64,000 nt of DNA from Mesoterricola silvestris (GTDB lineage Bacteria; Acidobacteriota; Holophagae; Holophagales; Holophagaceae). Positions 1 through 64,000 of the stretch are shown here, one piece after another (positions within the stretch are counted from its first letter, which is position 1; the number at the start of each line of letters is the position of its first letter). The notes beneath the pieces are model-generated. The model searched no databases. It was not told where the DNA came from and saw only the letters and a program-made list of their open reading frames with translations. The position numbers and the translations under genes are program-made. The stretch is from positions 372,001-436,000 of the forward strand of contig NZ_AP027080.1 in assembly GCF_030295405.1 (NCBI RefSeq), given 5' to 3'.

Positions 1-14
1 CTTCGCCCCGTTTC

Positions 15-41
15 GTCATCGCCGGACAAGCCGGCGATGAC
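15..41. repeat. Hairpin with ACAAG loop
   Basis: A perfect 11-bp stem (GTCATCGCCGG / CCGGCGATGAC) closes the 5-nt loop ACAAG. Stem length and loop match the hairpins at 23719-23745, 24064-24090, 35116-35142 and 35425-35451, although the stem sequence differs, which points to a structural family. Confidence 0.6.
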
Positions 42-364
42 GGATGGACCGGAAGGAACGCGGGGCCTGTGCCGCGCCCATTCCCTTCGTTGAGCGGACG
101 GGAATCGTGAAGGCGAGGGCCCTCCCGAAGGCCCCTCCCCAGGAGCGCGGCTTCAATGGCTTGAGGGATTCGCTTCGCGTTCCCCATCCCGGCCCCGGTC
201 GCCGCCGACGCTGATTGGCGTGCCTCCCCCACACCCCCTTGAAGCCACCTCAAACCAGCGTCGGCGCTCCCCAACCTCCTCCCCGCCCCACGCGAAGCTC
301 CCCCCCAAACTGGGTCGGGGCCAATGGGTGAAACACAGCCCCAAAACCCGAGCCGCAATCATTC

Positions 365-394
365 CGTTGCTGCGGGCCATGGCCCGCAGCAACG
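365..394. repeat. Perfect 30-bp palindrome
   Basis: Each 15-nt half reads CGTTGCTGCGGGCCA and its complement, centred between 379 and 380. There is no loop, so it would form a cruciform or serve as a symmetric protein-binding site. It lies about 50 bp beyond the stop codon of the rhodanese gene and could act as part of its terminator. Confidence 0.6.
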
Positions 395-440
395 ACCCGG
401 GTCGCAATTCAGGGACCCGCACGATCCCGTCACCTCGCCC

Positions 441-719
441 CTACAGCAGGTTTGTCCAGGGGCCGGCGTTGTGGACTTCGCTGCAGCCTTCGCGTTCGAG
501 GAACTGCTTGGCCATGGCTGAGCGGCCTCCGCTGGCGCAGAAGACGATCACCGGGATCCGGGGGTCGATCTCGGCCACCCGGAGCTGGAGCTGGTCCAGG
601 GGGATGTTGACGCTGCCGGGGACGCTGCCCTGGCCGAACTCGGCCGGGGTCCTCACGTCCACGAGCTGGGCGCCTGCGGCTTTGAGCTGGTCGAAATCAC
701 CCACGGCGTTGGCCTCCAC
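441..719 (-). CDS. Rhodanese-domain protein (sulfurtransferase-like)
   Basis: This encodes a single rhodanese domain of about 92 residues when read from a GTG start. The domain opens with DFDQLKAAGAQLVDVRTPAEF, followed by GSVNIPLDQL and the active-site loop CASGGRSAMAK, whose Cys would carry the persulfide. The frame stays open upstream to 866, but that part is a low-complexity Ser-rich translation antisense in style, so I do not accept it. A separate short frame (697-801) directly upstream encodes a hydrophobic segment and overlaps this start. Together they look like a membrane-anchored rhodanese split by one base. The function of such proteins is usually sulfur trafficking; the substrate here is unknown. 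Confidence 0.7.
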   Translation of the reverse strand: MEANAVGDFDQLKAAGAQLVDVRTPAEFGQGSVPGSVNIPLDQLQLRVAEIDPRIPVIVFCASGGRSAMAKQFLEREGCSEVHNAGPWTNLL

Positions 720-801
720 GGAAGAAGAGCAGGATCTGCTTGACGATGAAGAGGACTCCATAGACCAGGACCAGGAACAGCATCGCCTTGCCCAGGTACA
801 T
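697..801 (-). CDS. Small hydrophobic peptide, likely membrane anchor of the rhodanese
   Basis: This 34-residue frame starts MYLGKAMLFLVLVYGVLFIV and ends in a basic tail with a TGA stop, which is the pattern of one transmembrane helix. It overlaps the rhodanese frame by 23 nt. Single-span rhodanese proteins normally have exactly this kind of N-terminal anchor in the same frame. Here a +1 shift around the TTC-TTC-CGT codons would join them. It may be a true two-gene overlap with coupled translation, a frameshift mutation, or a sequencing error. Confidence 0.45.
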   Translation of the reverse strand: MYLGKAMLFLVLVYGVLFIVKQILLFFRGGQRRG

Positions 802-859
802 GGGATCCTTTCATAAGATGCTTTGAAGATATCCTTGTTCCGTTCCCGGAGGCGATTCC

Positions 860-1378
860 ATGACATCCATCGAAGAAAGGGCCCGGGCCATCCGCCTCGT
901 GTGCACGGACGTGGACGGGGTGCTCACCACGGGGGCCCTGGTGTACGGCACGGACCCGCGCCACACCAAGGTCTTCCACGTGCGGGACGGGGCGGGCATC
1001 AAGTGGCTCCAGCGCTTCCGCATCCCCGTGGCCTTCATCTCGGGGCTGGATTCGCCGGCCACGGTGCACCGGGCCTGGGACCTGAAGGTGGAGGACTGCT
1101 TCGTGGGGCACCTGGCCAAGAAGCCGGTGCTGGACCAGCTGTGCGCCAAGTACGGCCTGGCCCCGGAGGAGGTGGCCCACGTGGGGGACGACCTGGCCGA
1201 CCTGCCCCTGCTCAACCGGGTGGGTCTGGCCTGCTGCCCCCGGGACGCGGTGGCCGAGGTGCGCGCGGCCTGCCACTTCGTGGTGCCCGTGGACGGCGGC
1301 GCCGGCGTTTTCCGCGCGGTGGCCGAGGCCATCCTGCGGGCCCAGGGGCACTGGGACGAGGTGGTGGCCTCGTACTGA
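860..1378 (+). CDS. kdsC: 3-deoxy-D-manno-octulosonate 8-phosphate phosphatase
   Basis: A 172-residue HAD-superfamily phosphatase of the KdsC type, which releases phosphate from KDO-8-P on the way to CMP-KDO and the LPS inner core. The nucleophile motif DVDGVLT sits at residues 17-23, and the metal-binding GDD is at 109-111. There is no cap domain, as is usual for tetrameric KdsC, and the length fits the family. Its first ATG is the plausible start. The gene is transcribed away from the rhodanese and is followed 18 bp later by an outer-membrane protein gene, so both may belong to one envelope transcript. The assignment is from family motifs and is confident. Confidence 0.88.
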   Translation: MTSIEERARAIRLVCTDVDGVLTTGALVYGTDPRHTKVFHVRDGAGIKWLQRFRIPVAFISGLDSPATVHRAWDLKVEDCFVGHLAKKPVLDQLCAKYGLAPEEVAHVGDDLADLPLLNRVGLACCPRDAVAEVRAACHFVVPVDGGAGVFRAVAEAILRAQGHWDEVVASY

Positions 1379-1396
1379 ACTAGACTGGAGACTTCA

Positions 1397-1978
1397 ATGG
1401 GATCTGCCATGCATTTCAAGCGCAGGACACTGGCCACCGCCGGGGGATTCCTCCTGGCCTCCGCCCTCTGGGCCCAGGAGGCCGAGCCTTCCACCCTGGG
1501 GTTCCAGGTGCGGGGCAGCTTCCCGGAATCGGGCCTCGCGGACGCCGTGGGCGGAGGCAACGCGCCGGGGGTGGGCGTCAGCCTCCTCATGGAGAACGAC
1601 CTGGCCGACTACTACCCGGGCTGGCGCTACCGGGTGGGCCTGGGCATGGATTTCTGGTTCTGGGGCAACCTCACCAAGCTCCCCGGCTCCGCGGGCAAGG
1701 TGTCCGTGGGCCACCTGGACGTCGAGGCCGTGCGGATGCTCCGCCCCGGCGGCGGCCCCTACCTGGTGGCCGGGGTGGGCATCTACCAGTGGGGCTGGTC
1801 CAAGACCGACCCGGTGCTGGGCAAGGTGGACCAGAAGGTGGGCCACGCGGCGGGCACCTTCGGCTTCGGGTACCGCATGACCCGTTCCCTGGATTTCGAA
1901 CTGAAGGCCCTCATGGGCAAGATGGACCCCGACACCACCGCCGTGGCCATCATGGCGGCGGCGACGTACCGGTTCTAG
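1397..1978 (+). CDS. Outer-membrane beta-barrel-like protein
   Basis: 193 residues with a signal peptide (basic MGSAMHFKRRT, hydrophobic stretch, cleavage near ALWAQ-EAEP). The mature part shows alternating aromatic and polar residues and ends in TYRF. A C-terminal Phe is the hallmark of outer-membrane barrels recognised by the BAM complex. Gly-rich turns and strands such as YRVGLGMDFWFWG fit a small 8-stranded barrel. A GGAG sequence 7-8 nt upstream supports the start at 1397 rather than the internal ATG at 1409. The function is unknown; it could be a structural porin-like or adhesin-like protein. It follows kdsC closely. Confidence 0.65.
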   Translation: MGSAMHFKRRTLATAGGFLLASALWAQEAEPSTLGFQVRGSFPESGLADAVGGGNAPGVGVSLLMENDLADYYPGWRYRVGLGMDFWFWGNLTKLPGSAGKVSVGHLDVEAVRMLRPGGGPYLVAGVGIYQWGWSKTDPVLGKVDQKVGHAAGTFGFGYRMTRSLDFELKALMGKMDPDTTAVAIMAAATYRF

Positions 1979-2087
1979 CCCGATTCCCCGACCCACTCCA
2001 GCTATCACTACCGAAGCCAGCACATAGTCTTTCAATGAATACGACAGCCTTCCCCCTTAGCCAGGAATGACCTGGGTTCGGCGCTTC

Positions 2088-2238
2088 ATCCCCTTCATCC
2101 TGATCATCCGATTCATCCCTGTTCCAGCAGGGCCATAGCCGGGATGGGTCGGGGCATGCAGAGCAACTACGCGCCGCCCCACCCCGGCGCTGGCCCTGCG
2201 GGAACAGGGATGAATCAGATGGACTGGATGAAGGGGAT
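2088..2238. repeat. Long-hairpin dispersed repeat, copy 1
   Basis: A 151-bp imperfect palindrome. The 47-nt outer arms (2088-2134 and 2192-2238) match at 42 positions and begin ATCCCCTTCATCC. Pairing continues inward through GATTCATCCCTGTTCC and GCAGGGCC, then an inner stem around CGGGATGGGTCGGGGC, closing over GCATGCAGAGCAAC. A close relative lies at 19742-19894 and diverged ones at 61782-61936 and 5940-6012. It lies in a 419-bp gap between two 3' ends; the rest of that gap shows no gene. Confidence 0.8.
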
Positions 2239-2397
2239 AGAAACCGGATCGAATTCGGATCGTGATTCCTGGCGAGTTGCCCCGACCGAAAATCCGTGCG
2301 ATTGGACTTACGGTTTTATGAGGTGGGGTTGGTCGGAAAGTTGGGCTAGGTCGGCGAAGGGGCGGTGCCGTCCGGGGCTTTCGGCCCGCCCGGGCTC

Positions 2398-3510
2398 CTA
2401 CAGGTACGCGGCGAGGTGGTCTGCCACCCGGCCCGCGGCGCCCGGCTGGCCCAGGCGGGCCCGGATGCCGGCGAGGTCCTTGCGCATGGCGGCGGCCCTT
2501 TCGGGATCCAGGAGGTCCTTGAGGGTCCGGCCCAGGCGCGCGGGGTTCACCTCGCCCTGGAGGAGCTCGGGCGCCACCTCGGTTCCGGCCACGACGTTGG
2601 CCAGGCCGAAGTGGGGGATCCGAACGAAGTACCGGGCGGCCAGGTAGGTGAGGGGGCTCAGTTTGTAGATGATGGCGAAGGGCGTGCCCAGGAGGGCGGT
2701 CTCCAGGGTGGCGGTGCCCGAGCACACCAGGGCGGCGTCGGCGTAGGCCCGGGCGGCGTACCCCAGGTCCTCCACCAGGCGGATGGGGGTGCCTTCCAGG
2801 TGGAGGGAGGCGGGGTCCAGGGTGGGGGCAACCGGGAGCACCCACTGGACCTCGGGGCCGTCCCAGCCGGCCACGGTGGCCACCAGGGGGGGCAGGAGGC
2901 GGTCCAGCTCGCTGCGGCGGCTGCCCGGAAGCAGGGCCACCAGGCGCCGGGTCGGATCCAGGCCGGCGCGGCGGAAGAAGGTCTCCCGGTCCACTTCGGG
3001 CGTCACGGCCTCCACCAGGGGGTTGCCCACCCACAGGGCCTCCACCTTGAGGCCCTGGAAGAGGGCGGGCTCGAAGTCGAAAAGGCAGTACAGCGCATCC
3101 AGGGTCCGGCCCAGCTCGGGGATGCGGCCCGCCTTCCAGGCCCACACCTGGGGGCACACGTACCAGTGCAGGCGCAGTTCCGGCATGGCCTTGCGGAAGG
3201 CCTTGGCCAGGCGCAGGTTGAGGCCGGGGTAGTCGATGAAGAGCACCGTGCCCACCCCCTCCTCCCGGGCCACGTCCAGGATGAGCTTGAAGAGGCGCCG
3301 CAGCTGGGGGAGGTGCCGGAGCACCTCCACGAAGCCCACCACGCCCAGGTCCTTCACGTCGGCCAGCTTGCGGTCCAGGAGGGGGGTCATGAGGCCGCCG
3401 CCCACGCCGATGATGCGCAGGGCGGGGCGCCGGGCGCGGAGCTCCTTCAGGATCTCGGCGCCGTGGAGGTCCCCCGAGGCTTCGCCGGCGATGACCAGGA
3501 GGGGCTTCAC
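2398..3510 (-). CDS. lpxB: Lipid-A-disaccharide synthase
   Basis: A GT19 glycosyltransferase that condenses UDP-2,3-diacylglucosamine with lipid X to give the lipid A disaccharide at the inner membrane. From the GTG start the protein is 370 residues and begins VKPLLVIAGEASGDLHG, the typical LpxB N-terminus. Further family segments are FIDYPGLNLRLAK, the WAWKAGRI segment, GNPLVEA, LLPGSRRSEL and CSGTATLETALLGTP. The upstream frame continuation is Arg/Pro/Gly-rich and unlikely to be protein. The GTG overlaps the TGA of the preceding gene by four bases (GTGA), indicating translational coupling. Together with kdsC and the heptose kinase it shows the organism makes LPS. Confidence 0.93.
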   Translation of the reverse strand: MKPLLVIAGEASGDLHGAEILKELRARRPALRIIGVGGGLMTPLLDRKLADVKDLGVVGFVEVLRHLPQLRRLFKLILDVAREEGVGTVLFIDYPGLNLRLAKAFRKAMPELRLHWYVCPQVWAWKAGRIPELGRTLDALYCLFDFEPALFQGLKVEALWVGNPLVEAVTPEVDRETFFRRAGLDPTRRLVALLPGSRRSELDRLLPPLVATVAGWDGPEVQWVLPVAPTLDPASLHLEGTPIRLVEDLGYAARAYADAALVCSGTATLETALLGTPFAIIYKLSPLTYLAARYFVRIPHFGLANVVAGTEVAPELLQGEVNPARLGRTLKDLLDPERAAAMRKDLAGIRARLGQPGAAGRVADHLAAYL

Positions 3511-4094
3511 TGGCCACCTCCCCGGAAGAGGACTTCGGGCCAGGCCCGGGCCAGCTCCTCCATCCCTTCGCCCCGGGGCACGGCCACGTTCCACCGGTAG
3601 CCCAGGGCCTCCAGGCCGGAAAAGTCGTCGCCGGGGCCGCCCACGGCGCAGAAGAGGCGGTCCGAGATGCACTCCAGGTCCGGGCCCACGGTGCGGTCCC
3701 AGCAGAATCCCACCGCCTCCCCCCGGGCTTCGCGCAGGCGCTTGACCAGGGCCGGGGCGGCGCCCGGGGCGGGGCGCAGGGCCAGCTTGACCCCCTGGCC
3801 GTGGGTGATCTCCAGGAGCCCCTCCAGGACGCCCAGGAAGCGCGACACCTCCATGCGGGCCTCCGGGTCCTCGGCGTGCAGCACCAGGAAATCGGGCTCC
3901 AGCCGGGCCCGCAGGGCCGCCATGGCGGTCTCCCCCAGGCCCTCGTCCCAGGGGGCCGGGGGCAGGTGGATGGCGTGGACGGGAAGACCGGTCCAGGCGG
4001 GGTGAGCGCGGCCCGTCCAGGCCAGTTCGATGGCGTGGAAGGGCTTGTGGGCGCGGGGGTCGTTTTCGGAAGGGACGAGGGGCACAAATCGCAT
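3507..4094 (-). CDS. Conserved protein of unknown function coupled to lpxB
   Basis: About 195 residues from MRFVPLVPSEND; an in-frame ATG at 4124 is also possible, and neither has a clear ribosome site. I do not recognise the family. The middle (LEPDFLVLHAEDPEARMEV ... GVKLALRPAPG ... GEAVGFCWD) alternates strands and helices in a way that recalls a partial TIM-barrel sugar isomerase fold, but no catalytic motif can be named. It ends in GTGA shared with the lpxB start, so the two proteins are probably made together and it may serve lipid A or envelope metabolism. It is divergent from the DUF2203 gene. Confidence 0.6.
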   Translation of the reverse strand: MRFVPLVPSENDPRAHKPFHAIELAWTGRAHPAWTGLPVHAIHLPPAPWDEGLGETAMAALRARLEPDFLVLHAEDPEARMEVSRFLGVLEGLLEITHGQGVKLALRPAPGAAPALVKRLREARGEAVGFCWDRTVGPDLECISDRLFCAVGGPGDDFSGLEALGYRWNVAVPRGEGMEELARAWPEVLFRGGGQ

Positions 4095-4126
4095 CAGGTG
4101 ATTATCATGGAACACCGGAGGCATCC

Positions 4127-4492
4127 ATGGCCCGAGTTTTCACTCTCGAGGAAGCCCGTGCGGCGCTGCCCCACGTGCAGACCATCACGCGCCCGGTGTT
4201 CGAGCTGGCCTCCAGCCTCGCCGAGGAGCTGCAGGCGGCGGAGGACCGTCAGGACGACAGCCGGGTTGAATCCCTGCAGACCCGCCTGGAGGCCCTCATG
4301 GAGAGCTGGGCCGAGGCCGTGCGAGACCTGGGCCCGGATGTGAAGGGCCCCTGGCTGGTGGATTTCGATTCCGGGGACGGGTACTGGTGCTGGGCCTTCC
4401 CCGAGGAGGACCTGGACCACTGGCACAGCTACGAAGGGGGCTTCTCCTCCCGGGTGCCCGTGGCCCTCAAGCCGGAGGCCCGGCGCGGGTGA
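4127..4492 (+). CDS. DUF2203 family protein
   Basis: 121 residues. It starts MARVFTLEEARAALPHVQ, the usual opening of DUF2203 proteins, has a central helical part with regular Leu/Glu/Arg spacing, and closes with the conserved block VKGPWLVDFDSG-Y-CWAFPEEDLDHWH. The biochemical role of the family is not established. A GGAGG sequence six bases before the ATG supports the start. The stop overlaps the next gene (GTGA), so it is coupled with the alkyltransferase-like protein, suggesting but not proving a shared stress role. Confidence 0.75.
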   Translation: MARVFTLEEARAALPHVQTITRPVFELASSLAEELQAAEDRQDDSRVESLQTRLEALMESWAEAVRDLGPDVKGPWLVDFDSGDGYWCWAFPEEDLDHWHSYEGGFSSRVPVALKPEARRG

Positions 4493-4806
4493 ACGGCTTC
4501 CGGGAAGCCGTGTGCGCCGCCGTGGCCACCGTGCCCCGGGGCCGGGTGGCCACGTACCGGCAGATCGCGTGGATGGTGGGCTTCCCGCGCCGTCCCCGTC
4601 AGGTGGGGATGGTCCTCAAGGGCCTGCCCGAGGGCACGGACCTGCCCTGGCACCGCATCGTGAATTCCAAGGGTTACGTGCCCAGCCGGGGACGGTGGTG
4701 GGGGGCCATGCTGCAGATCGAGCGGCTCAGGGCCGAGGGCGTGGAGGTGGACGACCTGGGCAACCTGGACCTGAAGGTTTTCGGCTGGGACGGCACGGCC
4801 TCCTGA
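4489..4806 (+). CDS. Alkyltransferase-like (ATL) DNA-binding protein, MGMT family
   Basis: 105 residues comprising only the C-terminal DNA-binding/active-site domain of O6-alkylguanine-DNA alkyltransferases: VATVPRGRVATYRQIAWMVG, then RPRQVGMVLKG with the recognition helix, then LPWHRIVNSKGYV. In true alkyltransferases the last motif is PCHR with the acceptor Cys. Here Trp replaces Cys, as in ATL proteins that flag alkylated guanine for nucleotide excision repair rather than removing the alkyl group. The GTG start overlaps the stop of the DUF2203 gene. The family assignment is strong; the NER link is established for other ATLs and inferred here. Confidence 0.85.
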   Translation: MNGFREAVCAAVATVPRGRVATYRQIAWMVGFPRRPRQVGMVLKGLPEGTDLPWHRIVNSKGYVPSRGRWWGAMLQIERLRAEGVEVDDLGNLDLKVFGWDGTAS

Positions 4807-5038
4807 CCGGTTCCGCCCGGGGGTGGACGGATGGGAAGGCCCGCCCACAGGGGATCCGCGGGCGGATGGGAAGGCAATGATTCCCAATCCTCCTGCCGCG
4901 AACCCGGAAGGGCGGGCCAACGACTGGTTCCCATGGGCGCAAGGGCGGCCATGAGGGGGTCGGCAAATCCCATCATCAATGGAATGACCGGATGAAACGA
5001 TCTTCTGGGCTTTCGCAATCCTGTTTCATGGGTCAGGC

Positions 5039-5536
5039 CTAGCCTCCAACGGGAGGAGCCACCCCATTGGCCGTCATCCAACGGACCAGGGAATGAGCCT
5101 CCTCCCCTCTCGCCAGGAAGACCGTCCTTCCCTTCTCCATGTCGTTCCAGGTCAGGCTGCTGTTGATCCATTCGGGGACCATGCCAATGATCGGGATCCG
5201 AACTTCCCTCCTGACGATCAGGGGAACGGTTATGCCCTGGATGTTCATCCAAAACGATGGGACGTCCCGGAAAACCAACGCGCTGCCATCCCTCGTCACG
5301 CTGCTGGGCAAGGGACGGAGGATCCGGCGCCACACCAATGCCAGCAGGCCGACCTGAAGCAGCATATTGAACAGCATGGCCGGATCGCCCTTTCTGAACC
5401 ACGCGAGGCCGGCGGTTGCGACCCCGGCGGCGAAAAAGACCAATACCCACCCGCGAAGCCCGGCAGAGAAAGGCGTGAGGGAAAAGGTGAACACTGGGGC
5501 AGGGCTTGGGATCTGCGCTTCTGGATTCGCTGTCAC
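5039..5536 (-). CDS. Small membrane protein of unknown function
   Basis: 165 residues from a GTG start (VTANPEAQIP). Two hydrophobic spans are visible, FSAGLRGWVLVFFAAGVATAG and MLFNMLLQVGLLALVWRRIL, followed by a soluble C-terminal region with strands (SALVFRDVPSFWMNIQGITV) and an ARGEEAHSLVRWM segment. No family is recognised; the arrangement resembles bacterial PH-like or photosystem-assembly-type membrane proteins only loosely. The GTG overlaps the stop of the upstream gene (GTGA), so the pair is coupled. Base composition looks less GC-rich and codon choice less strict than in neighbours, which may indicate recent acquisition. Confidence 0.6.
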   Translation of the reverse strand: MTANPEAQIPSPAPVFTFSLTPFSAGLRGWVLVFFAAGVATAGLAWFRKGDPAMLFNMLLQVGLLALVWRRILRPLPSSVTRDGSALVFRDVPSFWMNIQGITVPLIVRREVRIPIIGMVPEWINSSLTWNDMEKGRTVFLARGEEAHSLVRWMTANGVAPPVGG

Positions 5537-5799
5537 GTTGTCCCTCCATTCATGCCGAAAATCCCCATCAGATTTCGAAGGCTGAGCATGGAAGACAGGA
5601 GAACCGGGAAGGCCCAGAGGTGGACGAACAACCAGAAACGGGTGGGATCCTTCTGGGAGGGAATGACGAAGGGAAGGACGAGCAGTGCCAGGATCACCAA
5701 GGAACCGGCAAACAGGCCTGCCAAGACAGCCGGGCGCCTCGGTGTAGCCAACGCGGTGTTTGTCTTTGGAGTTCTGGTCATGGGGCCACAGGGTTTCAT
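5533..5799 (-). CDS. Small two-helix membrane protein, unknown
   Basis: 88 residues with two hydrophobic segments: AVLAGLFAGSLVILALLVLPF and FWLFVHLWAFPVLLSSMLSL, short loops, and a C-terminal GMNGGTT. No known family is recognised. The start ATG at 5799 has only a weak upstream GGGG; an internal Met seven codons later is possible. It is translationally coupled by GTGA to the downstream membrane protein, so the two probably form one complex or act together. Confidence 0.55.
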   Translation of the reverse strand: MKPCGPMTRTPKTNTALATPRRPAVLAGLFAGSLVILALLVLPFVIPSQKDPTRFWLFVHLWAFPVLLSSMLSLRNLMGIFGMNGGTT

Positions 5800-5939
5800 T
5801 CAGGGTACCCCAAGGCCCCCTGCTTTGTCGGCCCAGGTCGACGCAAGTCTCCAGGGTTGCCTGGCTCCAGCGTGTGTCTGCAAACCCCAGGTGCCTTGAA
5901 ACCGTGGTGAAGGGGTTTCCCAGGTTGAGCGGATCCCAG

Positions 5940-6012
5940 TTCATCCCATCCATCGGCGTTCATCCCGGTTTCCGCAGGGCTGACGCAGAGGCGGGTCGGA
6001 GCGCAAGTTACT
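5940..6012. repeat. Half copy of the long-hairpin repeat
   Basis: The run TTCATCCCATCCATC, CGTTCATCCCGG, TTTCCGCAGGGC and GCGGGTCGGAGCGCAAG follows the same order and spacing as the left half of the copy at 2088-2238, but the mirror half is missing. It sits in a gap of about 1 kb (5800-6812) that otherwise holds a 37-bp inverted repeat, the tRNA terminator and no convincing gene. Confidence 0.55.
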
Positions 6013-6509
6013 CGACGTCCAAGACCCAAAGGTGGCGACAACTCCCAGCGAAGTTCGAACGGGGATAAAAGGGATCCAGGGGAAAAGGCAGGATAAAGAA
6101 CGTCAGGTCAATGCTGGGGCCGGTCCCTCGAAGGTCTACCACCTCCATGTTGAGATTCGGCGGGCGCCTGACGGGGGGGCTGGGTAATCCCTCTCCTTGC
6201 GCTGCTCGCTGCTCTAGGGTCTGCACGTGGTGGCCAACACGGCGGGGCAACCCTGGATCGTCTGGCAGAAGTTGCGGGGACCCGGTCCTGTTGGGATGCC
6301 CTTGGAATTGATCCAGGCTCAGGTCATTCCCTTGCTGAAAGATGTGATAGCTGGACCTGAGGCCCATCCAAAGCTGCCAGCGGCCCTCTCGTGGGCAAAT
6401 TGGCTTGTACGTGGTTAATGCGGTCCACGTAGCTAACACGTGCAACGTGATCCGGTTGGAGCGGTGACCGGCCTGGCCGAGGGGATACGGCAAGACCATT
6501 GAAAAGATT

Positions 6510-6711
6510 AAACGCTGGGGCGCAGAGGACTCGCTGGGGCGCTGGGAAAAGAAGGTGAACCTTGGGGAGGCTGATGGTGGGTCCACCCGGAGGGCCCCAT
6601 GCCACGCTGCTTCGTTGACTGGCACCACCAGGACGGCGGGATCCGCCGCGACTTTCATGCCGGAGGCTGACCCCCCCAGCGCCCCAGCGAGTCCTCTGCG
6701 CCCCAGCGTTT
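6510..6711. repeat. Element bounded by perfect 37-bp inverted repeats
   Basis: The left arm (6510-6546) begins AAACGCTGGGGCGCAGAGG and the right arm (6675-6711) is its exact reverse complement. They enclose 128 bp with no open frame of note. The arms contain tandem CGCTGGGGCGC-type words. The layout resembles a MITE or an RNA hairpin with a 37-bp stem; no target-site duplication is obvious at the flanks. Confidence 0.75.
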
Positions 6712-6778
6712 GGTTTCCTGCCTGGTTTTCGTGGCGCAACGGAGGCTGACCATGACCTTTCGGCGAAGGTACAAAGTC

Positions 6779-6809
6779 GAAGGCCCCGGAGGGTAACTCC
6801 AGGGCCTTC
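6779..6809 (-). terminator. Hairpin terminator after tRNA-Gln
   Basis: Two near-perfect arms (GAAGGCCCCGGA and TCCAGGGCCTTC) surround a short loop, 3 bp beyond the 3' end of tRNA-Gln on the minus strand. The following minus-strand sequence GACTTTG has only a short T run, so it is a weak intrinsic terminator. Confidence 0.55.
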
Positions 6810-6812
6810 ATT

Positions 6813-6887
6813 TGGTTGGGGAGGAAGGATTTGAACCCTCACCTGACAGAATCAGAATCTGTTGTCCTACCGTTAGACCACTCCCCA
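6813..6887 (-). tRNA. tRNA-Gln (anticodon CUG)
   Basis: On the minus strand the acceptor TGGGGAG pairs with CTCCCCA, followed by discriminator A and an encoded CCA. The anticodon arm reads ACAGA-TTCTGAT-TCTGT, giving anticodon CTG. The T-loop shows GGTTCAAATCC. Total length is 75 nt including CCA. Confidence 0.93.
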
Positions 6888-6900
6888 TACGGCAGTACTT

Positions 6901-6928
6901 AGGATATCCAATTCCCGGACGAAAACAA
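6901..6928 (-). promoter_or_regulatory. Candidate promoter of tRNA-Gln
   Basis: On the minus strand TTGTTT (6923-6928) and TATCCT (6901-6906) are separated by 16 bp and end 13 bp before the mature 5' end of the tRNA. This fits a sigma-70 type promoter; the -35 box is weak. Confidence 0.35.
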
Positions 6929-6999
6929 GACCTTTGGGTGAAATGGTCCGGGGCCAACCCGCGGTATCCTCTTAGCCAACTCCACAGGCGGACGGACCC

Positions 7000-7545
7000 A
7001 TGGCAGACACCCTGAAACTGGCCTATTTCGTGGCGATGAAGGAGGGCGCCAGCTACCTGGGGGGGCTGCTGCTCACGGACGCCTCGGGGATCCCGCTGGA
7101 TTTCCGGTACACGGAGCCCATCACCCCCACGAAGCTGCAGGCGGTGCTCTACGGCAAGGCGCTGGAGCCCCACCTCAAGGAGGAGGTGATCCAGAAGACC
7201 CTCCTCAAGGAGCTCAAGTCGGCGCCGGATCTCTTCATCCTGCCCCCGGCGGAACTGGCGGGGGGGTGGAACGGGGAGGCGAAGTGCCCGGCCCTGGCGG
7301 TGCAGAAGACCCAGGATCCGCCCCTGGCGAGGGTCGGCGAGAGCTTCCGGGCCTCGCCCCGGGAGGTGCTGCTCCAGGTGGCGGAGGGGGCGGCGCCCCT
7401 GCGGGTGATCTTCGCCCAGTCCGTGGATCTGCCGGCCCAGGAACTGGCCCTGGGCAAGCTGGTGGAGGCGGCCTACCAGATGGATCCCGTGGAGCCCCTG
7501 GAGCGGGTCGCCGAGGCCCTCCAGACCCTGGTCAAGCCGGTGTAG
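7000..7545 (+). CDS. Conserved protein of unknown function
   Basis: 181 residues starting MADTLKLAYFVAMKEG. No signal peptide, membrane segment or named motif. Visible features are an N-terminal beta-rich part (GASYLGGLLLTDASGIPLDFRYTEP) and a C-terminal helical part. The phrase GGLLLTDASGIPLDFRYTEPI resembles roadblock/longin-like sensory folds, but this is impression only. It lies two bases upstream of another unknown gene and then two diguanylate cyclases and a Ser/Thr kinase, all in the same direction, so it is probably the first gene of a signalling operon. Confidence 0.65.
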   Translation: MADTLKLAYFVAMKEGASYLGGLLLTDASGIPLDFRYTEPITPTKLQAVLYGKALEPHLKEEVIQKTLLKELKSAPDLFILPPAELAGGWNGEAKCPALAVQKTQDPPLARVGESFRASPREVLLQVAEGAAPLRVIFAQSVDLPAQELALGKLVEAAYQMDPVEPLERVAEALQTLVKPV

Positions 7546-7547
7546 GC

Positions 7548-8336
7548 ATGGTGGGCGGCCGGTTCCGGGACGCGATGTCCGACATGGCCGAAACCATCCG
7601 GCGGGTCTTCCAGGCCCCCCCGGCCCGGGAGGTGGACCTGGGGGTTCCGGGGGCGTCCGCGCGGGGCGTGGAGCTCGTGGGCACCCGGGCCCAGGGACCG
7701 GATTTCCGGCTCCGGGCCGGGACGGCGGGGGTTCCGGCGCTGGGGGCGGCTCCGCCGGTGGCCGTGGGGTTCCGGTGGACCGCGGCGGTGCGCGGGGAGG
7801 AAGGGTGGGCCCGGTGGGCCGCGGGGGCCCAGGTCTGCGTGCTGCCGCTCTTCCAGGCCGGGGGCACCGGGCGCCTGGAGGTGCCGCCCCTGCCCCGCAG
7901 GCCCGGGGTGCGGGGGGCGGCCCCGGAAGGCTTCCGCACCCGGAGCCGGCCCGGGCTGGAGCCCCTGGGCGGGGCCCGGTGCCAGGCGGCGCCCTGCGGC
8001 CTGGGGGCCCCGCGGTCCTTCCGGGCCCTGGAGCACGCCCTGGCGCTGCCGGTGGCCTTCGTGGGGGAGGACGTCCAGAAGCTCCCCAAGGCGCTCTGGA
8101 TGCGGTATACCTTGAAATTGGTGCGGGAGACCGGGGAGAACATCCGTAATCTGGAGGTGCTGGGCCTCTACCGGATCCCCGGGCGGGGTACCCGGCAGAT
8201 CAACCACCAGGCCGCCACCGGGCGCCTCCTGGTCACCCTGGGTCCCGAAAGCGTGGGCGCCCCGAGGGCCCCCTTCGTCCTGGCCCGGAAGAAGGATGAC
8301 GAATCGATCGTGTGCTGCTTCGTGGAGGATGTCTGA
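7548..8336 (+). CDS. Hypothetical protein of the signalling block
   Basis: 262 residues from MVGGRFRDAMSDMAE. The sequence is low in predicted structure in the middle (Pro/Arg/Gly-rich) and more ordered at the C-terminus (LWMRYTLKLVRETGENIRNLEVLGLYRI ... RLLVTLGPESVG). No family is recognised and there is no export signal. The gene starts two bases after the preceding stop and its TGA overlaps the ATG of the first FHA-GGDEF gene by one base, so the three are likely co-translated. A role linked to FHA/c-di-GMP signalling is inferred from position only. Confidence 0.6.
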   Translation: MVGGRFRDAMSDMAETIRRVFQAPPAREVDLGVPGASARGVELVGTRAQGPDFRLRAGTAGVPALGAAPPVAVGFRWTAAVRGEEGWARWAAGAQVCVLPLFQAGGTGRLEVPPLPRRPGVRGAAPEGFRTRSRPGLEPLGGARCQAAPCGLGAPRSFRALEHALALPVAFVGEDVQKLPKALWMRYTLKLVRETGENIRNLEVLGLYRIPGRGTRQINHQAATGRLLVTLGPESVGAPRAPFVLARKKDDESIVCCFVEDV

Positions 8337-9322
8337 TGTCCAAGCCCGGGAACGAACCTGACAAGGACTGGACGGAGGAGGTGGACGCGCCGGACCCCAC
8401 GGTGCCCATCTCGGGCTGGCCGGATTTCGAGACGGCCCTGCGCAAGCGCTTCCCCGGGGAGACGGGGCAGGTGCCCTGCGAGTACGTGGTGGTGGTCTAC
8501 GCCGGCGCCCACCTGGGCCGGGTCTTCCCCCTGGCGCCCGGGGCGAACGTCATCGGCCGCAGCCCCAGCGTGGACATCGCCCTCCTGGACGAGGAGGTGA
8601 GCCGCACCCACGCCACCATCACCCTGTGGCAGGGCCCCGCCGGGGACCGGGTGCAGCTGGAGGACAACGCCAGCACCAACGGGACCTTCCTCAACGGCCG
8701 CGCCGTGACCCGGACCATGGACCTGGTCCCCGGGGACCGCGTCGCCATGGGCAGCCACGTGCTCAAGCTCGTGGCCATGGACGCCATGGAGCGGGCCTTC
8801 CACGCCGTGCTCCTGGACCAGAGCACCAAGGACCCCCTCACGGGCCTGGGCAACCGGCGCACCACCCTGGAGGAGCTGCAGCGGCGCTTCGATCTCTCCA
8901 AGCGCCACCACCGGCCCCTTTCGATCATCATGTGCGATCTTGATTTCTTCAAGCGGATCAACGACACCCTGGGCCACCTGGCCGGGGACCAGGTGCTGCG
9001 GGATTTCGGGGGGCGGGTGGTGAGCGGCCTGCGCACCACCGACGTGGCCGGGCGCATCGGCGGGGAGGAATTCCTGCTGGTGCTGCCGGAGACCGACAGG
9101 GAGGGCGCGCTGCTGCTGGCGAACCGCCTCCTGGAGGCCACGGGCCAGGTGCCCTTCGAACTCCCCTCGGGGCCCCTCCACGTGACCTGCAGCCTGGGGG
9201 TGGCGGAGCGCCGCGAGGAGGACCGGGACGGCGGCGTGCTCATGGGAAGGGCCGACGGCGCCCTCTACCTCGCCAAGCGGGGTGGGCGGAACAAAGTGAT
9301 CTGCGACGAACCTGCTCGTTGA
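8336..9322 (+). CDS. FHA-GGDEF diguanylate cyclase
   Basis: 328 residues, cytoplasmic. A forkhead-associated domain (about 50-145; IGRSPSVD, SRTHATI, NGTFLNGR) should bind phosphothreonine. A GGDEF domain follows (about 160-325) with DPLTGLGNRR, DLDFFKRINDTLGH and the active motif GGEEF at 242-246. RTTD at 233-236 forms an RxxD inhibitory site five residues before GGEEF, so product inhibition is expected. The enzyme would make c-di-GMP from two GTP, with FHA-mediated control by a Ser/Thr kinase such as the one two genes downstream. The start Met overlaps the upstream TGA. Family assignment is firm; the kinase partnership is inferred. Confidence 0.88.
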   Translation: MSKPGNEPDKDWTEEVDAPDPTVPISGWPDFETALRKRFPGETGQVPCEYVVVVYAGAHLGRVFPLAPGANVIGRSPSVDIALLDEEVSRTHATITLWQGPAGDRVQLEDNASTNGTFLNGRAVTRTMDLVPGDRVAMGSHVLKLVAMDAMERAFHAVLLDQSTKDPLTGLGNRRTTLEELQRRFDLSKRHHRPLSIIMCDLDFFKRINDTLGHLAGDQVLRDFGGRVVSGLRTTDVAGRIGGEEFLLVLPETDREGALLLANRLLEATGQVPFELPSGPLHVTCSLGVAERREEDRDGGVLMGRADGALYLAKRGGRNKVICDEPAR

Positions 9323-9381
9323 CAAGGGGGGCCGCGGCCTCTTAAATGGCATAGGACCTCCCGCCAGTACCCGCCGAACCT

Positions 9382-10338
9382 ATGCCCATTCAGCCGCCTC
9401 TCTACGAGGAATTTGCCGAATCCGATCCGCCGACGCTCTTCGCCTCCCCCCTGGGCGATACGCTTCCGCCGGCCCGGGGAGAGTGGGCGCTCATACGCTA
9501 CGTGGGGGTGCCCATCGGGGAAGTGCTGGCCCTGCGCACGGTGAGCCTCACCATCGGGCGGTCCCCGGAAAACGACCTGGTGCTCCCCGAGGTGGAGGTG
9601 AGCCGCCACCACGCCCGCATCGAGCTGGTGGGCCAGGAGGACCAGGCGCCCATCGTCCTCATTTCCGATCTGGGATCCACCAACGGCACCTTCGTGAACG
9701 GCCGCAAGATCCTCACCCGCAACGGTCCCGTGAGCCTCCAGCACGGGGATGTGATCCGGGTGGGCACCCACGCCTTCAAGCTCAAGCACCTGGATGAAAT
9801 GGAGAAGCACTACCATGAGGCGGTGCTGGCGCAGACCACGGTGGATTCCCTGACGGGCCTGACGAACCGGGCCTCGGTGCTGGGCTTCCTGGAAAAGCAG
9901 ACGGATCTGGCCCGGCGCCACGGCCGCACCCTGACCCTGATCCTCTGCGACCTGGACCACTTCAAGGACGTGAACGACCAGCACGGCCACGCCGTGGGGG
10001 ACCAGGTCCTCAAGTGCTTCGGGCAGGTGGTCATGGGAAGGCTCCGGGCCTCGGACCACGTGGGCCGCATCGGCGGGGAGGAGTTCCTCATCGTCCTGCC
10101 CGAGACCGAAGGCCGCGAGGCCCTGGCGGTGGCCGAGGAACTGCGCAAGGCCGTGGCCGAGGAGGCCATGGCCGGCCACCTTCCCGGGCAGACCTTCCGG
10201 GTCACCTGCTGCTTCGGCATCGCCCAGTTCCGGGCGGAGGACGCGGACGCGGGCTCCCTCCTGGCCCGGGCCGACGTGGCCCTCTACCGCGCCAAGTCCC
10301 AGGGCCGGAACCGCGTGGAATTCGACGGGCGCGCATGA
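9382..10338 (+). CDS. FHA-GGDEF diguanylate cyclase, second copy
   Basis: 318 residues with the same two-domain plan as its neighbour: FHA about 40-135 (TIGRSPENDLVLP, SRHHARI, GSTNGTFVNGRK) and GGDEF about 150-315 (DSLTGLTNR, DLDHFKDVNDQHGH, GGEEF at 231-235). RASD at 222-225 supplies the I-site. It is a diverged paralogue arising from tandem duplication. The N-terminus differs (acidic, Pro-rich linker). A 59-bp gap separates it from the first copy, and its stop overlaps the start of the kinase gene (ATGA), so kinase and cyclase are produced together. That supports a phospho-Thr to c-di-GMP relay. Confidence 0.88.
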   Translation: MPIQPPLYEEFAESDPPTLFASPLGDTLPPARGEWALIRYVGVPIGEVLALRTVSLTIGRSPENDLVLPEVEVSRHHARIELVGQEDQAPIVLISDLGSTNGTFVNGRKILTRNGPVSLQHGDVIRVGTHAFKLKHLDEMEKHYHEAVLAQTTVDSLTGLTNRASVLGFLEKQTDLARRHGRTLTLILCDLDHFKDVNDQHGHAVGDQVLKCFGQVVMGRLRASDHVGRIGGEEFLIVLPETEGREALAVAEELRKAVAEEAMAGHLPGQTFRVTCCFGIAQFRAEDADAGSLLARADVALYRAKSQGRNRVEFDGRA

Positions 10339-11765
10339 ACCTGGCCCTGCCCAAGCGCGCTGGCGGGGCCCGGGTCCTGGAACGCCTGGGGGAGGGCGGC
10401 ATGGCCGTGGTGCACCGGGCGGAGGATCCCTTCCGCCCCGGGCGGGCCCTGGCCGTGAAGTTCCTCAAGGCCGAGGCCTCCAGCGATCCCGAACTGGTCC
10501 TGCGCTTCCTCCGGGAGGGGGAGGTGCTCCGGCGCCTCAGCCATCCCAACCTGGTGGAGGTCTTCGATTTCGGGCGGGCCGGAAGCACGCCGTTCATCCT
10601 CATGGAGCTGCTTCCCGGCGGCGACGTGAAGCGGTGCTACGGCGAGGCGCCGGCGCGGATCCTGCGCCGCCTCCTGCCGGTGGCGGGAGCGCTGCGCGCG
10701 GCCCACGAGGCCGGGGTCATCCACCGGGACCTCAAGCCCTCCAACCTGCTCTTCGACGCCGTGGGGAACCTCAAGGTGACGGACTTCGGCGTGTGCCTGT
10801 GGGAGGGCGGGGAGGGCACCCGCGTCACCCGCAGCCAGATGGTGGTGGGGACCCTCGGGTACATGGCCCCCGAGCAGCACGGGGATCCCAGGAACGTGGA
10901 CGGGCGGTGCGATGTGTACGCCCTGGGATCCATCCTCTACGAGTTCACCACGGGCCGCCCCTACAGCCAGGTGCAGCTCCCGCCCGCGCTGGTGCGCACG
11001 GGCTTCCCGCCCCGCATGGCGCGCATCCTCATGCAGGCCCTGGCCCCCGATCCCGCCCGGCGCATCCCGTCCATGGAAGCCCTGGCCGCGGAATGGGAGG
11101 AGTGGCTCCAGAGCGCCGAGAGCGCCGGCTGGGGGGACCAGCCCCTGCCCGGGTTCCGGGTGGAGGACCGGGACCAGGAGACGGTGAGCAGGGTCAAGCG
11201 CCACGCGGAGGAGGAGCCCGGATCGCGGCTGGGGCCCTACCTGGACGGCCTGCGCACCGGCGGCGTGGGCAGCCGCCGCGCCGCGGCCGAAGGGCTCCAG
11301 AATGCCGTGGTGGCGGGGGACGAGGCCTTCCTCCTGGCCGAACTGGACCAGGCGCCCGAGGCCATGCGCTTCGCCCTCTGCGCCGCCCTGGGCGCCGTGG
11401 GCACCCCCGCGGCCATCCCGGCCCTCCTGGCGCTCCTGGGGGACCCCTTCGCCCAGCGGGAGGGGGCCGAGGCCGCCAGCCTCATTGCCCAGCGGGCCGG
11501 GCAGCCGGGGCTGGTCCTGCCCCACCTGCGGGAACCGGGCCTGGGCTCCCCCTGGCGCTGGGTGCCCCGGGCGCGCCTGGCCGACGCCGCCTGGGCCGCG
11601 GCCCTGGTGCAGGACTGGGCCAGCCTCAACGCGCCGCTCCGCCTCCAGGCCCTGGAGGCCGCGGGCCTGCTCCCGGCGAAGGCCCGGGCCTCCCTGAAGG
11701 CCCACCTGAAGCCGGCCCTGGAGCGGGCCGGGGGGCAGGTGCAAAAGCTCTGGGAAGGGCTCTAG
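10335..11765 (+). CDS. Ser/Thr protein kinase with C-terminal HEAT-like region
   Basis: 476 residues. The kinase domain spans about 10-270: Gly loop GEGGMAVVHRA, catalytic Lys42 in LAVKFL, HRDLKPSN at 130-137, DFG at 150-152, and GTLGYMAPEQ in the activation segment. All catalytic residues are present. No transmembrane helix is seen, unlike most PknB-type kinases, so it is cytosolic. Residues about 310-470 are helical Ala/Leu-rich repeats (AAAEGLQNAV, AIPALLALLGDPFAQREGAEAA) that look like HEAT/PBS-type repeats for protein binding. It is coupled by ATGA to the second FHA-GGDEF gene, a plausible substrate. Confidence 0.88.
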   Translation: MNLALPKRAGGARVLERLGEGGMAVVHRAEDPFRPGRALAVKFLKAEASSDPELVLRFLREGEVLRRLSHPNLVEVFDFGRAGSTPFILMELLPGGDVKRCYGEAPARILRRLLPVAGALRAAHEAGVIHRDLKPSNLLFDAVGNLKVTDFGVCLWEGGEGTRVTRSQMVVGTLGYMAPEQHGDPRNVDGRCDVYALGSILYEFTTGRPYSQVQLPPALVRTGFPPRMARILMQALAPDPARRIPSMEALAAEWEEWLQSAESAGWGDQPLPGFRVEDRDQETVSRVKRHAEEEPGSRLGPYLDGLRTGGVGSRRAAAEGLQNAVVAGDEAFLLAELDQAPEAMRFALCAALGAVGTPAAIPALLALLGDPFAQREGAEAASLIAQRAGQPGLVLPHLREPGLGSPWRWVPRARLADAAWAAALVQDWASLNAPLRLQALEAAGLLPAKARASLKAHLKPALERAGGQVQKLWEGL

Positions 11766-11767
11766 TG

Positions 11768-12017
11768 CAGGGCGCCAGAAGAACCTTAACAATTCGCCCC
11801 ACCCCCTCGTACAGATCCAGATCAGGTGGGGTGTTGACGAGTCGCTTGGTACCCCGTTCTTGAGGCGCCGAGGAGGCCGAGGATTCCGAGGAAAGAGAAA
11901 GGAAGGGTTTGCTTTCAATCCTTCGCGGAGGCAGCCCGAATGGCTGCCAGGGCCTCGGTGCTCGGGTCACCGTGGCGAAGCTACGGCTCAATGGCGTTAC
12001 TTGTATTTCTGGCGCCC
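11768..12017. repeat. Gap with 11-bp inverted ends and internal hairpin
   Basis: GGGCGCCAGAA (11768-11778) is repeated inverted as TTCTGGCGCCC (12007-12017), about 230 bp apart, in the space between the kinase stop and the stop of the next gene. Inside is the hairpin GGCAGCC-CGAAT-GGCTGCC (11931-11949). No gene is visible. It could be a small mobile element or a shared bidirectional terminator region. Confidence 0.4.
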
Positions 12018-12574
12018 TAGAAAAGGCCGGCAAAGGGGGTGGGATCCCAGCCCCGGACCGGACCGGCCATGAGGATGGCGTGGGCGCCGGCATAGAGGGC
12101 GCTCCACAGGGCGGTGCGCACCTCGGGCGTGCCGAGGTCGCCCAGGGGCAGGGTGACGGCGGAGTCGTGGTCCCAGCCCAGGCGGCCGTTGAGGCGGCGC
12201 AGGCCCGCCAGGAGGCCGGCATGGGCGAGGGCGGCGGTGAAGGGGGTCTCCGGCGTGGGATCGCAGTCGTGGTAGGGCTGCCGGCCCTCCTCCCGGTTGA
12301 AGCGGGGGCCGCCCAGGATGCCGGGGTCCACCTCCCCGGCGGGGTCCCACAGCAGGCCGCAGGAGGCGCAGGCCACTTCGCAGGCCCAGTCCCAGGGCCC
12401 GGCGCCCCGGCTGAAGACCCGGGGGGGCGGGGCGGCCATGAGGCCCAGGGCCACGCCCTCCACCCGGTTGCGGAAGGCGGGGTACTTCAGGGTCCCCCAC
12501 CCCGGGGCCGACACCGCCGGCCACTCCTGGAGCCGCGCGGCGCGCTGCACCAGGAGGGCCCGGAGGGTCTCCAC
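12017..12574 (-). CDS. Hypothetical protein downstream of prs
   Basis: 185 residues starting METLRALLVQRAARLQEW. Cys residues cluster in the middle (CEVACASCGLLWDP), followed by HDCDPTPETPFTAAL, GLRRLNGRLGWDHDSAVTLPLGDLG and a Gly/Ala-rich end GAHAILMAGPVRGWDP. No family is recognised and no membrane span is clear. It starts four bases after the prs stop and is likely co-transcribed with it. The C-terminal stop lies within the inverted repeat at 12007-12017. Confidence 0.55.
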   Translation of the reverse strand: METLRALLVQRAARLQEWPAVSAPGWGTLKYPAFRNRVEGVALGLMAAPPPRVFSRGAGPWDWACEVACASCGLLWDPAGEVDPGILGGPRFNREEGRQPYHDCDPTPETPFTAALAHAGLLAGLRRLNGRLGWDHDSAVTLPLGDLGTPEVRTALWSALYAGAHAILMAGPVRGWDPTPFAGLF

Positions 12575-12578
12575 GGAG

Positions 12579-13529
12579 CTAGGCCTCCATCATCTCGCTG
12601 ATGCTGCGGCCGCCGTGGATGCGCAGGATCGCGTCGCCGAACATGGAGGCGGTGGAGAGGACCTTGAGGTTGGGGATCTCCGAGGAGATGGCCTGGGGGA
12701 TGGGGATGGTGTCAGTGACCACCAGCTCGTCCAGCTCGGCCTCCTTGAGGCGGGTGAGGGCGGTGCCGGAGAAGACGGCGTGGGTGGCGCCCACCCGCAC
12801 CCGGCGCACGCCGAAGCCCCGGAGGATCCGGGCCGCCTCGCGGATGGAGCCGCCCGTGGCGATCTCGTCGTCGAAGATGATGCAGTCCTTGTCCGCCACT
12901 TCGCCGATGAGGGCGGTGGAGCGGGCCGATTCGCTGTCGTCCACCCGGCGCTTGTCGATGATGGCCATGGGCAGGCCCAGGCGCTTGGCGAAGTGGCCGG
13001 CGATCTTGCCGGCGCCGGCGTCCGTGGCCACCACCACGGAATTGGAGAGGTCGGAGCTGCGGAAGTGGTTCACCAGGACGGGCGTGGCCAGGAGCTGGTC
13101 GGCGGGGATGCGGAAGAAGCCCAGGATCTGGGGGGCGTGCAAGGTCATGGCCAGCACCCGGTCCGCCCCGGCGGTCTGGAGCAGGTCCGCCACCAGACGG
13201 GCGGTGATGGAAATGCGTGCTTCATCCTTCTTGTCGCTGCGGGCGTACGGGTAGTAGGGCAGGACGGCGGTGATGCGGGCGGCCGACGCGAATTTCAGGG
13301 CGTCGATCATGATGAGCATTTCAACAAGATTGTCGCTCACCGGGGGGGCGCTGGTCTGGATGACGAACACGTCGGATTCCCGCACGTTCTCGTCGATCTT
13401 CACCTTGATGTTCTCGTTGGAGAAGCGGGTGATGCGGGATTTTCCCAGTTGCATCCCGATGTGGCCGGCTATGCCGGCGGCAAGGGTAGGATGGCTCGAA
13501 CCCGAAAAGACCTTCATCTCACCGAACAT
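12579..13529 (-). CDS. prs: Ribose-phosphate pyrophosphokinase
   Basis: 316 residues, the usual length. It makes PRPP from ribose 5-phosphate and ATP for nucleotide, His and Trp synthesis. Recognisable blocks are MKVFSGSSHPTLA, FSNENIKVKIDENVRESDVF (class I allosteric type), YYPYARSDKKD, the flexible ATP loop, VVATDAGAGKIA, and the PRPP-binding loop DDEIATGGSI. The DDEIATGGSI form replaces the commoner DDMIDTAGT, and VATDAGA replaces the usual VSPDxGG, so this is a diverged class. The gene begins a two-gene unit with the hypothetical protein at 12017. The identification is confident. Confidence 0.9.
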   Translation of the reverse strand: MFGEMKVFSGSSHPTLAAGIAGHIGMQLGKSRITRFSNENIKVKIDENVRESDVFVIQTSAPPVSDNLVEMLIMIDALKFASAARITAVLPYYPYARSDKKDEARISITARLVADLLQTAGADRVLAMTLHAPQILGFFRIPADQLLATPVLVNHFRSSDLSNSVVVATDAGAGKIAGHFAKRLGLPMAIIDKRRVDDSESARSTALIGEVADKDCIIFDDEIATGGSIREAARILRGFGVRRVRVGATHAVFSGTALTRLKEAELDELVVTDTIPIPQAISSEIPNLKVLSTASMFGDAILRIHGGRSISEMMEA

Positions 13530-13594
13530 GATTCCCCCAGGGGCCAGTTTACCAACCCAGGCCCCCGCTCGACAGGCGAATGGAAATCAAAATT

Positions 13595-14905
13595 CTAGAC
13601 TTTTCCTCCACCCACCCGCTCGATTCGCGCCCCCAGGCCCTTGAGCTTCTGCTCCAGGCCCGAATAGCCCCGGTCCAGGTGGTAGATGCGGTCGACGGTG
13701 GTCTCCCCCTTGGCCACCAGGCCCGCGATCACCAGGGTGGCCGAGGCCCGCAGGTCCGTGGCCATGACGGTGCAGCCCGTGAGGGCGCTGGGGCCGGCCA
13801 CGATGGCGGTGCCGCCGTCGATGCGCAGGTTGGCCCCCAGGCGCTCCAGTTCCATGGCGTGCTGGAACCGGTTCTCGAAGATGGTCTCCCGGATCACGGA
13901 GATGCCCGTGGCCTGGGTCATGACGGCCATGACCTGGGCCTGGAGGTCCGTGGGGAAGCCGGGGTAGGGGGTGGTGGTGACGTCCTTGGCGTGGAGCTTC
14001 TGGCCGGCCTCGCGCTGGATGCGCAGGTTCAGCCCGGCCTGGCCCTCCCGCTCGGTGAACACGCAGCCGCAGCGCTCCAGCAGGTCGGTGATGGACCGCA
14101 GGTGGGCGGGCTCCACCCGCTCCAGCAGCACGTCGCCCCCGGCGGCGGCCACGGCGCACAGGAAGGTGCCGGCCTCGATGCGGTCGGGGATGATGCCGTG
14201 GTCGCAGCCGCCCAGGGCGTCCACGCCCCGGATGGTGAGGGTGGAGGTGCCGATGCCCTCGATGGGCGCGCCCATGGACACCAGCATCTCGGCCAGGTCG
14301 CTGATCTCGGGCTCCATGGCGGCGTTGCGCAGGATGGTGGTGCCGGTGGCGAGGCACGCGGCCATGAGGATGTTCTCCGTGGCCCCGACGCTGACCTTCT
14401 CGAAGGTGTGGTCGATGCCCTTGAGGCGGCCCGCGGGCACGTGGGCCTCCACGTAGCCCTTGTCGATCTCGATGACGGCGCCCATGCGCTCCAGGGCCTC
14501 CAGGTGGAGGTTCACGGGGCGGGCGCCGATGGCGCAGCCCCCGGGCAGGGACACCGAGGCCTTGCCGTACCGCGCGAGGAGGGGCCCGAGGACGAGGATG
14601 GAGGCGCGCATGGTCTTGACCAGTTCGTAGGGGGCCTGGAGGCCGCCGGCGGCCACGCCCGAGGCGTCCACCACGGCGGTGAGCTCGAAGCCCTCCTCGT
14701 CCTTGGTCACCTCGGCCGTGCACCCCAGGGCCTGGAGCACCCGGAGCATGGTGCGGATGTCCGAGACGGCCGGCAGGTGGCGCAGGGTGACCGGGTCCCC
14801 GCCCAGGAGGGCCGCGCCGATGCAGGGGAGGGCGGCGTTCTTCGCCCCGGAAACCGCCACGCGCCCCTGCAGGGGGACGCCACCTTGAATCACCAGCCTG
14901 TCCAT
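13595..14905 (-). CDS. murA: UDP-N-acetylglucosamine 1-carboxyvinyltransferase
   Basis: 436 residues. MurA transfers enolpyruvate from PEP to UDP-GlcNAc, the first committed peptidoglycan step. The conserved Lys22 in SGAKNAALP and the catalytic Cys124 in GGCAIGARPVNLHLEAL are both present, so it would be sensitive to fosfomycin by family knowledge. The C-terminal lobe has DLRASATLVIAGL and the IYHLDRGY motif. Asn replaces the more usual Asp in RPxDLH. It starts at ATG 14905 and is divergent from the glycosyltransferase gene, with 54 bp between the two starts. Confidence 0.94.
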   Translation of the reverse strand: MDRLVIQGGVPLQGRVAVSGAKNAALPCIGAALLGGDPVTLRHLPAVSDIRTMLRVLQALGCTAEVTKDEEGFELTAVVDASGVAAGGLQAPYELVKTMRASILVLGPLLARYGKASVSLPGGCAIGARPVNLHLEALERMGAVIEIDKGYVEAHVPAGRLKGIDHTFEKVSVGATENILMAACLATGTTILRNAAMEPEISDLAEMLVSMGAPIEGIGTSTLTIRGVDALGGCDHGIIPDRIEAGTFLCAVAAAGGDVLLERVEPAHLRSITDLLERCGCVFTEREGQAGLNLRIQREAGQKLHAKDVTTTPYPGFPTDLQAQVMAVMTQATGISVIRETIFENRFQHAMELERLGANLRIDGGTAIVAGPSALTGCTVMATDLRASATLVIAGLVAKGETTVDRIYHLDRGYSGLEQKLKGLGARIERVGGGKV

Positions 14906-14959
14906 CGACACTCCAATCCTGGGTTCCAGCATAAACTGAGGCGTCCCCGGGAGCGAACT

Positions 14960-16276
14960 TTGCGCCTTTCCGCCGCCATGATCGTCAAGAACGAAGCCGG
15001 TTCGCTGGGCCACTGCCTGGAATCCATCCGGGGCCTCTGGGACGAACTGGTGGTCCTGGACACGGGGTCCACGGACGGCACCGGGGATCTGGCCCGGTCC
15101 TTCGGGGCCCGGGTGGAGGCCTTCACCTGGGTGGACGACTTCGCCGCCGCCCGCAACGCCTGCATCCGGTCCTGCACCGGGGACTGGATCCTGGTGCTGG
15201 ACGCCGACGAGGCCATCGATCCCGCGGATCACGCCGCCCTGCGGGCCGCGCTGGAAGGGCCGGGACCCCAGGCCTTCACCCTGCCCATAAGGAACTACCT
15301 GCGCAGCGGGGCCTTCGTGGGCATGGACGGCCCGGCCCGGAGCAACGAGCGGGAGACGGGGGAGGGCGCCCAGTGCAGCCACTACTACCTCCAGAAGGCC
15401 ATCCGGCTCTTCCGCAGGCGGGGGGAGGACGTGTACCGGGGCCGGGTCCACGAGATCGCCGAGCTGTACTTCGAGGAGAAGGGTCTGCCCGCGCCGGAGC
15501 TGGACGTGCCCATCCACCACTTCGGCAAGCTGGACATGGCCCGGGACCGGGCCAAGCAGGGCGAGTATTTCCGCCTGGCCCGGGCCGAGGCCGAGGCCCG
15601 GCCCCGGGACCTGCAGCTCCAGTACAACGTGGTGCAGGAGGGCCTGCTGGTGGAGGCCTGGGAGGACGTGCGCCGGGCCGCGGAGCGCTTCCGGGCCACG
15701 GCCCCCCGGGCGCCCATGCTGGTGTGGCTGGGGGGAGGGCTCGCCCTGCAGGGGCTGGAGCGGTACGAGGATTCCCTCCTGTGGTTCGGCAACATCCTCC
15801 GCCAGAAGCCCGACCACGCCGCGGCCCTGGGGGCCCGGGCGGAATCCCTGTGGAGGCTGGGCCGGACCGGCGAGGCCAAGGACGACTACCTGAGGGCCCT
15901 GGACGCCGACCCCCACTACACCCTGCCCTTCCTCAAGCTGGCCGCGCTGCTGGAGGAGGGAGAGGACCTGGACTCCGCCCGCCGGGTGCTGGAGGCGGGC
16001 CTGGACCAGAACCCCCGGGACCTCCTCCTCTGGGAGGCCCTGGTGGGGCAGTCGGCGCGCCACCGGGATCCGCGGGTGGCCTCGGACGCCCTGGACGCGC
16101 TGCGGGCGGTGCCCGACGGCGGCAGGACCCTGTGGCACCAGATCGTCATCCACGCCCTCCTGGACGCGGGGGAGCCGGAGAGCGCCGCCGGGATCCTCGA
16201 CCTCGGACTGGCGGCGTTCCCCGGCGACCCGGAACTGCTGGCGCTCACCGATAGATGTTCACGTAGTACGCCTTGA
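14960..16276 (+). CDS. Family 2 glycosyltransferase with TPR region
   Basis: 438 residues if translated from TTG (RLSAAMIVKNEAGSLGHCL), which matches the usual N-terminus of this group better than the ATG six codons later. The GT-A domain occupies about 1-230, with DTGSTDGTGDLA and the metal-binding DADEA. From about 235 onward come helical repeats (LGARAESLWRLGRTGEAKDDYLRALDADP) typical of tetratricopeptide repeats. Such proteins transfer sugars onto cell-surface glycans or proteins; donor and acceptor cannot be deduced. Its 3' end overlaps the convergent lipoprotein gene by 32 bp. Confidence 0.82.
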   Translation: MRLSAAMIVKNEAGSLGHCLESIRGLWDELVVLDTGSTDGTGDLARSFGARVEAFTWVDDFAAARNACIRSCTGDWILVLDADEAIDPADHAALRAALEGPGPQAFTLPIRNYLRSGAFVGMDGPARSNERETGEGAQCSHYYLQKAIRLFRRRGEDVYRGRVHEIAELYFEEKGLPAPELDVPIHHFGKLDMARDRAKQGEYFRLARAEAEARPRDLQLQYNVVQEGLLVEAWEDVRRAAERFRATAPRAPMLVWLGGGLALQGLERYEDSLLWFGNILRQKPDHAAALGARAESLWRLGRTGEAKDDYLRALDADPHYTLPFLKLAALLEEGEDLDSARRVLEAGLDQNPRDLLLWEALVGQSARHRDPRVASDALDALRAVPDGGRTLWHQIVIHALLDAGEPESAAGILDLGLAAFPGDPELLALTDRCSRSTP

Positions 16277-18053
16277 GCTTCCCGGTGCCGTCGGGCACCC
16301 CGAAGACCCGCACCTTGGCGCCCGCCGTCAGCACCGAGGCCCACTGGGAGGAATCCACGGTGGCCACGGTGACCGCGGCCCCGGCCTGGCGGGTGAAGGT
16401 GGTGACCAGGGGCTGCTCCTGGGCGGTGGCGTCGAGGGTCACGGTGACCGGCACGGCCGAGGCGCCCCGGGCGGTGATCTGGAGGGAACCCGCCGCGAAG
16501 GCCCCGGTGACGGTCTGGGCGAAGGGGGAGATGCCGATGGGCATGAAGACGGCGTTGGCCGCGTTCCAGCCCGAGGACCAGTCCAGGGTGCTGATGCCGT
16601 AGGGCTTGAAGGGGGTGCCGGAGGTGTCCAGGACGATGCCCGAATTGGCCTCGGCCAGGAAGCCCGCGGTGCCCGTGGTGGCGAGGCCGGGGAAGGTGAA
16701 GTCCCAGCTGGAGAAGGAGGCGCCGTAGCCCAGGGCGTGGGTGGCGGTGGCCAGGTCCCCGAAGGTGCGGGTGTAGGTGAAGCCGGAGGCCGTGGCGGGG
16801 CCCACGGACCCTTCGAAGACGCCCCGCTGGATGTCCACGGAGGTGGCGGTCATGGGCGAGGCGGTGGGGTCGGCCACGGTGAGGTGCACCTTGAAGTACC
16901 GCTCCACCTGGGAGAGGAAGGCCGAGCCGTCGCCTCCGGAGAGGTCCGTGGAGACGTCGCCCTTGAAGTACCACCTGGTGGCGGCGTTCACGAGGAAGGT
17001 CCTGGGGTTGCCGGCGGAGTCGAGCACCCGGATGAGGTTGTTGGCGCGATCCACGAAGGTGATGTGGCCTTCGGGCCTCCACGCGGGAAGGTTGGCGGTG
17101 GCGGAGTACCACACCCGCACCGCCGTGAGGCTGCCGTCGGCCTGGTACCGGGCCGTGCACTCCACCTGGAGCCCGGCGGCGAGGGTGGCCGGCACGGAGG
17201 AGGCCGCCACGGCGGTGACGGGCTTGGCGTCCAGGTTGTGGAAGAGGGTCGGGTTCGCGCCCTTGTCGGCGAGGATGCGCAGGGTCTGGCCGTGCTCGGT
17301 GAGCATCGTGAAGCTGGAGCCGTCGGCGGCGACGGAGGCCACGGTGCCCAGGTGCCGGCGCAGGTAGTACGCCGTCAAGGCGGCGGCGGGGCGGTGGCGG
17401 AAGATGCCGCGGGTGCCGAAATTGACGACGTAGAGGGTCTGGCCGCCGGCGGCGGTGGGCACATCGTGGGTGGCGATGAAGGCGGGGTGGGAGAGGTCGA
17501 AGTCCACGGCCACGGCGGTGGTGGCGTTGGCGGTGACCACCACGGGGGAGGCGAGGGTGATGGTGGGCAGGACCATCCAGGTCGGCTGGGCGGGGTCCGC
17601 GGTGCCCCGGACCTTGATGAGGGAGGGGTCGATGGCGGGTGGCACGGCGCCGGTGGCGGGATCCGCGGCGGGCACCAGGGTGATGTTGGCGGGGCTGCCG
17701 TCCACTTCCACGATGAGGCGGTCGTAGGTTCCGGCGGGGACCCCCGTGGCGTGGGAGAGCAGCTCGTCGACCTGGTCCTCCTGGAGGAGGTTCACCGGCG
17801 TGGTGTCCCTGGACCCGTCGTAGATGACCACGGGGCTGGCGGCGGAGGTGTCCGAGGCCAGCACCAGGGAGGCCTTCCGGATGATGATCCCGACGTTGGA
17901 CCAGGACTCCGTGGCGGCGTCGGTGGTGATGAAGCCGACGGTGCCCTGGGCGGGGACGGCGGGCGTGGCGGTGGCGCCGCCGCCGCCGCAGGCGAGGGTG
18001 AGGGCCGCGGCGCCGAGGCCGGTGCCGAGGAGGAGGAGGCGGGTTCGGTTCAT
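16245..18053 (-). CDS. DUF4382-like secreted lipoprotein
   Basis: 602 residues with a lipoprotein signal: MNRTRLLLLGTGLGAAALTLAC, lipobox LTLAC followed by GGGG. The first 200 residues (GTVGFITTDAATESWSNVGIIIRKASLVL ... VNLLQEDQVDELL ... GTYDRLIVEVDG) match the pattern of DUF4382 domains. The rest is Thr/Ala/Ser-rich beta-strand sequence. It would be anchored to the inner or outer membrane facing the periplasm or surface. Function is unknown. It is divergent from the MocR-like regulator with 129 bp between starts, so that regulator may control it. Confidence 0.72.
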   Translation of the reverse strand: MNRTRLLLLGTGLGAAALTLACGGGGATATPAVPAQGTVGFITTDAATESWSNVGIIIRKASLVLASDTSAASPVVIYDGSRDTTPVNLLQEDQVDELLSHATGVPAGTYDRLIVEVDGSPANITLVPAADPATGAVPPAIDPSLIKVRGTADPAQPTWMVLPTITLASPVVVTANATTAVAVDFDLSHPAFIATHDVPTAAGGQTLYVVNFGTRGIFRHRPAAALTAYYLRRHLGTVASVAADGSSFTMLTEHGQTLRILADKGANPTLFHNLDAKPVTAVAASSVPATLAAGLQVECTARYQADGSLTAVRVWYSATANLPAWRPEGHITFVDRANNLIRVLDSAGNPRTFLVNAATRWYFKGDVSTDLSGGDGSAFLSQVERYFKVHLTVADPTASPMTATSVDIQRGVFEGSVGPATASGFTYTRTFGDLATATHALGYGASFSSWDFTFPGLATTGTAGFLAEANSGIVLDTSGTPFKPYGISTLDWSSGWNAANAVFMPIGISPFAQTVTGAFAAGSLQITARGASAVPVTVTLDATAQEQPLVTTFTRQAGAAVTVATVDSSQWASVLTAGAKVRVFGVPDGTGKLKAYYVNIYR

Positions 18054-18182
18054 GGGCGGGCTCCTGGGAGGTTGGCGGATCCAGGATCCGGCCGCCCCGG
18101 GGCGGGGGTAAGGTACACATCCCCATTTCCCGGTTGTGCCAGATGCCCCCCGGGTGTCCACTCAAGGCTGGACCCTGGACGG

Positions 18183-19631
18183 ATGGCCTTGCGAGCCCGC
18201 GAACTCAACCTGACCCTCGACCCCGCCCTGACGGGCCCCATCTACGTGCGCGTGGGCGAAGCCATCCTGGCCGCGGTGCGCGCCGGGCAGATCCGGCCGG
18301 GCCAGGCCCTGCCCGGGGTGCGGGAGCTGGCGGACCGGGTGGGGGTGCACCGCAACACCGTGCTCACGGCCCTGCGCGCCCTGGAGGAGCAGGGGTGGGT
18401 GGAGGCCCGGCCCCGCAGCGGCTTCTTCGTGGTGGATCCCCTACCGGAGCGCCGTCCCCAGGGGGGCTCCGCCCCGGCCAGCGCCGCCCCCGGCTTCGAC
18501 GTGCCCGGGAGCCTGCGGCCCATCACCAGCGCCCTGAACGTGGCCCTGGACTTCTCCGACGGCGTGGCCGACGCGCGCCTGGCCCCCATGGAGGCCCTGG
18601 CCAAGGCCTACCCCAGGGCCCTGCGCCTGAAGGGGCCCGCCCTGCTCCAGGCCACGGAGTTCCTGGGCCACGCCCGCCTGCGCACGGCCCTGGCGGACCA
18701 CTTGGCCGAGCAGCGGGCCCTGGTGCGGGACCCGGCGCAGTTCCTGCTCATCCGGAGCACCTCCATGGCCGTCAACCTGGTGGCCCAGGCCCTCATCGGC
18801 CACGGGGACGGGGACGTGGCGGTGGAGGACCCCGGCAATCCGCTGGCGTGGGACACCCTGCGCCAGGCCTCCGGGGCCCGGCTCCACGGCCTGCCCGTGG
18901 ACGCCGGCGGGATCCGGGTGGAGGCCCTGGAGGCCCTCCTGGCCGGCACCCGCCTGGCCCTCCTGGTGCTCACGCCCCAGTGCCACTTCCCCACCGGGGC
19001 CCCCCTGGCCCCGGACCGCCGGGAGCGGGTGCTGGCCCTGGCCCGGGAGCACCGCTTCGCCATCCTGGAACTGGACCCCGAGTACGACTACCTGGAGTCC
19101 CCCACCCCGCCCCTGGCGGCCCAGGACACCACGGGGCAGGTGCTCTACTGCGGCAGCCTCTCCCGCCTCGTCGCCCCCGGACTGCGCCTGGGCTTCATCG
19201 TGGTGCCCCGGCTCCTGGCGGACCGCTTCGCCCGGGCCCGCCAGCGCATGGACTGGCAGGGCGACCCCGTGCTGGAGTGGGCCGTGTCCGAACTGTTCCT
19301 GGACGGCGAGATGGCCCGGCACCTGCGCCGGGTGCGCAAGGCCTGCCAGGATAGGCGGGAGGCGCTCTTCGACGCGCTGCGCTTCGCCCTGCCGGGGCTC
19401 CTGGCCTTCGACCCCGCCCTGGGCGGCATGGGCCTCTGGCTCCGGGGCCAGGGCAAGATGGCGGACCCGGCCCGCTTCGGCCTGTGGGTGCGGTCCTGCG
19501 GCCTGAAGGGGATCAAGCTGCGGCCGGGGACCTATTTCCGGTTGGAGGGCGGAGCGCTGGCGGCGACGCGGCTGGGATTCATGGCGTACACCCCCGAGGA
19601 ACTGCAGGAGGCGGTGCCGCGCATGACCTAG
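18183..19631 (+). CDS. MocR/PdxR-type GntR regulator with degenerate aminotransferase domain
   Basis: 482 residues. An N-terminal winged helix (about 15-85; GPIYVRVGEAILAAVRAGQI, LADRVGVHRNTVLTALRALE, GWVEARPRSGFFV) is fused to a fold-type I aminotransferase domain (about 115-480) with HFPTGAPL, LDPEYDYLE and YCGSLSRLVAPGLRLG. In MocR proteins the last motif has Ser-Lys, with Lys forming the Schiff base with PLP. Here residue 328 is Arg (codon CGC at 19164), so covalent PLP binding is unlikely. The winged helix should still bind DNA. It is probably an effector-sensing repressor or activator of unknown ligand, with the divergent lipoprotein gene or itself as candidate targets. Confidence 0.85.
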   Translation: MALRARELNLTLDPALTGPIYVRVGEAILAAVRAGQIRPGQALPGVRELADRVGVHRNTVLTALRALEEQGWVEARPRSGFFVVDPLPERRPQGGSAPASAAPGFDVPGSLRPITSALNVALDFSDGVADARLAPMEALAKAYPRALRLKGPALLQATEFLGHARLRTALADHLAEQRALVRDPAQFLLIRSTSMAVNLVAQALIGHGDGDVAVEDPGNPLAWDTLRQASGARLHGLPVDAGGIRVEALEALLAGTRLALLVLTPQCHFPTGAPLAPDRRERVLALAREHRFAILELDPEYDYLESPTPPLAAQDTTGQVLYCGSLSRLVAPGLRLGFIVVPRLLADRFARARQRMDWQGDPVLEWAVSELFLDGEMARHLRRVRKACQDRREALFDALRFALPGLLAFDPALGGMGLWLRGQGKMADPARFGLWVRSCGLKGIKLRPGTYFRLEGGALAATRLGFMAYTPEELQEAVPRMT

Positions 19632-19741
19632 ACCCAAGGCTGCGACCCACTCCAACTGCCACAATCGATGCCAATAGATACCTATTCCAGGAAACCCGTG
19701 GTCCGGCTCCTCGACCCGGAACGAGCTCAGTTCAACTTCGT

Positions 19742-19894
19742 ATCCCCTTCATCCCTTTCATCCGATTTGATCCCCGTTCCCGCAGGGCCAGAGCCGGGAT
19801 GGGTCGGCGCATGCAGATCAACGATGCGCCGCCCCATCTCATCCCCGGCCCTGCGGGAACAGGGATCAAATGGGATGAACAGGATGAAGGGGAT
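19742..19894. repeat. Long-hairpin dispersed repeat, copy 2
   Basis: A 153-bp imperfect palindrome whose 48-nt arms match at 44 positions and begin ATCCCCTTCATCC. The centre CGGGATGGGTCGGCGCATGC is nearly identical to the copy at 2088-2238. Where the arm sequence changes relative to that copy (GATTTGATCCC against GATTCATCCC), the partner arm changes with it, so pairing is kept. It ends 15 bp before the stop codon of the signal peptidase gene. Confidence 0.8.
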
Positions 19895-19909
19895 GAAGAG
19901 GGGATCACC

Positions 19910-20344
19910 TCACAGGACCCTGGCCTCCAAACGGGTGCTGGCCAGGGGTCCCCAGTTGCGGCTGTCCATGCTCTCGCCGCGGTTGTCGCCCAGGAGGAAG
20001 AACCCGGCGCCGGTGTCCCAGGGGCCCCCGGAGGCGCGTTCGGTGACGGCCACATAGGGTTCCTGGAGGTACTTCCCGTCCACCCAGAGTTCCCCGTCGC
20101 GGATCTCGACCCGGGCGCCGGGGCCGGCCACCAGGCGCTTGACGATGGTTCCGGAGGGGCCCTCGGCCAGCCACACCTGGCCCGGGGCGGGTTTGCCGGC
20201 GCACCAGGCGCGCAGGGCCAGGCGCAGGTCCCCGTCCTTCAGGGCGGGTTCCATGCTCCGGCCGGAGATGCGCACGGGGTGCACCAGGGCCAGGGGGGCC
20301 AAGCCCAGGGCCAGGGCAGCGGCCAGGAGTTTCGGGGAGATCAC
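19910..20344 (-). CDS. lepB: Signal peptidase I (S26 family), short form
   Basis: 144 residues, short for LepB. A single N-terminal hydrophobic helix (LLAAALALGLAPLALVHPV) is followed by the catalytic Ser30 in SGRSMEPAL, then Lys68 in GTIVKRLV, and the conserved box FFLLGDNRGESMDSRNWG. The Ser/Lys dyad is complete, so it should cleave signal peptides on the periplasmic side. The short length and lone helix resemble TraF- or Gram-positive-type enzymes, so it may be a specialised second peptidase. The GTG start overlaps the upstream stop (GTGA). Confidence 0.82.
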   Translation of the reverse strand: MISPKLLAAALALGLAPLALVHPVRISGRSMEPALKDGDLRLALRAWCAGKPAPGQVWLAEGPSGTIVKRLVAGPGARVEIRDGELWVDGKYLQEPYVAVTERASGGPWDTGAGFFLLGDNRGESMDSRNWGPLASTRLEARVL

Positions 20345-20712
20345 GGGCGGTAGGCCAGCCGGCGTCCCTGGCCGTCGGTGAGGGCCACCTCCGCCAGGCG
20401 GGCGGGAGGCGGGACCTTCAGGGCCAGTTCCGTGGCCAGGAGGCGGGCCAGGTCCATGGGCCCCCGCAGGCCCATCTCCCCCAGGAGGCGTCCCCGCAGG
20501 GGCTCCAGGAGCGCGTCCAGGGCGGCCTCCAGGTCCCGGAAGTCCACCACCACGTCGAAGCCGTCCAGACCCAGGCGGGTGGCGATCACTTCCACCCGGT
20601 AGTCGTGGCCCTCCCAGGCCCCTTCCTCCCCGCGGTACACCACCGAAAGGGGGCGTTCGACGGCGGCCTCGAAGTGCAGGTCCTGGGGCGGGGCGGGGCG
20701 GGGCGCATCCAT
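20341..20712 (-). CDS. PTPS/QueD-like protein lacking the zinc histidine set
   Basis: 123 residues. The segment EGHDYRVEVIATRLGLDGFDVVVDFRDLEAALDALLEPL follows the 6-pyruvoyl-tetrahydropterin synthase pattern (H-G-H-x-Y strand, then VVDF and a helix). The N-terminal zinc-binding His found in real QueD (as at 47907-48254) is not visible, and GH replaces HGH. It is therefore probably a non-catalytic or repurposed homologue. It is coupled by GTGA to the signal peptidase gene. The function is unknown; the fold call is moderate. Confidence 0.5.
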   Translation of the reverse strand: MDAPRPAPPQDLHFEAAVERPLSVVYRGEEGAWEGHDYRVEVIATRLGLDGFDVVVDFRDLEAALDALLEPLRGRLLGEMGLRGPMDLARLLATELALKVPPPARLAEVALTDGQGRRLAYRP

Positions 20713-20767
20713 TCCTAAGATTCTGCCACCGCGCGCGGTAAACTGGGCGGGTTCTGTTGGAGCGCCC

Positions 20768-22492
20768 ATGCCCGATTTCTCGACCCAGCTTGCCCGTCCC
20801 GGCGTGGAGAGGGAGGACCTGGAATTCGATGTCCTCTTCGTGGGGGCCGGCCCGGCCAACCTGGCAGGCCTCTGGCGTCTGCTCGACCTTCTGGAGGCCC
20901 GGAAGATCACGGGGCTCACCATCGGGCTCATCGAGAAGGGGGACGAGATCGGGGACCACGCCTTCTCCGGCGCGGTGCTGGACCCCGCGGCCCTGGACGA
21001 GCTCTGCCCGGACTGGGCGGAACGGGGCTTCCCCTGCGAAGGCCGGGTCACCTCCGAGGAGGTGTGGTACTTCACGGAGCGGGGCGGCCTGAAGGCGCCC
21101 TTCCCCCCGCCCTTCCTGGCCAACCACGGGTTCCCCATCGTCTCGCTGTCCCGGATGGTGCGCTGGATGGCGGCGGAGATCGAGAAGCGCGAGGTGCCGG
21201 GGGTGGACGTCATGCTCCTGCCCGGCTTCGCGGGGATCAAGGTGCTCTGGGAGGACGGCCGGGTCGCCGGGGTCCAGACCGCGGACCGGGGCGTGAACGC
21301 CGACGGGTCCCCCCGGCCCACCTTCGAGCCCGGCAACAACCTGCGGGCCAAGGTGACGGTCTTCGGGGAGGGCCCCCGGGGCCACCTCATGCGGGAACTG
21401 GACGAGGTGCTGGGGCTCCAGGCCGGGTCCGTCAATCCCCAGGTGTACGAGACCGGGGCCAAGGAGATCTGGGAGATCCCCGCGGGCCGGGTGCCGGAGG
21501 GCTTCGTCCTGCACTCCGCGGGCTGGCCCCAGGCCGACGGCGAAAGCGGGGGCTCCTTCGTCTACCGCATGGGCGGGGACCGGCTGGCGGTGGGCTACGT
21601 GGTGTCCCTGGACACCCATGACCCCTTCGCCGACGCCCACCTCATGCTCCAGAAATTCAAGACGCACCCGCGCATCAAGGCGATGCTCGCCGGAGGCCGC
21701 ATGGTGCAGTACGGGGGCAAGGCCCTGGCCATCGGCGGCTGGAATTCCATGCCGCGCCTGGCCTTCCCGGGCGGCATGCTGGCCGGGGACGCGGCGCAGA
21801 TGGTCAACGCCGGGCGCCTCAAGGGCATCCACCTGGCCATGAAGGGCGGGATGTGCGCCGCCGAGACCATCGCCGACGCCCTGGCCGAGGGAGACTTCGG
21901 CGAAGCCTCCCTCCTGCGCTACAGCCGGGCCTACCTGGATTCCTGGGCGGGCACCGAGCTCTACCGGGCCCGGAACTTCCACGGGGTCCTCGCCCACGGG
22001 CCCACGCCGGGGGCGGTGCTCAAGCTGGCCCTGGGCCAGGTCACGGGGGGCTGGGCGCCGGGGGATCCCCTGCGCATGGGCACCGACGCCGACGCCACCG
22101 CCACCACCGAGGCCCACTACGGCCGGGAGGGCCTCCACCGCGACATGCTGGACTGGGGCGTGAAGCCGGACGGCGCCCTCACCTTCTCCAAGCTGGACGA
22201 CGTGTACGCCTCGGGCACCCTCCACGACGAGCACCAGCCCGGCCATCTCAAGATCGTCAAGGGCGACCAGGTCTGCGTCTCCTGCTGGGAGACCAAGGGC
22301 AGCCCCTGCACCGTGTTCTGCCCCGCCCAGGTGTACGAGATGCACCCCGACGCCGCCGGGCGCGTGTCCCGGGTGGACATCGCCTTTTCCAACTGTGTCC
22401 ATTGCAAGACTTGCGACATCAAGTGCCCCGAAGGGAACGTCCTCTGGACGCCCCCCGAGGGCGGCGGCGGTCCCAAGTACACCCTCTGCTGA
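20768..22492 (+). CDS. etfD: Electron transfer flavoprotein-ubiquinone oxidoreductase
   Basis: 574 residues, full length for ETF-QO. It passes electrons from reduced ETF to the quinone pool at the membrane. The FAD-binding GAGPANLAG lies near residue 26. The middle has the conserved YETGAKEIWEIP and GGWNSMPRLAFPGGMLAGDAAQ. The C-terminus carries the [4Fe-4S] motif, with Cys in CVSC, CTVFCPAQVYE and NCVHCKTCDIKCP. Its presence implies oxidation of acyl-CoA or amino-acid-derived substrates coupled to respiration. No etfAB genes lie in this window. The first ATG is supported by alignment of the usual N-terminal length. A Trm112-like gene follows after eight bases. Confidence 0.93.
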   Translation: MPDFSTQLARPGVEREDLEFDVLFVGAGPANLAGLWRLLDLLEARKITGLTIGLIEKGDEIGDHAFSGAVLDPAALDELCPDWAERGFPCEGRVTSEEVWYFTERGGLKAPFPPPFLANHGFPIVSLSRMVRWMAAEIEKREVPGVDVMLLPGFAGIKVLWEDGRVAGVQTADRGVNADGSPRPTFEPGNNLRAKVTVFGEGPRGHLMRELDEVLGLQAGSVNPQVYETGAKEIWEIPAGRVPEGFVLHSAGWPQADGESGGSFVYRMGGDRLAVGYVVSLDTHDPFADAHLMLQKFKTHPRIKAMLAGGRMVQYGGKALAIGGWNSMPRLAFPGGMLAGDAAQMVNAGRLKGIHLAMKGGMCAAETIADALAEGDFGEASLLRYSRAYLDSWAGTELYRARNFHGVLAHGPTPGAVLKLALGQVTGGWAPGDPLRMGTDADATATTEAHYGREGLHRDMLDWGVKPDGALTFSKLDDVYASGTLHDEHQPGHLKIVKGDQVCVSCWETKGSPCTVFCPAQVYEMHPDAAGRVSRVDIAFSNCVHCKTCDIKCPEGNVLWTPPEGGGGPKYTLC

Positions 22493-22500
22493 GAGGCCCC

Positions 22501-22683
22501 ATGCTGGATCCGCGCCTTCTGGAAATCCTGTGCTGTCCCGCCGTGGACGGCGACACCGCCTGCCATGGCGAACTGACCGAGACGCCCGAAGGGCTCGCCT
22601 GCGCAACCTGCGGGCGGGTCTACCCCGTGGAGGACGGCATCCCCGTCATGCTCCAGGACAGGGCCGCCAAGGGGGACCGATGA
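22501..22683 (+). CDS. Trm112/UPF0434-like zinc-ribbon protein
   Basis: 60 residues: MLDPRLLEILCCPAVDGDTAC, then CATCGRVYPVEDGIPVMLQ. The two Cys pairs form a zinc ribbon and the ending VYPVEDGIPVML is the family signature. Bacterial members are small accessory proteins, some of which activate methyltransferases; in LPS clusters they often neighbour kdsB or lpxK. Here the stop overlaps the heptose kinase start (ATGA), consistent with the LPS context. Confidence 0.85.
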   Translation: MLDPRLLEILCCPAVDGDTACHGELTETPEGLACATCGRVYPVEDGIPVMLQDRAAKGDR

Positions 22684-23684
22684 GACTCGACCGGGAACAG
22701 GCCGGCGCCCTCCTGGGGCTGATCCGGGGCCGCAGGGTGGCGGTGCTGGGCGATGTGATGCTGGACGAGTACCTCTTCGGGGAGGTGAGCCGCATCTCGC
22801 CGGAGGCGCCCGTGCCCATCGTGCGGGTCTCCCGGGAACGGGCGGTGCTGGGCGGGGCCGCCAACGTCGCCGCGAACCTCAAGGCCGTGGGGGCCGAGCC
22901 CGTCCTGGTGGGCACCCTCCAGGACGACGCCGCGGGCCGGCGCCTGCGGGGCCTGCTGGCGGGCCTGGGCATCACCCAGGACCGGTTGGTGGTGGACCCC
23001 ACCCGGCCCACCATCATCAAGACCCGGGTCATCGGCCAGCAGCAGCAGATGCTGCGCATCGACCGGGAGGAGACGGACCCCTTCTCCGCCGCGGCGGTGG
23101 ACGGCCTGTGCCGGAGCCTGGAGGCGGCCCTGGAAGGCGTGGGGGCCCTCATCATCTCCGACTACGCCAAGGGCTCCGTGAACGCCCCGGTCATGGACCG
23201 GGTCCGGCTCCTCTGCGCCCGGCTGGACATTCCGTGGATCGTGGATCCCAAGCCCTCCCACGCCCCCCTTTACCGGGGCGCCACCCTCATGACCCCCAAC
23301 ACCAAGGAGCTGACCGAGCTCAGCCACCTGCCCGCCAAGGGCGACGCCGACGTGGCCGCCGCGGGCCTGGCCATGGTGGAGGCCCTGGAGCTCAAGGGCC
23401 TGCTGGTCACCCGCAGCGAGAAGGGCATGGCCCTCTTCACGCCCGAGGCCCTGCACCGGGAGCCCTGGCTCATCCCCACCGAGGCCCGGGAAGTCTTCGA
23501 CGTCAGCGGCGCCGGCGACACCGTCATCGCCGTCTTCGCCGCCGCCATCGCCTCCGGCGCCGACTGGAAGCAGTCCGCCATGCTCGCCAACGCCGCCGCC
23601 GGCGTGGTGGTCGGCAAAATGGGCACCGCCACCGCGACCCCCGAAGAAATCCTCCGCCACTACCAGGACCAGGAAGCCATCTGA
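22680..23684 (+). CDS. hldA: D-glycero-beta-D-manno-heptose-7-phosphate kinase
   Basis: 334 residues of the PfkB/ribokinase fold. This is the kinase domain only (HldA / RfaE domain I); the nucleotidyltransferase half of bifunctional HldE is absent. Motifs are VAVLGDVMLDEYLFGEVSRISPEAPVP, the LGGAANVAANL motif, VDPKPS, and the catalytic anion hole DVSGAGDTVIAVFAAA. It would phosphorylate heptose-7-P to heptose-1,7-bisphosphate for the LPS inner core. The ATG overlaps the upstream stop. A separate hldC-type gene would be needed and is not in the window. Confidence 0.88.
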   Translation: MRLDREQAGALLGLIRGRRVAVLGDVMLDEYLFGEVSRISPEAPVPIVRVSRERAVLGGAANVAANLKAVGAEPVLVGTLQDDAAGRRLRGLLAGLGITQDRLVVDPTRPTIIKTRVIGQQQQMLRIDREETDPFSAAAVDGLCRSLEAALEGVGALIISDYAKGSVNAPVMDRVRLLCARLDIPWIVDPKPSHAPLYRGATLMTPNTKELTELSHLPAKGDADVAAAGLAMVEALELKGLLVTRSEKGMALFTPEALHREPWLIPTEAREVFDVSGAGDTVIAVFAAAIASGADWKQSAMLANAAAGVVVGKMGTATATPEEILRHYQDQEAI

Positions 23685-23693
23685 ACGAAGGCC

Positions 23694-24115
23694 CGTGTCC
23701 CGGACGTACGCCCCGGTTCGCTGACGCAGGCAAGCTGCGTCAGCGGAGAGCTCACCGCCTTGGGTTCGGCGTGGGTGTTCGCACACGCCGGCACTGACGA
23801 GCCATTGGGAAGGCGGGAAGACGGGACTCCCCGGGAGGGCCTATGCCCGTTCGACCCGCTTCGAGTGCTCCCGGCCGATACCTGTTCCGCGCCGACGTTG
23901 ACCAGTCAGCGTCGGCGCGGATCCCTATCCTGCACGGCCCACTTGAAGCGCCCCCTTGGCCCCTAGGCCCCCGTGGGGAGCCCCTACCTTCCCCTTCGCC
24001 CCACCCCATCATCGAAGTCGGAGCGTGCGAACACCCCCGACGCCCCCCTGGTCGTGAGTTCTCCGTTGACGCAGCTTGTCTGCGTCAACGAACCGGGCCG
24101 CCCATCCGGGACACG
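23694..24115. repeat. Large inverted-repeat element with CAAG-loop hairpins
   Basis: Arms of 91 bp (23694-23784 and 24025-24115) match at 75 positions without gaps. Both begin CGTGTCCCGG and end GGTGTTCGCAC. Each arm carries a 27-nt hairpin: 23719-23745 (stem CGCTGACGCAG, loop GCAAG) and 24064-24090 (stem CGTTGACGCAG in the same orientation as its arm, loop CTTGT). The stem difference C to T is matched by G to A on the pairing side. The centre holds CCGCGCCGACG and its complement CGTCGGCGCGG, an 11-bp stem. There is no convincing gene inside. It fills the gap between two converging genes. Confidence 0.75.
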
Positions 24116-24128
24116 TGCGCCGAAAAAC

Positions 24129-24587
24129 CTAGTCCCTGAGTTCGATGCTGAGGTAGAAGTGGTCGCCTTTGGGGAGACGCTCCAGGACCTGGCGGAAGTT
24201 CAGGTCGAAGGTTTCGGTGGTGCCGGCGCCGACGCTGCCGATCTTGGTGCCGCCGGAGGCCACGCCCAGGAGGCGGTCCTCGGCGTCGAAGACGGCCACG
24301 GAGAAGCCGGGGGTGCGGCCCTTGGCGGCGGTGTTGGAGACCTCCACCTTGGCCCGGGTGCCGAAATCGGCGCCCTTGAGGGGCCAAACCGTGGTTTCGC
24401 GCTTGTTGAAATAGATGGACGTGACCTTCAGGCCGTCCAGCTCCACGCCGTTGATGGGGATCAGGGCGTTCCAGGTGAAGGGCAGCCGGTAGCTGGCGAA
24501 GCTCAGGGGCTGGGCCGGGGGGGCCTTGGCGGGGGCGGGTTCCTGGGGGGTGAGGGCGAGCAGGGCCGGCAGGAGAAGGGAGAGCAT
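24129..24587 (-). CDS. Secreted hypothetical protein
   Basis: 152 residues with a signal peptide (MLSLLLPALLALTPQEPA). After a Pro/Ala linker the mature part is beta-rich: GLKVTSIYFNKRETTVWPLKG, FGTRAKVEVSNTAAKG, and FSVAVFDAEDRLLGVASGG, an immunoglobulin-like strand pattern of the kind found in FxLYD-type domains. Function is not known; it probably acts in the periplasm. It starts 13 bp after the stop of the zinc-ribbon protein gene and is likely in the same transcript. Confidence 0.62.
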   Translation of the reverse strand: MLSLLLPALLALTPQEPAPAKAPPAQPLSFASYRLPFTWNALIPINGVELDGLKVTSIYFNKRETTVWPLKGADFGTRAKVEVSNTAAKGRTPGFSVAVFDAEDRLLGVASGGTKIGSVGAGTTETFDLNFRQVLERLPKGDHFYLSIELRD

Positions 24588-24600
24588 GGGGCTTCCTTTG

Positions 24601-25638
24601 TCAGTTTCTACCGAAGAGGCCGCCGAAGAGGCTCTTCTTGGCGGGGGCCATCTCCGGGGCGGGGGCGGGCACTTCGGCGGAGGAGGGGACGCCGTCCCGG
24701 CGCCGGCGCTCGAAGACGGGACGCAGGGCGGGCACCTTGACCGCCTCGATCCAGTGGTCGCTGAACTGCCGGGCCACCATGTGGTACTCGTGGACGCGGC
24801 CCTGTTCGATCCAGGCGGTGACCTGGTCGATGGAGACGCTGTTCATGGTCTCCTGTTCCATCTGGATCTTCAGGAGTTCGGCGCCGGGGGCGGCGGGGGC
24901 CTCCAGGGGCCGGGGCGGGGGGGGCATTTCCGCCCGGGGGGGAGGGGGGGGCGGCAGATGCGGGGGAGGGGGGGGCGGCAGATGCGGGGGCGGCGGAGGT
25001 GCGAAGGAACGGGCACCCACCGAGGCCATGGCGGCCTGGATCTCCTGGGCCGAAAGCTTGACCGTGGAGGTGGTGGCCTCCGGGGCCGGGGAAGGCGCCG
25101 GCGCGTTGCCGCCCAGGGTGACGTCCAGGGCGCTGAGGGTGGCTTCCACGTCCATGGGGCTGCGGGAACCCAGGAAGCGGCGCTCGCTGGTGGAGGCATG
25201 GGCCGCGGGGGCGTCCTCGCCCATGAGCTTGGAGATGGCGTCCCGGGCGGAGGAGAAGCTTCCGGAGGCGCCGGCCTCGGGGTCGGCCTCCGTCTCCGCC
25301 GTGGCCTCCGCCTCCGCCGCGGCCTCCCCGGGGGGCGGATTGATCACGAGGGTCTTCTCCATGATCTCGTCGTCGGCGCCCTCCAGGTCGCCCAGGGTCA
25401 GGGAGGGGGGGGCCGGATCGTCGAACCGGGCGAAGAGGGAGGGCTCCTCCATGGGAGCGGGTTCGGGGACGGGCGCGGGCGCGGGTTCCGGCAGAAGCCT
25501 TCCCACCACCTCCGCGATGTCGAAGATCGTCTCGCACCGGAAGCATTTGGCGCGGCGCAGGCCGGCATGGACGCGCCCGGGGGTCAGCGTGAAGCGGGTG
25601 GAGCAGCCTGGACACCGAATGGTTTCTGTCACGGTCAT
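24601..25638 (-). CDS. Zinc-ribbon protein with proline-rich linker
   Basis: 345 residues. The N-terminus has two CxxC pairs (RCPGCSTRFTL and AKCFRCETIFDI) typical of MJ0042-type zinc ribbons. A long Glu/Ala/Pro-rich linker follows, with two direct repeats of PPPPPPHL near residues 210-235. The C-terminal helical part (DQVTAWIEQGRVHEYHMVARQFSDHWIEAVKVP) resembles small scaffold domains in Myxococcus/Acidobacteria zinc-ribbon proteins. No membrane span is present. It probably acts as a scaffold or regulator; this is inferred. GGAG stands just before the ATG. Confidence 0.65.
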   Translation of the reverse strand: MTVTETIRCPGCSTRFTLTPGRVHAGLRRAKCFRCETIFDIAEVVGRLLPEPAPAPVPEPAPMEEPSLFARFDDPAPPSLTLGDLEGADDEIMEKTLVINPPPGEAAAEAEATAETEADPEAGASGSFSSARDAISKLMGEDAPAAHASTSERRFLGSRSPMDVEATLSALDVTLGGNAPAPSPAPEATTSTVKLSAQEIQAAMASVGARSFAPPPPPHLPPPPPPHLPPPPPPRAEMPPPPRPLEAPAAPGAELLKIQMEQETMNSVSIDQVTAWIEQGRVHEYHMVARQFSDHWIEAVKVPALRPVFERRRRDGVPSSAEVPAPAPEMAPAKKSLFGGLFGRN

Positions 25639-25780
25639 CTCCGGAGTGGAAACAATTTTTTAAAGGATAGGCCCATTTGGGAGATTGTGCAGCTTCCATG
25701 GCGGCCAGGGGGGCCGCGATTCGACCCCCGGCCCCGCGGCAGGGTATCCTCAGGAGTGCCGCGAGGCGCCAGGAGGTTGC

Positions 25781-26443
25781 GTGGCAGGGCTGTTCATCAC
25801 CATGGAAGGCATTGAAGGTTCGGGCAAATCCACCCAGCTGCGCAAGCTGGCGGCGAGGCTCGAAGGCTGCGGGATCCCGGTGGACGTCTCCAAGGAACCC
25901 GGCGGCACGCCCCTTTGCCGCGAACTGCGCCAGCTCCTGCTGGAGCCCCATGGTTCCGGGGAGGCCTGGTGCCCGAAGGCCGAACTCCTCCTCTTCTATG
26001 CCGACCGGGCCCAGCACCTGACCCAGTTCATCCAGCCCGCCCTGGAGAAGGGGCACCTGGTGCTGCTGGACCGCTTCGACGATTCCACCCGGGCCTACCA
26101 GGGGGCCCAGGGCATCAGCGATTCCATGGTCGACCGCATCGGGGAGGTGGTGCTGGGGCGCCTGAAGCCCAACCTGACCCTCCTCCTGGACATGGATCCC
26201 GCCGTCTCCCTGGCCCGGGTGGAGGCGCGCAACGCGGCCGCCAGCGGGTTCCGGGAGACCCGCTTCGATTCCGAGCAGCTGGAGTTCCACCGGCGGGTGC
26301 GCTCCCGCTTCCTGGCCATCGCCCAGAAGGAGCCCCAGCGGGTGGTGGTCATCCCCGCCCAGGACGCCCCGGAGGTGGTGGAGGAGGCCATCTGGAAGAG
26401 CCTCGCGCCCCTCCTGCGCACCGCCGGGCTGAAGGTGGAATAG
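25781..26443 (+). CDS. tmk: Thymidylate kinase
   Basis: 220 residues from a GTG start preceded by AGGAGG. It phosphorylates dTMP to dTDP. P-loop GIEGSGKST, then the DR(Y/F) motif as LDRFDDSTRAYQG, and a lid region with Arg residues (ETRFDSEQLEF). The P-loop form places it with the E. coli type II or intermediate enzymes. The stop TAG overlaps the GTG start of holB by one base, the common tmk-holB pair of bacteria. The 142-bp upstream space shows no clear promoter. Confidence 0.93.
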   Translation: MAGLFITMEGIEGSGKSTQLRKLAARLEGCGIPVDVSKEPGGTPLCRELRQLLLEPHGSGEAWCPKAELLLFYADRAQHLTQFIQPALEKGHLVLLDRFDDSTRAYQGAQGISDSMVDRIGEVVLGRLKPNLTLLLDMDPAVSLARVEARNAAASGFRETRFDSEQLEFHRRVRSRFLAIAQKEPQRVVVIPAQDAPEVVEEAIWKSLAPLLRTAGLKVE

Positions 26444-27423
26444 TGTTCGACCCCCTGATCCTGGGCCACCGGGCCATCCGGGAACGTCTGCTGACCCGCG
26501 TGGGCGAGGGGAAGGTGGGCGGCTCGCTCCTCTTCGCCGGACCGGACGGGGTGGGCAAGCGAAGGGTGGCCCTGGAACTGGCCCAGCGGGAGCTGTGCTT
26601 CCGCCGCACCGCCTGCGGGGAGTGCGAGGGGTGCCGCCTGTTCCAGGGGGAGCTGCCGGTGGAATTGCCCAACCTCCTGCGCATCGCCCCCGAGGGCAAG
26701 GCCGGCCTCATCAAGATCGGCTCCATCCGCGAGGACGACCTGGTGGAGGGCGGCGTCATCAGCTGGGCCCACCGGGCGCCGCCCCCGGGCTGCCACCGCT
26801 GGATCCTGGTGGAGGACGCCCACCGCCTCAACGGCCCCTCCGCCAACATGCTCCTCAAGACCCTGGAGGAGCCCCCGCCCGGCACCTGCTTCCTGCTGGT
26901 GACCCACCGGCCCGAGGCCATGCTCCAGACCATCCGCAGCCGGTGCGAGCGCATCCCCTTCCTGTCCCTGTCGGACGCCGACGCCTGGGCCGTGGCCCGC
27001 AGGGAGGGCTGGGAGGAGGCGCACCGGGCGCGGTGGACGGCCCTGTCCGGGGGCACCCTGCGCTACCTGGAGGAGGCCGCCTTCCAGCGCGCCTCGGACC
27101 AGGTGGACGCCTGGATCCTGGTGGCCGGGGGCGCGGCCTTCAGCGCCGCGGGCGCCGCCCTGGCCCCGGACAAGAACGCCGAGGCCTCCCAGAACGAGCA
27201 GGTGAGCCGGTGCCTGGAACTGTTCCTCCTGGTGCTGGCCGACGTGGGCCGCCTCCGGGAGGGCCGCGCCCCGCGCCTGGCCCCCTGGACCGAGGGGCTC
27301 ACGAAGCTGGCCGGATCCCCCCTGGCCCTGGAGCCCGCCCAGGCCCGGGCCTTCGAGGCCATGCGGAACCTGGCCCGCAATCCCTCGGCGGAATCGCTGC
27401 TGCGGGAAGTGGCGCTGGTCTGA
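26443..27423 (+). CDS. holB: DNA polymerase III delta-prime subunit
   Basis: 326 residues from GTG. AAA+ clamp-loader subunit: FAGPDGVGKRRVALELA (P-loop), zinc-binding Cys in CFRRTACGECEGC, the LVEDAHRLNGPSANMLLKTLEEPP box, and the sensor SRCERIPF. The P-loop retains GxxGxGK, so nucleotide binding is possible although delta-prime is usually inactive as an ATPase. The C-terminal part is diverged, as usual. It follows tmk directly and ends one base before the convergent diguanylate cyclase. Confidence 0.86.
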   Translation: MFDPLILGHRAIRERLLTRVGEGKVGGSLLFAGPDGVGKRRVALELAQRELCFRRTACGECEGCRLFQGELPVELPNLLRIAPEGKAGLIKIGSIREDDLVEGGVISWAHRAPPPGCHRWILVEDAHRLNGPSANMLLKTLEEPPPGTCFLLVTHRPEAMLQTIRSRCERIPFLSLSDADAWAVARREGWEEAHRARWTALSGGTLRYLEEAAFQRASDQVDAWILVAGGAAFSAAGAALAPDKNAEASQNEQVSRCLELFLLVLADVGRLREGRAPRLAPWTEGLTKLAGSPLALEPAQARAFEAMRNLARNPSAESLLREVALV

Positions 27424-28596
27424 CTATTTCTCCAGGCTGCGGGTCTCGTCGGCGAGCATGACGCAGCCCTTGCCGCTGGCCTTGGCCCTGAGCAGGGCGC
27501 GGTCGGCCTTCTCCAGGAGGTGGTCGGCTCCGTCGGCGTCGGCGGGGAAGGAGGCCACCCCCACGCTGATGGACACCGAGACCTGGGCCGAGCCCACCTG
27601 CAGGGGGCTGCGGGCCAGGGCGTTGAGGAGCCGTTCGCCGATCCTCGCGGCCACGGGCGCGGGGGATCCGGGGATGATGATGCAGAATTCGTCCCCGCCG
27701 TAGCGGTAGAGGCGGTCCAGGTTGCGGATGATCTGCTTGGCCTCCAGGGCCACGGTGGAAATGACCCGGCTCCCGGTGGGGTGGCCGTACTGGCTGTTGA
27801 GCTCCTTGAGGTTGTCCACGTCCAGGAAGAGCAGGGCCACCGATTCGCCCCGCACCGAGGCCGCGCGGATGGCCTCGGGCAGTTCCACCTCCAGGCAGCG
27901 GCGGTTGAAGGCCACGGTGAGGTCGTCCCGGTACGAGAGGTTGCGGCTCTGCTCCAGGTTCCAGGCCTTGACCAGGAGGTCGTCCACCTCCTTGATCCAG
28001 CCCAGGAAGGTGTCCTGGGGCGCCCGGGGCTCCACCAGGCGCAGGAGGCCCAGCTTCTCCCGGGGGCAGAGGAAGAAGGCCTCCCCGGCGTCCACCAGGG
28101 CCTCGGCTTCGCTGAATCCCACCGGGGCCTCGGGAAAGCCCGCCCCGCAGCGCTGGAAGTAGCATTCCTCCTGGCGGATCCAGATGGCCCCGCCCCGGGC
28201 CGCGGACAGGCCCATGGCCCGGGCGAGGATGGGCCTCAGGAGCTCGTCCAGGGTGGCCAGGTGGATCATCTGCCGGAGCCAGCCGTCGCTGCCCAGGTCC
28301 CGGCTGCGGATGCGCTGGAGAGCCTCCCCGACGCGGGCCAGGGGCTGCGCCTGGCGCAGCACCCACCCGGCGCGCACGCTGAGCACAAGGCTCACCTCCT
28401 CGGGGTCGGCCTCCTTCACCCACCAGAGGATCTCCGACCCGGACGGGGGGATCCACCGGGGATGGGGGCGGTCCGCGACGATGATCACCGTGCCTTCGCC
28501 GGGGGACGGGGACACGGCGTATCCCCAGGACGCCAGCGCCTCCTCCAGGGCGGCGGCGCCCTGGGCTTCGTGGATCGTCAGGAGGCCGATGGTCAT
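27424..28596 (-). CDS. Diguanylate cyclase (GGDEF) with N-terminal sensory region
   Basis: 390 residues. Residues 1-215 form a diverged receiver/GAF-like sensory part (GLLTIHEAQGAAALEEALASWG; LRRLVEP-type segments) without identified ligand residues. The GGDEF domain (about 220-385) contains YRDDLTVAFNRR, FLDVDNLKELNSQYGH and canonical GGDEF at 300-304. RNLD at 291-294 gives an inhibitory I-site. It should make c-di-GMP, third such enzyme in this window. It lies directly downstream of the unknown 654-residue gene (one base gap), so they are likely one unit, and next to pilBTC, whose surface motility is often tuned by c-di-GMP. Confidence 0.87.
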   Translation of the reverse strand: MTIGLLTIHEAQGAAALEEALASWGYAVSPSPGEGTVIIVADRPHPRWIPPSGSEILWWVKEADPEEVSLVLSVRAGWVLRQAQPLARVGEALQRIRSRDLGSDGWLRQMIHLATLDELLRPILARAMGLSAARGGAIWIRQEECYFQRCGAGFPEAPVGFSEAEALVDAGEAFFLCPREKLGLLRLVEPRAPQDTFLGWIKEVDDLLVKAWNLEQSRNLSYRDDLTVAFNRRCLEVELPEAIRAASVRGESVALLFLDVDNLKELNSQYGHPTGSRVISTVALEAKQIIRNLDRLYRYGGDEFCIIIPGSPAPVAARIGERLLNALARSPLQVGSAQVSVSISVGVASFPADADGADHLLEKADRALLRAKASGKGCVMLADETRSLEK

Positions 28597-28597
28597 T

Positions 28598-30562
28598 TCA
28601 GCTCAGGGCCGCGTCGAGGCGGGAGGAAAGGTGCTCGAGGTGGGAAAGGAGGGCGTCCAGGTGGGTCTTCACCTCGCGGCCGCTGCGTTCGGCCCGCACC
28701 CACCGCTTGAGGAGGTTCAGGGCCTGGGGGTCCCGCACCCCCAGGGGCTTGGTGGTCTGGATGAGCTTGTGGGTGAGCCGGGAGCGGTCCGGGGCGTCGC
28801 CGCGGGCCAGGCGCAAGGCCTGGCCCAGGCGCAGGGCCTCCCGGGAGGTGGTGAGGTCCAGCCGGATCAGGGGCACCCGGGCGTTGATGCGCAGCAGGAA
28901 CTGGTCCAGGAAGCGCAGGATCTCGCCCACGGTCTCCGAGGCCTCCTCCAGGGAGGTCTCGATGACGGCGGGGTCCTCCAGGCTGCGGGTGAACTGCAGG
29001 GTGAGCCGCTCGAATTCCTGGCGGTCGACGCTGCGGATGAGGAGGAATTCGGGGCTGCGGCGGAAGCTCGCCACCTGCCCCTGGGCCTGGGAAAGGGCCA
29101 GGGCGAGGCGGGGCCAGCTCCTCAGTTCCAGGTGAAGCCGGATCTGGCCCAGGGCCGGGTCCATGTACTGCCAGAGGCGGTGCAGGCGCCGGCGGAGGCG
29201 GTCCCCCTCCTCCGTGAGGGAGGGCGAATCCGGGAAGAGCTTGTGGCGCAGTTCGGGGCTGAACAGCCCCACGAGGTCGCCCATGAGCTGGCGCTGGTGC
29301 GAGAGGAGCAGGGCCCTGAGGTTGTCGAGGGTGATGGCCAGCTGGTCCACGTCGTCGTTGGTGAGGGTCTGCAGCAGGAGGCCGCGGATGGTGGCCTGGT
29401 CCTGGAGGAGGCTCAGCACCGCCTGGCGCAGGAAGGCGCCCAGGAGCAGGGATTCCTCGCTGCCCTTGGGGAGGTTGTCGGCCGCGCGGGGGTGGAACAC
29501 CCGCTCCGCGAGCCGGCCCAGTTCGCTCTCGATGACGTAGAAATGGGGCACCGAGGCGAAGCGCTTGGGGATGGAGGCGTTCACCGCGGGCTCCATGCCC
29601 TCCACCAGGCTCAGCAGCGCCAGGTGGCTCACCAGGGCCCGGGCCACGATGCGGAAGGAGGGGGGGTGGTTCTCCCGAAGCTGCTTGAGCAGCGCGCGCA
29701 CGTCGCCCGGGAGGCTCTTCTCCAGGAGGCGGTCCTCCACCCGGGGAAGGCTCCAGCCCAGGTGGTTCCACAGCCACTGGAGGCTGCCCCGGATGTGCTC
29801 CACCGCCGGCCAGTGGACGCCGCGGTCCAGGGGCCTGAAGAGCATGATGCGCAGGCTGGCGATGACGTGCTGGACCAGCAGGAGCGGCTCCGCCCGCAGG
29901 CGGGTGGATTCCGGAAGGGCTCCGCCCAGGAGGGCCTCCATCTTGCGGATGGGTTCCAGGGGGTTGCCCGAACCGGACTGGAGGGCCCGGTTGAGGGTCT
30001 TCATGAGCTGGTTGAGCCGGGCCACCAGGGCCGGGCCCTCCTCCATGCCGGCCAGGACCGCGAAGATGCTCTTGATGTGGTCCCGCTCCTCCTGGAGGTA
30101 GGCGGTCCAGTGCTCCTTGAGCTGGGAGCCCTCCCCCGAGCCCAGGGAGGTGGCCATGGTGCGCAGGCTGGCGATGAGGTCCAGGAGGTGGATGACCCAG
30201 TCCGGCTCCAGGTTCTGGTCCAGCACCTCCCGGTGGGCCGTGGCCGCCAGCTCCCCCAGGGTGTCCAGGCTGTGCTGGAGCACCAGCCCCATGGCCGGGC
30301 GAACTTCCCCCAGGCGCCGTTCGGAGAACTGGTTCAGGAAGGCCAGGAACAGGCCGAAGGCCCGGCGGAGCTTCGCCAGGTGCAGGGATTCGCCCACGGG
30401 GAAGGCCTCCCCGGTGCCCGTCTCCAGGAGCGGGAAGACATCGCCCCCGCCGACCCGCAGTATCTCCTCCAATAATTGAAGATCCTGACGCGAAAGTCCC
30501 TTCTCCCGGATGAGTTCCCGGACCAAATCAAGGCGCTGACCGGAGGACTGGGCGCTGGGCAT
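28598..30562 (-). CDS. Large alpha-helical protein of unknown function
   Basis: 654 residues from MPSAQSSGQRLDLVREL. It is almost wholly helical and Leu/Arg-rich, with segments such as SERRLGEVRPAMGLVLQHSL, VIHLLDLIASLRTMATSLG and LLLVQHVIASLRIMLFRPL. There are no membrane spans, Cys motifs or nucleotide-binding motifs. No family is recognised. It is divergent from pilB with 92 bp between starts and co-directional with a diguanylate cyclase, so a role in pilus or c-di-GMP control is possible, but the evidence is only position. Confidence 0.6.
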   Translation of the reverse strand: MPSAQSSGQRLDLVRELIREKGLSRQDLQLLEEILRVGGGDVFPLLETGTGEAFPVGESLHLAKLRRAFGLFLAFLNQFSERRLGEVRPAMGLVLQHSLDTLGELAATAHREVLDQNLEPDWVIHLLDLIASLRTMATSLGSGEGSQLKEHWTAYLQEERDHIKSIFAVLAGMEEGPALVARLNQLMKTLNRALQSGSGNPLEPIRKMEALLGGALPESTRLRAEPLLLVQHVIASLRIMLFRPLDRGVHWPAVEHIRGSLQWLWNHLGWSLPRVEDRLLEKSLPGDVRALLKQLRENHPPSFRIVARALVSHLALLSLVEGMEPAVNASIPKRFASVPHFYVIESELGRLAERVFHPRAADNLPKGSEESLLLGAFLRQAVLSLLQDQATIRGLLLQTLTNDDVDQLAITLDNLRALLLSHQRQLMGDLVGLFSPELRHKLFPDSPSLTEEGDRLRRRLHRLWQYMDPALGQIRLHLELRSWPRLALALSQAQGQVASFRRSPEFLLIRSVDRQEFERLTLQFTRSLEDPAVIETSLEEASETVGEILRFLDQFLLRINARVPLIRLDLTTSREALRLGQALRLARGDAPDRSRLTHKLIQTTKPLGVRDPQALNLLKRWVRAERSGREVKTHLDALLSHLEHLSSRLDAALS

Positions 30563-30654
30563 GCCCCCAGGATAGCCGGTTGGTTGAATCACGCTATATG
30601 CCAAGCAGCGGATTGTAGGTGTACACTGCCCATCAACCCCCTTCGGAGGATCCA

Positions 30655-32490
30655 TTGGCTAGCAAGCTCGGTGAAATGCTTGTGAAGGCACAGCTGATTT
30701 CTGAAAATCAGCTGGACGAGGCCATCAAGCTGCAGCGCCGGGAAGGCGGGAAGCTGGGCAGCATTGTCGTGCGCCTGGGGTTCTGCTCGGACCAGGACAT
30801 CGTGAGCTTCCTGGGCATGCAGTACGGGGTGCCGGCGGCGGACCTGGACCAGTGGCCGCCCATCGAGCCCTCGGTCATCGCCCTGGTGCCATCCGAACTG
30901 GCCAACAAGCATAAGGTCCTGCCCCTTCAGCGGTCGGGCAACGTCCTCACCATGGCCATGTCCGATCCCACGGATATCTTCGCCATGGACGATGTGCGGT
31001 TCCACACCGGCTACAACATCGATCCGGTGGTCTCCTCGGAGCGGGGGCTGGTACGGGCGATCGAACGCTACTACGGGGGCACCAGCGCCGTGCGCCTGCG
31101 GGATCGTCAGGATGACGGCCGGGGCGTCTTCAATGCCGGGGCCCCGGGCCAGGAGGCCGCCGCCCCCGGCCCCGACGAATTCGGGGACCACGAGGACGCC
31201 AGCCTCGACCTGAAGGACCTTGAAGAGGAGATGGCCGAGTCCACCCAGTACGAGACCCTGGACGAGGAGGACGAGGTCAACGCCGCCGCCCTGGGCAAGG
31301 CCTCCGAGGACGCGCCGGTGGTGCGGCTCGTGAACATCGTGCTCATCGACGCCATCCGCAAGGGGGCTTCCGACATCCACATCGAGCCCTACGAGAAGCA
31401 CTACCGCATCCGGTTCCGCATCGACGGGCTGCTGCAGGAGGTGATGCGGCCCAGCATCAAGCTCAAGGACCCGGTCACCTCCCGCGTGAAGATCCTCGCC
31501 AAGCTCAACATCGCCGAGAAGCGGCTGCCCCAGGACGGCCGCATCAAGCTCCGGGTCCAGCTGGGCGGAAAGCAGAAGGTCATCGACTACCGGGTGAGCA
31601 TCCTCCCCACCCTGTTCGGCGAGAAGATCGTGCTGCGGCTCCTGGACTCCGACAAGCTCATGCTCGACCTCACCAAGCTGGGCTTCGAGCCCGAGAGCCT
31701 CCAGCAGTGGGATCGCCAGATCAGCAAGCCCTACGGCATGGTGCTGGTGACCGGGCCCACCGGGTCGGGCAAGACCAACACCCTCTATTCCTCCATCTCC
31801 AAGCTGAACACCGCGGACGTGAACATCATGACCGCCGAGGATCCCGTCGAGTTCAACTTCGCGGGCATCAACCAGGTGCAGATGAAGGAGCAGATCGGCC
31901 TGAACTTCGCGGCCGCCCTGCGCAGCTTCCTGCGCCAGGACCCCAACATCATCCTGGTGGGCGAGATCCGGGACTTCGAGACGGCCGAGATCGCCATCAA
32001 GGCCTCCCTCACGGGCCACCTGGTGCTCTCCACCCTCCACACCAACGACGCCCCCTCGACCATCAACCGCCTCATGAACATGGGCGTGGAGCCCTTCCTG
32101 GTGGCCACCTCGGTCAACATCATCTGCGCCCAGCGCCTGGTGCGGCGCATCTGCGCCAACTGCAAGCAGGCCGATCCCCACCAGCCGCCCCCGGAGGCCC
32201 TGCTCAAGGTGGGCTTCACGGAGGAGGAGGTCAAGCGCGGCATCGTCCTGAAGAAGGGCGCCGGCTGCGAGATCTGCGGCGGCCGCGGCTACAAGGGCCG
32301 TGTGGGCCTCTACGAGGTCCTTGAAATGTCCGAGACCCTCAAGGACATGATCCTCACCGGGGCCAGCGCCATCGAGCTGAGGGAGCAGGCCCAGAAGGAA
32401 GGGATGATCACGCTGAGGCGTTCGGGGTGCCGCAAGGTCCTGGACGGCGTCACCACCATCGAGGAAATCGTCCGCGAGACGGTCCTCTAG
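30655..32490 (+). CDS. pilB: Type IV pilus assembly ATPase
   Basis: 611 residues from a TTG start preceded by CGGAGGA. An MshEN domain at the N-terminus (LGEMLVKAQLISENQLDEAI ... SFLGMQYGVPAADL) can bind c-di-GMP in homologues. An acidic linker follows, then the secretion ATPase core: DIHIEPYEKHYRIRFRIDG, GPTGSGKTNTLY (Walker A), Asp box EDPVEFNFAGINQVQ, Walker B ILVGEIRDFETAEIA, His box TGHLVLSTLHTND, and the tetracysteine zinc site CANC...CEICGGRGYKG. It powers pilus extension at the inner membrane. pilT and pilC follow closely. The MshEN region makes control by the nearby cyclases plausible. Confidence 0.95.
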   Translation: MASKLGEMLVKAQLISENQLDEAIKLQRREGGKLGSIVVRLGFCSDQDIVSFLGMQYGVPAADLDQWPPIEPSVIALVPSELANKHKVLPLQRSGNVLTMAMSDPTDIFAMDDVRFHTGYNIDPVVSSERGLVRAIERYYGGTSAVRLRDRQDDGRGVFNAGAPGQEAAAPGPDEFGDHEDASLDLKDLEEEMAESTQYETLDEEDEVNAAALGKASEDAPVVRLVNIVLIDAIRKGASDIHIEPYEKHYRIRFRIDGLLQEVMRPSIKLKDPVTSRVKILAKLNIAEKRLPQDGRIKLRVQLGGKQKVIDYRVSILPTLFGEKIVLRLLDSDKLMLDLTKLGFEPESLQQWDRQISKPYGMVLVTGPTGSGKTNTLYSSISKLNTADVNIMTAEDPVEFNFAGINQVQMKEQIGLNFAAALRSFLRQDPNIILVGEIRDFETAEIAIKASLTGHLVLSTLHTNDAPSTINRLMNMGVEPFLVATSVNIICAQRLVRRICANCKQADPHQPPPEALLKVGFTEEEVKRGIVLKKGAGCEICGGRGYKGRVGLYEVLEMSETLKDMILTGASAIELREQAQKEGMITLRRSGCRKVLDGVTTIEEIVRETVL

Positions 32491-32511
32491 TCCCATAAAG
32501 GGGTAGCAACC

Positions 32512-33696
32512 ATGGCCGAACCCAGTGCCCAGTACGTAGTCCCCCTCCAGCAGCTCCTGAAGACCATGGTGGAGTACGGCGGGACCGACCTCCACGTCAC
32601 CACCGACACCGCCCCCCAGGTGCGCATCGACGGGCGCATGGTGCCCCTGAAGCTCCCGCCCCTGGAGGCCTCCCAGACCCGGTGGCTGTGCTACGGCGTC
32701 ATGACCGACCAGCAGAAGCACCGCCTGGAGGAGGACCTGGAGGTGGACTTCTCCTTCGGCCTGCAGGGGGTGTCCCGCTTCCGCGCCAACGTCTTCAACC
32801 AGAAGGGCGCCACCGCCGGGGTGTTCCGGGCCATCCCCGAGAACATCCGCTCCTTCGAGCAGCTGGGCCTGCCCCCCATCGCCCAGACCCTCTGCGACAA
32901 GCCCCGGGGCCTGATCCTGGTGACGGGCGTCACCGGTTCCGGCAAGTCCACGACCCTGGCCGCCATGATCGACCGGGTCAACGAGGTGGAGCCCCTGCAC
33001 ATCCTCACCATCGAGGATCCCGTGGAATACGTGCACCACCACAAGCGGTGCCTGGTGAACCAGCGGGAGGTGCACGCCGACACCCACAGCTTCAAGAAGG
33101 CCCTGCGCTCGGCGCTGCGCCAGGACCCCGACGTGGTGCTGGTGGGCGAGCTGCGCGACCTCGAGACCATCGAGGCGGCCCTGACCATCGCCGAGACCGG
33201 GCACCTCACCTTCGGAACCCTGCACACCAGCTCCTGCGTGCAGACCATGAACCGCATCATCGACGTGTTCCCGGCCCACCAGCAGCCCCAGATCCGGGCC
33301 CAGCTGTCCCTGGTGCTGGAAGGGGTCATCTGCCAGTCCCTCATCCCCAAGGCCTCGGGCAAGGGCCGGTCCCTGGCCCTGGAGGTGATGATCCCCAACC
33401 CCGCCATCCGCAACCTGATCCGCGAGGACAAGATCCACCAGATCTACAGCTCCATGCAGACCGGCCAGCTCAAGTTCGGCATGCAGACCTTCAACCAGAG
33501 CCTTTCCGAGCTGGTGCTGAAGGGCGACATCACCCAGGACATGGCCATGTCCTACTCCTCCAACCAGGAGGAACTGCGGGAACTCATCAACCGCGGGGTG
33601 GGCACCCAGAACATGGCGCCCATGAATCCGGGCAAACCGGCAGGCCAGCCCAGCAGCGTGCTGGGGGGGCGGAACCCCAATATTAAATACACGTAG
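32512..33696 (+). CDS. pilT: Type IV pilus retraction ATPase
   Basis: 394 residues. PilT depolymerises pili to drive twitching. Visible blocks: GTDLHVTTDTAPQVRIDG, GVTGSGKSTTLAAMID (Walker A), EDPVEYVHHHK, LVGELRDLETIEAAL (Walker B), GHLTFGTLHTSS, and the PilT-specific AIRNLIREDKIHQIYSSMQTG. The C-terminus has an extra 25-residue Pro/Asn/Gly tail beyond usual PilT. It starts 21 bp after pilB and precedes pilC, forming a pilBTC operon. Confidence 0.95.
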   Translation: MAEPSAQYVVPLQQLLKTMVEYGGTDLHVTTDTAPQVRIDGRMVPLKLPPLEASQTRWLCYGVMTDQQKHRLEEDLEVDFSFGLQGVSRFRANVFNQKGATAGVFRAIPENIRSFEQLGLPPIAQTLCDKPRGLILVTGVTGSGKSTTLAAMIDRVNEVEPLHILTIEDPVEYVHHHKRCLVNQREVHADTHSFKKALRSALRQDPDVVLVGELRDLETIEAALTIAETGHLTFGTLHTSSCVQTMNRIIDVFPAHQQPQIRAQLSLVLEGVICQSLIPKASGKGRSLALEVMIPNPAIRNLIREDKIHQIYSSMQTGQLKFGMQTFNQSLSELVLKGDITQDMAMSYSSNQEELRELINRGVGTQNMAPMNPGKPAGQPSSVLGGRNPNIKYT

Positions 33697-33780
33697 GCTG
33701 GGGTCTTCCGGGCTTCCCATGGCCGCATATTGGCTTTATCCTGGTCCCATTGACACGTCCCAAAGATAGAAGAGGTTCTG

Positions 33781-34983
33781 ATGCCCGCATATGCTTGGAA
33801 AGGCAAGAATCGGCTCGGGGAGATTCAGGAAGGGGTCATCGTCGCCGAAACCCGGGACGGAGGCGCCGTCACGCTCAAGCGCAATGGCATCCAGGTCATC
33901 TCCATCAAGCCCCAGGGCGCCGCGGGCGGAAAGTCCCTGGGCAAGGTCAAGCCCAAGGAACTGGCCATCTTCACCCGGCAGTTCAGCGTCATGATCGACG
34001 CCGGCCTGCCCCTGGTGCAGTGCCTGGAAATCCTGGGTGCCCAGCAGGCCGACAAGGGTTTCCAGAAGATCCTCGCCGCCGTGCGCCGGGACGTGGAGCA
34101 GGGCGCCACGCTCCAGACGGCCCTCAGCAAGCACCCCAGGGCCTTCAACGATCTGTACGTGAACATGGTGGGCGCGGGCGAGGCCGGCGGCATCCTGGAC
34201 GTCATCCTCCAGCGCCTTTCCGGCTACATCGAGAAGGCCGTGAAGCTCACCGCCAAGGTGAAGGGCGCCATGACCTACCCCATCACCGTCATCATCATCG
34301 CCATCGTGGTGGTGGCCATCATCATGGTGAAGGTGATCCCGGTGTTCTCCCAGATGTATGAGGGCATGGGCAGCAGCCTGCCCTTCCCGACCCTCATCTG
34401 CATCGCCATCTCCAACGTGCTGATCAACTACTTCTACGTGGTGCTGATCTTCATCGCCCTGGTCTATATCGGCCTGCGGCAGTACTACAAGACGCCCGCG
34501 GGCCACCTGCAGATCGACACCATCATCCTGAAGATCCCCGTCATCGGCGAGCTGCTCCGCAAGGTGGCCGTGGCGCGGTTCTGCCGCACCCTGGGCACCC
34601 TGACCAGCTCGGGCGTGCCCATCCTGGAAGGCATGGACATCACCGCCCGCACCGCCGGGAACCTGGTGATCCAGAACGCCATCATGAAGAGCCGCGAGGC
34701 CGTGGAGCAGGGCCGCAACATCGCCGGGCCCCTGGCCGAGACCAAGGTCTTCCCGCCCATGGTGGTGCAGATGGTGGGCGTGGGCGAGGCCACCGGCGCC
34801 CTGGACGCCATGCTGAGCAAGGTCGCCGACTTCTACGAGGACGAGGTCGACAACGCCGTGGCCGCCATGACCGCCATGATGGAGCCCCTGATCATCGCCG
34901 TCCTGGGCGGCATCATCGGCTTCATCGTCATCGCCATGTATCTGCCCATCTTCAACCTCGCCAACGTCATGGGCAAGGATTGA
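33781..34983 (+). CDS. pilC: Type IV pilus inner-membrane platform protein
   Basis: 400 residues, two T2SSF domains. It starts MPAYAWKGKNRLGEIQEG, a typical PilC N-terminus. The first domain has IFTRQFSVMIDAGLPLVQCLEIL, the second FCRTLGTLTSSGVPILEGMDI and VGVGEATGALDAML. Three strong transmembrane segments are seen: ITVIIIAIVVVAIIMVKVIPVF, YVVLIFIALVYIGL, and IIAVLGGIIGFIVIAMYLPIF. It anchors PilB and PilT beneath the pilus. An 84-bp gap from pilT holds no clear terminator; AGAGG lies before the ATG. A large inverted repeat element follows. Confidence 0.94.
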   Translation: MPAYAWKGKNRLGEIQEGVIVAETRDGGAVTLKRNGIQVISIKPQGAAGGKSLGKVKPKELAIFTRQFSVMIDAGLPLVQCLEILGAQQADKGFQKILAAVRRDVEQGATLQTALSKHPRAFNDLYVNMVGAGEAGGILDVILQRLSGYIEKAVKLTAKVKGAMTYPITVIIIAIVVVAIIMVKVIPVFSQMYEGMGSSLPFPTLICIAISNVLINYFYVVLIFIALVYIGLRQYYKTPAGHLQIDTIILKIPVIGELLRKVAVARFCRTLGTLTSSGVPILEGMDITARTAGNLVIQNAIMKSREAVEQGRNIAGPLAETKVFPPMVVQMVGVGEATGALDAMLSKVADFYEDEVDNAVAAMTAMMEPLIIAVLGGIIGFIVIAMYLPIFNLANVMGKD

Positions 34984-35144
34984 GGAAGCGCCGGCGGGCG
35001 GGAGGTTCCGGACGGTTCCGGGACTTCCTGCCGGGGGCCGCGGATCTTCGCGCCCGGGTCCCGGAGTTCTGCGCCGACCCACAGGGGTTCCGTCCTTTCG
35101 CGCCGACCCATCGGTAGCGCTCGCAGGCAAGCTGCGAGCGCTTT

Positions 35145-35257
35145 GCGTGTCCAGGATGGGACAGGGTGAACGACGGCTGGGGGGACGCCGCTTTCCAATC
35201 ACTTGGGGGGGCGGGTGCGGGTCGGGCCTGGTTTGTTGGGCGGCCCGCAGCACCGGG
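35145..35257. repeat. 113-bp direct repeat, unit 1
   Basis: Begins GCGTGTCCAGGATGGGACAG and ends GCGGCCCGCAGCACCGGG. The unit at 35288-35400 is the same length and differs at only a few positions. It lies inside the composite element. Confidence 0.85.
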
Positions 35258-35287
35258 CGGCGCTCACAGCTCGCCTGTGATCGCTAT

Positions 35288-35400
35288 GCGTATCCAGGAT
35301 GGGACAGGGTGAACGACGGTTTTGGGGACGCCGCTTTCCAGTCACATGGGGGGGCGGGTGCGGGTCGGGCCTGGTTTGTTGAGCGGCCCGCAGCACCGGG
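35288..35400. repeat. 113-bp direct repeat, unit 2
   Basis: Begins GCGTATCCAGGATGGGACAG and ends GCGGCCCGCAGCACCGGG. It is separated from unit 1 by 30 bp that contain a hairpin with 9-nt arms and the loop CTCGC. Confidence 0.85.
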
Positions 35401-35556
35401 GGCCATCCGCAATGGATCACGGGCAGCGCTCGCAGCTTGCCTGCGAGCGCTACCGGTGGGTCGGCGCGAAAGGACGGAACCCCTGTGGGTCGGCGCCACC
35501 ATCCGGGACCCGCGCGTGACGATCCACGGCCCCCGGCAGGGCATGCCCCTTACCCT

Positions 35557-35901
35557 TCACCCCTCCCAGCGGCAGTCCTCGCACATCCGCCGGCCCTGAT
35601 ACGCGGCCATTGCGGCGCGATCGGTGCGCCGGGCGCGGATCCAGGTGAGGAAGGTCACCGCGCCCAGCGCCAGGAAGGTGGCGAGGACCGGGTAGGCGCG
35701 CTGGGGGGGGACGAAACCGGGGCTGAGGAAGGCCAGGAAGAAGAGGGTGATGCTGGCGGTGCCGTGGAAGATGGAGCGGCGCAGGGGGGGGGCCAGGGCG
35801 GCCAGGGCCTCGGGGTCGGATTCGGGGATCCGCACCTGGGCGGCGTAGTGTTCGGCGACGGCCACGACGTGGGATCCGCCGCAGGAGGGGCAGGCTTGCA
35901 T
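35557..35901 (-). CDS. Zinc-ribbon membrane protein, unknown
   Basis: 114 residues. An N-terminal CxxC (QACPSCGGSHV) and a C-terminal CEDCRW could jointly hold a zinc ion or lie on the same membrane face. Two hydrophobic spans in between: ASITLFFLAFLSPGFVP and YPVLATFLALGAVTFLTWI. No family name can be given. It starts where rsmB ends, and the two are probably co-transcribed. The 3' end lies 16 bp from the composite repeat element. Confidence 0.6.
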   Translation of the reverse strand: MQACPSCGGSHVVAVAEHYAAQVRIPESDPEALAALAPPLRRSIFHGTASITLFFLAFLSPGFVPPQRAYPVLATFLALGAVTFLTWIRARRTDRAAMAAYQGRRMCEDCRWEG

Positions 35902-37182
35902 TCAGGGCTCCGGGGTTCGGGTGAGGGCGAAGGCCTGGAAGCCCTCTCCGGGCCAGGTCAGGGGGTCGGGGCGGAAGAAGCTGGTGGGGCCCTCCTCGGC
36001 GCCCAGGCCCGCGGGCCACGCGGCCACGGGTTCCAGGCCGGGCTGGGCCAGGGCCCAGTCCCGGTGGTCCTGGCCCTCCTCGGAGAGCCAGGAGCACACG
36101 GCGTAGATGAGGAGGCCGCCGGGGGCCAGGCGGGAGCAGGCGGCTTCCAGGAGGTCGCGCTGCGCGGCGCGCATGCGGGGGCGGTCGATGGCGGGGCCGA
36201 TCCAGGTGAGCTCGGGGTGCTTCTGGAGGGTGCCGCTTCCCGTGCAGGGGGCGTCCAGGAGGATGAGGTCGAAGGCGGGGCCGGCCTGGCGCATCCAGGG
36301 GCCGGCCTCCTCCACCACCACCTCCGCCTGGATCCCGCGGGCGGCGAGGTTCTCCCGGAGGCGCCCGGCGCGCTGGGGGTGCTTTTCCAGGGCGGTGAGG
36401 GCGGCTTCGGGGTAGCGGCGGGCCAGGGCGGTGGTCTTGCCGCCGGGGGCGGCGCAGGCGTCCAGGATGGTGCGGGGGGCGCCCTCCCACCGGAAGGCCA
36501 TGAGGGCCTGGGAGCTGATGTCCTGCACCATGCCCTGGCCCGAGGCCAGCCACTCCCGGGGGAAGGCGGCGCCGGGGGCCAGTTGCAGGGCGCCGGGGAC
36601 GCCTTCCACCGGCAGGAGGGTGGCGGGCGCCGGTCCCAGGGCCCTGAAGGTGGGCCGGGGCGGCGCCTGGAGGCGCTTCCAAAGCTGCTCCCGGGCCACC
36701 CCCTGGCCCCGGGGGTACAGGGCGGCCTTGAGGGTCAGCTCGGCGAAGGGGGTGCGGTCCAGGGCGGGGTCCATGGCGTCCAGGGTGGCCCGGAGGGCCT
36801 CCCGGTCCTGGCCGGCCCGGCGCAGGATGGCGTTCACCAGGCCCCGGTGGGGGGGGAAGCCCAGGTCCCGGTCGCCGGCCAGGTCCACGGCCTCGTTCAC
36901 CGCGGCGTGGTCCGTGACGCCCTCCAGCCATGCCAGCTGGGCCAGGCCGATGGCCAGGGCCACCTGGGTGCCCAGGGGGACGCCCCGGGCGGGGTTCCGG
37001 AACTGGGGGCGGCAGTGGGCCTGGAGGGTGCCCCAGCGCCGCAGGCAGTGCCCCAGGAGGGCGTTGGCCAGCCCCGCGTCCTCGGAGGAGAGGCCGGCGT
37101 CCCAGGCGTCCGGGACCCGGTCCCCGTCGCCGAAGACGACCTGGAGGGTCCGTGCCACAAGGGTGCGACTCTGCGTTGCCAT
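35902..37182 (-). CDS. rsmB: 16S rRNA (cytosine-967 C5)-methyltransferase
   Basis: 426 residues. An N-terminal NusB-like helical domain (about 1-140; ALLGHCLRRWG, HAAVNEAVDLA, RGLVNAILRRAG) is followed by a SAM-dependent RNA cytosine methyltransferase. The SAM-binding segment is DACAAPGGKTTALA, then DAPCTGSGTLQKHPE with one catalytic Cys, and YAVCSWLSEE with the second. It methylates helix 31 of 16S rRNA. Length and domain order are as in RsmB/Sun. It is divergent from hslO with 53 bp between starts. Confidence 0.92.
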   Translation of the reverse strand: MATQSRTLVARTLQVVFGDGDRVPDAWDAGLSSEDAGLANALLGHCLRRWGTLQAHCRPQFRNPARGVPLGTQVALAIGLAQLAWLEGVTDHAAVNEAVDLAGDRDLGFPPHRGLVNAILRRAGQDREALRATLDAMDPALDRTPFAELTLKAALYPRGQGVAREQLWKRLQAPPRPTFRALGPAPATLLPVEGVPGALQLAPGAAFPREWLASGQGMVQDISSQALMAFRWEGAPRTILDACAAPGGKTTALARRYPEAALTALEKHPQRAGRLRENLAARGIQAEVVVEEAGPWMRQAGPAFDLILLDAPCTGSGTLQKHPELTWIGPAIDRPRMRAAQRDLLEAACSRLAPGGLLIYAVCSWLSEEGQDHRDWALAQPGLEPVAAWPAGLGAEEGPTSFFRPDPLTWPGEGFQAFALTRTPEP

Positions 37183-37235
37183 CCCATCAGCCTCTCACAT
37201 TCCGGGGGGCCTTGGGGAGCCGCTACACTTGGGGC

Positions 37236-38075
37236 ATGAGCGAAGCCGATACCCCCGCCCTGGTCGTCCGGGCCCTCACCGCCGACCGCCACATCCGCTT
37301 TTCCGCCCTGGACGCGAGCCCCCTGTGGGACGGGGTCCGGCGGGGCCACCCGCACCTGGAGGCCGAGGCCTGCGCGGTGCTGGTGGAGGTGCTTTCCAGC
37401 GCGCTCCTTCTCCAGGCCCGGAATTTCTTTTCCGAGCGCCTGCAGATCCACCTCCGCTCCGCCGGGCGCGCCCGGGCCGTGGTGGCCGATTCCTGGCCCG
37501 ACGGGGATATCCGCGGGGTGCTGGACGAGGGCGCCGGGGCCGGCCCGTGGCTCCAGGGCCCCGGGCTCCTCCAGGTGACGCGCTCCACGGGATCGGACGC
37601 GCCCTACGTGGGGACCCTGGAACTGGTGGAAGGCCCCCTCCAGGCCCAGCTCGAAGCCTATCTCCTCCAGTCCGAGCAGGTCCAGGCCAGCGTCCACCTG
37701 TGGTGCGATCCCGGGACGGGGGAGAGCGGCGGGCTCCTGGTGGAACTCATGCCGGAATGCCCCCCGGAGCGCCTCCGGGCCCTGGTGGAGGCCCTGGAGG
37801 GCCTGGACGTGGTGCCCTTCTGGGAGCGCACGCCGGAATTCCTCAGCTCCTGGATCAACCAGGGCCCGGGGGCCGAGGTGCTCAACACCACGGCCATGCG
37901 CTACCGGTGCCGGTGCTCCCGGGAAAGCCTCCTGGAGGCCCTGGCCGGGTTCGGGCGGGCCAAGCGCCACGAGATGTTCAAGGACGGCGGGCCCGTGCAG
38001 GTCCGCTGCGACTACTGCGGCAAGGACTACACCATCGCCCCCGGGGACCTGGGGCCCGAAGGGGAGGAGCCGTGA
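37236..38075 (+). CDS. hslO: Redox-regulated chaperone Hsp33
   Basis: 279 residues. Hsp33 is activated by oxidation and prevents aggregation. The C-terminal redox switch has the zinc Cys set as CRC (in YRCRCSRE) and CDYCGKDY. The N-terminal core has the family segments VVRALTADRHIRFSALD and LLQVTRSTG in place of the usual Lxxxxxxx-GxGLLxVxxD. The pattern is diverged but complete. It is coupled to the acyltransferase gene downstream by a GTGA overlap. Confidence 0.88.
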   Translation: MSEADTPALVVRALTADRHIRFSALDASPLWDGVRRGHPHLEAEACAVLVEVLSSALLLQARNFFSERLQIHLRSAGRARAVVADSWPDGDIRGVLDEGAGAGPWLQGPGLLQVTRSTGSDAPYVGTLELVEGPLQAQLEAYLLQSEQVQASVHLWCDPGTGESGGLLVELMPECPPERLRALVEALEGLDVVPFWERTPEFLSSWINQGPGAEVLNTTAMRYRCRCSRESLLEALAGFGRAKRHEMFKDGGPVQVRCDYCGKDYTIAPGDLGPEGEEP

Positions 38076-38785
38076 GCGGGGTCCAGATCGTCGAACGGGG
38101 CCGGCCCGTGGGCGGACCCCTGAGCGTGTGGCTCAATTTCCGGCTCGTGCCCTTCGTGGCCGCGGCCCTGGTGAAGACCCTCGCCTACACCCTGCGGGTG
38201 GCGCGGGAGGGCTTCGAGCCCGTGGAGGACCTGGTGGCCGCGGACCGGCGGGTGATCCTCTCCTTCTACCACCGGCGCCTGGTGATGATGCCCCAGGCCT
38301 ATCCGTTCCGGCGCAGCGCCCCGGACGGCGAGCCCCGGGGCGTGGCCATCCTCTCCAGCGACAGCAAGGACGGGGAGCGCAGCGCGGCCACCTGGCAGTG
38401 GTTCGGCATCCACGCCGTGCGCGGCACCGCCGGGGACCGGGGAGCCCAGGCCCTGGTGCGGATGATCCGGGCCGTGAAGGACGGCTGGGACCTGGGCATC
38501 ACCGTGGACGGCCCCCGGGGGCCCCGGCAGGAGGTGAAGGGCGGCGTGCTGGCCGTGTCCCGCAAGACCGGGGCCTGGATCGTGCCCGTGTGCGTCGCCT
38601 ACCAGTCCGCCTGGCAGCTGGGCACCTGGGACGCGATGCTGGTGCCCAAGCCCTTTTCCCGGGTCAAGGTCCGCTACGGAACCCCCTACCAGGTCCCCCC
38701 GCAGGGGGACGAGGAACCCTTCCGGGCGGCCCTGGCCGAGGAACTGGACGCCATGGAAGCCTGGGCCCAAAAATACATTGAATAA
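38072..38785 (+). CDS. DUF374 lysophospholipid acyltransferase-like protein
   Basis: 237 residues from GTG. The DUF374 family is related to LPS and phospholipid acyltransferases. ILSFYHRRLVMMPQAYPF carries the position of the usual His motif, AILSSDSKDGERSA follows, and the conserved TVDGPRGPRQEVKGGVLAVSRKTG block is intact. The N-terminal hydrophobic stretch LVPFVAAALVKTLAYTL suggests membrane association. The His-x4-Asp catalytic motif is not obvious, with YHRRL instead of WHGRL. It probably acylates a lipid A or lipid precursor at the inner face of the membrane; the substrate is not known. Confidence 0.8.
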   Translation: MSGVQIVERGRPVGGPLSVWLNFRLVPFVAAALVKTLAYTLRVAREGFEPVEDLVAADRRVILSFYHRRLVMMPQAYPFRRSAPDGEPRGVAILSSDSKDGERSAATWQWFGIHAVRGTAGDRGAQALVRMIRAVKDGWDLGITVDGPRGPRQEVKGGVLAVSRKTGAWIVPVCVAYQSAWQLGTWDAMLVPKPFSRVKVRYGTPYQVPPQGDEEPFRAALAEELDAMEAWAQKYIE

Positions 38786-38907
38786 TTTATAGACAACGGG
38801 GCTCCATTCCGGGTCCGACCCACCCGCCCACGAAGGCGGCGTTTCCGGATTCCCCGTCCCGTTGCGAGGTGGATCCTCAATTCGCCCGCTCAAAATTAAA
38901 AATAGTT

Positions 38908-38913
38908 TATAAT
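38908..38913 (+). promoter_or_regulatory. TATAAT box adjoining the kinase start
   Basis: A perfect TATAAT ends six bases before the ATG at 38920, inside a sharply AT-rich stretch (38891-38915). Transcription from this box would begin at or next to the A of ATG, giving a leaderless mRNA. There is no ribosome site in the gap. No good -35 box is seen at 16-18 bp. Confidence 0.45.
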
Positions 38914-38919
38914 TTCGGC

Positions 38920-40965
38920 ATGGAGGCCCCGCCCACGTCTCGCTGCCCGCCGGAAGCGGGTCCCTTCACCCGGCCCGCCTGGGCCCTGGAGGGCCGGCGC
39001 CTGGGGCGGTACCGCCTGGGGCCCAGCCTCGGCCGGGGCGGCATGGGCGAAGTGTTCCGGGCCTGGGACACGCTCCTGGACCGGCAGGTGGCCATCAAGA
39101 CCCTCGCCGCCCCCGACCCCGCGGCCATCCTGCGGTTCATGAAGGAGGCCCAGCTCCAGGCCCGGGTGAGCCACCCCAACGTGTGCCGGATCTTCGACGT
39201 GGACGTCTCGGACAACGTCCCGTTCATCGCCATGCAGCTGGTGCCGGGGCCCAGCCTCGCCCAGGCGGCGCCGGGCCTTTCCCCCCGGGAGGCGGTGGAG
39301 ATCCTCGCCACGGTGGCCGTGGCCATGCACTCCGCCCACCGGGTGGGCCTCATCCACCGGGACCTGAAGCCGTCCAATATCCTGCTGGAACGGTCCCCCG
39401 CCGGCCCCTGGGTTCCCTACGTGGCGGATTTCGGCCTGGCCAAGGACCTGGCCGAGGAGGGCCTGACCCTGGCCCACGGCGTCCTGGGCACCCCCAGTTT
39501 CATGGCGCCCGAGCAGAAGGCCGGGGAGGGGGAGCTCATCGGCCCGCCGACGGATGTCTACGCCCTGGGGGCCACCCTCTGCGCGGTGCTGGACCTGGAC
39601 CGCCGGGGCGGCGGGGAGGAACGGACCCGCCCGGGCCGGGCGCCCCTGGCCGAGGCCACGGGTTCCCAGCCCTCCTGGCCCGGCCTGCCCCGGAAGCTGC
39701 GGGCCATCCTGGTGCGGTGCCTGGAGGACCGGCCCCAGGACCGTTACGCCACCGCGGGGGCCCTGGCGGAGGATTTCCGGCGCTACCTGGACGGCGAGCC
39801 CCTCCTGGCGTACCGGCCCGACTGGTTCCGCCGCGCGCGGCGCCGGGTGCGGCGGCACCCGGCCTGGACGGCTTCCCTCTGCATCAGCCTCCTCCTGGGG
39901 GTGGCCTTCGCCCTGTGGAGTTCGCGCCTGGCGGCGGCCTCCCAGCGCCGCACGGTGCTGGCCCTGCGCTTCGCCCACGACGCCAAGGAACTGGAAACCC
40001 GCATGGCCCTGGCGCGCCTCTACCCTCCCCATGACCTGCGCCCCCTCCTGGCGGGGATGTTCGAGGGGGTCACGGAGATCCAGAAGGACATCGCCCACCT
40101 GGGCCCCGAGGCCCGGGGCCCCGGCAACCTGGCCCTGGGGCGGGTCTACCTGAGCATGCGGTACCTGGAACCCGCCCTGGCCTCCCTGGAGGCGGCCTGG
40201 GACGGCGGCTACCGCACCCCCGAGGTGGCCTATGCCCTGTGCCGGACCCACAGCGAATTCTACCTGCGGGTCACGGAGCACGAGCAGCTGGGGGACCTTC
40301 CCCCGGCGCCCGGGACCGCCGCGCGCCACCTCCAGGCGGCCCGGGACTTCCTCGCCCAGGCCGCCGGGGCCTCCTGGGAACCGCAGGAGCTCTGCTGCGC
40401 CCGGATCCTCACCTTCGACCACCGGGGCGCCGAGGCCCTGGCCATGGCGCGGGCCCTGTTCCTGAAGAACCGCTGGCTCCACGAGGCCAAGGTGGAGGAA
40501 GCCCGGGCCCTGGCCTCCCTGGGCCTGGAGCGCCAGCGGGCAGGGGACGCCCGGGGGGCCCTGGACCACTACCGGCTGGCCGACGCCGCGGCCCGGGCCG
40601 CCCAGGCCATCGCCCCCAGCGACGTCACCGGGTGGCTGGCCTCCGCGGACTGGCGGTTCCGGTGGCTGGAGACCCCGGGCCTGCCCCCGGAGGAGGCCCT
40701 GCGCATGTGGAAGGAGACCGAGGGGCTCCTGGACACCGCGCTCACCATCCGGCCCGGCAATCCCAGGGCCATCAGCGGCAAGGTGCACGTCATCCTCGCC
40801 CGGGCCCGCCTCCTCAAGGCCCTGGGCCGGGACCCCCGCCCCGAACTGGCCCGGGCGGAGCGGTTCCTCCACGCGGCCCAGCACCACCCCTTCTTCCGGT
40901 GGCTGGTGCCCGTGAAGGAGGACCTCATCGGGAGGACCCGGAAGGAGCTGGCCCGGTTATCGTAG
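38920..40965 (+). CDS. Membrane Ser/Thr kinase with TPR-like extracytoplasmic region
   Basis: 681 residues. The kinase domain covers about 28-295: GRGGMGEVFRAWD, Lys60 in VAIKTL, HRDLKPSN at 146-153, DFG at 170-172 and GTPSFMAPEQ. One transmembrane helix lies at about 317-334 (TASLCISLLLGVAFALW). The rest (340-681) is helical repeat sequence resembling TPRs (ALGRVYLSMRYLEPALASLEAAW). All catalytic residues are present. A GTG codon at 38869 is in frame, but the perfect -10 box just before ATG 38920 favours the shorter start. It is the first gene of a run leading into queC-queF. Targets are unknown. Confidence 0.87.
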   Translation: MEAPPTSRCPPEAGPFTRPAWALEGRRLGRYRLGPSLGRGGMGEVFRAWDTLLDRQVAIKTLAAPDPAAILRFMKEAQLQARVSHPNVCRIFDVDVSDNVPFIAMQLVPGPSLAQAAPGLSPREAVEILATVAVAMHSAHRVGLIHRDLKPSNILLERSPAGPWVPYVADFGLAKDLAEEGLTLAHGVLGTPSFMAPEQKAGEGELIGPPTDVYALGATLCAVLDLDRRGGGEERTRPGRAPLAEATGSQPSWPGLPRKLRAILVRCLEDRPQDRYATAGALAEDFRRYLDGEPLLAYRPDWFRRARRRVRRHPAWTASLCISLLLGVAFALWSSRLAAASQRRTVLALRFAHDAKELETRMALARLYPPHDLRPLLAGMFEGVTEIQKDIAHLGPEARGPGNLALGRVYLSMRYLEPALASLEAAWDGGYRTPEVAYALCRTHSEFYLRVTEHEQLGDLPPAPGTAARHLQAARDFLAQAAGASWEPQELCCARILTFDHRGAEALAMARALFLKNRWLHEAKVEEARALASLGLERQRAGDARGALDHYRLADAAARAAQAIAPSDVTGWLASADWRFRWLETPGLPPEEALRMWKETEGLLDTALTIRPGNPRAISGKVHVILARARLLKALGRDPRPELARAERFLHAAQHHPFFRWLVPVKEDLIGRTRKELARLS

Positions 40966-40983
40966 TAGGTTCAAGGAAACCCG

Positions 40984-41682
40984 ATGACCGCTGCCCCCAT
41001 TTCCGTCGTGTCCCTTTCGGGAGGCCTGGATTCCTGCGTCGCCGCCGCCGCCGCGCGGGCCGCGGGCTTCCAGGTGGCCCTGCTCCACGCTGACTACGGC
41101 CAGCTCACCGAGGCCCGGGAGCGCAGGGCCTTCGAGGCCATCGCCGACTTCTACGCCGCGCCCCGGCGCCTCGTGGTGCCCTTCGCCGGGCTGCGGGCCA
41201 TCGGGGGCTCCGCCCTCACCGATCCCTCCATCCCGCTCCCCGAAGGCGACCTGGACAGGGAGGGCGTGCCGGTGAGCTACGTCCCCTTCCGCAACGCCCA
41301 CCTCCTGGCCACGGCGGTGAGCTGGGCCGAGGTCATCGGCGCACAGGCCCTCCACGTGGGCTTCGTGGAGGAGGATTCCAGCGGGTACCCGGACTGCCGC
41401 GAGGCCTTCCTGCGGGCCTTCGAGGCCGCGGCGGACCTGGGCACGAAGCCCGGCACCCGCATCGCCTTCCACGCGCCCCTCATCCACCTGCGCAAGGCCC
41501 AGATCGTGGCCCTGGGGGTGGAGCTGGGCGCGCCCCTGCACCTCACCTGGAGCTGCTACCAGGCCGACGAGGCCGCCTGCGGCACCTGCGATTCCTGCCT
41601 TCTCCGGCTGCGGGGCTTCAAGGAGGCCGGCGTCGCCGACCCCATCCCCTACGCCACCATCCCCGACCACCTGCGACCCTGA
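40984..41682 (+). CDS. queC: 7-cyano-7-deazaguanine synthase
   Basis: 232 residues. QueC turns 7-carboxy-7-deazaguanine into preQ0 with ATP and ammonia, a step to queuosine in tRNA. PP-loop [45 protein letters not shown], and the zinc Cys cluster [16 protein letters not shown] are all present. It sits 18 bp after the kinase, with no preQ1 riboswitch in between, and is followed by queF. queD is 6 kb away on the other strand. Confidence 0.94.
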
Positions 41683-41693
41683 GGATCCATCCG

Positions 41694-42089
41694 TTGCCCA
41701 AGCCCACCCTCAAGACCCTTCCCAAGCGCCGCGTCACCGAGCCCTCCACCACCCTCGACACCTTCCTGAGCCCCCGTCCGGGCCGGGCCTTCGAGGTCCG
41801 CTTCGAGACCGACGAATTCACCTGCCTGTGCCCCATGACGGGCCAGCCGGACTTCGCGCGCCTTCGCATCACCTACGTCCCCGACCAGCTGTGCGTGGAA
41901 TCCAAGTCGCTCAAGCTCTACCTCTGGAGCTTCCGCGACCGCGGCGCCTTCCACGAGGCCGTCACCAACCAGATCCTCGACGACCTGGTGGCGGCCCTGG
42001 CGCCCCAGTGGCTGCAGGTGGAGGGGGACTTCCTCATCCGCGGCGGCATCCGCACGCTGGTGAAGGCCGAGCACGGAACCCGGCCATGA
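41694..42089 (+). CDS. queF: NADPH-dependent preQ0 reductase
   Basis: 131 residues from a TTG start, the short unimodular form. It reduces preQ0 to preQ1. The catalytic Cys lies in [14 protein letters not shown], and the signature [16 protein letters not shown] is intact, followed by [12 protein letters not shown]. It begins 11 bp after queC, and its stop overlaps the next gene (ATGA). Confidence 0.94.
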
Positions 42090-42979
42090 GGTACCGCGGC
42101 GCGGTTCCCCCCCTGATCCTCATCCTGGCGGCCACCGCCGGCACCCTGGGCTGCGATACCCGGGCCGACAAGGCGGCCCGGGCCGAGGCGGCCCGCAGGA
42201 ACCAGGAATGGGAGGCCGGCCAGCGCCGCGAAGCCGAGACCGCCCCGCCCACCCCCGAGGTGCAGGCCCAGGTGGACACGGCCGTGAAGGCCTTCATGAA
42301 CGAGCACCACCCCGAACTGGTGGCGGAGGGTTCCACCTACACCCCGCTCACCCCGAACCTCTTCCTGGTGGGCGTGAGCGTCCACGACCCCCTGAAGGGC
42401 AATTCGTACGTGGCCCAGCTCACCGCCGAGCGCCTGCGGGACGTGGACTGGGGGGACTCCGACACGCCCCGGGAGAACGGCCGGCTCCTGTGGGTGGTGG
42501 ACTACGCCAGCGCCGACCGCATGCGGATCCTGGCCCAGCGCCACGGCTTCGGGGAGGAGGTGGACCGCATCCGGGACCAGGACCGGGACAACCAGTACCG
42601 CACATCCTGGGGCCACCGCACCTGGCTGGACGACTACCTCCTCTGGCACTTCCTCTTCCACCGGCCCTCGGCCTACAGCTACCGGGGCGGCATGTTCGCG
42701 CCCCTGGCCCCGGGCTACCGCTTCCACGACCCGGGCCGCCCCATCGCCCCCGAGGACGCGTCCCGGTTCGCGCCCGCCGCAGCCCCCACCGGGGGCCGGT
42801 CCATGGTGTTCCTGGGCGGATCCGCCTGGCGCCCGCCCCTGGTGAGCGGGGCCACGTCCCTGCCCGGCCAGGCCTTCGTGGCCGGGCCCCGGGGTTCCAT
42901 TTCCGGCAGGGCCGCCACGGGCTCGGTGGGCCGGGGCGGCTTCGGCGCCGCCGGGCACGCATCCGGATCGGGAGGCTGA
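42086..42979 (+). CDS. YgiB-like lipoprotein
   Basis: 297 residues with a signal peptide and lipobox ([11 protein letters not shown]). The middle is charged, with [21 protein letters not shown] and [17 protein letters not shown]. The C-terminal third is Pro/Gly/Ala-rich and ends [16 protein letters not shown], which resembles the RGGFG tail of DUF1190/YgiB proteins. The gene downstream encodes the YgiC-like glutathionylspermidine synthase homologue; in E. coli ygiB and ygiC are neighbours too. The family link is moderate. Function is unknown. Confidence 0.6.
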
Positions 42980-42980
42980 A

Positions 42981-44126
42981 ATGCAGAGGCACGCCATCCG
43001 GCCCCGCCCCGACTGGGAATCCCGGTTGGAGGCCGCGGGCGTCACCTTCCACACCCACGACGACGGCAGCCCCTACTGGCGCGAGGACGCCTACTACGCC
43101 TTCAGCCCCGCCGAGGTGGCGCGGTTCGAGCGCGCCGCGGCCGAGCTGCAGGCCATGTGCCTCAAGGCCGTGGAGCACGTGCTGGACCGCGGGCGGTTCC
43201 GGGAGTACGGCATCCCCCCGTGGATGGAGCCCGTCATCCGGGAGAGCTGGGACCGGGACGAGGTGGGCCTCTACGGGCGCTTCGATTTCGCCTACGACGG
43301 GCAGGGCTTCCCCAAGCTCCTGGAGTACAACGCCGACACCCCCACCTCCCTGGTGGAGGCCGCGGTGGCCCAGTGGTACTGGCTGGAGGAGCGGTTCCCG
43401 GGCCGGGACCAGTTCAATTCCCTCCACGAGCGCCTGGTGGCGGCCTGGAAGCGCGCCCAGGACTTCCTGCCCGCGGGCACCCTCTACTTCCTGCACCAGG
43501 ACACCCTGGAGGACCAGCAGACCGTGGCCTATCTGCGGGACACCGCGGACCAGGCCGGGTTCTCCACCGCCCAGATGCTGGTGGAGGACCTGGGCTGGGA
43601 CGGGGCCAAGGGCGGCTTCTGCGACCTGGACCAGCGCCCCGTGCGGGCCGCCTTCAAGCTCTACCCCTGGGAGTTCATGGTCAAGGACGAATTCGGGGCC
43701 CACCTGGCCCGCCAGCCCAGGCCCTGCGCCTTCCTGGAACCGGCCTGGAAGATGCTCCTGTCCAACAAGGCCCTGCTGGCGATCCTCTGGGAGCTCTTCC
43801 CCGGCAGCCCCTACCTGCTGCCGGCGTACCTGGACGGCCCCAGGGACCTCGCGAACTACGTGAAAAAGCCCATCCTCGCCCGGGAGGGCGCCAACGTGGA
43901 GATCCACGCCGGGGGCGCCGTCCACCTGGGCAAGGCCATGGACTGCTACGGCGCCGAAGGCTTCGTCCACCAGGCCTACGCCCCCATCCCGGAATTCGAC
44001 GGCTACCGGCCCGTGCTGGGCGCGTGGATCGTGGACGGCGAGCCCGCGGGCATGGGCATCCGCGAGGCCCGGGGACCCATCACGGACAACGGCAGCTCCT
44101 TCGTGCCCCACCTCATCGAGGGCTAG
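42981..44126 (+). CDS. Glutathionylspermidine synthase-like ATP-grasp enzyme (YgiC type)
   Basis: 381 residues of the GSP synthase C-terminal fold. Motifs include FDFAYDGQGFPKLLEYNADTPTSLVEAA, which binds Mg-ATP in the family, LYPWEFMVKDEFG, LLSNKALLAILWELFPGSPYLLPA, and YVKKPILAREGANV followed by the Gly-rich ATP lid. There is no N-terminal amidase domain. YgiC and YjfC homologues ligate a peptide to an unknown amine; glutathionylspermidine itself has not been shown for them. Two bases separate it from the lipoprotein gene. Confidence 0.82.
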   Translation: MQRHAIRPRPDWESRLEAAGVTFHTHDDGSPYWREDAYYAFSPAEVARFERAAAELQAMCLKAVEHVLDRGRFREYGIPPWMEPVIRESWDRDEVGLYGRFDFAYDGQGFPKLLEYNADTPTSLVEAAVAQWYWLEERFPGRDQFNSLHERLVAAWKRAQDFLPAGTLYFLHQDTLEDQQTVAYLRDTADQAGFSTAQMLVEDLGWDGAKGGFCDLDQRPVRAAFKLYPWEFMVKDEFGAHLARQPRPCAFLEPAWKMLLSNKALLAILWELFPGSPYLLPAYLDGPRDLANYVKKPILAREGANVEIHAGGAVHLGKAMDCYGAEGFVHQAYAPIPEFDGYRPVLGAWIVDGEPAGMGIREARGPITDNGSSFVPHLIEG

Positions 44127-44128
44127 GG

Positions 44129-44569
44129 GTGCGCGCGCTGGTGGCCCTGGGTTCCAACCTCGGCGACCGCCGGGCCCACGTGGAGACCGGCCTGGCCCTG
44201 CTGGCGGAACTGGGGACGGTCACCCCGTCGCCGCTGTGGACGGAGACCCCCGACGAATCGGGCCTGGGCCCGGACTACCTCAACACCGTGGCCCTGGTGG
44301 ACACCGCCCTGGAGCCCCGGGCCCTGCTGGAGGCCCTGCTGCGGGCCGAACTGCGGGCCGGCAGGGATCGGTCCGCGGGCCGCAACGCTCCCCGCACCCT
44401 GGACCTGGACCTCATCCAGGTGGAGGGGGCCCGGGGGCGGTGGGCCTGGCCCGCCCCCCCCGGGCTGGAGGAGCTGGGCGGGGAGCTGGTGCTGGAGCTG
44501 CCCCATCCCCGCGCCCGCACCCGGCCCTTCGTGGTGGAGCCGGCCCGGGCGCTGGGGATCGAGGTCTGA
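44129..44569 (+). CDS. folK: 2-amino-4-hydroxy-6-hydroxymethyldihydropteridine pyrophosphokinase
   Basis: 146 residues from GTG, preceded by GGCTAGGG. HPPK transfers pyrophosphate to the pterin in folate synthesis. Signatures are ALVALGSNLGDRRAHVETGL, SPLWTETPDE, YLNTVALVDTAL, the Arg-rich loop RDRSAGRNAPRTLDLDLI, and ELPHPRARTRPFV. All key residues appear. It follows the ligase gene by two bases and converges on the SOD gene six bases away. Confidence 0.9.
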   Translation: MRALVALGSNLGDRRAHVETGLALLAELGTVTPSPLWTETPDESGLGPDYLNTVALVDTALEPRALLEALLRAELRAGRDRSAGRNAPRTLDLDLIQVEGARGRWAWPAPPGLEELGGELVLELPHPRARTRPFVVEPARALGIEV

Positions 44570-44575
44570 GGGGAC

Positions 44576-45259
44576 TCAGTAGCGCTTTTCCACCACGCCC
44601 CAGTCGATGAGGGGCCGGATGGCGTCCACGTACTTCGCCCGGGCCGTGGCGCCGTAGTCCTTCACGTAGGCGTGCTCCCACACGTCCACCACGAGGATGG
44701 GCACCGTCCCCACGGGGATGGCGTTCTCGTGGTCCTGGAACCACGCGTTCATGAGCCTTCCCGTGGCCGGGTCCTTCACCAGGGCGCCCCAGCCGATGCC
44801 GGTCATGGTGCAGGTGGCCTTGAAGGCCGCCCACCAACCGTCGAAGGAGCCCCAGCCGGCCAGGATGGCCTTGTGCAGGGGGTGGCCGGCGCCCGGGGCC
44901 GCGCCCTTTTCGCGCAGGGCCTCGAAATAGAGCTCGTGGAGGCGCATGCCGCTGAATTCGAAGCCCAGGCGGCGGCGGGATTCCTGCACGGCGGTGGTGG
45001 CGCGGCCCTCGGCCTCGGCGGCCTGGAGGTCCTTGAGCAGGGCATTGGTGCGGTTCACATAGCCCTTGTACAGGGCCAGGTGCTCGGCCAGCATCTCCTT
45101 GGAGAGGCCGGGGAGTCCCGCGTCGAAGGCGAAGGGGCGCGGCTTGTAGTCGGCCCGGGGTTCGGGGGCGGCGGCGGCGGGAGCCGCGTCGAGGTGGGGG
45201 GCCAGGCCCAGGGCCAGGGTTCCGGCGGCGAGCGTTCCCAGCAGTTCTCTTCGTTCCAT
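44576..45259 (-). CDS. sodB: Exported Fe/Mn superoxide dismutase
   Basis: 227 residues. The N-terminus MERRELLGTLAAGTLALGLAP has paired Arg and a hydrophobic stretch, consistent with Tat or Sec export. The mature enzyme has the four expected metal ligands: His in LAEHLALYKGYVNR, His in MRLHELYFEAL, and Asp and His in DVWEHAYVKDYG. It would dismutate superoxide in the periplasm. An exported SOD makes sense in an organism carrying oxygen-sensitive hydrogenases. Metal preference cannot be read with confidence. It is last of a minus-strand run headed by queD. Confidence 0.87.
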   Translation of the reverse strand: MERRELLGTLAAGTLALGLAPHLDAAPAAAAPEPRADYKPRPFAFDAGLPGLSKEMLAEHLALYKGYVNRTNALLKDLQAAEAEGRATTAVQESRRRLGFEFSGMRLHELYFEALREKGAAPGAGHPLHKAILAGWGSFDGWWAAFKATCTMTGIGWGALVKDPATGRLMNAWFQDHENAIPVGTVPILVVDVWEHAYVKDYGATARAKYVDAIRPLIDWGVVEKRY

Positions 45260-45312
45260 GGTGCCTCCTCGGCGAAGGCACCACTATACCTGACGAATCC
45301 GGTCAGGGAAGG

Positions 45313-46095
45313 CTATTTTCCCATCATCTGCCAGCCCAGCCGCAGGATCAGGGCCGAAACCACCGCGATGAACACGGCCCGCACCAGGCCGCTGCCGCGG
45401 GTGAGGGCGGTGCGCGCGCCCAGGTACCCGCCCAGGCCGTTGCCCAGGGCCATGGACAGGCCCACCACCGGGATCCAGCTTCCCCGGCTCACGAAAAGGA
45501 CCAGGCTGGCCACGTTGGAGGCCCAGTTCACGCTCTTGGCCAGGCCCGAGGACCGCAGGAAATCGAAGCCCAGCACCGCCACGAACAGGAAGATGAGGAT
45601 GGAGCCCGTGCCCGGGCCGAAGAACCCGTCGTAGGCCCCCAGGGCGAAGGAGATGAGCGCGGCCAGGCCCCGCTGGTGGTGCAGGCCGTACTTGGGCGCG
45701 TGGACCTTGCCCAGGTCGGGGCGGAACACCGTGAAGGCCAGCATGACCACCATCAGCCCCACCATCACGGGCCGGAACCAGGCGTCCCCCTTGCCCTGGA
45801 GCAGGTAGGCCATCCACACCCCCAGGCCCGCCCCGGTCATGGAGCAGGCCACGGGCGCGACCATCTCCCTTAAGGTCAGCACCTTGGCCCGGATGAACTG
45901 GGCGGTGGCGAAGGTGGCGCCCGTGGAGGCCACCACCTTGTTGGTGCCCAGGACGGTGGTGATGGGGGTGCCCGCGGGCAGCCCCAGCATCAGGGCGGGG
46001 ATGGTGATGAGCCCGCCGCCGCCGACGATTGCGTCCACAAAGCCCGCCAGGAGCGCCGCGAGAGCCAGCAGCGCGAGGGTCGCCGGATGCACCAT
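45313..46095 (-). CDS. TauE/SafE-family sulfite/organosulfonate-type permease
   Basis: 260 residues with about eight hydrophobic helices. It starts MVHPATLALLALAALLAGFVDAIVGGGGLITIPAL, and GLPAGTPITTVLGTNKVVAS and ISFALGAYDGFFGPGTG are typical TauE/SafE segments in both halves. Family members move sulfite, sulfonates or other anions. The real substrate is unknown. It begins two bases after frr ends and is probably in the frr transcript. Confidence 0.85.
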   Translation of the reverse strand: MVHPATLALLALAALLAGFVDAIVGGGGLITIPALMLGLPAGTPITTVLGTNKVVASTGATFATAQFIRAKVLTLREMVAPVACSMTGAGLGVWMAYLLQGKGDAWFRPVMVGLMVVMLAFTVFRPDLGKVHAPKYGLHHQRGLAALISFALGAYDGFFGPGTGSILIFLFVAVLGFDFLRSSGLAKSVNWASNVASLVLFVSRGSWIPVVGLSMALGNGLGGYLGARTALTRGSGLVRAVFIAVVSALILRLGWQMMGK

Positions 46096-46097
46096 GG

Positions 46098-46670
46098 CTA
46101 GATGTGCATGATCTCGGCGTCCTTGTGCTTGATGATCTCCTCGACTTCCTTGATGGAGTCGTCGGTGATCTTCTGGATGTCGGCCAGGGCCTTCTTGGCG
46201 GCGTCCTCGCCCAGGGGGGCGGTCTTGTCCTTCTCCAGCTTCTTGATGTCCTCGTTGGCGTCACGGCGGACGTTGCGCATGGCCGTCTTGATCTCCTCGC
46301 CCATGCGGCTGACGACCTTGACCAGGTCCCGGCGGCGCTCCTCGTTGAGGGGCGGGATGGGCAGGCGGATCACGACGCCGTCGTTGGCGGGGTTGAGGCC
46401 CAGCTCGGACTTGAGGATGGCGTGCTCGATGGCCTTGATGGCGCTCTTGTCGAAGGGGGTGATGACGAGCATGGAGGCCTCGGGGACGCTCACGCCCGCG
46501 ATCTGGTTCAGGGGCATGGAGGAGCCGTAGTACTCTACGTGCAGCGAATCCAGGATGCCGGCGTTGGCGCGCCCCGTGCGCACGGTGGCCATCTCCTTCT
46601 TGAGGGTCTCGAGGGAGGACTTCATGCGTTTCCGGGCTTCGGCGAGAATCGTGTCAACGGTGGCGGTCAT
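46098..46670 (-). CDS. frr: Ribosome recycling factor
   Basis: 190 residues, the usual length plus a few. With EF-G it splits post-termination ribosomes. Signatures: RMKSSLETLKKEMATVRTGRAN, the hinge-region VEYYGSSMPLNQIAGV, ITPFDKSAIKAIEHAIL, and PIPPLNEERRRDLVK. Glu/Lys-rich coiled coil forms the C-terminal helix. In many bacteria frr follows pyrH; here a HAD gene is upstream instead, 62 bp away. Confidence 0.95.
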   Translation of the reverse strand: MTATVDTILAEARKRMKSSLETLKKEMATVRTGRANAGILDSLHVEYYGSSMPLNQIAGVSVPEASMLVITPFDKSAIKAIEHAILKSELGLNPANDGVVIRLPIPPLNEERRRDLVKVVSRMGEEIKTAMRNVRRDANEDIKKLEKDKTAPLGEDAAKKALADIQKITDDSIKEVEEIIKHKDAEIMHI

Positions 46671-46732
46671 CGGCTACTCCATCAAAGGCGCACTTCATTT
46701 TCTAGCGGGAATCCGGGGGAATTGCCAGCGGA

Positions 46733-47413
46733 TCAGCCCAGGCAGGTGCCGCAGCGGGCACCTTTCTGGAGGTTCTCCACCACCCGGGGCACCAGGGAAA
46801 GGTCGGGGATCTCCACCAGGTCCTCCCCGGGCACGTCCCCGGGCCGGGGGTGGCCGGGGCGGTTGACCCAGATGGCGGTCCACCCGGCCTCCAGGGCCCC
46901 GGTGACGTCGTCCCGCCAGCTGTCGCCCACCATGGCGATCTCGCCTGGGAAGAGTCCGAGGCGCTTCTCCATGTGCCGGAAGGCGCCGGGCTCGGGCTTG
47001 AGATGGCCGGTGTGGGCGCTGAGACAGCGGGTGGGCAGGGTCCGCTCCAGTCCCAGGCGCTCCAGGAACTCCATGTCGAAGCTCTGGGTGTTGGAAAGGA
47101 GGCCGACCCGGGCGAGCTTGCGGGTGCCCTCCACGGCCTCCAGGGCCTCGGGGAACCACGCGGCGTCGTCGGCGGCGGTCTGGAAGACCTCGGCCATGGC
47201 CAGCATCTGGGTCCCCGACAGGGACAGCCGGTCCATCCACCCCGCCAGGAAGGTGCGGGCGTCGGGGTGGGGGCGGTCCATGGCCTCGCGCCGGAGTTCG
47301 GGGTAGCGCTTCTTCTGTTCGTCGTCCAGGAGCCGTTGGAGGTGGCGGAAGGGGTCGCCGTGCCGGCTGTGCACCAGCGTGTTCCAGAGATCGAAGACGA
47401 CGGCCCGGATCAT
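46733..47413 (-). CDS. HAD-superfamily hydrolase
   Basis: 226 residues. Motif I is FDLWNTLV, the form with Trp between the Asp and Thr as in YjjG-like and HAD-IA enzymes; motif II is LLSNTQ; motif III Lys in GHLKPEPGAF; motif IV MVGDSWRDDVTGA. A helical cap lies at about 20-90. It is probably a nucleotide or sugar-phosphate phosphatase, substrate unknown. The C-terminus has CGTC near the end. It overlaps the stop of the lipoprotein gene by four bases. Confidence 0.82.
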   Translation of the reverse strand: MIRAVVFDLWNTLVHSRHGDPFRHLQRLLDDEQKKRYPELRREAMDRPHPDARTFLAGWMDRLSLSGTQMLAMAEVFQTAADDAAWFPEALEAVEGTRKLARVGLLSNTQSFDMEFLERLGLERTLPTRCLSAHTGHLKPEPGAFRHMEKRLGLFPGEIAMVGDSWRDDVTGALEAGWTAIWVNRPGHPRPGDVPGEDLVEIPDLSLVPRVVENLQKGARCGTCLG

Positions 47414-47907
47414 GGGGCGCCGCCGAAGGCCTTCCGGGACTTCACGGGGAGCTGGATGGCGAAGCTGAAGGCGTCCGCCTTGAGGACCCCGTCCAGGCGC
47501 CAGGCGCCGGAACCGCCCTGGGCCGCGGCCTGGATGGCCACCCAGTTGTCCCGGAGGTCGCCGTACGAGAAGGAGACCTCCACCTCCATGCGCCCCGAGC
47601 CCTGGGGCGGGATGTCCAGGGGCCGGGCCAGGTCCATGCGGCCGATGGCGTGGGTGGCGCCGCGGCTCTCCAGCTTGAGGTCCCCGGTGAAGCCCAGCAC
47701 GTGGAAGGGCACGGTGGAGGGGTTGTCGACGCCCACCACGACCCGGAAGGCCATGCGGGACCGGTCCAGGGGCAGGGCCAGGTGGACGCTGGGTTCCACC
47801 CGGTCCAGGTGGAACCGGAGGCCGCGGGCGGCCTCCTGGTAGTCCCGCACCGGGGTGCAGGCCGTGGCAAGGACCAGGGCGGGAAGCGCCAGCCGGGTCG
47901 CGCGCAT
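47410..47907 (-). CDS. LEA14/WHy-like lipoprotein
   Basis: 165 residues. Signal MRATRLALPALVLATAC with lipobox LATAC. The mature part contains FRVVVGVDNPSTVPFHVLGFTGDLKLE and VSFSYGDLRDNW, the strand pattern of LEA-2/WHy domains (VxVxNPxxxPxxxxxxxxxL). Such proteins stabilise membranes or proteins during stress. The start overlaps the queD stop (ATGA) and the stop overlaps the HAD start, giving a tightly coupled run. Confidence 0.7.
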   Translation of the reverse strand: MRATRLALPALVLATACTPVRDYQEAARGLRFHLDRVEPSVHLALPLDRSRMAFRVVVGVDNPSTVPFHVLGFTGDLKLESRGATHAIGRMDLARPLDIPPQGSGRMEVEVSFSYGDLRDNWVAIQAAAQGGSGAWRLDGVLKADAFSFAIQLPVKSRKAFGGAP

Positions 47908-48254
47908 CAGGCCCCCCGGTAGATCACGCAGTTGTCCAGGGTCTCGTAGACCTCCACCTGGCTGAGCAGGGGCAGGGAGGGCTTGAGCTCGTCCCAGATC
48001 CACACCGCGATGTTCTCGGCCGTGGAAAGGGGGATGAGGTCGTTGAGGAAGCGGTGGTCCAGGCGCTGGATGACCTTCTCCACCACCACCTTGGACAGGT
48101 CGTCGAAGTCGATGATCATGCCCGTCTCCGGGTTCACGGCCCCGTCCAGGGAAACGAAGAGCTTGTAGCTGTGGCCGTGCAGGTTGCGGCACTTGCCGGG
48201 GTGGTTGTGGATGAAGTGGGCGGCCTCGAAGCCGTATTCCTTGCGGAGAATCAT
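47907..48254 (-). CDS. queD: 6-carboxytetrahydropterin synthase
   Basis: 115 residues. QueD converts dihydroneopterin triphosphate to 6-carboxytetrahydropterin for queuosine. The zinc ligands are His in YGFEAAHFIHNHPGKC and the LHGHSYKLFV pair, the catalytic Cys is in GKCRNLHGHSY, and MIIDFDDLSKVVVEKVIQRLDHRFLND and PTS/STAENIAVWIW are conserved. It lies 21 bp downstream of a histidine kinase gene. The pathway partners queC and queF are at 41-42 kb; queE is not in the window. Confidence 0.94.
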   Translation of the reverse strand: MILRKEYGFEAAHFIHNHPGKCRNLHGHSYKLFVSLDGAVNPETGMIIDFDDLSKVVVEKVIQRLDHRFLNDLIPLSTAENIAVWIWDELKPSLPLLSQVEVYETLDNCVIYRGA

Positions 48255-48275
48255 GGTTTTCGCCTTAAAAGGGCA

Positions 48276-51200
48276 TTATCGCACAGGGGTCGCCGGGATG
48301 CGGACCCGGACCCGGGTGCCCTTGCCGGCCTCGGATTCCAGGTCCACCCGGCCCCCCAGCATCTCCGTGAGGCGCTGGACCAGGGTGAGGCCCAGGCCGG
48401 TGCCGCCGTACTTCCGGGTGGTGCTGGAATCGGCCTGGACGAATTCGCTGAAGACCCGCCGCTGCTCCTCGGGGGTCATGCCGATGCCCGTGTCCTCCAC
48501 CGTGAACACCACCCATCCGGGTTCCTGGGAGACCGTCAGCACCACGCTGCCGTTGTCGGTGAACTTGGCGGCGTTGCTCAGCAGGTTGGCGAGGATCTGC
48601 TGGAGCCGGGTGGGGTCGGTGGCCAGGACCGCGGGGGCCCCGTCGGAGCTCACCCGGAACATGTTCCCGTTGCGTTCCACCACCGGCCTGAGGGCGGAAT
48701 CCAGGCCGGCCAGGAAGGGCGCCATGGCCAGGTCCCGGATCTCGATCTTCATGTGGCCGGCCTCGATCTTGGAGATGTCGAGGATGTCGTCGATGAGGTT
48801 GAGCAGGGAGCTTCCGGCCTGGCTGATGCGTCCGGCGTCCCGGATGGTGGAGTCCAGTCCGCGCTCCTTGGCCTCCTCCTGGAGCAGTTCCGAGTAGAGG
48901 AGGATGGCGTTGAGGGGGGTGCGCAGTTCGTGGCTCATGTTGGCCAGGAAGGCGCTCTTGGCCTTGGAGGCCTCCTGGAGCGCGCGGGTCTGGCGGGCCA
49001 CCTCCTCCTGGAGCTGGCGGTTCCGGGTCCGCAGCGAGACGCTGCGCAGCCAGAAGAGGAGCCCGATGGTCCCTCCCAGGGCCAGCAGGCCCAGGGTCCG
49101 GGCCCAGGGGGTCTCCCACCAGGCCGGCACGACCGTGAAGTTCAGGGTCAGGACGGGCCCCTCGATGCCGCAGTCCGGGAGGACGCCGCGCAGTTCCAGG
49201 GTGTGCCGGCCCGCGGAAAGCCCCGCGTAGCGAAGATGGCCCTCCTCCTGGCGGATCCAGTCCGGATCCACCCCCAGGAGCCGGGCCTCGTGCCAGATCT
49301 TGCCCGGGGCCTGGTAGGTGGGGATCATGAACTTGAGCTCGAGCATGTTGGATTTCCGGGCCAGGTCCGGGGCCGACCAGGGCAGGTCCAGCTCCCGGGA
49401 ACCGGACCAGGCCTGGAGCACCATGGGCTCCTTGAGCACGGGGCGGATCTCCATCTGGCTGGAGTCGTAGGCGACGAGGCCCGAGGTGGTGCCCGCCCAG
49501 ACGCGCCCGCGTTCCGCCAGCATCGCCCACTCGTTGCACTCCGGGCTCACCAGGCGATCCTCCATGCCGATCATCCGGAAGCCGGGGGCGTCCTCGGAGG
49601 GGAGCTCCCCCAGCCCCTTGTTGGTGCCCACCCAGATGTGGCCGTCGGGATCCATGCCCACGGAGAAGATGGACATGAGGGGGTCGCTGGCCAGGCCCTG
49701 GACGGGCACGATGCGGATGCGCTCGGAACCCTCCCCCCGGAGCCGGTGCAGGGTGACCACGGAGCGGTTCAGGTAGGGGTTCCGGTAGGACACGACGAAC
49801 CTGCCGCCGGGGCCGAAGGCCAGCGCCCCGGGCGTATCCGGAAGGAGGCCCGGCACCGTGCGCCAGGCGCCCTCCCGGAGCATGGACGCGGTGCCGTCGT
49901 GGAGCACCGCCATGCCCCCGCCGGGAACGGCGGCCAGGCCCAGCACCTCGCCCACGTCGCGCCCGTCGATGCGCGCCTTGGCCCAGGTCCAGCCCGTGCC
50001 GCTCCGGATCCCCCGGGCCAGCCCCTTGAAACGGTCCGCCACCCACGGCGTGCCGTCCGCGTCGATGGCCAGGCCCGCGGTGATGCGCCCCCGGGGAAGC
50101 ACGCTCACGGTGTGCACGTGGACCGCGAGGGTTGCGGGGTCCAGTTCGTGCACGGTGCCCCCGGGGCTGCCGGCGGCCCACAGGTGCCCGTCGGGCGCCA
50201 GGGCCAGGGACAGGAAGCGCCCGGGGAGGACCTGCCGGAAGCCCTGGTCCGTGGCCACGCAGAGGCCCTTGTCCGTGGCCACCCACAGGCGGCCCGTGGC
50301 ATCCCGCAGGGGCTGCCAGGCGAGGTTCCCGGCGAGGCCCTCGTGGGCGTCATAGCCCGTCCAGCGGCTGCGCCCCAGGTTGCGCTGCACCCCGTGGTCG
50401 GTCCGGATCCAGATGCCGTGCTCCCGGTCCACCATGCCGCCCTTGGCGTCGTCCCCGGGACGCCCGTGGCGCTCCCGCGCGTCGCCCTTCATGCGCCAGA
50501 GGCCGTCGGCGTCGTCGAACCACACCCAGCCCCGGGAATCCCGGTCGGGGCGGGAGCTGAAACTGAAGCCGCCGGTCATGTTGGCCCTGACCCGGTGCCA
50601 GGTGCCGTCCTCCCGGCGCTGCCACATGGCCCGGCTGGACCGCACCCAGATGCAGCCCAGGCCGTCCCGGGAGTGGTTGAGGAACTCCTCCTTCGCCCCG
50701 AGGGGCGGGCCGGGGACGATGGCCCAGGCCGCGCCGTCCCATTCCAGGATGTGCCGGGGAGTGATGACCAGGGGGCTGGGATCGGAGGGATCCGCGAACA
50801 GGTGCACGGGGCGCTCCGGCACCGGCAGGGCCGGCGCCTTCACGAAGCGCATGGGGCCGTTCTCCGCGTACAGGCTGTCGGTGGAGAGCACCCAGAGGTG
50901 GCCCCGGGCATCCCGTCCCAGCTTGCGGTAGAACCCCCGGGGCAGGCCCTCGGCCTCGCCCAGGAGCTCGGAGCGCCGGTTCCGGATGCGGGCCACGCCG
51001 CCGTCCGTGGCCACCCACAGGGATCCGTCCGCGTCGGCGAAGAGGTCCGTGGTCACGGGAGAGGGCAGCTGGCCCACGTAGGGCGCGAACTGGTGGCCCT
51101 CGAAGGAGGTGAGCCCGGCCTCGGTCCCCGCCCAGATCTGGCCGTCGGTGGTGAGGGCCATGGCCGTGACCACCTCGCTGAGCAGGCCGTCCTCCTTGCC

Positions 51201-51290
51201 GTAGTGCCGCGCGGGCGGACGCCCGGGCCCCTGCGGCCACAGGGCCGTGGTCAGGAGGAACGCTGCGGCGATCCGGAGAAGGGGGGGCAT
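48276..51290 (-). CDS. Two-component-propeller sensor histidine kinase
   Basis: 1004 residues. A signal peptide (MPPLLRIAAAFLLTTALWPQG) is followed by about 12-14 beta-propeller repeats with DGxIWAGTxxGL and DGHLWVGT-like signatures (for example DGQIWAGTEAGLTSFEG), then a Y_Y_Y Ig-like domain (about 620-700), a transmembrane helix (about 715-733) and a HisKA domain with phospho-acceptor His near 787 in NMSHELRTPLNA. HATPase boxes are NLLSNAAKF, DTGIGM and GGTGLGLTL. It has no receiver domain of its own. The propeller senses a periplasmic ligand, often polysaccharide-derived in Bacteroidetes. No response regulator gene is adjacent. Confidence 0.88.
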   Translation of the reverse strand: MPPLLRIAAAFLLTTALWPQGPGRPPARHYGKEDGLLSEVVTAMALTTDGQIWAGTEAGLTSFEGHQFAPYVGQLPSPVTTDLFADADGSLWVATDGGVARIRNRRSELLGEAEGLPRGFYRKLGRDARGHLWVLSTDSLYAENGPMRFVKAPALPVPERPVHLFADPSDPSPLVITPRHILEWDGAAWAIVPGPPLGAKEEFLNHSRDGLGCIWVRSSRAMWQRREDGTWHRVRANMTGGFSFSSRPDRDSRGWVWFDDADGLWRMKGDARERHGRPGDDAKGGMVDREHGIWIRTDHGVQRNLGRSRWTGYDAHEGLAGNLAWQPLRDATGRLWVATDKGLCVATDQGFRQVLPGRFLSLALAPDGHLWAAGSPGGTVHELDPATLAVHVHTVSVLPRGRITAGLAIDADGTPWVADRFKGLARGIRSGTGWTWAKARIDGRDVGEVLGLAAVPGGGMAVLHDGTASMLREGAWRTVPGLLPDTPGALAFGPGGRFVVSYRNPYLNRSVVTLHRLRGEGSERIRIVPVQGLASDPLMSIFSVGMDPDGHIWVGTNKGLGELPSEDAPGFRMIGMEDRLVSPECNEWAMLAERGRVWAGTTSGLVAYDSSQMEIRPVLKEPMVLQAWSGSRELDLPWSAPDLARKSNMLELKFMIPTYQAPGKIWHEARLLGVDPDWIRQEEGHLRYAGLSAGRHTLELRGVLPDCGIEGPVLTLNFTVVPAWWETPWARTLGLLALGGTIGLLFWLRSVSLRTRNRQLQEEVARQTRALQEASKAKSAFLANMSHELRTPLNAILLYSELLQEEAKERGLDSTIRDAGRISQAGSSLLNLIDDILDISKIEAGHMKIEIRDLAMAPFLAGLDSALRPVVERNGNMFRVSSDGAPAVLATDPTRLQQILANLLSNAAKFTDNGSVVLTVSQEPGWVVFTVEDTGIGMTPEEQRRVFSEFVQADSSTTRKYGGTGLGLTLVQRLTEMLGGRVDLESEAGKGTRVRVRIPATPVR

Positions 51291-51326
51291 CGGTTGGATC
51301 CTGTGGGCTGCCTATCCATGATAGGT

Positions 51327-52577
51327 CTAGAAGGACCGCCTCGACACCAGGGCGTTGGCCAGGAAAAGCCCCAGCATGAGGGCGACGGTCACGGAAAGGG
51401 CGCGGATCCCGGCGTCCAGCCCCTCCAGGGTCTGGCCGTGCATCATCATGGTGATGCCGCGCACGCCGACGCTGCCGGGCAGGATCAGCATGATGGAGGG
51501 CAGCAGCAGCACCGCGCCGGGGCGCCGGGTGCGCCGGGCGTACTGGTTGCACGCGGCGCCCAGGGCCAGGGCCGCGATGCCCGCCCCGGCTTCGGAGCCC
51601 AGGAATTCCGAACCCAGGCGCGCCGCGCCCCAGGCCAGGACGCAGGCCCCCAGGGTCCAGGCGAAGTCCTCCAGGCGTCCCTGGAAGACCACCAGGAAGC
51701 CCAGGGCCACCAGGGCCAGGGCCGGGGCCAGGGTCCAGAAGGGAAGGGGGATGGCGATGGAGGGCACGCCCACCAGCCACGCGCCGCCCAGGTGCTGGCC
51801 CAGGCCCACCCCGAAGGCCAGGAGCAGGAACACCAGGAAGGTCCCCGCCAGCCGCGAGGTGCCCGCCACCAGGTTGCCCGTGCCCAGTTCCTGCATGGAC
51901 ACCAGGAGCCCCAGGCCCGGCACCAGCACGATGATGCCGCTGAGGACGAGGATGGGATGGGAGGCCGAGGGCAGGAACCGCCCCAGGAGGGCGCCGCCCA
52001 GGGAACTGATGACCCCCCCCAGGAGGGGGGTGAGGCGGTCCAGTCCGGGCCGCGCGTTGGCGAGCTGCGCCGCGGCGCCCACCAGGAGTCCGATGAGGGC
52101 GCCCAGCACCACTTCGCGCCAGCCCCCCCCGAAGATGTCGGCCATGCCCATGGAGGCCATGCCGTAGGCCAGCACGTGCAGCCACGCGGGGTAGCGCGGA
52201 GGCCGCGCCGCCAGCTGGGCCAGGCGGGTCCGGGCCGTGGCCACGTCCAGGCGGTCCTGGAGCACCAGGTCCACCAGGCCCTCGGCGTCGGCGAGCTTTT
52301 CCAGGGAGGACTGGCCGGTTTCCACCCGGATGAGGTAGGTCTTGCCGTGGTGCCCCTCCTTGCGGAGCGAAGCCAGGAAGCCCGTGGGGGTGGCGTAGAT
52401 GGCGCCTTCCAGGTCCAGGTGCTGGGCCAGGCGCCCCAGGGCGACCTCCAGGGTGGGCGCGCTGACGCCGCACTCCTGCAGGGTCCGGCCCATTTCCAGG
52501 ACCAGGGCCACCTCGGGAATGGAACTGGGCCCCGGGTAGGCCGGGGGGGAGGCGGGAGGAACGGCCAGTGGATCCAT
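51327..52577 (-). CDS. ThrE-type threonine/serine exporter family protein
   Basis: 416 residues. A cytoplasmic N-terminal domain (DUF1212; EMGRTLQECGVSAPTLEVALGRLAQHL, LADAEGLVDLVLQDRLDVATA) precedes about ten hydrophobic helices, including GVISSLGGALLGRFL, IIVLVPGLGLLVSMQEL and MLILPGSVGVRGITMMMHG. Both ThrE halves are fused in one protein. It may export Thr, Ser or other small solutes at the inner membrane. It starts near its last in-frame Met before PPASPPAYPGP. It is 36 bp upstream of the histidine kinase gene. Confidence 0.8.
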   Translation of the reverse strand: MDPLAVPPASPPAYPGPSSIPEVALVLEMGRTLQECGVSAPTLEVALGRLAQHLDLEGAIYATPTGFLASLRKEGHHGKTYLIRVETGQSSLEKLADAEGLVDLVLQDRLDVATARTRLAQLAARPPRYPAWLHVLAYGMASMGMADIFGGGWREVVLGALIGLLVGAAAQLANARPGLDRLTPLLGGVISSLGGALLGRFLPSASHPILVLSGIIVLVPGLGLLVSMQELGTGNLVAGTSRLAGTFLVFLLLAFGVGLGQHLGGAWLVGVPSIAIPLPFWTLAPALALVALGFLVVFQGRLEDFAWTLGACVLAWGAARLGSEFLGSEAGAGIAALALGAACNQYARRTRRPGAVLLLPSIMLILPGSVGVRGITMMMHGQTLEGLDAGIRALSVTVALMLGLFLANALVSRRSF

Positions 52578-52655
52578 GGACTTCAAGCATACCGGCGCCC
52601 GGCCCCCGTGGGCACGGCGGGGACCGGGCATAATGGCGGGAACCCCGGAGCCCGA

Positions 52656-52952
52656 ATGGACCTCCTCTTCAAGACCGGTGACCGCGTCCGCCTCGCGAGG
52701 GCGGCCTATGGGCTGTACGGCGGCGCCTGGCCCCATTTCTGCCCCCAGGGCCAGGGCGGAGGCCAGCCCGGCACCGTCCTCTTCGCCGGGGACCGCCCCC
52801 ACAAGCCCGGCGCCGCCCCGCGGCCCTACTACGTGCGCTGGGACAACGGCGTGGAGAACAGCTACCGGGTGGAGGACCTGGAAGCCGACGAGGCCCAGGC
52901 GGAGCCGGAGCCGGAGGGGAACATCATCCCGTTCGCGCCGCGGCGGTCCTGA
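52656..52952 (+). CDS. Small hypothetical protein
   Basis: 98 residues. A basic N-terminal part (MDLLFKTGDRVRLARAAYGLYG) and the segment PRPYYVRWDNGVENSYRVEDLEAD look like a small SH3/tudor-like barrel, as in RNA-binding or KOW-type proteins (GDRVRL ... GTVLF ... YYVRWDNG). The tail is acidic then PFAPRRS. Cytoplasmic, with no membrane span. Function is unknown. It is divergent from the ThrE gene and ends at a strong hairpin. Confidence 0.6.
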   Translation: MDLLFKTGDRVRLARAAYGLYGGAWPHFCPQGQGGGQPGTVLFAGDRPHKPGAAPRPYYVRWDNGVENSYRVEDLEADEAQAEPEPEGNIIPFAPRRS

Positions 52953-52956
52953 GGGG

Positions 52957-52999
52957 GTCCGGGCATCCCTGGAAGCGCAGCTTCCAGGGATGCCCGGAC
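52957..52999. terminator. Bidirectional hairpin, perfect 20-bp stem
   Basis: Left arm GTCCGGGCATCCCTGGAAGC, loop GCA, and an exact complement on the right. It separates the 98-residue gene (+) from tRNA-Arg (-) and can terminate both. It lacks a T run, so termination may be Rho-assisted. Confidence 0.7.
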
Positions 53000-53008
53000 C
53001 GGTTGATC

Positions 53009-53085
53009 TGGTGCGCCCAGCGCGACTCGAACGCGCGACCTACGGCTTAGAAGGCCGTTGCTCTATCCAGCTGAGCTATGGGCAC
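53009..53085 (-). tRNA. tRNA-Arg (anticodon UCU)
   Basis: On the minus strand the acceptor GTGCCCA pairs with TGGGCGC (one G-U pair), discriminator A and encoded CCA. The D arm has AGCTCAGCTGGATAGAGC, the anticodon arm ACGGC-CTTCTAA-GCCGT gives TCT, and the T arm has GTTCGAGTC. 77 nt including CCA. Confidence 0.93.
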
Positions 53086-53106
53086 GGGGCCTGGGATGGG
53101 GAATGG

Positions 53107-53132
53107 CCGGATCCAGAATCCTAAGGATCCGG
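53107..53132 (-). terminator. Hairpin after the hydrogenase operon
   Basis: CCGGATCC and GGATCCGG form a perfect 8-bp stem around a 10-nt loop, 20 bp beyond the stop of the phosphatase gene. No T run follows on the minus strand. It could instead belong to the upstream region of tRNA-Arg, which reads from the same strand. Confidence 0.35.
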
Positions 53133-53152
53133 CTCCAGGGTCAAGGGGCAAT

Positions 53153-54334
53153 TCAGATGAACCGGATGCGCACTTCCTTGAGGTACTTCTCCGTGAGGAC
53201 CTTCTTCAGGCCCCGGAGGATGTTCCGGCGGATGTCCAGGTCCTCGGGGAGGCTGGGGTCCTGGAGGGCCTCGTTGATCTTGGTGCCGGCCACGATGTGG
53301 ATGATGTCGCTGTCCAGGAGGATGCCGGCCAGCTGGGTGGCGGCGTTGGGCTTGAGGAGGTCGGGGGCGTCCTCCTCCTCCAGGAGGCGCACCATGCGGG
53401 CCAGGGTGATGGCGCCCTCGGTGACCAGGTCGAAACCCTCCATGCGGGAGATGGGGGGCACGTCGGGATCGAGGTTGCGCAGGTCCATGGTGAGGGCCCG
53501 GCCCAGCTCCCGGCCCAGGATGGCGGACGTGGTGCCGCCGCAGATGACCTTGCGGCCCGTGAAGGACTGGGCGATCTCGGCCATTTCCGGATCCTGGTCC
53601 CGGGAGACCGGGGCGCCGGTGAGGACCAGGACCTCCCGGGGCTCCCGGTAGTACATCACCGCGCAACTGATGTCGTCCTTCGCACTTCCACCGTCCAGGG
53701 CCTTGGCGCGGAGGACAAGGGTGCGAGCGAGCTGACGGGCCGAGATGCGGGGGCGCTCCCGGATCACCTTGCTGAGGTAGGCGGTGACCGCCGCCTGGCC
53801 CCAGCCCAGGGGCGCGCCTTCGCTGCCCACGCCGGCCTGGGTGACGCCGTCGGAGAAGAAGACGATGCGGTCCCCGGGGCGCACCTCGAACCGGGCGTGG
53901 CGCAGTTCGGCCTCGCGGCCTTCGGTGTCGGGCAGGGGCAGGATCTCCGGGGCGATGGGCACGGGCTCCGCGCCCCGCAGGAGGAGGCTGGGGGGATTGT
54001 CGTACTCCAGCACCCGGGTGGCGCCCCAGGGGTCCATTTCCACGATGGTGAAGGTGGAGTACGCGATCTGGCGCTCCCGGCACACCGGGAGCGTGGCCAT
54101 GATGGTGCGCGCGGCCTTGCGCACGTCCATGTCCGATTCCATGTAGCGGATGGCCATGGTGGAGGTGAGGTTGGCCAGCACGTTGGCTTTGATGCCGCTG
54201 CCCAGGCCGTCGGCGAGCACCGAGATCACCCGGTGGTCCTCGGCGATCTTCTCGGAGAGGAAGACGTCCCCGCACGCGGCCTGGCTGTGCTTGCGCTCCT
54301 GGTAGTAGTCCACTTCCATGAAGTGGCGGGTCAT
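53153..54334 (-). CDS. SpoIIE-family PP2C phosphatase of the hydrogenase locus
   Basis: 393 residues. Residues about 1-225 form the SpoIIE/PP2C-type phosphatase domain: VISVLADGLGSGIKANVLANLTS, STFTIVEMDPWG, RPGDRIVFFSDGVTQAG and AKDDISCAVMYY contain the Asp and Gly residues for metal binding. The C-terminal 160 residues (GRKVICGGTTSAILGRELGR ... DSDIIHIVAGTKINEAL) are a domain commonly seen only in hydrogenase-linked phosphatases. It is coupled to hydS by a four-base overlap. In thermophilic clostridia an equivalent pair is part of the hfs hydrogenase cluster. I infer that HydS senses H2 or redox state and sets phosphatase activity. Confidence 0.85.
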   Translation of the reverse strand: MTRHFMEVDYYQERKHSQAACGDVFLSEKIAEDHRVISVLADGLGSGIKANVLANLTSTMAIRYMESDMDVRKAARTIMATLPVCRERQIAYSTFTIVEMDPWGATRVLEYDNPPSLLLRGAEPVPIAPEILPLPDTEGREAELRHARFEVRPGDRIVFFSDGVTQAGVGSEGAPLGWGQAAVTAYLSKVIRERPRISARQLARTLVLRAKALDGGSAKDDISCAVMYYREPREVLVLTGAPVSRDQDPEMAEIAQSFTGRKVICGGTTSAILGRELGRALTMDLRNLDPDVPPISRMEGFDLVTEGAITLARMVRLLEEEDAPDLLKPNAATQLAGILLDSDIIHIVAGTKINEALQDPSLPEDLDIRRNILRGLKKVLTEKYLKEVRIRFI

Positions 54335-56040
54335 CGCTCCGGCCTCTTCACCGGCGGCAGCTGGAAGGACTCGATGATCGAACCCAGGATCAGCTCGGTC
54401 TCGGCGGCGTTCTCGCCCAGGAGGTAGGCGATCTGCTGCACGGTGGTGACGTTCTTGCGGATGACGTCCTGGGTTTTCTGGATGATCTGCTCGCGGACAA
54501 CCGCGGGCTCCGTGATGTCCTGGAGGATGCCGCCCACCATGTGGCCCGATTCGATGGGGAAGACCATGAGGCGGATGACCCGGTCCCCCACCCGCAGGTC
54601 CTTGCGGATCGGTTCGCCGTGGGAATCCAGGGCCTCCATGAACAGGCGGCTGAAGGGCGCCACCTTGGCCAGGGACGCCCCCTCCATGCCGGGGCGGGCC
54701 TCGTAGATCATGAGGCACTCCGGGCCCATGAGCTCCGCGAAGAGGCGGTTGCACTCCACGATGGCGAGGTTCTCGTCGGCGATGACGACCCCGCTGGGCA
54801 TGGCGCGGATGAGCGCGTTGGCCTTGTTCATGGCCAGCTTGCGCATGTGGGAGACGCACATGCCCGGCTCGGCCCGGCCTTCGAGGAGGGCCAGGGCCAG
54901 GGACCGGCAGTCGTCGTAGCCGCAGCCGCCGCAGTTGAGCTGGTCCTCGGGCTGGGTCTTTCCCACCAGCCGCAGGGCCCGCTTGATGTCGGCCGAACTG
55001 TGGTCCGGGGGCACCACGGGGTCCTGGTGCACCGGCGAAGCCAGGTCCACGGTGGGGGCCTGGGGCGGCCCCACCTCGCCGGGGAAGTGGTCCATGACGC
55101 GCAGCCACTTGATGGCCGTTCCGCAGGAGCCCGAGGCCTGGGGCCCGTTGACGCAGCCCCCCTCGCAGGCCAGGAGCTCGAGGAAGAGCCCCCGGGCGTC
55201 GGAATCCAGGCCCTTGAGGGCCTCCTGGATGCCCGGGATGCCGGAGAAGGCCATGAAGCTGGCGCCCCGGGCGCCGGCGCCCTGGATGCCCCGGATCATG
55301 CCCCCGTCCATGGGGTAGAGGGCGCCCTCCCGGGCCCGGTCCGGGATGAATTCCCCGTCGGGGTCCTGGGCGGCGGGGTCGATGCCCCGGTCCTCGAACC
55401 AGCGCCTGAGATCGGCGAAGGTGAGGGCGGCGTCCAGGAGCAGCGGATTGGCGTCGGCCTCCAGCTTCTTGGAGATGCAGGGGCCCAGGAAGACGATGCC
55501 CACGTCCTCCCCGTACTCCTTCTTGAGCAGCCTGCAGTGGGCCAGGAGGGGGGAGACGTAGCGGGTCACCGCGTCCAGGTGCTGCGGATGGTACTTGCGG
55601 ATGAGCTCGACCGCCGTGGGGCAGGCCGAGGAGATGGAGAGGCCCGAGGGGTCCCGGGCCAGGGCCGCCGCGCAGGCCCCGGAGACCTGCTGGGCCCCCA
55701 GGGCCGTCTCCGACACGCCCCAGAACCCCAGGGCCTTGAGGGCGCCGACCATGGCGCCCGGAGCGACCCCGGGGAATTCCGAGACGAAGGACGGGGCCAG
55801 GGAGGCCACCACCTTGGGCCTTCGTTTGAGCAGGAGCCGGGCGCGGTACAGGTCGTCCCGCACCTTCTTGGCCCCCACGGGGCAGACGTTGACGCAGGTG
55901 CCGCAGTAGACGCATCTCTCGGGAATGACCGCGGCGCTGCCGTTCTGGACCTTGATGGCCTTGACGGGGCACTGCCGGACGCACTTGTAGCAGTCCTGGC
56001 ACTGCGTCTTTTCCGTGAAGATGGGCTTTTCCTTGTTCAC
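54331..56040 (-). CDS. hydS: Sensory-type [FeFe] hydrogenase with PAS-like domain
   Basis: 569 residues from GTG. Two [4Fe-4S] ferredoxin motifs lie at 14-24 and 43-53 (CQDCYKCVRQC; CVYCGTCVNVC). The H-cluster domain spans about 75-320, with the three ligand loops altered from the catalytic type: SSACPTAVELI (138-148), GPCISKK (186-192) and LACEGGCVNG (290-299). A further Cys set CGGCGYDDC...C (370-395) follows, then a PAS-like domain (about 405-510) and a final helix (about 515-560). This plan matches group C (HydS) hydrogenases, thought to sense rather than turn over H2. The GTG overlaps the stop of the thioredoxin-like ferredoxin gene. Confidence 0.9.
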   Translation of the reverse strand: MNKEKPIFTEKTQCQDCYKCVRQCPVKAIKVQNGSAAVIPERCVYCGTCVNVCPVGAKKVRDDLYRARLLLKRRPKVVASLAPSFVSEFPGVAPGAMVGALKALGFWGVSETALGAQQVSGACAAALARDPSGLSISSACPTAVELIRKYHPQHLDAVTRYVSPLLAHCRLLKKEYGEDVGIVFLGPCISKKLEADANPLLLDAALTFADLRRWFEDRGIDPAAQDPDGEFIPDRAREGALYPMDGGMIRGIQGAGARGASFMAFSGIPGIQEALKGLDSDARGLFLELLACEGGCVNGPQASGSCGTAIKWLRVMDHFPGEVGPPQAPTVDLASPVHQDPVVPPDHSSADIKRALRLVGKTQPEDQLNCGGCGYDDCRSLALALLEGRAEPGMCVSHMRKLAMNKANALIRAMPSGVVIADENLAIVECNRLFAELMGPECLMIYEARPGMEGASLAKVAPFSRLFMEALDSHGEPIRKDLRVGDRVIRLMVFPIESGHMVGGILQDITEPAVVREQIIQKTQDVIRKNVTTVQQIAYLLGENAAETELILGSIIESFQLPPVKRPER

Positions 56041-56300
56041 CTGACGTCTCCGGCGGACTGGCCCAGGCGCTCTTCCAGGGTCTGCAGGATGGCCTTGGGC
56101 TCCATCCCGCAGAAGCACTCGCCCTGGATCGTGACATTGGGTCCCTGGCGGCAGCGGTCCTGGCACAGGGTGCCGCGGACCTGGACGTCCTGCTCCAGGC
56201 CGTGCTCCCTCAGGTAGCCCTGGATGAGGTCCAGGACCTTGATGTTGCCCCGGGAGAAGCAGGCGCTGCCCATGCAGACTACCAGCTCAATGGCAGGCAT
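56037..56300 (-). CDS. Thioredoxin-like [2Fe-2S] ferredoxin
   Basis: 87 residues. The four Cys of the thioredoxin-like ferredoxin pattern are VCMGSACFSRG (C-x4-C) and GTLCQDRCRQGPNV (C-x3-C). A further ECFCGM is near the end. It would hold one [2Fe-2S] cluster and carry electrons between HydABC and HydS or another partner. It overlaps hydA by 14 bp and hydS by four, so it is expressed with both. Confidence 0.87.
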   Translation of the reverse strand: MPAIELVVCMGSACFSRGNIKVLDLIQGYLREHGLEQDVQVRGTLCQDRCRQGPNVTIQGECFCGMEPKAILQTLEERLGQSAGDVR

Positions 56301-58311
56301 GGCCCGCCTCTGAGGGTTCCAGTTCGCCCTTGCGGGCCTTCTCGATGAGCGCCTTGACCCCCTCCAGGTCGGCCCGGTGCAGGGTATGCCCGGCCACGCG
56401 CACCGAGGGGCCCCTGTCGCAGGCTTCCATGCAGAAGGTGGCGCGGATCTCCACCTCCTCGCCCAGCTCCTGCTCCTCCACGTGGTGGAGCAGGGACTGC
56501 AGCAGGCGCTGGGAGCCCCGGATGTGGCAGGAGGTGCCCACGCAGACGCTCACCGGGATCCGGGCGCCCCCCGCCTCGGTGAGGGCGATGCCCTCGCCCT
56601 GGATGCGGCGCCGGATGCTGTAGTGGGTGTGCAGGAGGCGGTGGGCCTCGGGGGAATTGGGCTCGCCCAGGTGGTCCTTGTAGGCCTGGGTGACCAGGGA
56701 GTTGTCCTTGGACACCCGCAGGTCCATGGACGCGTCCAGGCGGCGCAGGGAATCCGCCCGGCGCTGCCGGGTGCGGGAATCCAGGGCCACGGGCTGGCCC
56801 GCGCCTCCGGAGCACCCGCCGGGGCAGGCCATGACCTCCACGAAGTCGTAGTGCTCGCGGCCGGCGCGCACGTCCTCCATGAGGGCCCGGGCATTGGCCA
56901 GGCCATGCACCACGGCGATGCGCACCTCCCCCCCGGGCAGGTCCAGGACGGCGGTGCGCCGACCCTTGGTGGACCGCACCTGCTCCAGGATGGGGCCTTC
57001 GCCCAGGACGCCCACCACGTTGCGGATGACCGCCTCGGTGACGCCGCCTGAGTTGCCGAAGATGATGCCGCCGCCGGTCTTGAAGCCGAAGGGCATGTCC
57101 ATGCCCTCGGGCTCCAGCTCGCCCAGGGCCAGGCCGGCGTTCTGGATCATGCGGCCCAGTTCCTGGGTGGTGATGACGTAGTCCACGTCGGGGTTGCCCT
57201 CCACGCCGAACTCCGGGCGCCTGGCTTCCGACTTCTTGGCGGTGCAGGGCATGATGGACACCACCACGAGATCCTTGCGGTCGATGCCCAGCTCCTTGGG
57301 CAACGTGTCCTTGGCCAGGGAGCCGAACATCTGCTGGGGGCTGCGGCAGCTGGAGAGGTGGGGCAGCTCGGCGGCGTATTCCTGTTCCATGAACTGCACC
57401 CAGGCCGGGCAGCAGGAGGTGAACAGGGGGAGCTTCTCGCCCTTGGCGCGCCGGGAGAGGAATTCGGCGCCCTCCTCCATGATGGTCAGGTCGGCCGCGA
57501 AGGCGGTGTCGAAGACCTTGTCGAAGCCCAGGCGCCGCAGGGCGGCCACGGCCCGGCCCATGACATGGCTGTCGTCGCCCAGGCCGAAGAGCTCGCCCAG
57601 GGCCACCCGCACCGCCGGGGCCACCTGGACCACGACCGTCTTGGAGGGATCGTTGAGGGCCGCGTGGACCTCGTCCACGTCCTGCTTGACGGTGATGGCG
57701 CCCGTGGGGCACACGGCGGCGCACTGGCCGCACTGCACGCATTCCACGTCCGCCATGGCCATGTCGAAGGCCGGGGCCACGGTCACCTGGGAGCCGCGGC
57801 GGGTGAAGTCCAGCACGCCCAGGCCCTGGATCTCCTGGCACACCCGCACGCAGTCGCCGCAGAGGACGCACTTGTTGGGGTCGCGCACCAGGCCGTGGCT
57901 GGAGGTGTCCAGGGGCTTCGTCTCCCGGGGCGCGTTGAAGCGCACCTTGTCCACGCCCAGGCGCTGGGCCAGGGACTGGAGCTTGCAGGAGCCGCTCTTG
58001 CCGCAGGTGGGGCAGTCGTGGTCGCCGCTGGCCAGGAGGAGCTCCAGGTTGACCTTGCGCAGTTCGCGGATGGGGCCGGTCTGGGTGCGCACGCGCATGC
58101 CGGGCTCGGGCAGGGTGGAGCAGGCCGCGATCATCCCGCGGCCCTCCACGTCCACCACGCAGAGGCGGCAGGCGCCGTAGATGCTCAGCTCGCTGTGGTA
58201 GCAGAAGGTGGGCAGCTCGATGTGGGCCTTGCGGATCACCTCCAGCAGGTTGCGCTCGCCCTGGATGGGGACCTTGAAGCCGTCGATGGTGAGGGTTTCG
58301 GAAGCGCTCAT
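56287..58311 (-). CDS. hydA: [FeFe] hydrogenase catalytic subunit HydA of a trimeric NAD-linked enzyme
   Basis: 674 residues. In order: [2Fe-2S] domain (Cys 37, 48, 51, 64), His/Cys [4Fe-4S] motif HDCPTCGKSGSC (98-109), two [4Fe-4S] sites (148-158 and 191-201), and the H-cluster domain with TSCCPAW (298-304), IMPCTAKK (353-360) and MACPGGCSGGAGQP (494-507). A C-terminal [2Fe-2S] thioredoxin-like domain follows (Cys 590, 595, 627, 631). Every H-cluster ligand Cys is present, so it should be active. The domain set is that of HydABC enzymes that couple NADH and ferredoxin to H2 by electron bifurcation. The one-base gap from hydB shows tight coupling. Maturases HydEFG are not in the window. Confidence 0.95.
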   Translation of the reverse strand: MSASETLTIDGFKVPIQGERNLLEVIRKAHIELPTFCYHSELSIYGACRLCVVDVEGRGMIAACSTLPEPGMRVRTQTGPIRELRKVNLELLLASGDHDCPTCGKSGSCKLQSLAQRLGVDKVRFNAPRETKPLDTSSHGLVRDPNKCVLCGDCVRVCQEIQGLGVLDFTRRGSQVTVAPAFDMAMADVECVQCGQCAAVCPTGAITVKQDVDEVHAALNDPSKTVVVQVAPAVRVALGELFGLGDDSHVMGRAVAALRRLGFDKVFDTAFAADLTIMEEGAEFLSRRAKGEKLPLFTSCCPAWVQFMEQEYAAELPHLSSCRSPQQMFGSLAKDTLPKELGIDRKDLVVVSIMPCTAKKSEARRPEFGVEGNPDVDYVITTQELGRMIQNAGLALGELEPEGMDMPFGFKTGGGIIFGNSGGVTEAVIRNVVGVLGEGPILEQVRSTKGRRTAVLDLPGGEVRIAVVHGLANARALMEDVRAGREHYDFVEVMACPGGCSGGAGQPVALDSRTRQRRADSLRRLDASMDLRVSKDNSLVTQAYKDHLGEPNSPEAHRLLHTHYSIRRRIQGEGIALTEAGGARIPVSVCVGTSCHIRGSQRLLQSLLHHVEEQELGEEVEIRATFCMEACDRGPSVRVAGHTLHRADLEGVKALIEKARKGELEPSEAGHACH

Positions 58312-58312
58312 G

Positions 58313-60214
58313 TCAGGCTCCAGTGATCGCGTTGAATTTGCAGGCGTCCACGCAGGCTCCGCAGCGGATGCATTTGCCGGGGTCGATTTGATGGGCCGTC
58401 TTGCGCTCGCCGATGATCGCGCCGACCGGGCATTTCCTCGCGCAGAGGGTGCAGCCCTTGCAGAGCGAGGCCTCGATGGCCGGGGTCATGAGGGCCTTGC
58501 ACACCCGGCTCGGGCAGACCTTGCGGTGCACGTGGGCCTCGTACTCGTCGCGGAAGTGCTTGAGGGTCGACAGCACCGGGTTCGGGGCGGTCTTTCCAAG
58601 GCCGCAGAGCGCGCCCACCTTGACGTTGCGGGCCAGCATCTCGAGGAGGGGAAGGGTCTCCTCCGTGGCCCGGCCCTCGGTGATGTCGTCCAGCAGGGCC
58701 AGCATCTGGCGCGTGCCCTCCCGGCAGGGGACGCACTTGCCGCAGCTTTCGTTCTGGGTGAACTGCATGAAGAACTTGGCCACCTGCACCATGCAGGTCT
58801 CCTGGTTCATCACCACCAGGCCCCCGGAGCCCACCATGGCGCCGATGCTGGTGAGGTTGTCGAAGTCCATGGGCAGGTCCAGGTGCTCCCGGGTGAGGCA
58901 GCCCCCCGAGGGGCCCCCGATCTGCACCGCCTTGAAGCCCGCTTCGGAGATCCGGCCGTCCTTGCCGGTGACCCCGCCGCCCACCTCGTAGACGATGTGG
59001 CGCAGGCTGGTGCCGAAGGGAACCTCGATCAGCCCCGTGTTGGCCACGTGGCCGGTGAGGGCGAAGGTCTTGGTGCCCGGGCTGGCCGGGGTGCCGGTCT
59101 CCTTGAAGGCCGCGGCGCCCTGGGCCAGGATGAGCGGGACCGAGGCGAGGGTTTCGACGTTGTTGATGATGGTGGGCTTGCCGAAGAGGCCGCACTGGGC
59201 GGGGAAGGGGGGCTTGGGCATGGGCATGCCCCGCTGGCCCTCGATGGAGGCCAGCAGCGCCGTTTCCTCGCCGCACACGAAGGCGCCCGCGCCCTCCATG
59301 ACGTGGACCCGGAAGCCCATGCCGGTGCCGAAGAGATCGTCGCCCAGGAGGCCCAGCTTCTCCGCGTCCGCCGCGGCCCGCCGCACGCGGGCGACGGCCA
59401 GGGGGTACTCGGCCCGGACGTAGACATAGCCTTCATCCGCTCCGATGGCGCGGGCCGCGATCATCATGCCCTCGATGACGGCGTGGGGATTGCCCTCCAT
59501 GACCGAACGGTCCATGAAGGCCCCCGGATCGCCCTCGTCCCCGTTGCAGACGATGTACTTCTTGGGACCGGGCTGCACCCGGGCCATCTCCCACTTCCGG
59601 CCCGTGGGGAAACCGCCGCCGCCGCGGCCCCGGAGCCCCGAAGCCAGGATCTCGCCGCACACCGCGTCGGGCTGCATCTCCAGGTATGCCTTCGCGGCGG
59701 AGCGGTAGCCGCCCTGGGAGAGGTACTCCCGGATGTCCTCGGGATCCAGGCTGCCGCAGCTCTTGAGCACGGTGCGCTGCTGGAGCGCGTAGAAGGGGAT
59801 CTCGTGGCGGCCGCGGCAGGGCTTGCCCGTGGTCGGGTGGGGGTAGAGGAGGCGCTCCACGGCCTTGCCGTCCAGGAGCGTCTGGCTCACGATCTCGGCC
59901 ACGTCCGTAGGCCGGACCTTGCAGTAGAGGATCCCGTCGGGCTCGATGCTGAGGAGGGGCCCCATCTGGCAGAAGCCCTGGCAGCCGCTCTTGGTGAGCA
60001 GGCCGTCCCGGTCGCGGGTCTCCTCGAAGTCCAGTTCGATGTCCAGGGAGATGCCGTGGTCCCCGGCCTCCTTGCGGAGGGCCTCGAAGACCTTCATGGC
60101 TCCGTTGGCCATGCATCCCGTGCCGGCGCAGATGACGACGCGCCTGCGGAAATGCTTGGACGACTTGCCGTAGGCCTCGCCCATGGCCTGGAGTTCCATC
60201 AACGCTGCGCTCAC
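58313..60214 (-). CDS. hydB: NADH-binding flavoprotein subunit HydB
   Basis: 633 residues from GTG. An N-terminal thioredoxin-like [2Fe-2S] domain (CAGTGCMANG; SGCQGFCQMGP) precedes the NuoF-like core, with FMN/NADH-binding GRGGGGFPTGRKWE and CNGDEGDPGAFMDR, and a [4Fe-4S] motif in ESCGKCVPCREGTRQM. Two C-terminal [4Fe-4S] sites are CKGCTLCARKCPVGAI and CIRCGACVDACKFNAI. It oxidises NADH or reduces NAD and links to HydA. All flavin-binding motifs are intact. Start GTG overlaps the hydC stop (GTGA); an ATG six codons in is possible. Confidence 0.94.
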   Translation of the reverse strand: MSAALMELQAMGEAYGKSSKHFRRRVVICAGTGCMANGAMKVFEALRKEAGDHGISLDIELDFEETRDRDGLLTKSGCQGFCQMGPLLSIEPDGILYCKVRPTDVAEIVSQTLLDGKAVERLLYPHPTTGKPCRGRHEIPFYALQQRTVLKSCGSLDPEDIREYLSQGGYRSAAKAYLEMQPDAVCGEILASGLRGRGGGGFPTGRKWEMARVQPGPKKYIVCNGDEGDPGAFMDRSVMEGNPHAVIEGMMIAARAIGADEGYVYVRAEYPLAVARVRRAAADAEKLGLLGDDLFGTGMGFRVHVMEGAGAFVCGEETALLASIEGQRGMPMPKPPFPAQCGLFGKPTIINNVETLASVPLILAQGAAAFKETGTPASPGTKTFALTGHVANTGLIEVPFGTSLRHIVYEVGGGVTGKDGRISEAGFKAVQIGGPSGGCLTREHLDLPMDFDNLTSIGAMVGSGGLVVMNQETCMVQVAKFFMQFTQNESCGKCVPCREGTRQMLALLDDITEGRATEETLPLLEMLARNVKVGALCGLGKTAPNPVLSTLKHFRDEYEAHVHRKVCPSRVCKALMTPAIEASLCKGCTLCARKCPVGAIIGERKTAHQIDPGKCIRCGACVDACKFNAITGA

Positions 60215-60717
60215 ATTCCCTCCTGCTGCCGGATGCCTTCAAGGATTTCGCAGGCCTGGTCAGGCCCCACCTGCCCGTGCACGTCCTCGTTGACCACCAT
60301 GGCCGGCGCGAGCCCGCAGGCTCCCAGGCACGAGACGGTCTCGAGGGTGAACATCATGTCCGCCGTGGTCTTGCGGGATCCGCCCAGCCCCAGCTTGCCC
60401 TGGAGGGCGTCCACCAGGTCCTGGCTCCCCTTCACGTGGCAGGCCGTGCCGTCGCACACGCGGATGACGTACTTGCCCTTGGGCTGCAGGGCGAAATGGC
60501 TGTAGAACGTCGCCACGCCGTAGACCTTGGCGGGGGAGATGCCCAGGGACGTGGCCACCAGGGTCATGACCTCCTCGGGAAGGTACCGGTACTCCTCCTG
60601 CACCGCCTGGAGGATGGGCACCAGCCGCGTGCGGTCGCGGTTGTGGCCGTCGAGTATCTGGATCACCTTCTCGAACCTGCGCCCTGCTTCCTGGGCCACC
60701 TTTGCCGTTGCGTCCAT
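60211..60717 (-). CDS. hydC: NuoE-like [2Fe-2S] subunit HydC
   Basis: 168 residues, thioredoxin-like fold of the 24-kDa complex I subunit. The four Cys are in CDGTACHVKGS (C-x4-C) and VSCLGACGLAPAM (C-x3-C). LGISPAKVYGVATFYSHF is the usual family helix. It passes electrons within HydABC. It is the first structural gene of the operon, 89 bp after rex, with GGAG before the ATG. The gap from rex contains two GC-rich hairpins (CCGGC/GCCGG stems) that could attenuate read-through. Confidence 0.94.
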   Translation of the reverse strand: MDATAKVAQEAGRRFEKVIQILDGHNRDRTRLVPILQAVQEEYRYLPEEVMTLVATSLGISPAKVYGVATFYSHFALQPKGKYVIRVCDGTACHVKGSQDLVDALQGKLGLGGSRKTTADMMFTLETVSCLGACGLAPAMVVNEDVHGQVGPDQACEILEGIRQQEGM

Positions 60718-60806
60718 GCTGGGACTCCTTTCATTCGGGACAGACCTCCCCCTCCGGCTCCTGGCCGGGGGCGGGTGAAGGGGTTGTTCCGGCCCTGGGC
60801 CGGGGG

Positions 60807-61508
60807 CTAGCCCACGGGCTGCGGAGTGCAGGTGTCCGAGAGCTTGCGCAGAAGGAGTGCGAGGCTGGTGAAGAGCTCGAGGTTCTCGACGATGACGTGG
60901 TCCGGGACATCCAGGTTCACGGGCGCGAAGTTCCAGATGGCCCGGATGCCGCTGCCCACCATGAGATCGGCCGTGGCCTGGGCGGCCTCGGAGGGAACGG
61001 TGAGGATGCCCACGGCGATGTGCATGCGTTCCGCGAGGCTGGTGAACTTCTCCATGGGAAGCACGGGCGTGTCGCCGATGCGGAGCCCCGCCTTGGTGGG
61101 GTCATGGTCGAAGGCCGCCACGATGCGCGCCCCCGCCTTGTCGAACCCGGGATATTTCATGAGCGCCGTGCCCAGGCTCCCCACGCCCACCAGGAACGCG
61201 TCGGAATGGCTGTCCCAGTGGAGGAAGCCCTCGATGGCCGTCAGCAGCTCGGAGATCTTGTGCCCGGTCTTGGGCCGCCCCTGGCAGCCCGTGATCGCCA
61301 GGTCCTTGCGCACCTGGGTGTGATGGACGCCCAGCACCTCCGCCATGTGCGCCGCCGAAACCTGTTCCTGGCCGGCGTTCTTGAGGCGCGAGAGGTACTG
61401 GTAGTACCTCGGGAGCCTTCTGAGCGTGGGGATTGGAACCGATGGGCCGGGCACGGTGGCCTCCAGGTGAATCAGGATTTTTGTGTCGATACAAAAATCA
61501 TGATTCAT
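60807..61508 (-). CDS. rex: Redox-sensing transcriptional regulator Rex
   Basis: 233 residues from ATG 61508, or 215 from GTG 61454. Both starts have a GGAGG five bases upstream. The winged helix is PIPTLRRLPRYYQYLSRLKN and VSAAHMAEVLGVHHTQVRKDLA; the NAD(H) domain has VGVGSLGTALMKY and FDHDPTKAG. Rex represses fermentative or hydrogenase genes until NADH builds up. The shorter form fits family length better. Between the two starts lies a 22-bp palindrome, a good operator candidate. It heads the hyd operon, and hydrogenase genes are common Rex targets. Confidence 0.9.
   Translation of the reverse strand: MNHDFCIDTKILIHLEATVPGPSVPIPTLRRLPRYYQYLSRLKNAGQEQVSAAHMAEVLGVHHTQVRKDLAITGCQGRPKTGHKISELLTAIEGFLHWDSHSDAFLVGVGSLGTALMKYPGFDKAGARIVAAFDHDPTKAGLRIGDTPVLPMEKFTSLAERMHIAVGILTVPSEAAQATADLMVGSGIRAIWNFAPVNLDVPDHVIVENLELFTSLALLLRKLSDTCTPQPVG
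61477..61498. promoter_or_regulatory. Candidate Rex operator
   Basis: Perfect 8-bp arms ATTTTTGT and ACAAAAAT flank GTCGAT. The TTTGT...ACAAA core resembles Rex operators (TTGTGAnnnnnnTCACAA), with weaker central conservation. It lies between the two possible rex start codons, in an AT-rich island next to a second palindrome AATCATGATT (61497-61506). Confidence 0.5.
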
Positions 61509-61781
61509 GATTGCCTCCCCCCTGGTTCCATGTCAATGCCCCCGGAACCGCTTCCCGGGGGGATGATGGATTGGTGATCTCAAAAATCCATGTAATGAAT
61601 GATTAGGATGGATCCAAATACTTCTTTGATTGGCCAAGATCAATATTCTAGGTATGTAATTGAAATCGAACGCTACGCGCCTCCTGGAACGCCGGGGCAT
61701 AAATTCCAGGCCGAGCTCCAGCCCCGAACACAATAACCCTATCCCATCAAGCAGAACAGGCCCTTCCTTATCCTGCTTTTT

Positions 61782-61936
61782 CCCCTGAATCCGGTTCATC
61801 CCCGTTCCAACCCCGCCGCGAGTCGCCGGTACCTGGAGGCCAGGGATGGACCCCATTGCGATCCAGGCCCCGGGACCACGCTGCGACCCACCCCAGCGCA
61901 ACCCCTGCGGAAACGGGGACGAACGGGATCCAGGGG
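61782..61936. repeat. Long-hairpin dispersed repeat, diverged copy 3
   Basis: The outer arms 61782-61808 and 61909-61936 pair through CCCCTG-ATCC-GTTC-TCCCCGTT. The right half, read on the minus strand, keeps the family order (GTTTCCGCAGGGG, then GGGTGGGTCGCAGC), while the left half has drifted. It lies in a gap of about 850 bp between rex and the polysaccharide gene; the remainder is AT-rich with no gene. Confidence 0.6.
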
Positions 61937-62113
61937 ATGAACGGGGATCCGGCGCACCTTCCCGGTCCATCCCCAGCCGGGATTCAACCGGGACGATTCC
62001 ACCCTAAAGAAATATTTCGTTAATTCGATAAATTATCATCGATCAAAATGGGATACATATTAATTATGTTTACAATATATATCAAATATCTTCAACCGAT
62101 ATGATTCTTTCCA

Positions 62114-62142
62114 TTGACATCCGCATTCCCATTGAGTTAGAT
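62114..62142 (+). promoter_or_regulatory. Candidate sigma-70 promoter before the polysaccharide gene
   Basis: TTGACA (62114-62119), a 17-bp spacer and TTAGAT (62137-62142), inside a sharply AT-rich block (about 62000-62220). Transcription would give a leader of about 210 nt before ATG 62359, long enough to carry regulation. A second AT-rich run with CATATGTATTTAAATATT follows at about 62188-62205. Confidence 0.45.
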
Positions 62143-62358
62143 TTGCCGCCATAGGTCCGTGCCGTCGCGGATTATTCTAATACACATATGTATTTAAATA
62201 TTAAATAACCTAACCTTATCCACCCATCGGAAACCTCTATCCCCAACTGCTCATGCGTCTATCCCGGCTCTGCTCCGGACGACGTGATTTTCCCTGTTGC
62301 CCTCGCCGCCCACCCGGGCCGGGGGGGCTACCCCTTCATCAAAAGGATGGTAATCGCC

Positions 62359-64000
62359 ATGTGGGGAATCGACTGCATCCCGAAGCCCGGACCGTCTTCC
62401 GCCCTCTCCTGGGGGAGGCTCCACAAGGCCCCCTGGGTGCGGCGGGGCGGGAAGCTCCTGCTGGACGCGGGACTGGCGGTCCTCGCCTGGGCGCTGGCGG
62501 AAGCGGCGGGGGAACAGGTGGAGCCCTTCCCGGGGAGCCTGGTCTTCTTCGTGAGCCTGGCCCTGGCCGTGAATCTCGCCCGGCAGCTCACGGCCCAGCA
62601 TTACCGGCTCATGGGCCTGCGGGATGCCAAGGCGATCCTGTACGCGGACCTGGTCCTCATCCTGGCCTCCCTGGCCTTCTGCGCCCTCCGCCAGGAGGGG
62701 CCGGTGGCGGGCGAAGGCGTCTTCCTGGGGGCCAGCCTGCTCTGCGGGGTGCTCTGGTTCCTGGCGCGGATCCTGGTGGGAACCCTGGTGGGGTACCGGC
62801 CCGGGGACACCCCCTTCACGGAGCGGGCCCTCATCGTGGGGGCGGGGCGGGCGGGGCTCCGGCTCTGCCAGGAGGTGCGGGAGCATCCCAAGGTCCGGTT
62901 CCAGGTGGTGGGCTTCGTGGACGACGCCCCCGACAAGCAGGGGGTGCGCATCGAGGGGGTGCCCGTGCTGGGCGCCACGGGGCAGCTGCGGGAGCTCGTG
63001 CGGGACCGGGGCATCTCCGTGGTGATCCTGGGGCCGGCCAGCGCCCCGGGTCCCCGGGCGCGGGAGCTCTGCCGGGAGGTGCAGGCCCTGGGCGTGAAGG
63101 TCCGGACCGTGCCGGGCATCCTGGACTTTGTGGGGGAACGGCCCTGGAGGGCCCAGGGGCGGGAGGTGGCCATCGAGGAGCTCCTCCGGCGCGAGCCGGT
63201 GGTCCTGGACGCTTCGGCCATCCGCAGGGCGCTGGAAGGAAGGGTGTCCCTCATCACGGGGGCGGGGGGCTCCATCGGAAGCGAACTCGCCCGCAGGGTG
63301 GCGGCCTGCGGACCCAGCCGGGTGGTCCTCCTGGGCCGTGGCGAGAACAGCCTCTGGGAGATCGAGGGGGACCTGGCCCGCAGGTTCCCGGGCCTTCCCG
63401 TGGAGGTGGCCCTCTGCGACGTGCGGGATCCGGCCAGGCTCCGCCAGGTCTTCGAGGCCTGGCGGCCCCGGGCCGTGTTCCACGCCGCGGCCCACAAGCA
63501 CGTGCCCTACCTGGAAAGGCACCCGGAGGAGGCGGTCATCAACAACATCCTGGGCACGAGGAACGTGCTGGAGGCGGCCCTGGCCGCGGGCACGGCGATC
63601 TTCGTGAACGTATCCACGGACAAGGCGGTGAACCCCGTGAACGCCCTGGGGGTGAGCAAGCGCATCGGGGAGCACCTGGTGACCCTCGCCGCCGGCCACG
63701 CGCCGGCGGGAACCCGGTTCGTGAGCGTCCGGTTCGGCAACGTCCTGGGAAGCCGGGGCAGCGTCATTCCCCTCTTCCGGGAGCAGATCGCCCGGGGGGG
63801 GCCCATCACCGTCACCCACCCGGACATGGTGCGGTACTTCATGACGATCCCGGAGGCCGTCCAACTGGCCCTGCAGGCCGGGATCCTGGGGGAGACCGCC
63901 AAGGTCTTCGCCCTGGACATGGGGGCGCCGGTGCGGATCATGGACCTCGCCCAGGACATGGCGCGCCTTTCGGGCTACAGCGCCGGGGTGGACATCGATA
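62359..64000 (+). CDS. Membrane NDP-sugar 4,6-dehydratase (WbpM/FlaA1/CapD type), partial
   Basis: At least 547 residues, cut by the window end. The N-terminal region has hydrophobic segments (LLLDAGLAVLAWALAE, LVFFVSLALAVNLA, LVLILASLAFCAL). A CoA-binding-like Rossmann domain follows (LIVGAGRAGLRLCQEVREHP), then the catalytic SDR domain with SLITGAGGSIGSELARR, HAAAHKHVPYLERHPEEA, VNVSTDKAVNPVNALGVSKRIGEHL, and RFGNVLGSRGSVIPLF. The usual Met/Tyr before xxxK reads NALGVSK, so the third catalytic residue differs. It would make a 4-keto-6-deoxy sugar precursor for capsule, O-antigen or protein glycans. ATG 62359 is favoured over 62347 because AGGATGG lies eight bases before it. Confidence 0.9.
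   Translation, partial: MWGIDCIPKPGPSSALSWGRLHKAPWVRRGGKLLLDAGLAVLAWALAEAAGEQVEPFPGSLVFFVSLALAVNLARQLTAQHYRLMGLRDAKAILYADLVLILASLAFCALRQEGPVAGEGVFLGASLLCGVLWFLARILVGTLVGYRPGDTPFTERALIVGAGRAGLRLCQEVREHPKVRFQVVGFVDDAPDKQGVRIEGVPVLGATGQLRELVRDRGISVVILGPASAPGPRARELCREVQALGVKVRTVPGILDFVGERPWRAQGREVAIEELLRREPVVLDASAIRRALEGRVSLITGAGGSIGSELARRVAACGPSRVVLLGRGENSLWEIEGDLARRFPGLPVEVALCDVRDPARLRQVFEAWRPRAVFHAAAHKHVPYLERHPEEAVINNILGTRNVLEAALAAGTAIFVNVSTDKAVNPVNALGVSKRIGEHLVTLAAGHAPAGTRFVSVRFGNVLGSRGSVIPLFREQIARGGPITVTHPDMVRYFMTIPEAVQLALQAGILGETAKVFALDMGAPVRIMDLAQDMARLSGYSAGVDID

Follow-up and report, generated by a model that had tools for sequence, protein, structure and literature searches.

Most of what is known of REP-like repeats comes from Proteobacteria, where they are tied to RAYT transposases. 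In its account of such repeats, PMC3733652 describes REP units as GTAG-tagged, head-to-head dimers that lie downstream of genes and between convergent genes, and a tendency to sit at gene 3' ends and convergent junctions is reported both there and in PMC1525189. PMC3733652 also reports that the TIR repeats of TIRYT transposases occur also in Acidobacteria such as Koribacter and that REPtrons have been lost from some strains. Here, we describe much longer hairpin-bearing inverted pairs from an acidobacterial genus, probably Mesoterricola of the Holophagaceae, which fill a large share of the convergent junctions in one species. Two complete congeneric genomes lack them, which offers a natural test of how REP-like repeats spread; the family also tests concerted evolution of bacterial palindrome arms and the benefit of palindromes to convergent gene ends.

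The element studied lies in the window, the whole 64,000-nt stretch of DNA that was analyzed, flanked on one side by the stop codon of a pilC-like gene (+ strand) and on the other by that of a small opposing gene (- strand). The pilC-like gene comes after pilB- and pilT-like genes and ends right at the element, and its closest named record in a search was the Holophagaceae MAG UBA692. The features of this junction, in window coordinates, are as follows.

33781-34983, + strand: pilC-like, encoding an inner-membrane protein of type IV pili (ORF and codon score; name from context and ortholog search)
34988-35026, - strand: the left arm's outer end, immediately following the pilC stop; family consensus GGCGCCGGCGGTTTGGACGTTCCGGCC... 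(70-arm alignment including flanks)
35027-35142, - strand: left arm, hairpin inward and GGCCCCCGGCAGG tail outward (repeat and arm-profile searches)
35071-35083, - strand: motif TGTGGGTCGGCGC, the outer of two left-arm copies ~29 bp apart (sequence; family-conserved)
35100-35112, - strand: motif GATGGGTCGGCGC, the inner left-arm copy (sequence; family-conserved)
35114-35142, + strand: GTAG (35114-35117) and hairpin 1 (11-bp stem 35116-35126/35132-35142) (sequence; stem covaries over 53 arms)
35143-35255, + strand: inner direct repeat, copy 1 (105/113 identity with copy 2)
35260-35285, + strand: middle hairpin, part of a 143-nt tandem unit (hairpin and direct repeat)
35286-35398, + strand: inner direct repeat, copy 2
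35425-35453, + strand: hairpin 3 (stem 35425-35435/35441-35451) and CTAC (35450-35453), reverse complement of hairpin 1 and GTAG (sequence)
35425-35540, + strand: right arm (repeat and arm-profile searches)
35557-35901, - strand: small downstream gene, convergent with pilC (codon score; conserved in two complete genomes of the genus, G004 and G001)

The first-pass annotation had described a composite of inverted arms, near-identical direct repeats and three hairpins at 35027-35540, and this composition proved exact. The inverted arms (35027-35142 and 35425-35540) agree at 106 of 116 positions and the direct repeats at 105 of 113, and of the hairpins at 35116-35142, ~35260-35285, and 35425-35451, the outer two, which were said to be identical, are mutual reverse complements with a perfect 11-bp stem. 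A repeat search of the same element returned an inverted pair of 123 nt at 89% and a direct pair of 141 nt at 89%. Mechanical ORFs exist within 35027-35540 and none scores as coding by codon use, in line with the claim that no gene lies inside. What needs revision is the left boundary and the standing of the element as a lone structure: left-arm homology with the family extends outward to ~34988, just past the pilC stop codon, and the element is one of ~50 loci. The right arm of this copy is without the family's outer end (its outer ~40 nt are unmatched), and beyond it lies the neighboring gene's 3' end. Folded as single-stranded DNA, the element reaches -224 kcal/mol (z = -18 against dinucleotide shuffles), and its self-inverted alignment score is 158, compared to 18 for shuffles. 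The 143-nt tandem unit was found nowhere else, and this inner duplication appears private to the window copy.

Searching the element's own genome (G000; one contig of 4.99 Mb) by blastn gave 123 matches, all on the arms and edges and none on the middle apart from the self-match, so that the copy-number check proposed at first pass shows an element that is not single-copy. A profile built from both arms identified 71 arms among 40 sequences searched, and a covariance model (R1), for which calibrated E-values are rough, identified 85 arms at ~50 loci across the whole of this genome; we refer to these as family A. Genome-wide copies and presence in other genomes rule out a single-copy feature or an assembly artifact. 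A plasmid origin was rejected because no plasmid matched, and a phage origin because the sole viral contig matches just 26 nt of the profile.

Arms typically come as an inverted pair, within which the order is constant, with a minus-strand arm, a spacer and a plus-strand arm, hairpins pointing inward and 130- to 170-nt arms or tails outward; every one of 27 clean pairs is -/+. From inside to outside, an arm consists of GGATNACGGC, the hairpin (~26 to 38 nt), GCGCTACCGG, GTGGGTCGGCGC, a second GTGGGTCG ~29 nt further, GCGGCCCCCGGCAGGG, and then a fading outer end of ~40 nt with GGCCGGAACGTCCAAAC, the conserved unit amounting to 130 to 170 nt. The outer ends, GTTTGGACNTTCCGGCC, are conserved across the family, and GTAG in its strict form is present in 37 of 70 arms, including both outer hairpins of the window copy, with variants in the others. 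One subtype pairs two unlike hairpins across a short spacer of 62 to 88 nt, a second has near-identical hairpins and longer spacers, and a third has another hairpin, GCAGCGCAGCGAGGA; both outer hairpins of the window copy are identical. Copies are only ~65 to 80% identical to each other, and thus no recent burst is visible.

We consider it probable that the window element belongs to a genus-specific family of non-autonomous, REPIN/BIME-like mobile repeats that persist at convergent junctions and whose arms are locally homogenized. Family-A copies are dispersed over ~50 loci, are absent at the same junctions in a close relative, are concentrated between convergent genes, and show an excess of likeness between the two arms of a locus. 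REPINs and BIMEs (PMC3116915, PMC3733652, PMC8266576) resemble family A as dispersed intergenic hairpins in inverse pairs with a variable spacer, in having GTAG/CTAC on the hairpin's outer side (as do the window copy and about half of family-A arms), in their homo- and heterodimer subtypes, and in favoring gene 3' ends and junctions between convergent genes. They differ in that the REP unit measures 20 to 50 nt and the family-A unit 130 to 170 nt, in that family A has two GTGGGTCGGCGC motifs, a conserved outer end and a GTAG that is not universal, and in that the genome carrying it has no RAYT/Y1 transposase. The element most likely works like a REPIN, yet it is not filed as one. The TIR repeats of TIRYT transposases, likened here by description only, share with family A the longer inverted repeats, the phylum and, sometimes, dimer families, but they are linked to a tyrosine transposase that the family-A genome lacks. 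Miniature inverted-repeat elements (MITEs) are similarly short (under ~600 bp), non-coding and multicopy, with inverted-repeat ends and empty sites, whereas in family A neither a target-site duplication (at the one near-clean junction) nor a parent transposon (in the regions inspected) was seen, and most of the element is taken up by hairpin arms and conserved sequence.

The REPIN-like unit comprises two long inverse arms around a variable spacer; each arm has its GTAG-side hairpin facing the inside, a pair of GTGGGTCGGCGC motifs, and an outer end that is conserved. A trans-acting transposase that recognized the arms, possibly of the HUH/Y1 type and since lost from the lineage, may have made the copies, and these would survive mainly where two gene ends face each other, because insertion there would harm no promoter. 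Arms and hairpins would then stay alike because the inverted repeats recombine or undergo template switching with each other, which would also flip the inside. Counting against this reading are the lack of a Y1/RAYT gene in the genome, of a target-site duplication at the clearest empty site and of a visible recent burst, the restriction of strict GTAG to 37 of 70 arms, and a related arm at the pilC junction of another genus member, G003.

Four of six genus genomes contain family A, namely, G000, G002, G003, and G005, with 85, 14, 6, and 7 arms, respectively, where the last three values are lower bounds from fragmented assemblies. G001 and G004, both complete, contain no family-A arm, which argues against an essential role, including one as the nucleoid or recombination site that the first-pass annotation had listed as a possibility, and 296 other sampled genomes of the phylum gave 0 matches under stricter filters. 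The RAYT-type domain Y1_Tnp (PF01797) has no match in the family's own complete genome and, among the genus genomes, matches only in G003 and G004. The Y1 genes of G003 are accompanied by IS200-like hairpins (judged by eye) and no family-A arm lies nearby, and G004 has Y1 copies yet is without family A. A RAYT-mobilized REP in the strict sense is ruled out by the missing Y1 domain in G000 and by the IS200-like character and isolation from family-A arms of the G003 genes. No transposase was recognized near arms in 14 inspected regions (by gene calls, with translations read for one region), and no autonomous copy came to light: single arms are flanked by ordinary genes as judged by codon score, and no mobilizing gene was seen next to the single-arm loci inspected. 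Given that a REP family can outlive its transposase, as PMC3733652 indicates for REPs, a lost or unrelated mobilizer is the best inference. At one locus (L314:9370-12700; G000:C1 ~1514370-1517700), a family-A arm and terminator are duplicated ~3.1 kb apart and enclose an ORF of 854 aa, named by eye as an ABC-type permease, and no transposase.

Junction type could be classified for 49 family-A loci, of which 30 are convergent, 17 co-directional, and 2 divergent. The convergent background is 49 of 372 junctions (13%) in 456 kb of the same genome, based on a home-made codon-score gene caller rather than standard annotation (binomial p = 5e-15). Within the same 456 kb (G000:C1 1-456000), on which the density of all palindromes rests, 16 of the 19 convergent gaps of 120 to 900 bp contain a strong palindrome, compared to 3/7 and 1/4 in stretches from two relatives. 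Such a bias, together with this density, is what would be expected if the element were a host-maintained, bidirectional 3'-end element, with the transcripts of both genes entering an arm, the hairpin and long pairing of which would stop polymerase or protect the mRNA end and so insulate converging genes. We regard this explanation as unlikely. Past the arm hairpin comes GCGCTACCGG or GCGCTTGCCG without a T run, so that the U-tract of an intrinsic terminator is missing, 17 of 49 loci are co-directional, and close relatives keep several of the shared convergent junctions without the element (0 to 24 bp at some). An intrinsic terminator is predicted ahead of the arm at 9 of the 46 gene-side ends examined, all where the gap is longer (9/17), and transcription should therefore end before the arm there. 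In favor of insulation, no terminator is predicted at any of the 29 ends with a stop-to-arm gap of <60 nt, so some transcripts probably enter the element, which could then contribute secondarily to ending or protecting them; that role, too, we find doubtful. Across G000:C1 1-456000, the stop codon is TAG at 29 of 44 ends facing convergent gaps of >200 bp, compared to 117 of 373 for all genes; element ends possibly supply CTAG at stop codons, or target it.

Comparison with G004 provided the empty-site evidence for the REPIN-like mobile repeat, which rests mainly on this one genome pair and one near-clean case. At 789 kb in G000, an element of ~511 bp, complete with ends, occupies a position at which the shared intrinsic terminator and downstream sequence are 4 bp apart in G004; the insert follows the terminator and its ends coincide with family ends. 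Insertion is the simplest reading, with excision in G004 as the alternative. No target-site duplication was seen at this junction, where the flanks differ by a few bases, and the other junctions are too diverged to judge. At 107 kb, a 635-bp composite of family A and a further palindrome family, C, corresponds to 20 bp in G004. The pilC junction is occupied by gaps of ~84 bp in G001 and ~111 bp in G004 (where a GGTGGGTCGG stretch is retained), by other DNA that includes a Fic-like ORF in G005, and by a related arm in G003, the most diverged relative by pilC. Such varied contents at the same junctions imply that junctions are reused and turn over fast. The arm in G003 suggests that some of the positions could be ancient, with losses in other genomes. 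With many copies, presence or absence in close species, and the near-clean site that the first-pass annotation had proposed looking for, its suggestion of a non-autonomous mobile element is supported. In UBA692, ~1.4 kb with a Fic-like ORF replaces the palindrome at the pilC junction (L093:4203-5622), and G004 has a similar Fic-like ORF at another element junction (both ORFs named by eye).

The size of the copies (~400 to 570 bp), the near-clean insertion and the conserved outer ends, which form terminal inverted repeats, are also compatible with a classical MITE, with ends belonging to an unseen DDE transposon whose transposase would move the copies, and with hairpins that are incidental. This is quite improbable, however, given that a target-site duplication was not seen, that the inspected loci have no transposase among the arms or next to them, and that stems keep pairing while their sequence changes.

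The two arms of a locus resemble each other more than they resemble arms elsewhere. Mean arm identity is 0.764 within loci, compared to 0.638 between loci (27 pairs), and the maximum mean in 5,000 random pairings was 0.697; the partner arm is the single best match in 12 of the 27 pairs. Stems private to a locus, such as GATTTCGC/GCGAAATC, are present in both of its arms, and in the heterodimer subtype, arm likeness is no greater than average. G000 and G005 carry the hairpin types in opposite order at one orthologous locus (L066/L244), as expected if arm-arm recombination inverted the inside; inversion between terminal repeats is known for IS elements (PMC3004938). Both the identity excess and the swapped hairpins support the local gene conversion that the first-pass annotation had suggested. 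Arms that agree poorly across loci but well within a locus, the related arm at the same junction in the diverged G003, and orthologous arms with different yet paired hairpins could also reflect old quasi-palindromes in gene-free gaps, without selection and with little mobility now, kept symmetric by template-switch correction only and differing between species through losses, but homologous arms at ~50 unlinked loci require dispersal at some time and the 789-kb boundaries coincide with family ends, which makes this explanation highly improbable.

Stem pairing is kept through two-sided changes in 42 cells, compared to 10 in shuffles (53 arms), a covariation predicted both by selection on the hairpin and by mechanical quasi-palindrome correction. 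A structured RNA, another early suggestion, is not supported, as this covariation is also explained by palindrome correction at the DNA level, a predicted terminator precedes the arm at 9 of 46 ends, and the element has no Rfam match (at gathering thresholds, the whole window yields two tRNAs only).

Palindromes in this genome belong to at least three families, A, B, and C, which share modules: A and B the hairpin core CGCAGGCAAGCTGCG, and A and C GATGGGTCGGCGC. The additional copies in the window, and the family-C copies outside it, are listed below.

23691-24118, no strand: the "23.7-kb element," a family-B member between convergent genes, with the 15-mer hairpin core CGCAGGCAAGCTGCG common to A
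1979-2397 and 19632-19909 (G000:C1 373979-374397 and 391632-391909): family-C copies
G000:C1 72270, 106885, 122837, 146340, and 196820: more family-C copies

The first reading had envisaged one covariance model for the pilC-junction element and the 23.7-kb element, but R1 does not find the latter, which forms its own family with a related hairpin core. Family B consists of ~430-bp elements, palindromic from end to end with a central hairpin, at roughly 45 loci by blastn (further copies include G000:C1 244222-244673 and 1617135-1617565), and G004 has a shorter version at the same junction. A B-like clean empty site was observed at G000:C1 371964-372440, with 477 bp in G000 and 0 bp in G004, where GTAG directly abuts CTAC. 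Family C comprises palindromes between convergent genes, with CATCCCCTTCATCC arms and a GATGGGTCGGCGC core, and the stop codons flanking its copies often lie within CTAG. We tentatively raise the possibility that the module-sharing families A, B, and C together colonized the convergent junctions of one lineage without a HUH transposase, through an undescribed mobilizer targeting, or tolerated at, gene 3' ends, and were perhaps adopted as bidirectional insulators. A palindrome type with CGCTGGGGCGCTGAGG arms also occurs between convergent genes (G000:C1 92053-92357 and 247300-247683), and G001 has a similar type, CGCGGAGGCGCGGAGG.
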